A stretch of DNA of 43,987 nucleotides from Alphaproteobacteria bacterium. Its GTDB lineage: Bacteria > Pseudomonadota > Alphaproteobacteria > Puniceispirillales > UBA1172. Position numbers and translations under genes: made by a program. The notes under the pieces are model-generated. The model was not told where the DNA came from and searched no databases. It worked only from the letters and a program-made list of their open reading frames with translations. The stretch spans positions 1 to 43,987 of the forward strand of contig JABIWM010000152.1 in NCBI GenBank assembly GCA_018701255.1, given 5' to 3'. How positions within the stretch are numbered: the stretch's first letter is position 1; each line of letters starts with the position of its first letter. Shown here one piece after another: positions 1-43,987 of this stretch.

Positions 1-322
1 CTGGCGCGGCCATGCAATCGGCTGGCTTGCGCATAGGTGCCGGTGATGTGATAGCAATAATCGCCGCCTCAATACCGCCTGTCACTTTGCGTGTTGGCTG
101 AACCGTCAGATGCTCCCCCGGCAACGCATGGGGTACATATATGATATTATCATGATCATCATGTGCTATGCCGTCACCTTGCGCGCCAAGGTGATCAATC
201 CGCACATCCACCGGCGGCATATGCCGCAAAGACAGCTCGCGATGCATTTTGGACGATTTACGATTAAATCGCCCACGCCTGCCCGATAGTGCCGATGTTT
301 TCCGGCCTGTTTTTTGTGACAT
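1..322 (-). CDS. TRAM-domain class I SAM-dependent RNA methyltransferase (RumA/RlmD/TrmA type), N-terminal part, truncated by window edge
   Basis: Not in the ORF track because it runs off the edge. My reverse-strand translation from 322: MSQKTGRKTSALSGRRGRFNRKSSKMHRELSLRHMPPVDVRIDHLGAQGDGIAHDDHDNIIYVPHALPGEHLTVQPTRKVTGG..., a typical TRAM domain pattern (V.I..LG..G.GIA......YVP.ALPGE). Confidence 0.72.
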   Translation of the reverse strand, partial: MSQKTGRKTSALSGRRGRFNRKSSKMHRELSLRHMPPVDVRIDHLGAQGDGIAHDDHDNIIYVPHALPGEHLTVQPTRKVTGGIEAAIIAITSPAPMRKPADCMAAP

Positions 323-361
323 GATTATATCTATCCGTGATGGTCATCACCACATGTTCCG

Positions 362-412
362 TTAGCTTTTCTGGCGGCTTTTCTGGTGGCTTTTCTGGCA
401 GCTTTTCTGGCA
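362..412. repeat. 12-bp tandem repeat, about 4 copies (ggcttttctggc-like), immediately 3' of the Fe-ADH stop codon
   Basis: agcttttctggc ggcttttctggt ggcttttctggc agcttttctggc read directly. Confidence 0.85.
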
Positions 413-418
413 ACTGGT

Positions 419-1588
419 CTATCGGCCGTGATGCAGGGCTTCCATTATCAGCGCTTCGACATCGGCCTGTGTTGATGCTTTCGGATTTGTGCCATAAGCG
501 CTGTCTTTCATGGTTTTTTCAGCAAGCCGTGACACCGCGTCATCGGGTATCCCAAGCTCAGACAGGTTTTTAGGAATATCCAGCAAATCAAGCCAATCAC
601 AAACCGCGCCATAAAACCCGTCAAAACTGTGATCCGATAAACCCATCATATGCGTCAAATCAGGGACTTTTGCAGAAATGGCATCAGCATTAAATCGCAA
701 CACCGCCGGTAATATCACGGCATTGGTCAAGCCGTGATGCGTGTCATATTCTGCTCCCACCATATGTGAGATAGCATGCACCAGCCCCAACCCCTTGATA
801 AATGATACGCCAGCCAGACATGATCCAACCAGCATCGCGCCTCTGGCTTCCAGATGATCTGGCTGTTTATAAACTAGCGGCAGGTTCGGATAGATTAGCC
901 GCATGGCTTCCAGCGCGGCACCATCGCAAAGCGGATGAAAATCATTGATCACATAGGCTTCGACAGCATGAACCAGCGCATCTACCCCTGTCCATGCCGT
1001 CAGCTTGGGCGGCAATCCAATAGTTAATTCAGGATCAAGAATAACCGCCACCGGTTTTTGCAAAGGGTGAACAATACACCATTTCATCATCAGTTCTGTG
1101 TCTGTGACCATTGCCGTGCTTTCGGTTTCAGCACCGGTTCCTGCGGTCGTTGGAATACAGATTAACGGCGGAAACGGGTTTGCCGCATCAATCGCAGGTG
1201 GGGTTTTTTCCCATTCAAACGCCCATAAATCATGCGTGTTATTAACCACCAGCGAAATGGCTTTACCGCCATCCATGCCGCTACCACCACCAATGGCAAT
1301 CACCCCATCATGACCACCATCAAGATAGCATTTCCGGCCAGCCATAATTTCTGTATCGCGGGGATTTGGTGAAATATCCGAATATAACGCCGCATCCATG
1401 CCTGCCGCTGTCAGATCAGCCATGATAGCGGCAATGAAAGGCAAATCAGCACTGCCCTTATCGGTAACAATAAACGGCTTTTTCATATTCTGATCAAGAC
1501 AGAGCCGTGCCAGTTCTTTAATCCGGCCGGGGCCATAGGTAATAGGGACTGGAAATGACCAATCCTGAAATGATGTAAAATCAATCAT
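419..1588 (-). CDS. Iron-containing alcohol dehydrogenase
   Basis: GGGSGMDGGKAISL, PTTAGTGAETESTAMV, and a His-rich metal-site region (HAISHMVGAEYDTHHGLTNAVILP). ATG at 1588 is preceded by GGAG; a GTG at 1600 is an alternative start. Confidence 0.9.
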   Translation of the reverse strand: MIDFTSFQDWSFPVPITYGPGRIKELARLCLDQNMKKPFIVTDKGSADLPFIAAIMADLTAAGMDAALYSDISPNPRDTEIMAGRKCYLDGGHDGVIAIGGGSGMDGGKAISLVVNNTHDLWAFEWEKTPPAIDAANPFPPLICIPTTAGTGAETESTAMVTDTELMMKWCIVHPLQKPVAVILDPELTIGLPPKLTAWTGVDALVHAVEAYVINDFHPLCDGAALEAMRLIYPNLPLVYKQPDHLEARGAMLVGSCLAGVSFIKGLGLVHAISHMVGAEYDTHHGLTNAVILPAVLRFNADAISAKVPDLTHMMGLSDHSFDGFYGAVCDWLDLLDIPKNLSELGIPDDAVSRLAEKTMKDSAYGTNPKASTQADVEALIMEALHHGR

Positions 1589-1589
1589 A

Positions 1590-1631
1590 GGTAACTCCAC
1601 GGTAACTCAACGGTAACTTAAGGTAATAAAA
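1590..1631. repeat. 10-11 bp tandem repeat ggtaactccac/ggtaactcaac/ggtaacttaa/ggtaataaaa
   Basis: Read directly between Fe-ADH and typA, overlapping the Fe-ADH translation start region. Confidence 0.75.
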
Positions 1632-1805
1632 TCAGGGCAAAATATATCATCTGCATATATCTAAACCAAGGTAAATCCCTAATATTGTTATGATATTAGA
1701 AACAAATGATGCAAATTTTTCATTTTTTTCTTGATTTTATTGCTGTTAAGGGTAGCTATGAGCATGATTCCGATAATGGAATACAAAATGTCAGGATTTC
1801 CCCAC

Positions 1806-3632
1806 ATGTCACAAGAGTTCCAAGAATTGCGCAACATTGCCATCATCGCCCATGTTGACCACGGCAAAACCACCTTGATTGATGCCATCATGAAACAGAG
1901 TGGGGTATTCCGCGACAATCAGCAAGTTGATGAAAGAATGATGGATTCTGGTGATCTGGAAAAAGAGCGCGGCATTACGATTCTGGCGAAACCTACTTCT
2001 GTCGTCTGGAAAGACACTCGCATTAATATTATTGATACCCCCGGCCATGCTGATTTTGGTGGGGAAGTGGAACGCGTGCTTGGCATGGCAGATGGCGTTA
2101 TTCTGTTGACTGATGCCGCCGAAGGCCCAATGCCGCAAACAAAATTCGTGCTTGGTAAAGCGCTCAAACAAGGTTTGCGCCCGATTGTGATCATCAATAA
2201 AATTGACCGCAGTGATGCCAGACCGGATGAGGTGGTAAACGAAGTTTTTGATCTGTTTGTTGCGCTTGATGCCGATGATGCCCAGCTGGACTTTCCTATT
2301 CTTTACGCATCAGGCCGTAGCGGTTGGTGCGTGAATGATCTGACCGATGATCGCAAAAACCTTGACCCATTGCTTAATGTTATACTGGATCATGTTCCCG
2401 CCCCACAATTTGACGGAAATGCCCCATTTGCCATGCTAGCCACATTGCTGGATGCAGACCCTTATTTAGGGCGTTGTCTGGTTGGACGGGTGATGCAGGG
2501 AACAGCCAAGGTTAATGAAACTGTCCGCGCCATTAATTTGAACGGTGACGTTGTTGAAAGCGGTCGTCTGACCAAATTGCTGCGATTTGAAGGATTGGAA
2601 AAAGCAGCGGTTGAAAGCGTGCAAGCCGGTGATATCGTCTGTATTGCCGGATTAAGCAAAGCATCCGTGGCTGATACCATTTGCGCCCCGCAAGTGACTA
2701 CACCGATTGCGTCAACCCCGATTGATCCACCGACCATGTCGGTAACTATTACAGTTAATGATTCTCCGCTTGCTGGCCGTGACGGGAAAAAAGTCACATC
2801 AACCGCTATCCGCAAACGGCTATTAGCCGAAGCAGAAACCAATGTTGCTATCACATTTAATGAAAGCGGCGATAAAGACGCGTTTGAAATTGGCGGTAGA
2901 GGCGAATTACAGCTTGGGGTTCTGATCGAAACCATGCGCCGCGAAGGATTTGAATTGACCGTGTCGCGGCCAAGAGTTCTCTATAAAACGGATGAAAACG
3001 GCCAACGGCTTGAACCTATAGAAGAAGTCACCATTGATGTCGATGATGAGTTTTCGGGCGTTGTTGTGGACAATCTGAACCGCCGCAAAGGTGACATGGT
3101 TGATATGCGCGCCGCCGGTGCCGGCAAAACCCGATTGATCTATCATGTGCCTTCACGCGGATTGATCGGATATCCTAGCACGTTTTTATCTCAAACCCGT
3201 GGAACTGGCGTATTAAACCGGATTTTCTATTCTTATTCGCTGTTCAAAGGTCATATTGATAGTCGCCGTAATGGGTCGCTCATTTCCACCGATAACGGCG
3301 CAACGGTAGCATATGCGCTATTTAATCTGCAAGATCGGGGCGAGATGTTTGTCGGCTCACAGGTTGAGGTTTATCAAGGCATGATCGTTGGTGAACATAA
3401 TCGTGAAAATGATCTTGAGATTAATGTTCTCAAAGGCAAGCAATTAACAAATGTACGGGCATCCGGCACGGACGAATCTATCCGGCTAACCCCGCCACGG
3501 TTGATGTCACTCGAAGACATGATGGCTTATATTAACGATGATGAATTGCTTGAGGTAACACCAAATCACCTGCGGCTTCGCAAACGTCTGCTTTGCCCGC
3601 ATGAGCGCAAAAAGGCCTCACGCGCCTCCTGA
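1806..3632 (+). CDS. typA: Translational GTPase TypA/BipA
   Basis: ELRNIAIIAHVDHGKTTLIDAIMKQSG, DTPGHADFGGEVERVLGMADGVILLTDAAEGPMPQTKFVL, NKIDR; full length. ORF opens at 1731; the start is likely one of the internal ATGs (1788 or 1806). Confidence 0.96.
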   Translation: MSQEFQELRNIAIIAHVDHGKTTLIDAIMKQSGVFRDNQQVDERMMDSGDLEKERGITILAKPTSVVWKDTRINIIDTPGHADFGGEVERVLGMADGVILLTDAAEGPMPQTKFVLGKALKQGLRPIVIINKIDRSDARPDEVVNEVFDLFVALDADDAQLDFPILYASGRSGWCVNDLTDDRKNLDPLLNVILDHVPAPQFDGNAPFAMLATLLDADPYLGRCLVGRVMQGTAKVNETVRAINLNGDVVESGRLTKLLRFEGLEKAAVESVQAGDIVCIAGLSKASVADTICAPQVTTPIASTPIDPPTMSVTITVNDSPLAGRDGKKVTSTAIRKRLLAEAETNVAITFNESGDKDAFEIGGRGELQLGVLIETMRREGFELTVSRPRVLYKTDENGQRLEPIEEVTIDVDDEFSGVVVDNLNRRKGDMVDMRAAGAGKTRLIYHVPSRGLIGYPSTFLSQTRGTGVLNRIFYSYSLFKGHIDSRRNGSLISTDNGATVAYALFNLQDRGEMFVGSQVEVYQGMIVGEHNRENDLEINVLKGKQLTNVRASGTDESIRLTPPRLMSLEDMMAYINDDELLEVTPNHLRLRKRLLCPHERKKASRAS

Positions 3633-3664
3633 GAAAGTCAGATCATTCTGGCAAGAGAATAACA

Positions 3665-4294
3665 ATGACAATACAGCTTGCCAAATATAGTTTTGTTCTG
3701 GCTTTAGGGTACTGGCTATATCAGTTCACCCAGAACAGCTTTGATACATTCGGAATCCAGTTCCGTTTTCTGACCCATTGGGGCATCAGCCTTGCCATGG
3801 CTGTGCATTTCATGAACTGGCGGCGGCGACTGGCTGGTCTGCCGGAAAGCTATCATGCTTTTAACGCGGCGGTGGTTATTCTGAATATTCTGGTCGTGTT
3901 TTTATACTGGCGGCTTTATTTCATTGATCCCGCGCTCGTCAATGGTGACAAAATCCCTGTCTGGCATCAGGAATATTATATGCATATTCTGGGGCCATTA
4001 TTGCTGTTTATTGATGCGGTCTGGTATAATCGGGCGTTTCGCGGATTTATGAAAGGCTGTTTTGCCACCATATGTCTATGCCTGATTTATATCATCTGGC
4101 TTGAGGTATTGGTGCGGCCACTAAACAGCGTGCCTGTTGGTGATGTGACCGCTGGTCTGCCTTATCCTTTCCTGAATGATATGGACTGGGGCGGCAGACA
4201 ATTCTTTTATATAACAACCACCGGTACTGGCATATTTGCCTTTATCATCTGCTGGGTGATCGGGAACGTATCTGACCGGCTCAGAACGGATTAA
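3665..4294 (+). CDS. Multi-pass membrane protein, possibly FAR-17a/AIG1-like (or Pr6Pr-like)
   Basis: About six hydrophobic segments; layout FRFLTHW...YYMHILGPLLLFIDAVWYN...GLPYPFLNDM resembles AIG1/ADTRP-type membrane proteins. Family call from memory of motif layout only. Confidence 0.5.
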   Translation: MTIQLAKYSFVLALGYWLYQFTQNSFDTFGIQFRFLTHWGISLAMAVHFMNWRRRLAGLPESYHAFNAAVVILNILVVFLYWRLYFIDPALVNGDKIPVWHQEYYMHILGPLLLFIDAVWYNRAFRGFMKGCFATICLCLIYIIWLEVLVRPLNSVPVGDVTAGLPYPFLNDMDWGGRQFFYITTTGTGIFAFIICWVIGNVSDRLRTD

Positions 4295-4313
4295 CCGTAC
4301 CGCCATTGATCCG

Positions 4314-4769
4314 CTATTCAGCGTAATTGACGCCTTCGATTTCGCAATATCGGGCTTTAGCCAGTTGGGATTTCTGATCATCCACCATGCGAACCCATGC
4401 ATCATAGCCCAGTGTTTTTGCCATCCGGCCAGATAGATTTTGCAATATCTGTTTACACTCACCAGTATCACCAGCTTCTATCCCGACATTTGGCATCCCG
4501 CATATGGTTTCTGTTGTCCGAAACACATCACCAGACGCATCCATGACCAGAACAGAAACCTTTTCAATGGTGCGGCGGCTGTTATTTTTATGTTGTAGCC
4601 GCAAGATATAATTGGTGGAAATACCATCGGCATCATCACCAAAAGCCACATCTACCAGACAGGTGACTTTATCTTTATCATGCGCGGATACCGGCATGAT
4701 GGTGAGGCATAATATAGCAAGGGGAATGGCAAAACAGGACGATATCAACACACGGGATCGGTTCAACAT
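4314..4769 (-). CDS. Hypothetical secreted/periplasmic protein
   Basis: N-terminal signal peptide (MLNRSRVLISSCFAIPLAILCLTIMPVSAHDK); several Cys in the mature part; no family recognised. Confidence 0.6.
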   Translation of the reverse strand: MLNRSRVLISSCFAIPLAILCLTIMPVSAHDKDKVTCLVDVAFGDDADGISTNYILRLQHKNNSRRTIEKVSVLVMDASGDVFRTTETICGMPNVGIEAGDTGECKQILQNLSGRMAKTLGYDAWVRMVDDQKSQLAKARYCEIEGVNYAE

Positions 4770-4818
4770 TTCACACTCTTATCTGATTAGAATAAAACAT
4801 CCTGTTTCATATAGCCGC

Positions 4819-5565
4819 TTATTCGGCATCAAAGGCATCGGCCAGTTCAGCCATGCTATTAAATTGCATATCAACATGCGGGATATCACCCGGATTCATC
4901 GTTGCCCCAAAACCGTCTTTATTATGGCGGCGGTATATCCAGCAATTTTTCAGCCCAAAACGATTGGCTGGCTCATGATCATGGAACATGCTTTCTGCGA
5001 CATGCAAAATCTCATGCTTTTGAATTCCACGATGCGCCAGTTGTTCCAGCATATATTCAAAATTCCGGGCAGAAGGCTTATAGCTGCCAATATCTTCGGC
5101 GGTATAAACGCCATCAAAATCAATGCCTAGCCGTGCCGATGATCCCTGAAAGCTGATATTATCGGTGTTGGTTAGCACCGCCAGTTTGATATGTTTTTTC
5201 AATCTGGCCAATGCCGCCCGACTATCATCAAAGGCTGGCCATTGCCGCACCGATAAGCCATAAGCCTGACATTCTTCCCATGATACGGAAATATTCCATT
5301 CCTCAGCCAGCCGGCGATAAACCACGGCCAGTAATTCGGTATATGGTTTGTCCGGTGTCCAGCGCTGGGTAGTGGATTCATGAAACGCATGTGCCTGCAA
5401 TATCTCATCACGCGATAAGGGATCAATGCGCTGATCAGTGAGAGGTTTAAGCGCATTAACCATGCCGCTTTCCCAATCAATAAGCGTTCCATAAACATCA
5501 AAAGTCAGAATTTTATAATCACGGAGATTCATATCGGGCTTGCCTAAATGATTTATATCAAACAA
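4819..5565 (-). CDS. HAD family hydrolase, haloacid dehalogenase type II-like
   Basis: YKILTFDVYGTLIDWESGM, AVLTNTDN, GSYKPSARNFEYML, HVAESMFHDHEPA. An internal Met at 5532 may be the real start. Confidence 0.88.
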   Translation of the reverse strand: MFDINHLGKPDMNLRDYKILTFDVYGTLIDWESGMVNALKPLTDQRIDPLSRDEILQAHAFHESTTQRWTPDKPYTELLAVVYRRLAEEWNISVSWEECQAYGLSVRQWPAFDDSRAALARLKKHIKLAVLTNTDNISFQGSSARLGIDFDGVYTAEDIGSYKPSARNFEYMLEQLAHRGIQKHEILHVAESMFHDHEPANRFGLKNCWIYRRHNKDGFGATMNPGDIPHVDMQFNSMAELADAFDAE

Positions 5566-5647
5566 AACCCTAACATAGCTATCAAGTCAGAACAAATTGC
5601 GAATAAGCGCTGATTACCATTTCCATCAAAACAAATAGTTAAGATGA

Positions 5648-6037
5648 TTATAGAATTTTGATATCGGATTTCAGCTTACGCAAGCTTTTGCTAGCTTCTT
5701 TCAGCAATTCGGATAAATGATCAATTTCCATGTTCATATTCTGAATTTTCTTTTGTAACGCTGATTTTGATAACGGTTGCTTAATTTTGCGCTTGCCCAG
5801 TTCTGCCATCAAAAACGCCGGCGATACCCCAAGGATGCCTGATAAAGCGACCAGCTTATTGATCCGTGGCTCTGACCGGTCTTGTTCCCAGTTGGTGAAC
5901 GTCATTTCCTTAACGCCGACAATACGCGACAATTCTGCCGTTGTGTAACCGGCCTCTTCGCGAAGCATGGCGATCCGCCCACCAAGTGTGTGCTTTTCTT
6001 CGACATGCTCGCTATTTATCATTGATTTTTTAGACAT
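5648..6037 (-). CDS. XRE/Cro-CI family HTH regulator with C-terminal coiled-coil-like segment
   Basis: GGRIAMLREEAGYTTAELSRIVGVKEMTFTNWEQDRSEPRINKLVALSGILGVSPAFLM is a classic HTH_3 pattern. Confidence 0.88.
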   Translation of the reverse strand: MSKKSMINSEHVEEKHTLGGRIAMLREEAGYTTAELSRIVGVKEMTFTNWEQDRSEPRINKLVALSGILGVSPAFLMAELGKRKIKQPLSKSALQKKIQNMNMEIDHLSELLKEASKSLRKLKSDIKIL

Positions 6038-6139
6038 GGGAACACCTTAATATAAAACCTGTATTTTGTAAATAAGCGACTATGATGTCGCAAATATTAC
6101 ATTTTAGATTATGCCGGGCAGCGTTAATCCCCTCACCGT

Positions 6140-6937
6140 CTAGGATGCCTGATACAATACCGGAAAGTCATGTCCGGCCAATGCCGAACCAACAGGAACA
6201 TCCAGATCAGGAAAAGCCGGTGAGCATTTGGCCGGTTCTGCACAGACCCGCGCCTCATCGCCAACCAGCCGGAATGATATGGCACGCCTGCGGGTTGATG
6301 CGTTGTTGCCAGCCGCGCCATGCAGGGTGCGGAAATCAAACGCTATCGCATCCCCCGGTTTAACGTCCCATCCCAGAATAGGGAACTGATCAGGGTTATT
6401 GGCAATATCCGGCACCGCTTGACGCGTGTCATTTTCTATCAGGGCATCGCCATTAAACCGTTCTGGCCGGTATAGCCCGTCTGCTTTATGTGAGCCTTTG
6501 ACATATTGCACACAATTTTCGCGCTTTACCTCATCCAGCGGCACCCAGAAGCTAACCGTTTGTTTTGCTTCAACAAAATAATAAGGTTGATCCTGATGCC
6601 ATGGGGTTGGAAAACTGGAACCCGGTTCTTTGACCAGCACATGATCATGAAATATCTGCACGGTTTTTGATCCGGTTAATTCTGACGCCAATGCACCAAG
6701 CGGTGAGTTGAGAACAAAATCCTGATATTCCGGCACTTGCGACCAGACGCAATAATCCTGAAAAAACGGCGCCGTTCCATCATCCGGCTGATAGGTGCGC
6801 TCACGCCAGCTGGGGTTTGCCATATTGCGCTCAATGCCTTGCCGCAAATGTTCTACCCAATCGGTGAAAACACCATCCAGTTTAACCGCCCCGTCTGTTG
6901 CAAAATCAGATATCGTCTGTTCCGATAACATATCCAT
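6140..6937 (-). CDS. Phytanoyl-CoA dioxygenase (PhyH) family Fe(II)/2OG oxygenase
   Basis: HDHVLVKEPGSSFPTPWHQDQPYYFVEAKQTVSFWVPLDEV...YVKGSHK...FDFRTLHGAAGN. Start chosen at MDMLSEQ (6937) after AAGGAG; ORF opens at 6967. Confidence 0.88.
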   Translation of the reverse strand: MDMLSEQTISDFATDGAVKLDGVFTDWVEHLRQGIERNMANPSWRERTYQPDDGTAPFFQDYCVWSQVPEYQDFVLNSPLGALASELTGSKTVQIFHDHVLVKEPGSSFPTPWHQDQPYYFVEAKQTVSFWVPLDEVKRENCVQYVKGSHKADGLYRPERFNGDALIENDTRQAVPDIANNPDQFPILGWDVKPGDAIAFDFRTLHGAAGNNASTRRRAISFRLVGDEARVCAEPAKCSPAFPDLDVPVGSALAGHDFPVLYQAS

Positions 6938-7005
6938 CACCTTATTCTCCTTAATTCGGTTAAACATAGCCTAGAATCTTACCGCCACATGATCAATATT
7001 AATGA

Positions 7006-7932
7006 TTAATGATCAAGTGTTATGATATTATGACCGGTACCGGTTATCCGTCTAGCTAATTCAGCAATATGGACAGGGCTGATCTCGCAACATCCGCCAA
7101 TGATCTGCGCGCCTGCGGATATCCATTCCAGCGCATAATCCGCATATTTTTCAGGCGGTAAATCTGTTCTTGCGGTCAGCTCATCAACGGTCTGCCCCGG
7201 CTGCATTTCCTTGACGCTGGTAAAGCCATTGGCATATCCGCCAAACATCAGCCCGCTTTTCTGCAAAACCGGCATGGCGGCGGTTACGGCTTCGGGATAG
7301 CAACAATTGATCATCACCCCATCCGGCGGGTTTTCCGCCAGCTGTTCTACCACCCAATCCAGCCGTTCTCCTGACCGTAACTGATTGCTGGCATCATCGT
7401 TAAGCGTGAACGCCACATAGACAGGCTTGCCCACCTCTTTTGCGGCGGCAATCGCGGCGCTGGCTTCTTGCCAGTTTGTCATTGTTTCAACAAAAAACAC
7501 ATCAACGCTGTCTTTCTGGAGCGCAACGATCTGGCGGAACTCATCCAGCGACTGTGCATAGCCATAAGCGCGTTCATGAACATAGCTCGCCACCAATGGC
7601 GGCAAGCATCCGGCAATGGTGATGTCTGAGCGCGGTAATCCCTCGGCGGCAATGGCATCATTGGCGATCCGAATAGCGGTATGTTGCGCGTCTTCAAACT
7701 GCGCTTCAAACCCGTGCATGGCCATGCGGGTTGGCGTTGCTGTATAAGTATTCAGCGTCAACACTCTGGCACCAGCCTGCATAAATGCCCGATGAACATC
7801 CAGCACAATATCCGGTTGTTCCAGCATTACCTTAATCGACCATAGAGGGTGCGTTTCCCCAGTGTAACGCAAGCTGATTTCCTGCCCCAGACCGCCATCC
7901 AGCAATACAATATCGCGCATCATGCTATCCAA
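7006..7932 (-). CDS. Homocysteine S-methyltransferase family protein (MmuM/BHMT-like)
   Basis: LLDGGLGQEISLR, GVMINCCYPEAV, IIGGCCEISPVHIAELA (Zn-binding Cys plus CC). Confidence 0.88.
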   Translation of the reverse strand: MDSMMRDIVLLDGGLGQEISLRYTGETHPLWSIKVMLEQPDIVLDVHRAFMQAGARVLTLNTYTATPTRMAMHGFEAQFEDAQHTAIRIANDAIAAEGLPRSDITIAGCLPPLVASYVHERAYGYAQSLDEFRQIVALQKDSVDVFFVETMTNWQEASAAIAAAKEVGKPVYVAFTLNDDASNQLRSGERLDWVVEQLAENPPDGVMINCCYPEAVTAAMPVLQKSGLMFGGYANGFTSVKEMQPGQTVDELTARTDLPPEKYADYALEWISAGAQIIGGCCEISPVHIAELARRITGTGHNIITLDH

Positions 7933-8079
7933 ACCTATTAGTGAATTAGTTAATTAATAAATGATAATGTAATTTGTCAGCCAACGGAGAACAGGTCAAT
8001 AGAGCTGTTACCCAAACTAGTGGTATATAGACAGAAACCGCAACTGCCGTTATGGTGCCATCACTTTATCAGCTCAAAG

Positions 8080-8283
8080 ATGACTAGCCTAAACATGATA
8101 TCAGACCAGACATCTTCTGTGCATCATCCGTCTGTTAATGATGCGGATACCCATGATGAAACCATCATGACCGATCATTTGATGGATCATTTTTCCACTT
8201 GGTATCTGGCGACGGTGCTATCGGTTGATCTGTTTAAGCTATTCTTACATCATTATCGGGAATCCCACCCTGCGGAAGACTGA
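8080..8283 (+). CDS. Small hypothetical His-rich protein
   Basis: ORF 8020..8283; MTSLNMISDQTSSVHHPSVNDADTHDETIMTDHLMDHFSTWYLATVLSVDLFKLFLHHYRESHPAED. No family recognised; may not be coding. Confidence 0.3.
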   Translation: MTSLNMISDQTSSVHHPSVNDADTHDETIMTDHLMDHFSTWYLATVLSVDLFKLFLHHYRESHPAED

Positions 8284-8358
8284 TTTTACTTGTATCTGAT
8301 TTTGTTTCCTCGCTAGGATAGATGCCAGTGAACACATCAGGGCAGTATGTAATCGACC

Positions 8359-9573
8359 ATGACCGGCACAACCACCATCCTAGAAAAACTCATAGCGTTT
8401 CCCACCGTTAGCCGGGATTCGAACATGGCCTTGATCACCTATGTGGCTGATCTGCTGGCGCAATATGGTATTGAATCCGATATTATCAGCAATGCCGACG
8501 CGACCAAGGCTAATCTGTATGCCAGCACCGGACAGAGCCGCCTTGGCGGTGTCATGTTATCGGGGCATACGGATGTTGTACCGGTTGATGGCCAGAACTG
8601 GACATATGATCCGTTTATCATGTCTGATGCGGATGACCGGTTTTATGGTCGCGGCACCACCGATATGAAAGGTTTTGTTGCCGCCAGCATATCATCCATG
8701 ATTGTGGCTAGCCGGTTGGAGCTCAAAGAACCATTGCATCTGGCTTTATCCTATGACGAAGAACTGGGCTGTCTGGGCGTGCCATCGCTGTTGCATATGA
8801 TGGCGGCAACCGATATCCGGCCAGCCATGTGTATTGTTGGTGAGCCAACAGAAATGAAACTGGCGGTTGGCCACAAAGGTAAAACCGCTATCACCGCCGA
8901 ATGTTGCGGACGTGAAGCACATTCCGCCCTTGCCCCGACCGCGGTTAACGCCCTGCATCTGGCCTGTGATCTGGTCGGTGCTATCCGGGCATTGCAAGCC
9001 GATATTGCCGAACATGGCGCAAAGGATCATGATTTTAACATTCCCTATACCACGCTTCATGCTGGTATCATGTCTGGCGGCGTTCAGGTAAATATCGTGC
9101 CGAATAAAGCCAGCGTTCATTTTGAAATACGCAATATCGCCGAAGATGATCCCATGGCTATTCTGGATCAGTTGAAATCGCGGCTTGAGCCTGTCATTAC
9201 CGCCGCCCGCGATATCGCCCCCAATGCCGCCATTGATCTGACCATCACGAACAGCTATCCGGGGTTGAACACGCCAAAACATGCGGATATTGTGTCTTTT
9301 ATGAAAACGCTGACCGGCAGTAATGCCACGATCAAGGTGGCGTTCGGCACCGAAGGTGGGCTGTTTAGCCGTGATCTGGGGATACCGACCATTGTTTGCG
9401 GGCCCGGATCAATGGATCAAGGCCATAAGCCGGATGAGTTTATCAGCAAAGCCCAGCTAGCATCATGTGATCATATGCTGGCCGCGCTGAACCAGCGGCT
9501 CAAAGACGGCACAATTGGCATGCCTGCATCACCCGAAATAGTGGCAGAAGCAAAAGCCGGAGCAAAAACGTGA
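8359..9573 (+). CDS. argE: Acetylornithine deacetylase/ArgE-type M20 peptidase
   Basis: LIAFPTVSRDSNMALI, MLSGHTDVVPVDGQNW, FYGRGTTDMKGFVAA, SYDEELGCLGVPSLL, VGEPTEMKLAVGHKG, FGTEGGLF. Confidence 0.88.
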   Translation: MTGTTTILEKLIAFPTVSRDSNMALITYVADLLAQYGIESDIISNADATKANLYASTGQSRLGGVMLSGHTDVVPVDGQNWTYDPFIMSDADDRFYGRGTTDMKGFVAASISSMIVASRLELKEPLHLALSYDEELGCLGVPSLLHMMAATDIRPAMCIVGEPTEMKLAVGHKGKTAITAECCGREAHSALAPTAVNALHLACDLVGAIRALQADIAEHGAKDHDFNIPYTTLHAGIMSGGVQVNIVPNKASVHFEIRNIAEDDPMAILDQLKSRLEPVITAARDIAPNAAIDLTITNSYPGLNTPKHADIVSFMKTLTGSNATIKVAFGTEGGLFSRDLGIPTIVCGPGSMDQGHKPDEFISKAQLASCDHMLAALNQRLKDGTIGMPASPEIVAEAKAGAKT

Positions 9574-10886
9574 GTTCATCCATTTTTGCTGACGGATTCA
9601 AAGACACTCCATACTGGTGGGAAGCCGCTCACCCCATCACCGGCGCCGATGCCCTGCCCGATCATAGCGATGTTGTTATTATCGGCAGCGGTTTTGCCGG
9701 ATTATCAGCGGCCATGGAATTAGGCCGGAACGGTGTTCAGGTCACGGTTATTGATGCCGGCATTATCGGAATTGGTGCCAGCTCACGCGCCGCCGGTTTC
9801 ATATCTGGCCGGGCAGGCGTTAGCAAACAGATCAATCTGGAAAAAATGGTTGGTACAACAAAAGCCAACGCCATTCTGGAAGAAGCCGATGAAGCCTATC
9901 AGCATTTTCAGCGGATCATTGCCCGCGAAGATATCGCCTGTGATTTTAATGGCAATGGCCGTTTTGTTGGCGCGCATACACCGGAATCCTATGATGCGAT
10001 TGCGAAAAAAACCGCTGAATATAATCAGGATGGCAAAGACCGGTTTGCCATGGTTAGCCGCGCCGAACAGGATACCTATGTCCGCAGTGATTATTTTCAT
10101 GGCGGCATGGTCACCCGTGATGCAGGCTCGCTTCATCCGGCCAAATATCACGCGGGGCTTGTGCAAACATGTTTGCGCTATGGGGTCAAATTAATCGGCA
10201 ATACCCGCGCTGGTAGTATAAAAAAAACCGCGGCCGGTTTCACCATTTCCACCAATAAGGGCGATATCAGAGCCGATCAGGTGATGCTGGCCACTGGCGG
10301 CTATACCGATAAGGTATCGCCATGGCATAAACGCCGGATTATCCCCATGGCCAGCACCATCATCGCCACCGCGCCTATCGGTAAAGCGCGGGTGGATGCT
10401 ATGCTTCCTTTCGGTTGTGCCGTGATTGATACGCGGCGCGTGATCCGGTTTGCCCGCCCTTCTCCTGATGGCACGCGCTTGCTGTTTGGCGGCAGAGCGC
10501 GGTTCACGCCAGTATCTGCCGAAAAAAGCGTGCGTATTCTGCATGGCTATATGACAGAAATGTTTCCGGATATGGCAAATGTGCCAATCACCCATAGCTG
10601 GGCTGGCTATATGGCATTTACGTTTGATTTTCTGCCTAAAGTCGGCCAGCAGGATGATGTGCATTATGCCATGGCATGTAATGGCGGCGCAGGCGTTGTC
10701 ATGATGAGCTGGCTAGGGTTTCAAGCAGCACGCAACATCATGAACAGCACCAATCAGCCAAGCGCATTCGAAGGACTGCCCTTTAAAACCATGCCACTTT
10801 ATTCCGGCCTGCCATGGTTCGTTCCAGTCATAGGAACATGGTACCGCTTCCGCGACTGGATAGACAGAAACCGCTCAGCCGGATGA
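9570..10886 (+). CDS. DAO-type FAD-dependent oxidoreductase (gamma-glutamylputrescine oxidase-like)
   Basis: DVVIIGSGFAGLSAAMELGRNGVQVTVIDAG, TPYWWE N-terminus, VMLATGGYTD, HSWAGYMAFTFDFLPKVG. GTG start overlaps the argE stop (GTGA). Confidence 0.85.
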   Translation: MSSSIFADGFKDTPYWWEAAHPITGADALPDHSDVVIIGSGFAGLSAAMELGRNGVQVTVIDAGIIGIGASSRAAGFISGRAGVSKQINLEKMVGTTKANAILEEADEAYQHFQRIIAREDIACDFNGNGRFVGAHTPESYDAIAKKTAEYNQDGKDRFAMVSRAEQDTYVRSDYFHGGMVTRDAGSLHPAKYHAGLVQTCLRYGVKLIGNTRAGSIKKTAAGFTISTNKGDIRADQVMLATGGYTDKVSPWHKRRIIPMASTIIATAPIGKARVDAMLPFGCAVIDTRRVIRFARPSPDGTRLLFGGRARFTPVSAEKSVRILHGYMTEMFPDMANVPITHSWAGYMAFTFDFLPKVGQQDDVHYAMACNGGAGVVMMSWLGFQAARNIMNSTNQPSAFEGLPFKTMPLYSGLPWFVPVIGTWYRFRDWIDRNRSAG

Positions 10887-10911
10887 TGTTGGGGGTCACG
10901 AACGCAACGAC

Positions 10912-11874
10912 TCAAACCGCTTTCGCGGCTTGTTTTTTCATGTTTTCTCTGACTACGATCAGCACGCCTGCGCCGGCGATTAGCACCATGCCTGTTAATG
11001 CTTGTCCGTCTGGCCAGTATCCGAACAGTATCCGCCCCCATATCATGGCGAAGATCAGATAGCTGAAATCGAGGGGGGCTAGCCAGCTGCTATCCGCGAT
11101 TTGATAGGCGCGGCTAAGACAGATATTGCCAGACAGATTAAGCAATGAAGCCAGCATACATAGCCCCAGCACCAGCATGCTGAAATCCGGCCAGCCGATC
11201 AGCAAAAATGGCAAAGACATCCGCATGGATTCCGATAACGGCATGACGCTAATGATAATCGCGCCAATAATGCCAACCACAAAAAACATGAGCCCGACCA
11301 TAAAAGCAATGGCCAGCGGCCGTTCACGGCGGCAATAGCGGCGCAGAATGAGAATGTTTAGCGCATAGAAAAATCCGGCAATCACTGGCAAAATCTGCAT
11401 CGGATGAAAGCTGGTGCTAAACGGATTGATCAGCAATAAAGCCCCGGCCATCCCGATAGCCAGCGCGCTAAACCGCCAGATGCCAACCTTTTCGCCCAGT
11501 AAAGGCCCCGCCAGTATGGTCACAAAAAGCGGATAGGTATATAGCCCCGCAGACATTTGCGAGACGGTGATATATTGCACCCCGCCAAAAAAACAGATCA
11601 TACACAAAGTCAGCATCAACGCCCGCATCGCCACCGCAAAAACCCGTTTTGGCCGGATCAGGCTAAACCCGCCAACCGCAGACGCAATCATCAGCATCAG
11701 CCCCATATTGCCCAGCGAACGGATCGATTGAAATTGCCAGAATGACGTATAATCAGCGATTTTTTTAACCATCACGTCTTGTGCCGCTAACACAAATACC
11801 CCGATCAGCAACAGCCATAAAGCCAGAAAAGGCCGATCACCACGGGCGCGCATGAATAATTTAGGTGGAAGCAT
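10912..11874 (-). CDS. EamA/DMT family transporter
   Basis: About 10 hydrophobic segments; QSIRSLGNMGLML, LINPFSTSFHPMQILPVIAGFFYALNILILRR typical of RhaT/EamA exporters. Confidence 0.88.
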   Translation of the reverse strand: MLPPKLFMRARGDRPFLALWLLLIGVFVLAAQDVMVKKIADYTSFWQFQSIRSLGNMGLMLMIASAVGGFSLIRPKRVFAVAMRALMLTLCMICFFGGVQYITVSQMSAGLYTYPLFVTILAGPLLGEKVGIWRFSALAIGMAGALLLINPFSTSFHPMQILPVIAGFFYALNILILRRYCRRERPLAIAFMVGLMFFVVGIIGAIIISVMPLSESMRMSLPFLLIGWPDFSMLVLGLCMLASLLNLSGNICLSRAYQIADSSWLAPLDFSYLIFAMIWGRILFGYWPDGQALTGMVLIAGAGVLIVVRENMKKQAAKAV

Positions 11875-12012
11875 AAAACATATCCTTGCCTAAATTTAAG
11901 CCATAGAACCGCATCTGCTGTCAAATTGTCATTTGTGGCGGCTTTCGTATTGCGACCGGCAAAAAAACACATTAGGATTTTCAGATTGATCCATTGTCTG
12001 GGGATAAAACCA

Positions 12013-12759
12013 ATGCAGGATTTAGCAAAAAAGCTCCACGCCGCCTTTGCCGAAGCTGTTGCAAGACCGGCCACTCACCCATCTGGCAAAAATCAGGACG
12101 ATCATAACGCCATGGTAAAGCAATGCGTTGATGGGCTGGCGCGATTGTCCGATGATCACCGCCGCCATGTGGATATTGGCGCGGCTCCCGATGCCCTAAC
12201 CCGTTATGGCGCGGCGTTACTGGATCAGATGATTGATAGCGATTTAGCACATCTGGTGGCTGATCTATGGCCTGAGCTTCACTGGTATGAAATATTTTCC
12301 GATCCGTCGATTAGCGAGGCATTGAGCAGGGGATTGATCACCGCCCCGATATCCGGCACACGCGGCCAGCTGGTCAGCGGGGAATTGCTATCGGGTTTAT
12401 TCCTGTTGGCACCACATACGCATTATCCTCTGCATCAGCATCCGGCACTGGAAATCTACTATGTTTTATCTGGCGAGGTAGGTATCTGCCACGGCCGGAA
12501 CAAATCGCCCATGCAGATAAAAGCCGGCGATTATTCGCTCACCCCGCCAAATCAGGTGCATAGCCTGACCACTGGCGATTCCCCTTGTCTGATCATTTTC
12601 ACATGGACAGGTGATCTGGCGAATGAAAACTGGTGGTGGGACGAACAAGACGGCATATGGATGCGAACATGCTGGCAACGCGATGCCAAAGGCACATGGA
12701 AAGTCGCCAGAAAAGAGCATCTGGGCGATGATGTCATTGCCCATTCTGGAGATGCCTAA
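12013..12759 (+). CDS. Cupin-domain protein resembling DMSP lyases of the DddL/DddQ type
   Basis: GLFLLAPHTHYPLHQHPALEIYYVLSGEVGICHGRN...IKAGDYSLTPPNQVHSLTTGDSPCLIIFTWTGDL: metal-binding cupin motif (HxH..E..H) with helical N-terminal extension and LHWYEIFSD segment. Start taken at MQDLAKKL. Confidence 0.65.
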   Translation: MQDLAKKLHAAFAEAVARPATHPSGKNQDDHNAMVKQCVDGLARLSDDHRRHVDIGAAPDALTRYGAALLDQMIDSDLAHLVADLWPELHWYEIFSDPSISEALSRGLITAPISGTRGQLVSGELLSGLFLLAPHTHYPLHQHPALEIYYVLSGEVGICHGRNKSPMQIKAGDYSLTPPNQVHSLTTGDSPCLIIFTWTGDLANENWWWDEQDGIWMRTCWQRDAKGTWKVARKEHLGDDVIAHSGDA

Positions 12760-12762
12760 ATA

Positions 12763-12784
12763 GCATGAAAGCCAAATTTCATGC
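12763..12784. repeat. Perfect 8-bp inverted repeat GCATGAAA-gccaaa-TTTCATGC between cupin gene and ABC substrate-binding gene
   Basis: Read directly; no poly-T tract follows. Confidence 0.7.
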
Positions 12785-12968
12785 GGCAAAGCTTCGCATT
12801 TTGAACATTTAAAAATGGCTTAATACCGCTGAAAGACTATAAAATTACAGAAACAGCGAAAAATCATGTCGATTTTAAAAAAATGATGAAAAATGCGTTT
12901 GCCGGTTCACATGCGGTTTTTTTATGTTATGATTTTCTAAAGATTAACTTCTGTTTTGGAGGAACTAC

Positions 12969-14603
12969 ATGTCACCAGAATTTAAAAACACTGATCCTGT
13001 TCTGGATCATTTAACACCATATGAACGTAAGACGCTTCTTAAAATGATCAGCAAAGGCGTTAGCCGGCGTGATTTTATGTCCTATATGATTGCGGCCGGG
13101 GCGAGTGTTGCCGCATCCGGCACTTTGTTTGGCGGGCTATCCGATGCATGGGCAAATACGCCTAAGCGCGGCGGCAAGATTATTTTTGCCGGTGATCAGC
13201 ACGGCCCTGCCGATACGCTTGATCCAGCACTATATACCGCAGCGATTGATTACTTCCGCGGCCGTATGTTCTATGGATCATTGACCCGTCTGACCGATAG
13301 CCTCGGCTATGAGCCGGAGCTGGCAGAAGAAGTCATTCCTAACGAAAATGCCACCGTCTGGACATTCAAATTGCGTAAAGGCGTTGAGTTCCATAACGGC
13401 AAAACCATGACAGCCGATGATGTCATTTATACCATGAACCGTCACCTTGGCGCTAATTCCATTTCCAAGGCATCATCACTGGTATCCATGATTGACCGCT
13501 GGGAAAAGGTTAACGACTACGAAGTCCGCGCTGTGCTAAACTCACCAAATGCTGACTTGCCGATTGCGCTTGGCACATTCCACTTCAAGATTCTGGAAAA
13601 CGGCGTGACTGATTTTGGAACCGCAAACGGTACCGGCCCTTATAAGGTCAAGGAATTCAAGCCGGGGGTTCGCACCATTGGTGTTCGTAATGAAAACTAC
13701 TGGGGTGAAGGCGGCTATCTGGATGAGATTGAGCATTACGGCATTGGCGATTCCGTTGCCCGCTTGAACGCTTTCCTTGCTGGTGATATCGATGGCATGG
13801 TTAACGTTCCAGCCAAAGCAATCCCGCAAGTCCAGTCAACCGAAGGCAAAGACTTATGGTCACTGGAATCCGGCCGTTACATCAATCTGGTTCCACGTCA
13901 TGATCTGCCAGAATCAAACAACCCGCATCTGTGGGCGGCCATGCAGCATCTGCAGGATCGCCAGCGTCTGGTTAAAGGCGTGCTTAAAGGCCAAGGTGGT
14001 CTGGGTAATGATCAACCAATTGGCCCAGCCTATTTTGACCATAGCCCTGACATTCCACAGCGTGAGCTTGATCTGGATAAAGCGAAATATCACTTCCAGA
14101 AATCCGGCATTGGTTCTTCACCGATTGAAGTCATCGCCGCAGAAGTCGGCCCCGGCGCGGTTGATCAGTGTCTGTTCATGCAACGTGAAGGTAAGAAAAT
14201 CGGCATGAACTTTGACGTCAAACAGGTCACCACCGATGGTTACTGGGGTGCTGTCTGGCTCAAAGCTCCGATTTGTGTTGCTACATGGAACATGCGTCCA
14301 ACAGCAAATATCATGCTGACGCTTGCATTCCAGGGTGACGCGGCATGGAACGAAACCCGCTGGAAGAGCGAGAAGTTCGACAAAACACTGGTTGAAGTTC
14401 GCGGCGTTACTGATCCAGCCAAGCGTAAGCAGATGTATCATGATCTCCAGATGGATGTTCATGAAAACTGCGGCATGAGCTTGCCTGCCCATCTTAACTA
14501 TGTTGATGGCGTATCATCCAAGGTAAAAGGGCTGACACATGTTCCGCTCAATAACTTTGGTGGGGCGGAATCACCTGTCACCATGTGGCGTGACGACGCT
14601 TAA
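12969..14603 (+). CDS. ABC transporter substrate-binding protein, family 5 (peptide/opine/nickel type), Tat-like signal
   Basis: SRRDFMSYMIAAGASVAASGTLFGGLSDAWA signal; YEPELAEEVIPNENATVWTFKLRKGVEFHNGKTMTADDVIYTMNRH. RBS ggagg upstream. Confidence 0.93.
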   Translation: MSPEFKNTDPVLDHLTPYERKTLLKMISKGVSRRDFMSYMIAAGASVAASGTLFGGLSDAWANTPKRGGKIIFAGDQHGPADTLDPALYTAAIDYFRGRMFYGSLTRLTDSLGYEPELAEEVIPNENATVWTFKLRKGVEFHNGKTMTADDVIYTMNRHLGANSISKASSLVSMIDRWEKVNDYEVRAVLNSPNADLPIALGTFHFKILENGVTDFGTANGTGPYKVKEFKPGVRTIGVRNENYWGEGGYLDEIEHYGIGDSVARLNAFLAGDIDGMVNVPAKAIPQVQSTEGKDLWSLESGRYINLVPRHDLPESNNPHLWAAMQHLQDRQRLVKGVLKGQGGLGNDQPIGPAYFDHSPDIPQRELDLDKAKYHFQKSGIGSSPIEVIAAEVGPGAVDQCLFMQREGKKIGMNFDVKQVTTDGYWGAVWLKAPICVATWNMRPTANIMLTLAFQGDAAWNETRWKSEKFDKTLVEVRGVTDPAKRKQMYHDLQMDVHENCGMSLPAHLNYVDGVSSKVKGLTHVPLNNFGGAESPVTMWRDDA

Positions 14604-14616
14604 TTCCATATCATAA

Positions 14617-14650
14617 AAGAATCCGGTCATGCACTGGCCGGGTTCTTTTC
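14617..14650 (+). terminator. Rho-independent-type hairpin between substrate-binding and permease genes
   Basis: AAGAATCCGG-tcatgcactgg-CCGGGTTCTT followed by TTCTTTTTC; one G-T mismatch in a 10-bp stem. Confidence 0.75.
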
Positions 14651-14681
14651 TTTTTCATAATATGATTGAACAGAATTCCTT

Positions 14682-15632
14682 ATGCTTTCACTCATTATCA
14701 AACGGCTGGGTATTGGATTAATTACGGTTATTGCCGTGTCTTTAATCATCTTTCTGGGTACGAAAATCTTACCCGGTGATGCCGCGCAAATTCGTCTGGG
14801 GCAACAGGCCACCGTCGAAAATATTGCCGCTTTCCGCGCCCGACTAGGCCTTGATCAACCTTATTATATGCAATATCTGAACTGGCTGTACGGATTTTTC
14901 ACCGGTGATATGGGGACTTCTCTAGCCAGCGATAAACCGATTACCGAGCTGATTTATGACCGTTATGAAAACACACTTTATGTGTCTACCCTGACCGCGC
15001 TTATCGGCGTTCCGATCTCACTGGCGCTTGGTATTTTTGCCGCCATGTTCCCCGGCAGCCTGTATGACCGTTTTCTAACCATGATTTCCGTATCGCTTGT
15101 TGCCTCGCCTGAGTTTTTAACCGCGACAATCCTTGTTCTTATTTTTGTCTTCGGGATTGGCTGGGGCAATGCTGTTGTGGTGGGTAGCATCGAAGGAAAA
15201 GGATTCTTTGAGCTCTACCGGCATTTTGCCATGCCCATTACCACCTTATGCTTTGTCATTGCGTCCCAGTTAATCCGGATGTCACGAGCGGCGGTGCTGA
15301 ATGTCATGAACTCACCCTATATTGAAATGGCTATTTTAAAAGGTGTGCCGCGCAAGCGCATCATTTTCCGCCATGCTTTGCTGAATGCGATTGGCCCGAT
15401 TGTTAATGTGGTTGCGCTCAACCTTGCCTATCTGGTCACCGGGGTGATTGTGGTTGAGGTGTATTTTGGCTATCCGGGGCTGGCGACATTGATTGTTCAG
15501 GGCGTACAGACACGCGACTTTGTTCTTATTCAGGGGCTGGGCATGCTGTTCTGCCTTACCTATGTCATATTGATGCTGATCGCTGATATTGCGGCGTTTG
15601 CATCCAATGCAAGATTGAGGCATCCGAAATGA
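14682..15632 (+). CDS. Dpp/Opp-type ABC transporter permease (DppB-like)
   Basis: LGQQATVENIAAFRARLGLDQPYYMQYLNWLYGFFTGDMGTSL; EMAILKGVPRKRIIFRHALLNAIGPI. Confidence 0.93.
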   Translation: MLSLIIKRLGIGLITVIAVSLIIFLGTKILPGDAAQIRLGQQATVENIAAFRARLGLDQPYYMQYLNWLYGFFTGDMGTSLASDKPITELIYDRYENTLYVSTLTALIGVPISLALGIFAAMFPGSLYDRFLTMISVSLVASPEFLTATILVLIFVFGIGWGNAVVVGSIEGKGFFELYRHFAMPITTLCFVIASQLIRMSRAAVLNVMNSPYIEMAILKGVPRKRIIFRHALLNAIGPIVNVVALNLAYLVTGVIVVEVYFGYPGLATLIVQGVQTRDFVLIQGLGMLFCLTYVILMLIADIAAFASNARLRHPK

Positions 15633-16561
15633 GCAAGAGCAAGAGCAAACTCACGCAAGATCATTTTGTGGCGCCTTATGATGACAGCGTCAGCTTTGAT
15701 GAATTGCCTGATGCCCCACCAAGAAGCAAATTCCGCTTCAGCTTTACCGGTTGGCTAGGGCTTATCATCGTCTGTTTCTGGGTTACTATCGCCATCACCG
15801 GCCCGTTTATTGCGCCTTATGGGGAAAACGACCTGCCTTTTCCTGATGCTTATAGTGAGTTTCAGGTGCCGCAACCCGGCGCATGGCTTGGCACGGATGT
15901 GACTGATCGTGATATTCTTTCGCGGCTGATTTATGGCGCGGGGCGAACCATTGGTATTGCCTTCCTCGCCACAACACTGGCCTATATCATTGGCGTTATT
16001 CTGGGGATTGGTGCGGCCATATCCAACCCCAAGGTTGATATGGTAATCAGCCGTATCAATGACGCTATTCTGAGCTTGCCGACCATTATGCTTGGCCTAG
16101 TTGTCGTGGCGGCTATTGGCTCATCCATTCCGGTGCTGATAAGTACCGCTGGCGTGATTTATGCGTCGGTTGTGTTCAGGCTGGCACGGGCGCTTGGGCA
16201 GGAAATCATGGTGATGGATTTTGTTGAGGCGGCACGCGTACGCGGCGAAGGGTTATGGTGGATCATCACCAAAGAAATATGGCCAAATGCCGCCATGCCG
16301 TTAATGACCGATTTTGGCTTGCGGTTGATTTACGTCATTCTGTTTGTTTCCAGCCTCAGCTTTCTGGGGTTAGGTGTTCAACCGCCGCAAGCGGATTGGG
16401 GATCAATGGTGCGTGAAAATCTGGGCGCATTGCAATATGGCACGTCAATCATTCCGGTGATTGCTCCGGCCATTGCCATTGCTACGCTGACGGTCGGCAT
16501 TAATTTAATTGTTGATGATGTGTCGGCGTATAGCGGCGGCAAATTGTCAAAAAGGCTTTAA
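15629..16561 (+). CDS. Dpp/Opp-type ABC transporter permease (DppC-like)
   Basis: LGTDVTDRDILSRLIYGAGRTIGIAFLA; EAARVRGEGLWWIITKEIWPNAAMPL; overlaps upstream gene by ATGA. Confidence 0.93.
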   Translation: MSKSKSKLTQDHFVAPYDDSVSFDELPDAPPRSKFRFSFTGWLGLIIVCFWVTIAITGPFIAPYGENDLPFPDAYSEFQVPQPGAWLGTDVTDRDILSRLIYGAGRTIGIAFLATTLAYIIGVILGIGAAISNPKVDMVISRINDAILSLPTIMLGLVVVAAIGSSIPVLISTAGVIYASVVFRLARALGQEIMVMDFVEAARVRGEGLWWIITKEIWPNAAMPLMTDFGLRLIYVILFVSSLSFLGLGVQPPQADWGSMVRENLGALQYGTSIIPVIAPAIAIATLTVGINLIVDDVSAYSGGKLSKRL

Positions 16562-16564
16562 TTC

Positions 16565-18406
16565 ATGGCGAAAAAAACAACAGATCACCAGAATAATGAT
16601 GTCGTTTTCGAAGCAAAAAACCTCAAGATAAATGCTATTCGTGATGATGGTAGTGAACTGCCTATTGTAAAAGGCGTTGATTTTCACGTCAGACGCGGTG
16701 AAGTGGTGGCGCTGATCGGGGAATCCGGTTCTGGCAAGACGACTATTTCGCTAGCCTCCCTCGGATATTGTAAACCGGGGTTAACATTTGCTGGCGGCGA
16801 AGCGCTATTCATGGGGCAGGATGTGTCCAAGATGACCACCGATGAATTGCGCCCTATTCGCGGTGAAAAGGTCGCTTATCTGGCACAAAGCGCGGCGGCA
16901 ACATTCAATCCGTCTATCCGCATCAACGAACAAGTCACCGAAGCTCCTATCCTGCATAAAACAAAAACAAAGGCCGAAGCCGATAAAAAGGCGCTTGAGC
17001 TATATCATGCGCTTGAGCTTCCTGATCCGGAACATATTGGTAACCGGTATCCGCATCAGGTATCTGGCGGCCAGCTGCAACGTCTGATGGCGGCCATGGC
17101 GTTATGCGGTGATCCTGATCTGCTGGTGCTGGATGAGCCAACAACGGCGCTGGATGTCACCACGCAAATCGAAGTGCTGAAAGCATTTAAAACCGTGATC
17201 AAACAACAAGGCGCGGCGGCTATTTATGTGACACATGATCTGGCTGTTGTCGCACAGATTGCTGATCATATTGTGGTTTTATATAATGGTGAGGTCAAAG
17301 AAGCTGGCCCCACCAATGTTCTGATTAATTCGCCGCAACATCCCTATACCAAACGGCTGATGGATGCCATTCGTCCCCTACCCGAAGCCGGACAAGGCGA
17401 AGAAACCGATGATACCCATCAACGCGATATTCCGGCGCTTGAAGTCAATCAAATCGATGCCGGTTATGGTAAAATTGTTAATGGCATGCCGACCAGTCTT
17501 ATCCTGAAAGATGTTAATGTTTCGATCAAGCGCGGTAAAACCGTTGGAATTATTGGCGAATCCGGATGCGGAAAATCAACCCTTGCGCGGGTATTTGCCG
17601 GATTACTACCGCCTGCAAATGGTGACATATTGCTGGATGGAAACCCATTAGCACCATCGTTAAAACAGCGATCCAGAGAAGAATTACGGAAAATCCAGTT
17701 TGTTTACCAGATGGCTGATACAGCGCTTAATCCGCGCCAGCGTATCGGTGATATTGTGGGGCGGCCGCTTGAGTTTTATCATGGCCTTTCCGGAAAAAAG
17801 AAAACACAACGTATTCATGAATTGCTGGAAATGGTGGAATTGCCGCCACAATTTGCCGAACGCTATCCCCATGAATTATCAGGCGGCCAAAAACAGCGCA
17901 TTAATCTGGCAAGGGCATTAGCTTCAGACCCTGAAGTCGTGCTTTGTGATGAGGTTACATCCGCGCTTGATACGATTGTTGGGGCGAATGTGATTGAGTT
18001 GCTAAAACGGCTTCGCCGTGAGCTTGGGGTGTCTTTTGTCTTTATTAGCCATGATCTGTCAACAGTAGCGTCTTTTGCTGATGAGATTGTTGTGCTTTAT
18101 GCCGGACGTGTTGCAGAACAGGGGCCAACAGATCAGGTGCTATCGCCGCCTTATCATCCCTATACGCGATTGCTGATCTCATCGGTGCCGGAACCGCGTG
18201 TTGGCTGGCTGGAAGATATGACCAAAACCAAAGAAGCCATTTCGGGGATTTCCGGTGCGGTTGATATCAATGCCAAAGGCTGTCCATTTTATAAACGATG
18301 CCCACATGCCATTACCGGAACATGTGATACGACCCCACCGCCACGGCAAATTGATAAACACAATCATATCATTGAATGCCATCTGGATATCAAAGACCTG
18401 CTCTAG
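16565..18406 (+). CDS. Fused dual-ATPase ABC transporter ATP-binding protein (DppD-DppF fusion)
   Basis: Two Walker A (GESGSGKTT, GESGCGKST), two signature motifs (VSGGQLQR, LSGGQKQR), two oligopeptide-transporter C-tails (PQHPYTKRLM, PYHPYTRLLI...CPFYKRCPHA). Confidence 0.95.
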   Translation: MAKKTTDHQNNDVVFEAKNLKINAIRDDGSELPIVKGVDFHVRRGEVVALIGESGSGKTTISLASLGYCKPGLTFAGGEALFMGQDVSKMTTDELRPIRGEKVAYLAQSAAATFNPSIRINEQVTEAPILHKTKTKAEADKKALELYHALELPDPEHIGNRYPHQVSGGQLQRLMAAMALCGDPDLLVLDEPTTALDVTTQIEVLKAFKTVIKQQGAAAIYVTHDLAVVAQIADHIVVLYNGEVKEAGPTNVLINSPQHPYTKRLMDAIRPLPEAGQGEETDDTHQRDIPALEVNQIDAGYGKIVNGMPTSLILKDVNVSIKRGKTVGIIGESGCGKSTLARVFAGLLPPANGDILLDGNPLAPSLKQRSREELRKIQFVYQMADTALNPRQRIGDIVGRPLEFYHGLSGKKKTQRIHELLEMVELPPQFAERYPHELSGGQKQRINLARALASDPEVVLCDEVTSALDTIVGANVIELLKRLRRELGVSFVFISHDLSTVASFADEIVVLYAGRVAEQGPTDQVLSPPYHPYTRLLISSVPEPRVGWLEDMTKTKEAISGISGAVDINAKGCPFYKRCPHAITGTCDTTPPPRQIDKHNHIIECHLDIKDLL

Positions 18407-18410
18407 ATTA

Positions 18411-18438
18411 CTGGCTCTAAATTTCTGGCTCTAAATGA
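18411..18438. repeat. 14-bp tandem duplication ctggctctaaattt/ctggctctaaatga
   Basis: Read directly just after the ABC ATPase stop. Confidence 0.75.
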
Positions 18439-18515
18439 CGGGTTTTTTATGTTGTTTGATGTGTTGACTTCCTTTTGCGATTTTGCGTAAGGTTAAATAT
18501 ACATTACTGTACATT

Positions 18516-18563
18516 ACTTATCATTTTTAGGACTTATCATTTTTAGGACTAATCATTTTTGGG
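18516..18563. repeat. 16-bp tandem repeat, 3 copies (acttatcatttttagg x2, actaatcatttttggg)
   Basis: Read directly; the last copy runs into the ribosome-binding region (gggggcgga) of the next gene. A 10-bp repeat (acattactgt/acattactta) lies directly upstream. Confidence 0.85.
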
Positions 18564-18570
18564 GGCGGAA

Positions 18571-20973
18571 ATGAAATCACATTATCGGGTCGTGGTCATT
18601 GGTGGCGGCGTTGTGGGATCATCGGTTTTATATCATCTGGCTAAATTTGGCTGGAGCGATGTTTGTATGCTGGAACGGTCGGTTCTGACCGCTGGTTCAT
18701 CATGGCATGCCGCTGGCGGCATTCATGCGCTAAATGCTGATCCGAATATTGCTTCTTTGCAAGCCTATACCATTGATCTGCTTTCCGAAATCGAAGAAGA
18801 AAGCGGCCATAATATCGGCTTGCACATGACTGGTGGATTGACCATGGCTGGCACGCCTGACCGTTGGGAATGGTTACAATCCGCGTATCGGGTGTTCCAG
18901 TCTATCGGCATCAGCGATTGCCGGTTAGTCACCCCAGAAGAAGCAGGCGAGCTGAACCCGATTATGTCAACAGAAGGATTGCTGGGCGGAATGTGGGCTG
19001 ACCGGGAAGGATATATCGATACCACCGGAACAGTTCATGCCTATGCCATAGCCGCCCGCAAACGCGGGGCTGAATATTATGAACATACCAAAGTAGAAAC
19101 GCTGGAACAGACCAAGGATGGCTGGCGCGTCAACACCGATAAAGGCACCATTACCTGTGAACATGTGGTTAATGCTGGCGGATTATGGGCAAAACAGCTT
19201 GGCCGGATGGCTGGCATTGAATTGCCAGTATCACCATTGAAGCATCATTATCTGGTATCTGATTCCATTCCTAAACTGGAAGAAATTGATTTTGAAGTCC
19301 CGATGACCGTTGATCTGGAAGGCTTTACCTATCTGCGGCAGGATCAGAATGGCATTTTATTAGGCATTTATGAAATTGATCATGAACACTGGGCGATGGA
19401 TGGCGCGCCGTGGGATTACGGCATGGAACTGTTTCAAGAACAGACCGACCGCATTGAAAATGAACTTATCATGGGGTTTGAGCGCTATCCCGTGTTGCAG
19501 GATGTTGGCGTAAAAACATGGGTCAATGGCGCGTTCACATTCTCACCCGATGGCAATCCGCTGGTCGGGCCTGTACCGGGGAAACCCGGTTACTGGTGCG
19601 CTTGTGCGGTGATGGCCGGATTCCTGCAAGGTGGCGGCGTTGGTAAATCACTGGCCGAATGGATTATCCATGGCGAACCGGAAGCCGATGTTTACGGCAT
19701 GGATGTGGCACGTTACGGCGCATTTGCCGAAAACAAGCAATATATCAAGCAAACCACTGGCCAGTTTTATTCGCGCCGGTTTGTTATGACCTATCCGAAT
19801 GAACAACTGCCTGCGGGCAGACCGCTGAAAATGACGCCAGCATCTAGCGATATGACCGCGGCCGGATGCCGTTGGGGGGTGAGCTGGGATTTGGAAGTCC
19901 CATTATATTTTGCCCCTGACGGATTTAGCGAAACCCCGTCTCTGAAACGGTCAAATGCATTTGATCTGGTAGGGGATGAGTGTCGTGCTGTGCGCAACTC
20001 TGTCGGTTTGCTGGATATTTCCGGGTTTTCCCGATTTGAGATATCAGGCGCAAATGCAGAAACATGGCTTAATCGCGTCATGGCCGGACGTTTGCCCAAA
20101 CCCGGGCGGGTCAAGCTGTCACCTATGCTGAGCGAAGAAGGTAAGCTGAAAGGTGATCTAACCATATTCAACTGGGGTGATGGTACATACTGGATTATGG
20201 GGTCATATTACTTGCGGGCATGGCATATGCGCTGGTTTAATGATCATATGATGGATGGCGTTACCATTCGTGATCTGGGTGAGGAAATGGCCGGGTTCTC
20301 GCTGGCTGGCCCTAAATCGCGTGAAGTCATTATGCGGCTTACTGATGGCGATATTGAAAACCTGCCTTTCCTTGGCTGCGGGGCGTTTGATATCGGGCTT
20401 ATTCGTGCCAAGGTTGGCCGGTTATCGGTAGCGGGTGAATTGGGGTATGAAATCAATTGCCGGATGGGTGATCATATTGCCTTGCGGCGAAGCCTGCTGG
20501 CGGCAGGGGCGGCATCTGATATTCGTGAATATGGTTTTAATGCCATGCTTTCGCTACGGCTGGAAAAAAGCTTTGGCATCTGGTCAGCGGAATTCACGCA
20601 AGGCTATACCCCTGGCATGACTGGCATGGATCGCTGGATTGACTGGGATAAAGACGATTTCATCGGGCGCAAGGCGGCTATCGCTGAACGTGATGGCACC
20701 CCCCCCGAACAGATACTGGTCACGCTGGACATAGATGCCGGTGATGCCGATGCCAGCGGCTATGAGCCAGTCTGGTCAGATGGCGAACTGGTGGGCTTTG
20801 TCACATCTGGCGGATATGGCCATACGATTAAAAAATCACTGGCTATGGCATTGGTGAATGCTGATCTGGCTAAAGAAGGCACAAAACTATCTGTTCATAT
20901 CGTTGGCGTGGAAAGACAGGCTACGGTGATTGCGCCTTCGCCTTATGACCCTAATGGAAACGCGATGCGATGA
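18571..20973 (+). CDS. DMGDH/sarcosine dehydrogenase-like protein: N-terminal FAD (DAO) domain fused to C-terminal GcvT/aminomethyltransferase domain
   Basis: YRVVVIGGGVVGSSVLYHLAKFGWSDVCMLERSVLTAGSSWHAAGG, HVVNAGGLWAKQLG, then CRAVRNSVGLLDISGFSRFEISG...GYEINCRMGD...LRLEKSFGIWSAEFTQGYTPGMTGMDRWIDWDKDDFIGRKA. Confidence 0.9.
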   Translation: MKSHYRVVVIGGGVVGSSVLYHLAKFGWSDVCMLERSVLTAGSSWHAAGGIHALNADPNIASLQAYTIDLLSEIEEESGHNIGLHMTGGLTMAGTPDRWEWLQSAYRVFQSIGISDCRLVTPEEAGELNPIMSTEGLLGGMWADREGYIDTTGTVHAYAIAARKRGAEYYEHTKVETLEQTKDGWRVNTDKGTITCEHVVNAGGLWAKQLGRMAGIELPVSPLKHHYLVSDSIPKLEEIDFEVPMTVDLEGFTYLRQDQNGILLGIYEIDHEHWAMDGAPWDYGMELFQEQTDRIENELIMGFERYPVLQDVGVKTWVNGAFTFSPDGNPLVGPVPGKPGYWCACAVMAGFLQGGGVGKSLAEWIIHGEPEADVYGMDVARYGAFAENKQYIKQTTGQFYSRRFVMTYPNEQLPAGRPLKMTPASSDMTAAGCRWGVSWDLEVPLYFAPDGFSETPSLKRSNAFDLVGDECRAVRNSVGLLDISGFSRFEISGANAETWLNRVMAGRLPKPGRVKLSPMLSEEGKLKGDLTIFNWGDGTYWIMGSYYLRAWHMRWFNDHMMDGVTIRDLGEEMAGFSLAGPKSREVIMRLTDGDIENLPFLGCGAFDIGLIRAKVGRLSVAGELGYEINCRMGDHIALRRSLLAAGAASDIREYGFNAMLSLRLEKSFGIWSAEFTQGYTPGMTGMDRWIDWDKDDFIGRKAAIAERDGTPPEQILVTLDIDAGDADASGYEPVWSDGELVGFVTSGGYGHTIKKSLAMALVNADLAKEGTKLSVHIVGVERQATVIAPSPYDPNGNAMR

Positions 20974-21025
20974 CAGATCATATTGCGGCTTAGTTTGTTT
21001 TTATCTGTAATGGTTTACCGGAGCA

Positions 21026-21691
21026 ATGCTTTTACCCATGGATAGCATCCCCCCGCAAGACATGACCAGAATCCGCAAAGGCAATATCAAAGTCCTGCGT
21101 GAAGATTGGATAAGGGTAGCTAGCGATTTGCTGATCAGCAAAGGGATTGATCACGTTAAAATACAGAATATTGGCAAAAAGCTGAATGTGTCACGATCAA
21201 GTTTTTATGGATATTTTAATGATCAGAATGACCTGCATAATGCCCTTCTGGATGAATGGCATAATCGCAATACCGTTAATCTGATAGCGGAAACAACCAC
21301 GGTATGCGCAACCATCACCGAAGCCGTGTTAAGGGTATTTCGCTGTGCCGTTAATTCGGCAAGATTTGATATTCCGATGGATTTTGCGATACGTGACTGG
21401 GCGCGAAAATCACCAGTTATCGCCCGCCGCGTCATTGCATCCGACACTAACCGGATCAACGCGCTAACCGCCATGTTTGAACGATATGGCTATTCATTGA
21501 TGGAAGCAGAAACCCGCGCCCGTGTTATTTATTTTATGCAAACCGGATATAATGATGCCGTCATAAAAGAAGACATGATCAAACGACTAACGCTGACGCC
21601 ATATTATGTTCAGATATTTACCGGACAGACAGCAAGCCAGAGCGAGTTGGATGCGTTTACCGATTATGTGGCAAGCGTTAATAATTCATGA
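21026..21691 (+). CDS. TetR/AcrR family transcriptional regulator
   Basis: DWIRVASDLLISKGIDHVKIQNIGKKLNVSRSSFYGYFNDQNDLHNALLDEW. Confidence 0.88.
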   Translation: MLLPMDSIPPQDMTRIRKGNIKVLREDWIRVASDLLISKGIDHVKIQNIGKKLNVSRSSFYGYFNDQNDLHNALLDEWHNRNTVNLIAETTTVCATITEAVLRVFRCAVNSARFDIPMDFAIRDWARKSPVIARRVIASDTNRINALTAMFERYGYSLMEAETRARVIYFMQTGYNDAVIKEDMIKRLTLTPYYVQIFTGQTASQSELDAFTDYVASVNNS

Positions 21692-21797
21692 GTAAGGCTA
21701 TTGGCGGCTGATCTGATCTGAATAAATGATGTAATTATGATTGTCTTGATCATATTTAATGCTAGCATAATATGGATATGGATATGATATTTGACAA

Positions 21798-23831
21798 ATG
21801 ACACAAAAAACCAATAGCTCTGATCCGCTGCTTACGCCTTTCCGTATTGGCAGGAAAACGATAAAAAACCGTATATTCAGCACGGGGCATGCGTTAAGCC
21901 ATGCTAGCCATGGCCGCGCCACCGATACCACATTGCGCTATCAGATGGAAAAAGCCAAAGGCGGCATCGGGTTGTCTTTTGTTGGCGGTTCAGGAACGAT
22001 TTCTGTTGATACGGCACCGGTTTTTGACCAGCTGATTATTGATGATGCGATTATGCCATTCTTTCAACAGCTTTCAGATTTTTATCATAGCCATAACGCC
22101 ATTTTGATGACCCAGATCACCCATCTTGGCCGCCGGACAAATAGCAAAGCGGGCGAATGGCTGCCTATGATATCGGCATCAGCCAATCGGGAAGTGCTGC
22201 ATCGTGGCTTTCCACGCGAAATGGACGAAGACGATGTTTTCCGTATTGTTCGTGATTTTGCCAACGCCGCTAAGCGGTGCAGGGATAGCGGTCTGGATGG
22301 ACTGGAAGTCATAGCATCTGGCCATCTGATGGACCAATTCTGGTCGCCTGTTACCAATCAACGCTTTGATAAATATGGCGGATCATTGGAAAACCGGATG
22401 CGGTTTAGCCGCATGGTATTTGCCGCGATGCGTGAAGCGGCGGGGGATGATTTCCTGCTTGGTGTGCGCATGACCATGACCGAACAGGATCATGACAAAA
22501 ACGGATTATCCGAGGCAGATAATATTGATATTGCGTCCTGCCTAAAAAATGATGAGGTGATTGATTTTCTCAATCTGGTGTCTGGCCGCATTGATAGCTT
22601 GCCGCGATTGACCAGTTATATGCCCGGCATGGCGGCACCGCTTTCGCCATTTCTGGAACAAGCCGGACGGTTCAAACAAGCCATCAATTTGCCCATATTC
22701 CATGCCACCCGCATCAATGATCTGTCTACCGCTCGCTATGCCGTGACGGAAAACGTGATTGATATGGTGGGGATGACGCGCGGACATATTGCTGATCCTT
22801 ATATTGTGGCAAAACTGGAACGCGGTGACGAAGACCGGATCAGAACATGTGTGGGGTCAACCTATTGTTCCAATTATGGCTATTGCATCCAGAATCCGGC
22901 CACCGCCCGCGAAGCCACCCTGCCCCATGTGATTAGCAAAACCGAAGACGCGGCCAAAACCGTTGTCGTCATTGGTGGCGGCCCTGCCGGATGCGAAGCC
23001 GCGCGAGTTGCCGCCGAACGTGGCCATCATGTCATTCTGTTTGAGGCATCTGACCGTCTGGGCGGCCAGATAAATCTGGCTGGCAAGGTAGGTTGGCGCA
23101 AGGATTTAAACAGCATTACCGACTGGCTAGCCGCCGAATGTCACCGGCTTGGCGTTGATATCAGATGCAATCAGTTTGCTAATGAAGCCATGATTCTAGC
23201 CGAAAATCCGGATGTGGTGATCATGGCAACCGGCGGCATCCCGCATACCGAATGGGTAGAAGGCAACGCCAATATTCTGACCACATGGGATGTATTATCT
23301 GGCATGGCATCCCCCGAAGGGAATGTGTTTATTCATGACCAGACCGGATTGAATGTTGCTATGGCGGCAACGGATTATCTGTCTGAAAAAGGCGTGCAGG
23401 TGACGCTAAACACTCAGGATGCATATATCGGCCATGAAGCCATGCGGCTAGAAATGTCGCCATTCATGAAACGGTTTTATGAACGCGGGGTTATCATGCA
23501 GCCGGATCATGAGCTTATTCGTGCTGATGCCCAGAACAATCAGGTCAGAGTGACAATCCGCAACATGCATACCGCCGCGCTATCCGAACATGACTATGAT
23601 CATATCATTGTTGAGGCAGGAACATTGCCGAATGATGAGCTGTTTTATGCCATGCGTGAAGGCGCATGCAATAAGGGCGTGATTGATCTGGATCGCATGG
23701 CATCCGGACAACCGCAACCGGTGTATGATGCGGACGAAGGCTATCATCTGTATCGGATTGGCGATGTTGTGGGTAGCCGTGATATTCATTGTGCCATGCT
23801 GGATGCGCTTCGCATCTGTGCCAGATTGTAG
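21798..23831 (+). CDS. OYE/TMADH-type NADH:flavin oxidoreductase with C-terminal FAD/NAD(P) domain (DgcA / N-methylproline demethylase-like)
   Basis: FRIGRKTIKNRIFSTGHALSHASHGRATD, DGLEVIASGHLMDQFWSPVTNQRFDKYGGSLENRMRF, RIRTCVGSTYCSNYGYCIQNPATAREATLPH, VVVIGGGPAGCEAARVAAERGHHVILFEASDRLGGQINLAG. Confidence 0.85.
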   Translation: MTQKTNSSDPLLTPFRIGRKTIKNRIFSTGHALSHASHGRATDTTLRYQMEKAKGGIGLSFVGGSGTISVDTAPVFDQLIIDDAIMPFFQQLSDFYHSHNAILMTQITHLGRRTNSKAGEWLPMISASANREVLHRGFPREMDEDDVFRIVRDFANAAKRCRDSGLDGLEVIASGHLMDQFWSPVTNQRFDKYGGSLENRMRFSRMVFAAMREAAGDDFLLGVRMTMTEQDHDKNGLSEADNIDIASCLKNDEVIDFLNLVSGRIDSLPRLTSYMPGMAAPLSPFLEQAGRFKQAINLPIFHATRINDLSTARYAVTENVIDMVGMTRGHIADPYIVAKLERGDEDRIRTCVGSTYCSNYGYCIQNPATAREATLPHVISKTEDAAKTVVVIGGGPAGCEAARVAAERGHHVILFEASDRLGGQINLAGKVGWRKDLNSITDWLAAECHRLGVDIRCNQFANEAMILAENPDVVIMATGGIPHTEWVEGNANILTTWDVLSGMASPEGNVFIHDQTGLNVAMAATDYLSEKGVQVTLNTQDAYIGHEAMRLEMSPFMKRFYERGVIMQPDHELIRADAQNNQVRVTIRNMHTAALSEHDYDHIIVEAGTLPNDELFYAMREGACNKGVIDLDRMASGQPQPVYDADEGYHLYRIGDVVGSRDIHCAMLDALRICARL

Positions 23832-23835
23832 TTAT

Positions 23836-24735
23836 ATGGGTTTCATACGCCGTATTCCCCCACTCTATCGCGCGATCATTATCATTCTGTTTGGCATATT
23901 TGCGTTTGATTTAATGGGAGTATTTGTCCGTATTCTGGGCAAGGAATTTCCCATTTTTCAAGTCAGTGCTATGCGAAATATTTTTGGGGTTATTCCGCCA
24001 TTAATGCTGGTTCTGGCCGCCCGGTCAATGACTGGCCTGCGCAAAATATGCACCCCTTATCTTATCGGGTTATGTGCATTTCGCGGCATAACGGTCATTT
24101 TTGCCCAGATTAGCTATTATACAGCGTTAAGCCATATTGCCTTTGCTACCGCAACAACACTGGCATTTGCCGGGCCAATGTTTATTACCGCCTTATCGGT
24201 TCCGGTTCTTGGGCATAGGGTTGGGTTCTGGCGCTGGAGCGCGGTTATACTGGGTTTTGTCGGGGTTATTGTTATCATGCGGCCGGGGGCAGATGTTTTT
24301 GATATGTATGCTATCCTGCCTGTTCTTGCGGCTATCGGCTATGCGATTTCTTCGATCACGATCCGGCTTTTCCCCAAAGATATAGGGTCAAGCGAAATAC
24401 AGCTTATGACACAATTCTTCTCGCTTGGTTTTTCTGTCATTGTTCTGTTTGCTTTTTCCAGCCCTGTTCCTATCACCACCGTTGATGACTGGCTCAAATT
24501 CATCATTGTCGGGCTATGTGGCGGCATTGGCGTATTATGTCTGGTCACGTCATACAGGCTGGCCGAACCCGGACAGGTTGCCCCGTTTGAATATTTGGGT
24601 ATCCCTATCTCATTCATTCTGGGTTATGTGTTTTTCACCGAAGCCCCGTTTAATCAGCTGATCCCCGGTGTATTTCTGATCATTGCTGCCGGATTAATTA
24701 TCGTCTGGCGGGAAAGACGGCTTAAATTGGTTTGA
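23836..24735 (+). CDS. EamA/DMT family transporter
   Basis: MGFIRRIPPLYRAIIIILFGIFAFDLMGVFVRIL..., MRNIFGVIPPLML, YAISSITIRLF. ORF opens at 23683 inside the upstream gene; ATG at 23836 preferred. Confidence 0.86.
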   Translation: MGFIRRIPPLYRAIIIILFGIFAFDLMGVFVRILGKEFPIFQVSAMRNIFGVIPPLMLVLAARSMTGLRKICTPYLIGLCAFRGITVIFAQISYYTALSHIAFATATTLAFAGPMFITALSVPVLGHRVGFWRWSAVILGFVGVIVIMRPGADVFDMYAILPVLAAIGYAISSITIRLFPKDIGSSEIQLMTQFFSLGFSVIVLFAFSSPVPITTVDDWLKFIIVGLCGGIGVLCLVTSYRLAEPGQVAPFEYLGIPISFILGYVFFTEAPFNQLIPGVFLIIAAGLIIVWRERRLKLV

Positions 24736-24740
24736 TGTTA

Positions 24741-25571
24741 TCAGGATGTTGCCGCACGAAGCCATCCCAGACCATCCTCAACAGTATTCCGTGGTTTATA
24801 TTCTGCCCCGATAAAACCATCATATCCATGCGCATCCAGCCAAGAATAAATGCGCTGATAATCCACATCACCATGATCAGGTTCCGCTCTATCCGGGATG
24901 GCGGCAATCTGAACATGTCTTACCCATGGCAGACAAAAATCAAGTTCAGCCAGAATATCGCTGTCCTTGCCCTTCATGCCGTCCATGTGGTTAATCATTC
25001 GCCCCACATGATAGCAATCAAACATCAGGCCGGTATTAGATGCCGATAATGATCTCAGTATATCCACCGCCTGTCGGGGTGTGTTCAAAATATATCCGGG
25101 AACATCCAGCGGATTAATGGCTTCTATCCATATTTCAATTCCATGTGGTTCTGCCCATTGCGCGGAAAAGGCCAGCATGTCGATAAAATGATCATGATAT
25201 TCCTGATTTGGCCACGCTTTATCTGATAATGTGTAATCGGATAACGCTTTACCAGCCATGACATGCACCGCTTTTGCACCAATCTGGCTGGCATAGGTGA
25301 TGGCATCCCGAATACCTTGTCTGGCCTCGTCCTGTCTGGCCGGAATTGCACAAAGCCCGAACTCATCCTTATTAATATCACCGCGCGGCGTGTTTAATGC
25401 CAGCATCGGCAATCCTGTCTGATGCAGCGCCGCTATCACGGCATCTGTTGCATGATCATATGGCCAGTGACATTCCACGGCATCAAATCCAGCCGCATGT
25501 GCCGCAAAAATAGCATCAGGCAATGGTAATTCCGACCACAGGAACCCCAGATTGGCAGAAAATCGCGGCAT
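24741..25571 (-). CDS. Hydroxypyruvate isomerase-like TIM-barrel (Hyi/OtnI family)
   Basis: MPRFSANLGFLWSELPLPDAIFAAHAAGFDAVECHWPYD, GIEIWIEAINPLDVPGYIL, MFDCYHVGRMINHMDG, HVQIAAIPDRAEPDHGDVDYQRIYSWLDAHGYDGFIGAEYKPR. Confidence 0.9.
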   Translation of the reverse strand: MPRFSANLGFLWSELPLPDAIFAAHAAGFDAVECHWPYDHATDAVIAALHQTGLPMLALNTPRGDINKDEFGLCAIPARQDEARQGIRDAITYASQIGAKAVHVMAGKALSDYTLSDKAWPNQEYHDHFIDMLAFSAQWAEPHGIEIWIEAINPLDVPGYILNTPRQAVDILRSLSASNTGLMFDCYHVGRMINHMDGMKGKDSDILAELDFCLPWVRHVQIAAIPDRAEPDHGDVDYQRIYSWLDAHGYDGFIGAEYKPRNTVEDGLGWLRAATS

Positions 25572-25674
25572 TTATATCCCTTTATGAATATGGCACCCTG
25601 ATATGGAAAAATCATATTGCCTTTTGCATGGAACAGGTAAAGTATAGCCCATTAGCATATTTAGGATAAGTATC

Positions 25675-26538
25675 ATGTCACGCATTGTTTATGTAAATGG
25701 AAATTATGTACCAGAAAACGAAGCTACGGTTTCTGTTTTTGATCGCGGCTTTGTCATGGCTGATGCCATTTACGAAGTCACCGCCGTGATGGACGGCAAG
25801 ATGATTGAATTCGATGGTCATATGGCACGGATGCAGCGTTCGCTTGATGAACTGGATATCGCCTATAAGGTCAATTATGATGACATGCTGGCTATCCACC
25901 GTGAGATGATTACCCGCAACAATCTGGTATCTGGCGGCATTTACATTCAGATCACACGCGGTAATCCGGGTGATCGGGATTTCCTGTTCGAAGATGGTGA
26001 TGCCATTACCCCGACGATAGTTCTGTTCACACAGGAAAAGCCAGACCCACGCAATAATACAAACATGGAATCCGGCTGGCATGTCATGACCATGGATGAT
26101 TTGCGCTGGCATCGCCGTGATATCAAAACCGTTCAGCTGTTATGGCCATCGCTTGCCAAAACAGCGGCTATCCGTTCGGGTTTTGATGATACATGGATGG
26201 TTGAAAACGGCACTATCACCGAAGGTACATCAAACAATGCCTATATTATCAAAGACGGCGTGATTATTACCCGCCAGCTTTCCCATGATATCCTGCATGG
26301 CATTACCCGTGCATCCTTACTCCGCTATGCAAAAGACCGCCAGATGACTATCGAAGAACGGCCTTTTACCGTGGATGAAGTCAAAGCCGCAGACGAAGCT
26401 TTTGTTACCTCAGCCTCAACATATGTCACCCCTATCATATCTATTGACGGGGTAAATATTGGCAATGGTGCTCCGGGCAAACATGCGCTTGAACTTCGTC
26501 AGGTTTATATTGAGGAAAGCTTGAAAGCGGCTATATGA
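25675..26538 (+). CDS. dat: D-amino-acid transaminase-like class IV aminotransferase
   Basis: VYVNGNYVPENEATVSVFDRGFVMADAIYEVTAVMDGK, DIKTVQLLWPSLAKTAAIRSGFDDTWMVENGTITEGTSNNAYIIKDG. Confidence 0.9.
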   Translation: MSRIVYVNGNYVPENEATVSVFDRGFVMADAIYEVTAVMDGKMIEFDGHMARMQRSLDELDIAYKVNYDDMLAIHREMITRNNLVSGGIYIQITRGNPGDRDFLFEDGDAITPTIVLFTQEKPDPRNNTNMESGWHVMTMDDLRWHRRDIKTVQLLWPSLAKTAAIRSGFDDTWMVENGTITEGTSNNAYIIKDGVIITRQLSHDILHGITRASLLRYAKDRQMTIEERPFTVDEVKAADEAFVTSASTYVTPIISIDGVNIGNGAPGKHALELRQVYIEESLKAAI

Positions 26539-27485
26539 TCAGCATCTTTAAGCGTTTCTGGCCATGGATCGTTCTTGCCGTTACTGGGACGGCATGGGGG
26601 CTAACATTCTCGGTTACGAAAATGGCGACCGATACCGGCGCGGCGGTTATAGGCATAGCGTTCTGGCAAACTCTGCTCAGTGGCATCATGCTGATGATTT
26701 ATGCCTATATCCGGAATGGCCATATCGGGATAAAATGGCGGCATTTGCCGCTGATTGCCGTTGTATCATTAACCGGTGTTCTGGTGCCGGGGCTTATTTT
26801 TTATGAAGCAACACGCCATGTTCAGCCGGGCATTCTTGCCATTGCTGACACATTGGTGCCGATGATGACCTTTGCGCTGGCCTTATTCATAGGACTTGAA
26901 AAAAGCTCTATCAAGCGGCTAGCCGGATTGATTGCCGGCATTACCGGTATATTGCTACTGGTTCTTCCCGATAGTAGCCTGCCTGATCAGGCGGCCACAT
27001 TCTGGGTGCTAATCTCATGCCTTGGCGCTACTTGTTATGCGGTTGAAAATCTGATTATAGATGCTTATCAACCTGCGGATTTAGGGCCGATACGGCTATC
27101 CGTGGGAATGAATATTTTTGCCGCCTGCATCCTGTTTCCGGTGGCGCTGATGACTGATCATTTCTTTATCCCGCAATTTCCGTTCGGCGTGCTGGAATGG
27201 TCGCTTTTGTCTATTGCGTTGATATCGGCGATTGGATATTCGTCTTTTGTTTTTCTTATTGTGACGACTGGCCCTGTTTTCGCCTCGCAAGTTGGCTTTA
27301 TGGTCACTATTACCGGCGTGTTATGGGGGGTTATTATTTTTCAGGATGAATATTCTGGCACCGTCTGGCTTGCACTGATTATCATGATGGCAGGTCTGGC
27401 TTTGGTGACTCCGCGTAAAGACAAAACCCCTGCCCCGCCATTACCGCCATCAGGGGTGAAACCTTTTCCATCACCAAAGGAATGA
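26535..27485 (+). CDS. EamA/DMT family transporter
   Basis: GTAWGLTFSVTKMATDTGAAVIGIAFWQTLLSG, TRHVQPGILAIADTLVPMMTFALAL; overlaps dat by ATGA. Confidence 0.87.
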   Translation: MISIFKRFWPWIVLAVTGTAWGLTFSVTKMATDTGAAVIGIAFWQTLLSGIMLMIYAYIRNGHIGIKWRHLPLIAVVSLTGVLVPGLIFYEATRHVQPGILAIADTLVPMMTFALALFIGLEKSSIKRLAGLIAGITGILLLVLPDSSLPDQAATFWVLISCLGATCYAVENLIIDAYQPADLGPIRLSVGMNIFAACILFPVALMTDHFFIPQFPFGVLEWSLLSIALISAIGYSSFVFLIVTTGPVFASQVGFMVTITGVLWGVIIFQDEYSGTVWLALIIMMAGLALVTPRKDKTPAPPLPPSGVKPFPSPKE

Positions 27486-27567
27486 TATTCTTATCACTTA
27501 GTCATTGACCCGCTTGCATGCATTGGGCATCCTGTTTCTACATGCAACTAAATTGTTGAGGATTATG

Positions 27568-28986
27568 ACACTTAAATCAGATCAGAATAGCAACACGCTT
27601 GAAAATAACACAATCACACCTGATCAGGTGCAGTTCTGGGATAAGGAACATATCATCCATCCGTGGAGCGATTTATCCGACAGCCCCCCTGACATGACGC
27701 AAATCCAGAAAGCTAAAGGCATCTATCTGGAAGACGGTCATGGTAACAAAATGATAGATGGCCCCGGCGGTATGTGGTGCGTGAATATTGGCTATGGTCG
27801 CCGTGAAATGGCTGATGCTATTGCCAATCAAGTCATGACCATGACCTATTCGAGCCCGTGGTTCACCTCTAATCAGCCATCGGCGCTACTTGGTAAGCGC
27901 ATTGCCGAAAAAACCCCCGGTGATCTGAACTCAATGGTTTTTACCAATGGCGGGTCTGATGCGGTTGATACGGCGTTACGCTTTGTGATGTACCGCAATA
28001 ATATTCTGGGCAGACCAGAGAAAAAGCAAATTCTCTGCCGTGAAAAAGGCTATCACGGCTCATCGTTTCTGGCGGCCAGCGTGTCTGGCACCGGCCGCGA
28101 ACATGATCGCCAGTTTATGGATACTCACCAAGATATCGTACAGATGCTTCCGAATATTAACCCCTATTTACGACCCGAAGGCATGTCTGCCGAAGACTGG
28201 TGCGACGCCAAAGTCAAGGACATGGAAGATCGTATTCTTTCTGTTGGGGCGGATAAAATTGGTGCTTTCATTGCCGAACCTATCCTGTCATCAGGTGGGG
28301 TTATTATTCCACCACCCGGATATCATAAACGCACCCGCGAATTATGCCGCCAATATGACATCGTCTATATCTCTGATGAGGTAGTAACCGCATTTGGCCG
28401 GTTGGGGCACTGGTTTGCTTCTGAATCCGTGTTCGGCATTATTCCGGATATCATTACATGCGCCAAGGGGCTGACATCCGGTTATGTTCCCATGGGGGCG
28501 GCGATTATATCGGATGCCTTAATGAAGGATTTTGATAAACCCGAAGGCGCCGCACGGCCGTTTACCAATGGCTATACCTATTCTGGCCATCCGGTGGCCG
28601 CGACTGCTGCGTTAACCAATATGGATATCATGGAACGCGAAGGTATTCTTGCCCATGTGCAGGACGTAGCCCCGCATTTCCAGCAACGCTTGCGGGATAT
28701 TGGGGACAAATACGATATTATCGGCGATGCCAGAGGCGAAGGTTTGCTTGGTTGTCTGGAAGGCGTGGCGGCATCTGGTGTATCCGAAGAAAAGAAGCTC
28801 CAGATTGACAGCAATTTTGGCTATATGATGGACGAAGCCTGTGAGAAACGGGGGCTTCTGGTCAGACCAATTATTAATATGTGCGTGTTCTCACCGCCAC
28901 TGATTATTACCCGTGATGAAATTGATGCCATGTTCAATATTCTTGAAGAAGCCGTGATTGAGGTGCAGGATAAACTCAAATCTTAA
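27568..28986 (+). CDS. Class III (omega) aminotransferase, PLP-dependent
   Basis: DGPGGMWCVNIGYGRREMADAIANQ, FTNGGSDAVDTALRFVMYRN, YISDEVVTAFGRLGHWFASE, ITCAKGLTSGYVPMGAAIIS (PLP Lys). ORF opens at 27505; Met at 27568 preferred. Confidence 0.9.
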   Translation, partial: TLKSDQNSNTLENNTITPDQVQFWDKEHIIHPWSDLSDSPPDMTQIQKAKGIYLEDGHGNKMIDGPGGMWCVNIGYGRREMADAIANQVMTMTYSSPWFTSNQPSALLGKRIAEKTPGDLNSMVFTNGGSDAVDTALRFVMYRNNILGRPEKKQILCREKGYHGSSFLAASVSGTGREHDRQFMDTHQDIVQMLPNINPYLRPEGMSAEDWCDAKVKDMEDRILSVGADKIGAFIAEPILSSGGVIIPPPGYHKRTRELCRQYDIVYISDEVVTAFGRLGHWFASESVFGIIPDIITCAKGLTSGYVPMGAAIISDALMKDFDKPEGAARPFTNGYTYSGHPVAATAALTNMDIMEREGILAHVQDVAPHFQQRLRDIGDKYDIIGDARGEGLLGCLEGVAASGVSEEKKLQIDSNFGYMMDEACEKRGLLVRPIINMCVFSPPLIITRDEIDAMFNILEEAVIEVQDKLKS

Positions 28987-29070
28987 CGCCCATATCCTTT
29001 GCGTTTGCTATTTAGATTGATTTTGGCATTATAAAAGTAATAAAAAATAATTCTTATCTGATAGGAGGAG

Positions 29071-30126
29071 ATGATGAAGACATTAAAAACACTTATTGCA
29101 TCAGCGGCTATTACAGCTATCGGCGGTATGGGCGCAACATATGCAGAAGACTCAGAGCTGGTGATTTTTGATTGGGGTGGGTACGAAGACCCTAACTTCT
29201 TCCCTGATTATATCGAAAAGCACGGCATGTCACCGACTTATAGCTTTTTCACCGACGAAGAAGAAGCTTTTCAGAAAATGCGTGCCGGATTCAGAGCTGA
29301 TCTGGGTCACCCATGTTCACAAAGTGTTGTGAAATGGCGTGAGGCAGGCATGCTGGAGCCGATTGATACATCACGTCTATCGCGCTGGGATGACGTTATT
29401 TCTGAGTTTAAAACCATTGACGGGTTCAATACCGACGGCAATCAATGGGTAGTGCCAGTTGATTGGGGTTTAACCGCATTAACATATAGAACTGATCTTG
29501 TGGATGCCGCAGACACCGTATCACTGCATTCATTTGCTGATCCGAAATTTGCCGGCAGAGTATCCCTGCCTGATAATGTTGATGATGCCTATGCGCTTGG
29601 CTATCTGGCCGTTGGTATCAGTGACTGGAACAAAGCAACCGATGCCGATTTCCAGAAAGCATCTGACTTCTTGCGGAAAGTTCACCAGAACATCCGGACA
29701 TACTGGGCAGATGGGGCAGAAATCAGAAGCCTGATGGCATCTGGCGAAGTCACCCTGTCTTGGTCGTGGAACGAAGTTGGCGTTATTCTGGAAAGCGAAG
29801 GCCATCCGGTAGCCATTAACGAAGATACCACCGAAGGCAAGTCCACATGGCTGTGTGGTTATGTGATCCTGAAAGACGGTCAGGGTAACAAAGACAAGGC
29901 TTATGATTTCCTTAACGCATGGCTGGATGAGCGCTCAGGCGAATATATGGTCAATGAGTGGGGTTATGGACATTCCAATGCGATGGCTATGGACAAGCAT
30001 GGCCCCGGTGCCGGATTTGGAACTCTGGAAAGCTATTCAGAAGGAACATTATGGCAAGCCCCGGTTAGCGCTGATCACAGAGAAAAGATGATTGCCGAGT
30101 TTGAATTGATTAAAGCCGGCTTCTGA
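29071..30126 (+). CDS. Polyamine/spermidine-putrescine type ABC substrate-binding protein (PotD/PotF family)
   Basis: Signal peptide then ELVIFDWGGYEDPNFFPDYIEKHG, VVPVDWGLTALTYRTDLVD, LSWSWNEVGVILESEG. Strong RBS taggaggag. Confidence 0.9.
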   Translation: MMKTLKTLIASAAITAIGGMGATYAEDSELVIFDWGGYEDPNFFPDYIEKHGMSPTYSFFTDEEEAFQKMRAGFRADLGHPCSQSVVKWREAGMLEPIDTSRLSRWDDVISEFKTIDGFNTDGNQWVVPVDWGLTALTYRTDLVDAADTVSLHSFADPKFAGRVSLPDNVDDAYALGYLAVGISDWNKATDADFQKASDFLRKVHQNIRTYWADGAEIRSLMASGEVTLSWSWNEVGVILESEGHPVAINEDTTEGKSTWLCGYVILKDGQGNKDKAYDFLNAWLDERSGEYMVNEWGYGHSNAMAMDKHGPGAGFGTLESYSEGTLWQAPVSADHREKMIAEFELIKAGF

Positions 30127-30149
30127 TTTTTGACTGATATGAATACAGA

Positions 30150-30177
30150 ACAGGCGGCTTATGTCGCCTGTTTTTTT
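30150..30177 (+). terminator. Rho-independent terminator between convergent genes
   Basis: ACAGGCG-gcttatgt-CGCCTGT followed by a T-run; lies between convergent 29071..30126 (+) and 30183..31301 (-). Confidence 0.85.
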
Positions 30178-30182
30178 ATGTG

Positions 30183-31301
30183 TTAATTCAACACTAATAA
30201 AGATGAGCTTCGCCACCCGACTCTGATCGTCTCACCCAGATCATAGACATAACGGCCAGATGTATTTCGCATGGAAACCATAATATCCTTATCGCTATTC
30301 GGCAAAGACAGCGTGTAATAAGACATATCACCATAGTAATCGACATTTTTCACTATTGATGAAAACTCATTCTCAGCCTTATCTTTTTTGTTATATAAAA
30401 TGGTAAACATTTCCGGACGAAACCCGACACATAGCTGATCAAGTGATGTATCCTCAGGGATGATATCACGGGGGAATGAAATCTGACCCAGCGATTCTAC
30501 ATCGACCACGATACTGGTTTTGTTTTTCGATATACATTTCCCTTCAAGGAAATTCATAACGCCGATAAATGACGCTACCCGTCTGCTAACCGGTTTATCA
30601 TAGATTTCCTGCGGCGTGCCTAGCTGGGCAATATTACCGTCAAACATAACGGCAATCCGGTCGCTCATGATCAATGCTTCTTCCTGATCATGGGTAACCA
30701 GAATAAAGGTAATGCCCAATGTGCGTTGAATACGTCGCAATTCATCCTGCATCTGTTCCCGCAGTTTTTTATCCAGCGCTGATAGCGGTTCATCCAGCAA
30801 CAGCACTTTCGGTTCAAGGATTAAGGCGCGTGCCAAAGCCACCCGTTGCCGCTGGCCACCGGAAAGCGCGTAGGATGGTCTGTCGTAATATCCGTCCAGA
30901 TCAACCATTTTAAGCATGGCATCAACACGTTCGCGCAATTCCGCTTTAGGCAGGCGCTGTTTGATCAAGCCATAGGCTACATTTTCACCAACATTGAGAT
31001 GTGGGAAAATCGCATAAGATTGAAACACCATATTGGTCGGGCGTTTATTGGCATCAACACCATTCATGGATTGCTGATTAATAACGACCACGCCATCATC
31101 CGGCACTTCCAGCCCGGCGATCATCCGCAACAATGTTGTTTTCCCGCATCCGGATGGCCCAAGCAGAGAGAAAAATTCGCCCTTGGCAATATTAAGATCA
31201 ATGCCTTTGACTACTTCGAGTTTACCAAAGCTTTTCCTGATATTGCTGAGCTCAACCATCTGTTCATGCATTTGCTCATTCATCATGTTTTTCGATGCCA
31301 T
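30183..31301 (-). CDS. ABC transporter ATP-binding protein, PotA-like
   Basis: LLGPSGCGKTTLLRMIAGLEVPDDGVV, ALSGGQRQRVALARALILEPKVLLLDEPLSALDKKLREQMQDELR, TOBE-like C-terminus. Confidence 0.94.
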   Translation of the reverse strand: MASKNMMNEQMHEQMVELSNIRKSFGKLEVVKGIDLNIAKGEFFSLLGPSGCGKTTLLRMIAGLEVPDDGVVVINQQSMNGVDANKRPTNMVFQSYAIFPHLNVGENVAYGLIKQRLPKAELRERVDAMLKMVDLDGYYDRPSYALSGGQRQRVALARALILEPKVLLLDEPLSALDKKLREQMQDELRRIQRTLGITFILVTHDQEEALIMSDRIAVMFDGNIAQLGTPQEIYDKPVSRRVASFIGVMNFLEGKCISKNKTSIVVDVESLGQISFPRDIIPEDTSLDQLCVGFRPEMFTILYNKKDKAENEFSSIVKNVDYYGDMSYYTLSLPNSDKDIMVSMRNTSGRYVYDLGETIRVGWRSSSLLVLN

Positions 31302-31336
31302 AACGACTATCCCTTTTCATGCGGTCTTATTCATGA

Positions 31337-32131
31337 CTATGACTTACCAATCAGCTTTTCAGACTTGCGCCGGTAATATTCAAACACAGCTAGCAGAATG
31401 AGCGAGATCAACAGCAAGATAAACCCTAACGCCATTATGCTTGGTAATTTTGACGGAAAGCGCAATTGCGCCCAGATATAGACAGGCAGAGTCGGTTCAA
31501 CTCCTGTCAGAAAAAACGCGATAACAAACTCATCAAGCGAAATGGTGAAACAGATCAGAATACTGGCAATCACCCCCGGCTTAACCAGTGGAAAGATCAC
31601 CCGCCGGAATGTGCCAAATCTGGTTTCGCCCAGATCAAGCGAGGCTTCTTCTATGCTTCTATCCATATTGTTAAACGCGGAATACAGAATAGACACGGAA
31701 AACGGCGTACAGATAAGGATATGACCAAGAATAACCGTCCATATATTGAGCGACACCCCTAGCTGTATCAAGACAATCAGCAAGGCCACCCCGATAATAA
31801 TCTCAGGCAGGAATAATGGCGCCATGATCAGACCAAAGCTTGGCCGTTTACCAATAAAATCATGCCTTGCCATGGCTCTGGCCGTTAAAATACCGAAACA
31901 GGTGCTAATCACCGCCGCCGTGACCGCAATAATCAAAGAGTTTTTCAGGGCGCGATGAAGCGTGTTTTCAGACATTAATCCGATAAACCAATCCATGGTA
32001 AAACCGGATAACGGGAACGCAATAATCGAGCTGTCATTAAATGCAAAAAGTGGCAATAGCATAATCGGTGCATAAAGAAACACCAGATAGATAACGACAA
32101 AAGTAAACAGAAAGACCGATGGCTTTTTCAT
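31337..32131 (-). CDS. ABC transporter permease, PotC-like
   Basis: YAPIMLLPLFAFNDSSI, EEASLDLGETRFGTFRRVIFPLVKPGVIASILICFTISLDEFVIAFFLTG. Confidence 0.92.
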   Translation of the reverse strand: MKKPSVFLFTFVVIYLVFLYAPIMLLPLFAFNDSSIIAFPLSGFTMDWFIGLMSENTLHRALKNSLIIAVTAAVISTCFGILTARAMARHDFIGKRPSFGLIMAPLFLPEIIIGVALLIVLIQLGVSLNIWTVILGHILICTPFSVSILYSAFNNMDRSIEEASLDLGETRFGTFRRVIFPLVKPGVIASILICFTISLDEFVIAFFLTGVEPTLPVYIWAQLRFPSKLPSIMALGFILLLISLILLAVFEYYRRKSEKLIGKS

Positions 32132-33018
32132 TGTGTCTGCTTCCTCAAATAGCGGCGATTGAAGAATAAGAATCCTAATGAAATTAGCAAGACTGTCATC
32201 AGCGAGGTGATGGCTAACGCCGCACCAAGCGGCGCATTATTGGCTTTAGAAAATTGCACCTGTATCATATTGGCAATCATCAAACCATCTTTGCCGCCAA
32301 CCAGTTTTGGCGTCACATAATCACCAATCGTTGGAATAAAGACAATTAACGCCGCCGAAATAATCCCCGGCATGGCCAGTGGTAATGTCACACGGAAAAA
32401 GCTACGGATAGCGGAATCCCCTAAATCCTTGGCGGCTTCCAGCATGGAACGATCAATCCGTTCCAGAGAAACAAAAATAGGCAGAATAGCAAAAGGCGCC
32501 CACGCATGAGCCAGCGCAATAACAACCGCATTCGCATTATAAAGAATAAAGGATAACGGTTCCTCAATCAGATTAAGCGATAGAAGGCTAGAATTAACAA
32601 CCCCATTATACCCCAGAATAATTTTCCACAGAAAAATCCGTAACAGATAACTGGTCCAGAAAGGAATGGTAATCAGAAACAGCCAGATCGCTTTATATTT
32701 GCCGCCATAAAACGAAATATAATAGGCCATGGGAAAAGCCAGAAGAACAGTAACCATCGTAACGAAAAGCGAAATACTAACCGACCGCTTAATCAGCATA
32801 ACATAGACAGGATGCGAAAAAATATCCCTGTAATTGTTCAAGGTCGGTGTGCGATCAAGGTCCAGATAATCCTGTGTCCATAAACTAAGGGCAATCATCA
32901 AGAAAAGCGGTGCCAGCAATAGCAGGAACCCAAATAGAAAGGGCCCGCCAATTAAACGCCATCCCGCGAAAGATCGTTTCCATTTTGTGCCAAAAGATGA
33001 ACGTAATGCCATGTACAT
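32128..33018 (-). CDS. ABC transporter permease, PotB-like
   Basis: RSMLEAAKDLGDSAIRSFFRVTLPLAMPGIISAALIVFIPTIGDYVTPKLVGG; overlaps potC-like gene by ATGA. Confidence 0.92.
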   Translation of the reverse strand: MYMALRSSFGTKWKRSFAGWRLIGGPFLFGFLLLLAPLFLMIALSLWTQDYLDLDRTPTLNNYRDIFSHPVYVMLIKRSVSISLFVTMVTVLLAFPMAYYISFYGGKYKAIWLFLITIPFWTSYLLRIFLWKIILGYNGVVNSSLLSLNLIEEPLSFILYNANAVVIALAHAWAPFAILPIFVSLERIDRSMLEAAKDLGDSAIRSFFRVTLPLAMPGIISAALIVFIPTIGDYVTPKLVGGKDGLMIANMIQVQFSKANNAPLGAALAITSLMTVLLISLGFLFFNRRYLRKQTQ

Positions 33019-33297
33019 TCCTTCATGAATTCCTTCAACTTCATTTCTACCTTAGCATAATGCAGGAATAGACAAAGTATAAATCCACACTTTTTAAATA
33101 AATGATTACCAGTATTTTTTTTGAAATAAATCACGCTGCCGGAACGAATAGGTATTTGTGATAGGGCAATCATTGATGCCTTCATGCGTGCCTTTTGGAC
33201 AATACCCATACTGGACACATGCTGGCCAAATCGCTCTATCAACAACATGTAACTCAATGATCTGGCTGATTTAGTCAGATAGCGAAAGGAAAAAGCG

Positions 33298-33381
33298 ATG
33301 AAACTACAACTAAAAGAACTGCTTATTGCTACTGCGGCTACGGCTACTCTGGCTAGTGGAATTGCACCTGCACCAAAATGA
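33298..33381 (+). pseudogene. Orphan signal peptide MKLQLKELLIATAATATLASGIAPAPK*; candidate remnant of a bufferin (BufA/DUF2282-like) precursor
   Basis: RBS agcgaaaggaaa before ATG; signal-peptide-like N-terminus that stops at once after the expected cleavage region; lies just upstream of the MNIO remnant. Confidence 0.4.
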
Positions 33382-33524
33382 AGATACCTGCAATGGCGGA
33401 CGGCATGTCACGCAAAGGCGCACTGCATGCGCTTGATCGTAATCTTCCTACTAGCTAACCACTATAATCCTGCACGGCTTCTTGCGGTGCCGGATTATGA
33501 CTAATTACATGAGATTTTAGAACA

Positions 33525-34121
33525 ATGACGGAACATTCCCACACGACTAATACCGGTGCCATTAATGCTCGCAATAGTATTGATACATATTTGCCACATG
33601 CGGTGGGTGTTGGCTTCAAGCCCCAGCATCTATCCGCCATAATGCAGGATTCCAGCGGCGTGGACTGTCTTGAAATTCATGCAGAAAATTACATGCTTGA
33701 TGGCGGCCAGCGCAAAGCCATGCTGGAACAACTGGCAATGGATTTTCCCATATCATGCCATGGTGTCGGGCTTTCTATTGGCGCGCCCCAACCGCTAAAT
33801 ACCGCGCATCTGAAACGCTTGGTTAAATTGCTGGACTGGCTTCAGCCTGCTGTGTTTTCAGAACATCTGGCATGGAGCACCCATGGTGACATATTCTATA
33901 ATGATCTGTTGCCAATGCCTTATACTAAATCGGTGCTTGATAAGGTTATGGTATGCGTTCGGCATCAACGTGACCGCTGGCATAGGGGCGGTCAGCGGCC
34001 AGATATTCCTGCGCTGGTAAAACATAATTATGCGGTGATTGATAGGTTATCGCACCGGATGTTCAGCACCATTTATATTAGAGTCAGACATATTAGCACC
34101 AGACATATTATCATTAGTTGA
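33525..34121 (+). pseudogene. Truncated/deleted MNIO (DUF692) family protein, BufB-type
   Basis: GVGFKPQHLSAIMQDSSGVDCLEIHAENYMLDGGQRKAMLEQL..ISCHGVGLSIGAPQPLNTAHLKRLVKLLDWLQPAVFSEHLAWSTHGDIFYNDLLPMPYT matches the DUF692 N-terminal half; the central half is missing and only a DIPAL-like C-terminal tail remains. Confidence 0.75.
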
Positions 34122-35279
34122 TTTAACCATTTGCGGTGCCGGTTCATCAGCACAATTCATGACCGGAAACATGGATTTCAACCGGTGATGATATTGCCCT
34201 ACTCCGCTTTCCAGTTCGGACAGCATAATGCCATCAAAAGCGCTGGATTTCATAGCTTCATATGACCACTCAATCAGATGCATGTCTTCTATGCCGGTAA
34301 TCGCATCAATGCGGGCGGCCAGATGCCGTGCGACGCGTGTCACCCGATCTTCGTTTGGTCGGGCATAACTCGCTGACCGCTGAATACTGGTTCCAGTAGT
34401 CATCGGAATATCCTGATAAAAGATAACACTATCCGGATAAAGTCCAATCACCTGATTAGGAAATAGCAAAATATAATGCCATGCTTTCGGCAATGATGCC
34501 CATGGTTCTGGTAAATGCTGAATAAGGTTCCGGTAGTTGCGCGTTGACCACATATATGACGGTGACGGGTTAAAATTTCCAACCGATAACGCGGTATCGC
34601 CTGTAAGATGATAATCCTGATAATCCTTGCCATACAAATCCTGCAATCCCGGATGGGCAATCGGTACATGATAGCCTTCGTTGTCAACATCACGGATAGC
34701 TTTCCAGTTCACGTTCCATATCTCAGACTTAAATGGCGCGGTTGCCGGTACCAGATCAGCCAGTTGTTGTGGCTGGATAAGCGCGTCATGCGGTGCCATG
34801 ATCTCTTTCACGCTAGGCTGATGCCCGGGCTTGAAACGGATAAAAATAAACCCTTGCCAAATCTCACACTCAATGGGTTTTAATCCCCATTCCACCGGAT
34901 CAAGATCGGGCAGAGTTCTTGGCCGTGCCGGTGAGCGCAAAGTGCCGTCCAGATTAAAGCTCCATCCATGGAACGGACACACCATCGCGTTTTTACAAAT
35001 TCCATTTTCTTCGGTGACAACACGCGACCCCCGATGCCGGCATAAATTATGAAAGGCGCGAATAACCCCATCTTCGCCACGGATAATAAGCGCACGTTCA
35101 CCAACCAGATCAAAGGTAGTAAACTGGCCTTTTTCGGGAATATCATTGCTATGGCAAACCATTTGCCAGTGGCGCCGAAACAGCGTTTCTGATTCCAGCG
35201 CAAACAGCTCATCATTAAAATATGTCCAGCCGGGTAACCCGAACCGATCTTCAGGATTTGGAAAAACATCATCTGCCAC
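34047..35279 (-). CDS. Rieske [2Fe-2S] ring-hydroxylating/demethylating oxygenase alpha subunit
   Basis: LCRHRGSRVVTEENGICKNAMVCPFHGWSFNLDG (CxH...CxxH); non-haem Fe region DVDNEGYHVPIAHPGLQDLYG. Confidence 0.92.
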   Translation of the reverse strand: MADDVFPNPEDRFGLPGWTYFNDELFALESETLFRRHWQMVCHSNDIPEKGQFTTFDLVGERALIIRGEDGVIRAFHNLCRHRGSRVVTEENGICKNAMVCPFHGWSFNLDGTLRSPARPRTLPDLDPVEWGLKPIECEIWQGFIFIRFKPGHQPSVKEIMAPHDALIQPQQLADLVPATAPFKSEIWNVNWKAIRDVDNEGYHVPIAHPGLQDLYGKDYQDYHLTGDTALSVGNFNPSPSYMWSTRNYRNLIQHLPEPWASLPKAWHYILLFPNQVIGLYPDSVIFYQDIPMTTGTSIQRSASYARPNEDRVTRVARHLAARIDAITGIEDMHLIEWSYEAMKSSAFDGIMLSELESGVGQYHHRLKSMFPVMNCADEPAPQMVKSTNDNMSGANMSDSNINGAEHPVR

Positions 35280-35352
35280 GACTTATTCCTCACAATGTCA
35301 TAATGGGTTATATTATCCTAATTATGCCCAAAAAGGAAGCCAGCATCGCTTT

Positions 35353-36666
35353 CTAGCCCTGCCGCATGATATCCATGACGCATGGTATGTCTGGCAATTG
35401 CTGCAATCCTCCCAGAGCGATTTCTAGCGTGCTGGCGGTGTCATGATCCAGTCGTGATCCAGCCAGAGCATGAAATTTCTGGCGTAAAATATCATCACTA
35501 ACCGCATCTTCCGGATCACCAATGGCTTCGGTTGGCGCTGATTGATATTGCTTCCCATCTGTTGTCCGGATACTTGCCTGGGCAAATCGTTGACGGGGAA
35601 AAGCCGCATTAAATTGATCATTGCTCGTTATTCTGATCTTTCCGGCCATGGATTGAATAGCCGGATCAGCCAGACCAGCCGCTGATATATCATCAACGCC
35701 AATCGTGCCACGCCACGCCGCCACAGCAACAGAATATGGCAGGGAATATTGGGCTTCTTCTGTGGTTTTGGCCATGGAACATAGCCGCACAGCTTCATCA
35801 AAACTGCTTATCTCTATGTTGGCAATCTGATCTGCGGATATATCATGTTGTCGCATGACATGCAGAACAGCCTCAACCGCCGGTTGCGCCCAGCGGCACA
35901 CAGGATAGAGTTTTATATATTGCTCATTCATGTAATGATGCACCCCAAGATCAGCCCAGTATCCGGCCACATCCGCACCCTCAATGCTGATCGCAGGCGC
36001 ACCGGTGAATCCATCAGCTGCCAGATAAGCCGCGCTAACTCCTGCCATAGCCCCCCAGCCTGATCCATCCTTGACCATGCTAGGCGTATCAATACACCGC
36101 ATCATCTGGCTTCTTGGGCCATGATATTCAGCTATTCCCATAGCATGCCGTGTCTGGGTTTCATTCAACCCCAGAAGCCGTGCACCAATCGCCGCAACCG
36201 TGACCGCAATCCATGCGCCTGATGTATGATAATCTGCCGCACTGGCATGCAGGCTAACCCCCGCGCGCGTGCCAAACTCATAACCCAGCACCATCGCTGT
36301 CATGATCTCCTGACTATCATTAATAGCTTCGGCTTCGGCTATCGCCATGATGCCAGGGATAAGCCCGCATCCAACATGCCCCTTAGTGAGCTTCTGGCCA
36401 TCATGCGCATCCAGCGCATCTATACTCATCCCATTGGCTAGCGCCGCCCCGACCGGACTAACTTTTCGTCCATCCCACCACAAGCTGGCGCCATTGCCGG
36501 CAAACATACGCGCGGCATGCTGGCGGATAATAGTGGATAATTCGGTTTTGGATGCCGCCGCAGATACCCCGATAGTATCAAACAGGGAACGGCAGGCATT
36601 ATGCTTTACCGGTTCCGGGAAATCATTCCATTGCGTATCGTGAAGATAATCAATCAGCATCGTCAT
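35353..36666 (-). CDS. MmgE/PrpD family protein
   Basis: LFDTIGVSAAASKTELSTII, DAHDGQKLTKGHVGCGLIPGIMAIAEAE, GYEFGTRAGVSLHASAADYHTSGAWIAVTVAAIGARLLGLNETQTRHAMGIAEYHGPRSQMMR. Confidence 0.9.
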   Translation of the reverse strand: MTMLIDYLHDTQWNDFPEPVKHNACRSLFDTIGVSAAASKTELSTIIRQHAARMFAGNGASLWWDGRKVSPVGAALANGMSIDALDAHDGQKLTKGHVGCGLIPGIMAIAEAEAINDSQEIMTAMVLGYEFGTRAGVSLHASAADYHTSGAWIAVTVAAIGARLLGLNETQTRHAMGIAEYHGPRSQMMRCIDTPSMVKDGSGWGAMAGVSAAYLAADGFTGAPAISIEGADVAGYWADLGVHHYMNEQYIKLYPVCRWAQPAVEAVLHVMRQHDISADQIANIEISSFDEAVRLCSMAKTTEEAQYSLPYSVAVAAWRGTIGVDDISAAGLADPAIQSMAGKIRITSNDQFNAAFPRQRFAQASIRTTDGKQYQSAPTEAIGDPEDAVSDDILRQKFHALAGSRLDHDTASTLEIALGGLQQLPDIPCVMDIMRQG

Positions 36667-36668
36667 AA

Positions 36669-37727
36669 TTAATTCTGCTTTTCATGCCAGTGCTTGAACG
36701 CTGATTTAATCCTGTCCAGTGCCGCATCATCAATATTCACATGCATGACAAGTCTGGTTTCTGCTCCACCCGGCGTAATCACCACGCCTTGATCTGCTAA
36801 TGTATCGGCCAGATGTTCTGCTGAACCGGTGGCCAGCGATAGAAACACCATATTCGTTGCGGTGCGAACAGATAACCCGGGAAGTGTTGATAAAAACTGT
36901 GCCAGATCACTTGCTCTGGCATGATCTTCGGGCAGGCGATCAATATGATGATCTAACGCATATAACCCAGCGGCGGCCAGAATACCAATCTGACGCATAC
37001 CGCCACCCAGATATTTTCGCACGCGCAACGCTTTTTTGATGAACTGCTCTGAGCCACAAAGAATAGACCCCGCCGGCGCGCCCAGCCCTTTTGACAGACA
37101 AACAGAAACCGTATCAGCAACACCGGCCAGATCAGCTGGCGATATTCCCAGCGCGATCACGGCATTAAAAAACCGCGCTCCATCAAGATGAATATTCATT
37201 CCAGATGTCCGGCCAGCCGCCGCCGATGCTTTGATCCGGTCAAGCGGAATTGCCGCACCATGCCATGTATTTTCCAGACATAACAGACGTGATATCGGGC
37301 AATGGATATCATCCGGTTTAACCGCCGCCAGAATATCACTGGCTTCTAATGCACCATCATCTGCCGGATCAAGCGGGTCAAAAATCATACCGCCAACAAT
37401 TGATGCACCGCCTGCCTCATCGCAATACACATGATAATCACGGCCGGTAATAATCTCATCTCCGCGCTGGCAATGCACCAGCATAGCAATCAGATTGCTC
37501 ATCGTGCCAGAACTGACAAACAATCCTGCTTCTTTGCCAAGCATATCTGCCATTCTATCCTGCAAGTGGTTTGCCGTTGGATCATCACCATAAACATCAT
37601 CACCAACCACAGCATCAGCCATGGCCTGCCGCATCGCCATGACCGGTGTTGAGACCGTGTCTGATCGCAAATCAATGTAATGTCCCTGTTCGGCCTGTAC
37701 TGATCTGGCATTAGCATAAGTATTCAT
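36669..37727 (-). CDS. ltaE: Low-specificity threonine aldolase
   Basis: IDLRSDTVSTPVMAMRQAMADAVVGDDVYGDDPTANHLQDRMADMLGKEAGLFVSSGTMSNLIAM, LDGARFFNAV, VSVCLSKGLGAPAGSILCGS. Confidence 0.95.
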   Translation of the reverse strand: MNTYANARSVQAEQGHYIDLRSDTVSTPVMAMRQAMADAVVGDDVYGDDPTANHLQDRMADMLGKEAGLFVSSGTMSNLIAMLVHCQRGDEIITGRDYHVYCDEAGGASIVGGMIFDPLDPADDGALEASDILAAVKPDDIHCPISRLLCLENTWHGAAIPLDRIKASAAAGRTSGMNIHLDGARFFNAVIALGISPADLAGVADTVSVCLSKGLGAPAGSILCGSEQFIKKALRVRKYLGGGMRQIGILAAAGLYALDHHIDRLPEDHARASDLAQFLSTLPGLSVRTATNMVFLSLATGSAEHLADTLADQGVVITPGGAETRLVMHVNIDDAALDRIKSAFKHWHEKQN

Positions 37728-37745
37728 TATCTTAATCCGCTGTTG

Positions 37746-38963
37746 TTAGTTTTCTGATTTAGGGTTTGGTTGAAAATCATGTGGATCGGGGGACATTTCC
37801 AGATGCAGCAAATCGCCGTTATACGGATGTTGCCTTGCCACATCTTCGTTCAGCTCAACCCCTAATCCAGGTGCATCGGGAACAATAACATATCCCGCTT
37901 CCATGCGGATTGGTGTTGTCAGAATTTCCGCATGAAAACCGCCCCATTGCTCAATACTTTCCAGAATAAGAAAATTGGGTGACGCGGCGGCAATTTGAAT
38001 ATTGGCGGCACCAACCAGCGGCCCACAATACAGATGCGGAGCAATTTGCGCATAATAGGTTTCTGCCATAGCAGCAATTTTCTTTGCTTCCAGAATGCCG
38101 CCAACACGCCCCAGATTCATTTGCAGGATTGATGCCGCGCTATGTGCCAACACGCGGCTAAACTCAAATCGTGTGGTCAGTCGTTCCCCCGTTGCTACCG
38201 GAATACTGGTGGCGGCGGCGACTTCTGCCATACGTTCCGGCATATCTGGCGGGGTTGGTTCTTCAAACCATAACGGGTCATAGGGCTCAATGGCTTTGGC
38301 TAACCGTTTGGCGCCTGATACGGAAAATTGGCCATGGGTGCCAAATAACAAATCTGCTTTGTCGCCCACGGCTTCGCGCAGACGACGGCAAAAGGCAACG
38401 CTTCTGGCTAAATCTTCGCGGTCAGGCTGACGGCCATCATAAATCGTATAAGGCCCTGCCGGATCAAATTTCAGCGCCGTGAATCCATCAGCCAGATAAC
38501 TTGCCGCCCGATTAGCCGCGACATCCGGATCACTATATACGCTGGCCGAATGATCATCTGCATCCGGATAGATATAGGTATAGCTCCGCAAACGGTCACG
38601 CACTTTGCCGCCAATCAAATGATAAACCGGCTGATCAGCGGCTTTGCCTATAATATCCCAGCAGGCCATTTCCAGCCCAGACCACGCCCCCATCATGGTT
38701 ACATCCGGACGGTGAGTAAAGCCCGACCCATGGACACGCCGCCCCATGGGTTCAATCTGATGCGGATTCATATCCTGCATGTGCCGGCCAAAAATATCTT
38801 TAATTATGTCAGCAATAACATAAGGGCTAACCGTGGCCACATAGCACTCGCCATAGCCGGTAATGCCGTTATCCGTCACCAGTTTTACAAAAATAAAATA
38901 TCGCCCACCAAAATAAGGCGGCGGATTACCAACAACAAAAACCTCACAGTCGCGCAATTTCAT
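37746..38963 (-). CDS. Mandelate racemase/muconate lactonizing enzyme (enolase superfamily) protein
   Basis: GITGYGECYVATVSP, GLEMACWDIIGKAADQPVYHLIGGKVRDRLRSY, FEEPTPPDMPERMAEVAAATSIPVATGERLTTRFEF, QMNLGRVGGILEAKKIAAMAE. Confidence 0.93.
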   Translation of the reverse strand: MKLRDCEVFVVGNPPPYFGGRYFIFVKLVTDNGITGYGECYVATVSPYVIADIIKDIFGRHMQDMNPHQIEPMGRRVHGSGFTHRPDVTMMGAWSGLEMACWDIIGKAADQPVYHLIGGKVRDRLRSYTYIYPDADDHSASVYSDPDVAANRAASYLADGFTALKFDPAGPYTIYDGRQPDREDLARSVAFCRRLREAVGDKADLLFGTHGQFSVSGAKRLAKAIEPYDPLWFEEPTPPDMPERMAEVAAATSIPVATGERLTTRFEFSRVLAHSAASILQMNLGRVGGILEAKKIAAMAETYYAQIAPHLYCGPLVGAANIQIAAASPNFLILESIEQWGGFHAEILTTPIRMEAGYVIVPDAPGLGVELNEDVARQHPYNGDLLHLEMSPDPHDFQPNPKSEN

Positions 38964-39161
38964 GTGGCTTCAGACCTTTTGATATCGATCCCTATTTTCA
39001 TAAATATACCATCCACTGACTTGCAATATCCGGTATAGATCATTTATATCCGAATATGCATTTATCATTTCAGATTAGATGAATATCGCCACTCGTCAAT
39101 AGCGATCACGATAAGATATCAAGGCAGGATAATATCAGGGTCAGGCACTTTTGCTTGAAAC

Positions 39162-39220
39162 CCAGCTCCTTGTAATCCAGCCCTATAAACCCGATCCCTT
39201 TAAATCCAGCCACATGAAGC
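39162..39220. repeat. Degenerate ~14-15 bp repeat, about 4 units (ccagctccttgtaat/ccagccctataaac/ccgatccctttaaat/ccagccacatgaag)
   Basis: Read directly in the ~550-bp intergenic region upstream of rnd. Confidence 0.45.
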
Positions 39221-39269
39221 ATCACAAAACATAAATTTATTTTCACCGTGGATTAAAACATATGAAAGT

Positions 39270-39285
39270 TAATAAACCCTTAACG
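39270..39285 (+). promoter_or_regulatory. Candidate CtrA binding site, TTAA-N7-TTAAC
   Basis: TTAAtaaacccTTAAC matches the alphaproteobacterial CtrA full-site consensus exactly. Confidence 0.45.
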
Positions 39286-39512
39286 TGAAGGCTTTTTTTC
39301 AATTTTTTTCAATTTTCTTTATTATTATTTTTCAGTATCTTAACAGATTTTTTTGGTGAATGTCCGTATTTAGGGGAGAAATAATACCCTATTCAGGGGA
39401 TATCGCGGCGGATATGACGGGCATCATATCGGGCGGCTTTCGGGATGGCATTTAGTGGATATGATGCTATGATAGTTTTCTATATCATCCGCATATATAT
39501 GGGAAAATTACC

Positions 39513-40145
39513 ATGCCAGCATCTAAATCCGCGCCTGATATCCATCTCTATCATGATGATCTGCCTGATGGGCTTGATCTGGGGGATGTGGTGGCGATTG
39601 ATACCGAAACCATGGGGCTGAACCCGCTTCGTGACCGGCTTTGTCTGGTGCAATTATCATCCGGTGATGCCACAGCGCATCTGGTCAAAATCGCCAAAGA
39701 CCAGAAACCGGCACCACGGCTGGCGGCGTTGCTGGCCGATCCATCGGTGGAAAAGCTGTTTCATTTTGCGCGGTTTGATGTCAGCGTGCTGAGCTATTAT
39801 ATAGGTGCTATACATGGGCCGATTTATTGCACCAAGATTGCATCCAAACTGGCGCGGACTTATACCGACCGGCACGGATTGGCAGAGCTGGTAAGCGAAA
39901 CGTTGCAGATATCCCTGTCCAAAGCACAACAATCATCCGATTGGGGGAATGACAGCTTAAGCGAAGACCAGATGCGGTACGCCGCCGCCGATGTGCTATA
40001 TCTGCATCAGATCAAAGACCGGTTGACCAGAATGCTGGAACGCGAAGGCCGCATGGCAGAAGCACAAGCCTGTTTCAATTTCCTACCCATACGCTGCGCC
40101 CTTGATCTGAACGGATTCGGCCATACAGATATCTTTGCCCATTAA
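39513..40145 (+). CDS. rnd: Ribonuclease D-like 3'-5' exonuclease (short, DEDD domain only)
   Basis: VVAIDTETMGLNPLRDRLCLVQLSSGD, LFHFARFDVSVLSYYIG, IYCTKIASKLARTYTDRHGLAELV, DWGNDSLSEDQMRYAAADVLYLHQI. Confidence 0.92.
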   Translation: MPASKSAPDIHLYHDDLPDGLDLGDVVAIDTETMGLNPLRDRLCLVQLSSGDATAHLVKIAKDQKPAPRLAALLADPSVEKLFHFARFDVSVLSYYIGAIHGPIYCTKIASKLARTYTDRHGLAELVSETLQISLSKAQQSSDWGNDSLSEDQMRYAAADVLYLHQIKDRLTRMLEREGRMAEAQACFNFLPIRCALDLNGFGHTDIFAH

Positions 40146-40183
40146 TATGCGTTTATATACGGAAAGACGAAAAACAACTTAAC

Positions 40184-40858
40184 ATGACATCTGTTCAGCA
40201 AAAACCCAGCTTTGCCCCGCGTGTGGCGCGTGAACAGCGGCCGGCATCCGATAGTGATACCGCGTATCAGGTGGCCACATGGTCTGGCCAGCGGTGGCGT
40301 TATGCGTTGATCCTGACAGGATTAATCGGGCTGGCCGGTGTGGGTAGTCTGCTGATCTGGGAACAGAACGATACCGTCAATATTCAAGTCACGGCGACTA
40401 ATCCCGAAATATCCGCCAATAGCCAGAGCTTCCGGCTGGAAGGCGCAACTTATAAAGGCAATACCGCCGATGGTGACGCATATGTGCTGTTTGCCGATGT
40501 CGCCACCGAAGACGCCGACCAGCAAGGCATGATTGAAATGGTTGCCCCCCGCGCAAAGCTGGATCAACCAGATCAGCAATCGCTCACAATCCGCTCAAAT
40601 GAAGGGGTTTATTATGCGAATGACGAAGAATTACAGCTGACTGGCCGTGTGGTTATTGTGCAACCTGATACCGGTTACACGTTATATACTGATGCGGCAC
40701 GCGCCTTGCTTAATGAAGGTATCGTAAAAAGCACGGATGACGTTCATGGCTATGGCCCGGACAGCATGATTACCGCAAAAGGCATGATTATCAGCAAGCC
40801 GGATAACAACGTTATCTTTACCGGCAAAAGCGCATTAGTCATTGAGGAAACACAATAA
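40184..40858 (+). CDS. lptC: LPS export ABC transporter periplasmic protein LptC
   Basis: Single N-terminal TM, then YKGNTADGDAYVLFADVATED...LTIRSNEGVYYANDEELQLTGRVVI; syntenic with lptA and lptB. Confidence 0.85.
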   Translation: MTSVQQKPSFAPRVAREQRPASDSDTAYQVATWSGQRWRYALILTGLIGLAGVGSLLIWEQNDTVNIQVTATNPEISANSQSFRLEGATYKGNTADGDAYVLFADVATEDADQQGMIEMVAPRAKLDQPDQQSLTIRSNEGVYYANDEELQLTGRVVIVQPDTGYTLYTDAARALLNEGIVKSTDDVHGYGPDSMITAKGMIISKPDNNVIFTGKSALVIEETQ

Positions 40859-40906
40859 AAAAATAAAAAAAATAATTTACATATTTGGTTTGGTGGAAAA
40901 AAGGGT

Positions 40907-41782
40907 TTGGATATGAGCTTACAGGTTGGGATGAAAACACTTGCCATTGCATCGGTCATTATGGCGGCCGGCATAACCGCTAACGGGGTTGTGGTACCTC
41001 TCTCTGCATATGCAGATAATAATGTACAGAAAATGACTGTCGAAGCCGATACCGAGCTGGAATGGCGGCGTGATGATCAACAATATATCGCCCGCGGCAA
41101 TGCCGTTATCACCACCAAAGACATGGTGTTCAACGCCAATATCATTACCGCCCATTATGACAACAACGCCAATACCGGCAATAACCGCGTGACACGCATC
41201 ATAGGCGATGGCAAGGCCGAGGTCGTCCAGCTTAATGAACAGGGAAATGAAGATATAAGCGGAACCGCAGATCGCATCATCTATGACCGTGACAGCGATA
41301 TCATGACGCTAACCCGGCAAAATAATAGCAGTGATAATGACATGATCCGCGTAACCCGTGGCGGCGATATCAGCGAAGCGGATGAAAGCATCGTCTATGA
41401 CCGCAGCAAAGGCATCATCACCAGCACCGGCAACAGCATCACCACGTTGGCCGATGGTCGCCACATGCGCGGCGATAAGGCGGTCACAACACTAAAAGAA
41501 GACGGCTCAACAATAGACAACATTATTGTCACCGGTCAGGTCATGATCATACAGCCCATGGCCGAAGGCGGCACCCAACAGGCGACCGGACAGAAAGCCG
41601 TCTATGACGCGGCACTTGATATTGTCACCGTGACAGGTGATGTGGTGCTAACCCAGCAGGAAAATGTGATCAAGGGCGGCACGGCGATTATGCGGATTGG
41701 TGAAGGCCAAAGCGTGGTGACACCAGACGAAAACACTGGCCGGGTCAGTGGGCAGTTCTTTATCGAGGATGATAACAACTAA
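40907..41782 (+). CDS. lptA: LptA/OstA-like LPS transport periplasmic protein
   Basis: Signal peptide; TVEADTELEWRRDDQQYIARGNAVITTKDMVFNANIITAHYD and further OstA-like repeats (SGTADRIIYDRDSDIMTLT; ATGQKAVYDAALDIVTVTGDVVLTQQENVIKG). Confidence 0.87.
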   Translation: MDMSLQVGMKTLAIASVIMAAGITANGVVVPLSAYADNNVQKMTVEADTELEWRRDDQQYIARGNAVITTKDMVFNANIITAHYDNNANTGNNRVTRIIGDGKAEVVQLNEQGNEDISGTADRIIYDRDSDIMTLTRQNNSSDNDMIRVTRGGDISEADESIVYDRSKGIITSTGNSITTLADGRHMRGDKAVTTLKEDGSTIDNIIVTGQVMIIQPMAEGGTQQATGQKAVYDAALDIVTVTGDVVLTQQENVIKGGTAIMRIGEGQSVVTPDENTGRVSGQFFIEDDNN

Positions 41783-41961
41783 TCCCCTCACCCCGAATGA
41801 TGCGACAAAAGGTTAAGCTCTGATCAATAATAAGATAAAAAGCGCGGTCAAACCCGCGAAAAACATTGGATTTTTTCTGGCGAATCGGGTATTCATTCAA
41901 TAAATGATGATTTTATGATCACCATCAATACAAGAATATCAAGAATAAGGAATATCAACAT

Positions 41962-42738
41962 ATGGCGCATGATGCCGGATCAGGCCTAAGCCTAGCCCAT
42001 GATCACACACAATCACCATCCGGGCTTGTGGCAGATCATATTGGTAAATCCTATAAACGCAAACGCGTTGTGCGGAATGTTTCCTTTCATCTCCAGCGTG
42101 GCGAAGCGGTTGGTCTGCTAGGGCCTAATGGGGCGGGGAAAACAACTTGCTTTTACATGATATCCGGTCTGGTGAAAGCCGATGAAGGCCGTATTGTTAT
42201 GGACGGCATGGATATTACCGCGCTTCCCATGTTTAAACGTTCACAGCAAGGCATTGGCTATTTGCCCCAAGAATCCAGCATTTTTCAAGGGCTGACGGTT
42301 GAGCAGAATATCATGGCTGTCTTACAGGTTGTTGAATCTGATCCGGATACCCGGTTGACCATGCTTGATGAACTGCTTGATGAGTTTCATATCTCACATT
42401 TGCGGGCGGCAAGTGCTATGACGCTTTCTGGTGGTGAGCGGCGGCGAGTCGAAATTGCCCGCGCTCTGGCTTCGCGCCCGACCTTTATCATGCTGGATGA
42501 ACCATTGGCCGGTATCGACCCGATTGCTGTTAGCGAAATCAAAGAGCTGATCGGCCGGTTAAAATCACATGGGCTGGGTGTTCTCATCACTGATCATAAC
42601 GTCCGCGACACGCTCAGCATTGTTGATCGCGCCTATATCCTGAATGACGGAATCATCCTCAAAAGCGGATCACCACAAGATATCATCACCGATGACAAGG
42701 TTCGTGATGTCTATCTTGGCCGCCAGTTTTCGGGCTAA
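41962..42738 (+). CDS. lptB: LPS export ABC transporter ATP-binding protein LptB
   Basis: GLLGPNGAGKTTCFYMISGLVKADEGRIVMDGMDITALPMFKRSQQGIGYLPQESSIFQGLTVEQNIMAVLQ, LSGGERRRVEIARALASRPTFIMLDEPLAGIDPIAV. Confidence 0.96.
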   Translation: MAHDAGSGLSLAHDHTQSPSGLVADHIGKSYKRKRVVRNVSFHLQRGEAVGLLGPNGAGKTTCFYMISGLVKADEGRIVMDGMDITALPMFKRSQQGIGYLPQESSIFQGLTVEQNIMAVLQVVESDPDTRLTMLDELLDEFHISHLRAASAMTLSGGERRRVEIARALASRPTFIMLDEPLAGIDPIAVSEIKELIGRLKSHGLGVLITDHNVRDTLSIVDRAYILNDGIILKSGSPQDIITDDKVRDVYLGRQFSG

Positions 42739-42796
42739 ATTTCGATATTTTTAAATGATACTTGACTGTATACCGGTTTCATCCTAAAAGGCCTCC

Positions 42797-42824
42797 AACG
42801 CATTAACGTGCGTTTCTTTTTTTT
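42797..42824 (+). terminator. Rho-independent-type terminator between lptB and ptsN
   Basis: AACGCA-ttaacg-TGCGTT then TCTTTTTTTT. Confidence 0.75.
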
Positions 42825-42848
42825 AAATGATTTAAGTTTATTTACCTC

Positions 42849-43328
42849 ATGAAAATTCGCGATATCATCACACCCGAAGACATTGTCATTCGGGATACTG
42901 CCGAAAGTAAAAAGCAGATTCTGCAAGACATGGTTCATGTCATATCCAGCCAGAAAATTGCTTTGAACGAACGGCTGGTTACTGAAAGCCTGCTTGAACG
43001 CGAAAGACTGGGTAGCACAGGGCTTGGTGATGGCGTTGCCATTCCGCATGCCCGTTGTGAGTTCCCCGAACAATCCAACCAGAGCATTGCCGGTTTATTG
43101 CTTAAGCTGAAACAGCCGATTGAATTCGAAGCAAATGATAGTCAACCAGTTGATATTATCTTTATGTTGCTTGCCTCACAGAATTGCGGCACCGAGCATC
43201 TGACCAGATTGGCCGCTATTTCCCGATTTATCCGGGATAACAATGCCGCCGACCAAATCAGAAAAGCCGCATCATCCAGCCATGTCTGGCAGGTGCTATG
43301 CAAAACCGCTATGTCATCAGCGGCCTAA
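42849..43328 (+). CDS. ptsN: PTS IIA-like nitrogen regulatory protein PtsN (EIIA-Ntr)
   Basis: RERLGSTGLGDGVAIPHARCEFPEQSNQSIAGLLLKLKQPIEFEANDSQPVDIIFMLLA with the phosphorylated-His motif IPHAR. Confidence 0.92.
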   Translation: MKIRDIITPEDIVIRDTAESKKQILQDMVHVISSQKIALNERLVTESLLERERLGSTGLGDGVAIPHARCEFPEQSNQSIAGLLLKLKQPIEFEANDSQPVDIIFMLLASQNCGTEHLTRLAAISRFIRDNNAADQIRKAASSSHVWQVLCKTAMSSAA

Positions 43329-43412
43329 TTCCTGATATCCGCTATTGTAATGCCGGACTTGCTATATGGCTGATGTCTGGTCATAATTGTCGATAGCCAA
43401 TCAGGACATATA

Positions 43413-43987
43413 ATGCCAGAACAACAATCTTCGCGCATATTGAACGATAACATGATCGGCATCGCATTCATGTTGATGTCGGTACTTGCCGGATTAGTCA
43501 CGGCTTCTGCTGTCAAATTTCTAGCCGCGGATCATACCGTACTAGCTGTTTTATCTATCCGGTTTATGTTCTGCATGCCGTTTCTGATCATGTTTGGCAT
43601 CATCATTCGCGGCAAAGGCATGTGGCATATTAATCGCTGGAACCTGTTATGGGTGCGGGTGGTATTTGGCCATATGGGTATTTTTTTCTGGTTCATGGCG
43701 GTTAGCACCACAACATTAGGGCAAGCCACGGCGTTGTTTCAATCCTCTGCCATATTTGTCACCATTCTGGCGCCGTTCCTGCTCAAGGAAAAGGTCGGGA
43801 TATGGCGCGGTGGCGCGGTGGTCATTGGGTTGATCGGGATTGGCATGATCACCAACCCGTTTTCAGGGGCGATTACTGTTGGTTCATTCTGGGGATTAAT
43901 GTCTGCGCTAGCCGGTGCGGTGCTGGTTATTGCGCTCCGGAAACTTGGCAAATCTGATGAACCTATCACCGTTGCGCTCTGGCATAA
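43413..43987 (+). CDS. EamA/DMT family transporter, truncated at window end
   Basis: Not in ORF track (open at window edge). My translation: MPEQQSSRILNDNMIGIAFMLMSVLAGLVTASAVKFLAADHTVLAVLSIRFMFCMPFLIMFGIIIRGKGMWHINRWNLLWVRVVFGHMGIFFWFMAVSTTTLGQATALFQSSAIFVTILAPFLLKEKVGIWRGGAVVIGLIGIGMITNPF... Confidence 0.87.
   Translation, partial: MPEQQSSRILNDNMIGIAFMLMSVLAGLVTASAVKFLAADHTVLAVLSIRFMFCMPFLIMFGIIIRGKGMWHINRWNLLWVRVVFGHMGIFFWFMAVSTTTLGQATALFQSSAIFVTILAPFLLKEKVGIWRGGAVVIGLIGIGMITNPFSGAITVGSFWGLMSALAGAVLVIALRKLGKSDEPITVALWH

Follow-up and report, generated by a model that had tools for sequence, protein, structure and literature searches.

Positions 33298-34020 of the window (the whole stretch of DNA that was analysed, 43,987 nucleotides long) almost certainly carry a pseudogenised bufferin operon of the Buf1/DUF2282 type, with genes for an ECF sigma factor and NrsF, in which two deletions have occurred. 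The locus is a known kind of system in ordinary gene decay, with no sign of new function. The remnants keep the order of the six-gene operon, bufA-bufB-nrsF, with potB on one side, a position shared with the clusters of relatives; bufC, doxX and the sigma gene have been lost, and the window holds no bufABC set with its DUF2063 partner. Given the parts that are missing, the remnant would be unable to work as a bufferin system, whose product is a copper-sequestering peptide bearing thiooxazole.

The genome to which the window belongs (G000) is a draft of 2.03 Mb in 205 contigs and is 99.18% complete. The absence of the operon elsewhere in it was assessed by family profile searches for PF05114, DUF2063, DUF2282 and NrsF, which returned no other PF05114 match and no DUF2063, DUF2282 or full NrsF match. 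Deletion breakpoints were located by blastn and by alignment against relatives. The following features were identified.

33250..33297, + strand: ancestral upstream region of bufA, with the block CAATGATCTG..TGAT and an RBS-like GAAAGGA; aligns to the bufA upstream region of G001 and G006
33298..33378, + strand, with a frameshift to a stop at 33381: bufA 5' remnant, signal peptide MKLQLKELLIATAATATLASGIAPA; an open reading frame that aligns to BufA of G001 and G006, MNLHLKEILIATAATATLAGGVAPA
33364..33374, + strand: bufA deletion junction GCACCTGCAC, about 151 bp missing relative to G006; from alignment with bufA of G001 and G006
33378..33459 (end at 33458-33459), + strand: bufA 3' remnant KIPAMADGMSRKGALHALDRNLPTS and stop, in another frame than the signal peptide; matches the BufA C-terminus of G001, KLPAMANGEKRKGSLHALDRDLPTA
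33525..33948, + strand: bufB 5' remnant, N-terminal ~141 residues of an MNIO enzyme; PF05114, 73-78% amino acid identity to BufB of G001 and G006
33944..33950, + strand: bufB/nrsF deletion junction, microhomology TTAT of 4-5 bases; from similarity breakpoints against relatives
33946..34020, + strand: nrsF (anti-sigma factor) 3' remnant LWYAFGINVTAGIGAVSGQIFLRW and stop; PF06532, 91% nucleotide identity to the nrsF remnant of G004
34021..34121, + strand: meaningless read-through of the chimeric bufB reading frame past the nrsF stop, overlapping the 3' end of the Rieske gene

The bufB remnant

The open reading frame at 33525-34121 (+ strand) matched PF05114 (MNIO; MbnB_TglH_ChrH) at 2.7e-39 through its residues 27-151, which cover only positions 2-126 of the 263 in the profile, and its best NCBIfam model was MNIO_BufB (NF050167) at 8.1e-44, with 149.9 bits compared with a cut-off of 310. 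Judged from this partial coverage, the reading frame is a fragment of a former MNIO/BufB member, and the first-pass annotation of this DNA had correctly assigned its N-terminal part to a DUF692/MNIO enzyme of the BufB type. The iron ligands of VcMbnB are H55, H91, E135, D165, N168, H194, D209 and E238 (PMC8888699). Two of these eight have counterparts in the retained half of bufB, H79 and H114, which by alignment and spacing probably correspond to H55 and H91, and the other six fall in the deleted half, in agreement with the earlier observation that most metal ligands are missing. Both the length and the ligand set expected of an MNIO/BufB maturase are incomplete. The conserved DWFEIHAENY has become DCLEIHAENY in the remnant, with Cys-Leu in place of Trp-Phe.

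The bufB frame is still open across the 141 codons. A two-ratio codon model on the N-terminal 128 codons of four taxa gave an omega of 0.22 on the G000 bufB branch and 0.10 in the background; the former could be distinguished significantly neither from the background (2dlnL 1.43) nor from 1 (2dlnL 1.64), four taxa giving too little power. The flanking genes displayed no comparable rise in omega. Relaxed selection on the bufB remnant is not proven from substitutions alone.

The bufB/nrsF junction and the flanking Rieske region

DNA similarity to the intact bufB of G001, G003 and G006 ends near 33949, and about 3.18 kb are missing relative to G006, comprising the rest of bufB, bufC, doxX, the sigma gene and most of nrsF. 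PF06532 was matched at 33901-34017 over profile positions 166-204 (165-204 of 204 at 1.6e-5), reaching the profile end. The window's nrsF remnant scored 20-25 bits, the best value being 25.2 against a gathering cut-off of 26.8 and covering the C-terminal 40 positions only; it is identified as nrsF because it matches, at 91% nucleotide identity, the longer remnant in G004, which scored 64 bits over PF06532 positions 144-204. Its in-frame end reads LWYAFGINVTAGIGAVSGQIFLRW, with the stop at 34020, compared with GLWYSVGIMITGGIGALAGRIFLRW and a stop in G006. The tail RPDIPALVKHNYAVIDRL had been taken for an MNIO C-terminus, a reading that is contradicted by the PF06532 match and by the 91% identical DNA in G004, where there is no MNIO gene: the tail results from out-of-frame reading of nrsF DNA and Rieske flank. 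The stop of the Rieske gene (34047-35279, - strand) had also been placed inside the remnant. This gene does overlap the open reading frame, but 34047 lies beyond the nrsF stop at 34020, so the gene ends outside nrsF and only the meaningless read-through is involved.

At 34047-36666, the remnant is separated from a lyase gene by a Rieske oxygenase gene and an MmgE/PrpD-like gene, as is also the case in G001, G004 and G006. In G003, nrsF abuts the lyase gene without the Rieske and MmgE/PrpD-like pair, which indicates an independent insertion or loss at this position. The Rieske C-terminus is about 10-15 residues longer in the window and G004 than in G001 and G006 (34047-34130). The same interval contains a small repeated ATATTAG/ACATATTA motif, and the window and G004 differ there by about 15 bases.

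The bufA remnant

The signal-peptide reading frame (33298-33381, 27 amino acids) aligns with the signal peptide that BufA has in relatives. All four core Cys codons of bufA lie inside the gap of about 151 bases defined by alignment with G006 and G001, and as this length is not divisible by three, the frame is broken just past the junction (CCA AAA TGA). Of the two elements of a Buf1 precursor, a Sec signal peptide and a four-Cys core, the signal peptide is kept and the core is deleted. The earlier description of an orphan BufA signal peptide was accurate as far as the peptide itself is concerned, but BufA does not end there, for its C-terminal DNA (KIPAMADGMSRKGALHALDRNLPTS and stop) remains out of frame. 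The ten-base junction sequence GCACCTGCAC recurs in G006, where it lies at the gap's 3' edge; therefore, the bufA deletion was probably repeat-mediated.

A DUF2282 search had been suggested earlier for 33250-33525; applied to the own genome, it returned nothing for PF10048. The bufA gene is intact in G001, G003 and G006. A match of the signal peptide to an HHHH-motif mini-protein was at chance level (E 0.19) and was rejected. With up to two mismatches allowed, no copy of the Caulobacter SigF motif GTAACC-N16-CGAA turned up in the DNA preceding bufA in the window, in G006 or in G003.

The parent operon and its loss in related genomes

The operon bufA-bufB-bufC-doxX-ECF sigma-nrsF was found beside potB in G003, a genome in a single contig, in the orientation of the window, and the same six-gene order occurs at the same place in G006. 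Pfam matches were obtained in G006 for DUF2282 (2.6e-24), MNIO (6.5e-99), DoxX (6.2e-6), NrsF (3.2e-38) and Sigma70 regions 2 and 4, and in G003 for DUF2063 (1.4e-22). The operon looks intact in G003 only, where bufABC stands complete with its DUF2063 partner; bufC is damaged in both G001 and G006. The first-pass annotation had proposed a metal-stress RiPP operon lost by deletion, with no bufC (DUF2063) downstream, and had pointed to the syntenic interval in relatives as the place to look for an intact bufABC. The search of the own genome, without a DUF2063 match, upheld the second of these points, and the intact bufABC of G003 at the same position, together with the near-complete operons of G006 and G001, upheld the first.

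The lesions in G001 and G006 are known from draft assemblies. The bufC gene of G006 has an in-frame TAG about one third of the way in, and the downstream doxX, sigma and nrsF genes look intact (L023:8657-9367). In G001, where bufA and bufB are intact, about 1.6 kb are deleted, so that doxX is lost and the initial half of bufC runs directly into the terminal portion of the ECF sigma gene (L022:4084-4688). In G004, a lone nrsF remnant of 60 open codons lies between potB and the Rieske gene (L025:9413-9597).

G004 is the closest relative of G000 (98% amino acid identity in potB and 97% in the Rieske protein); in the potA/potB/potC tree the two are paired on short branches, with terminal branches of about 0.014 amino acid substitutions per site, and G001 is paired with G006. 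In G004 a longer piece of nrsF survives than in the window, bufA and bufB have left no trace, and the breakpoints differ; therefore, neither deletion can be derived from the other. Only about 120 bases separate potB from the Rieske gene in G005, where the operon is gone. In G002, close orthologs of potB and of the Rieske gene are lacking, and there is no MNIO gene. The distribution of MNIO was patchy, with matches in 5 of 81 relatives, and outside the genus a search of 74 further relatives found it in one, G007.

The bufferin operon is repeatedly lost within one marine genus, in which successive stages can be seen: intact (G003), with damaged bufC (G006 and G001), mostly deleted with traces (the window and G004) and gone (G005). 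Active selection for removal of the operon in this genus, to which at least three large losses (G000, G004 and G005) and two damaged copies (G001 and G006) might point, is considered unlikely; if true, it would hint at a marine niche where a bufferin is costly and not merely unused.

Proposed course of decay

The ancestor carried bufA-bufB-bufC-doxX-sigF-nrsF, with potABC-like transporter genes on one side and the downstream genes on the other. As comparison with relatives shows, one deletion inside bufA removed the Cys core and shifted the frame, and a second, of about 3.2 kb, joined the first ~141 codons of bufB out of frame to the last ~24 codons of nrsF. Both probably arose by recombination between very short repeats (GCACCTGCAC and TTAT). 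None of the components, from the precursor and the modifying enzyme with its partner to the regulatory pair, would then be functional, and the locus may be drifting out since bufferin protection against copper stress is presumably dispensable in this lineage.

Alternative explanations

An intact operon might exist in the organism and have been collapsed or mis-joined by the assembler, as could be imagined for a draft of 205 contigs, but this is very improbable. It would require an error at each of two separate lesions, family searches of the 99%-complete assembly for MNIO, DUF2063, DUF2282 and NrsF located no missing gene at another place, and the sister species G004, separately assembled, also lacks the operon here. 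Typical assembly k-mers are far longer than the junction repeats of about 10 and 4-5 bases, which also counts against such an error. A partial horizontal acquisition, in which only part of a bufferin operon had entered this site, would accommodate the patchy distribution of MNIO among the 81 relatives; it is the least credible of the explanations considered, since the operon occupies the same place beside potB in G003, G006 and G001, and in G000 the gap is bordered by what is left of the two operon ends, bufA and nrsF, still in their ancestral order.

It was also suggested earlier that a precursor/enzyme pair had been reduced to something new, and the truncated frame, an MNIO N-terminal half with a new tail, could in principle be kept for a new function, for example as a small protein with the orphan signal peptide. 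The open frame and an omega point estimate below 1 would favour this. The open frame says little on function, however, and would be expected without selection, because the deletion is younger than the split of G000 and G004. Half of the barrel, six of the eight ligands and all core Cys of bufA are missing, the parts are out of frame, the tail is nrsF and Rieske flank DNA read out of frame, and G004 entirely lacks the truncated open reading frame. Retention for a new function is thus highly improbable, and decay of a bufferin operon by two deletions is the preferred reading.

Significance

Among the papers searched on SAR116/Puniceispirillales, the order to which the window probably belongs as judged from related records, none was found to describe loss of a bufferin operon; streamlining of SAR116 is discussed in PMC8547437, in whose main text copper is unmentioned. 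The present case may be useful for asking when seawater bacteria need bufferins. It is also a caution that PF05114 matches above the curated cut-off can be pseudogene fragments.

Comparison with known systems

The N-terminal ~125 residues encoded in the window align to the MNIO family of MbnB and TglH (PF05114), whereas six of the eight VcMbnB ligands (PMC8888699) belong to the half that is deleted here. In Caulobacter crescentus, CC3254-CC3257 and sigF-CC3252 form a SigF-NrsF regulon, a related arrangement that is metal-responsive (PMC3511200). The locus resembles this regulon in that a bufferin-type operon adjoins an ECF sigma gene and nrsF, and differs from it in that nrsF is down to its last ~24 codons and the search of the window, G006 and G003 for GTAACC-N16-CGAA ahead of bufA gave no match.

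Genes for the sigma factor and NrsF have been reported in Buf1 clusters and not in Buf2 clusters, and the bufABC order is strictly conserved (PMC12452194). Compared with a Buf1 cluster, the window has a bufA without its core, a bufB without its C-terminal half, and no bufC, doxX or sigma gene, so that bufferin synthesis would, on the gene content, be impossible. The relatives carry the same genes as the Buf1 cluster (DUF2282, MNIO, DUF2063, DoxX, sigma and NrsF), with the bufABC order (PMC12452194).
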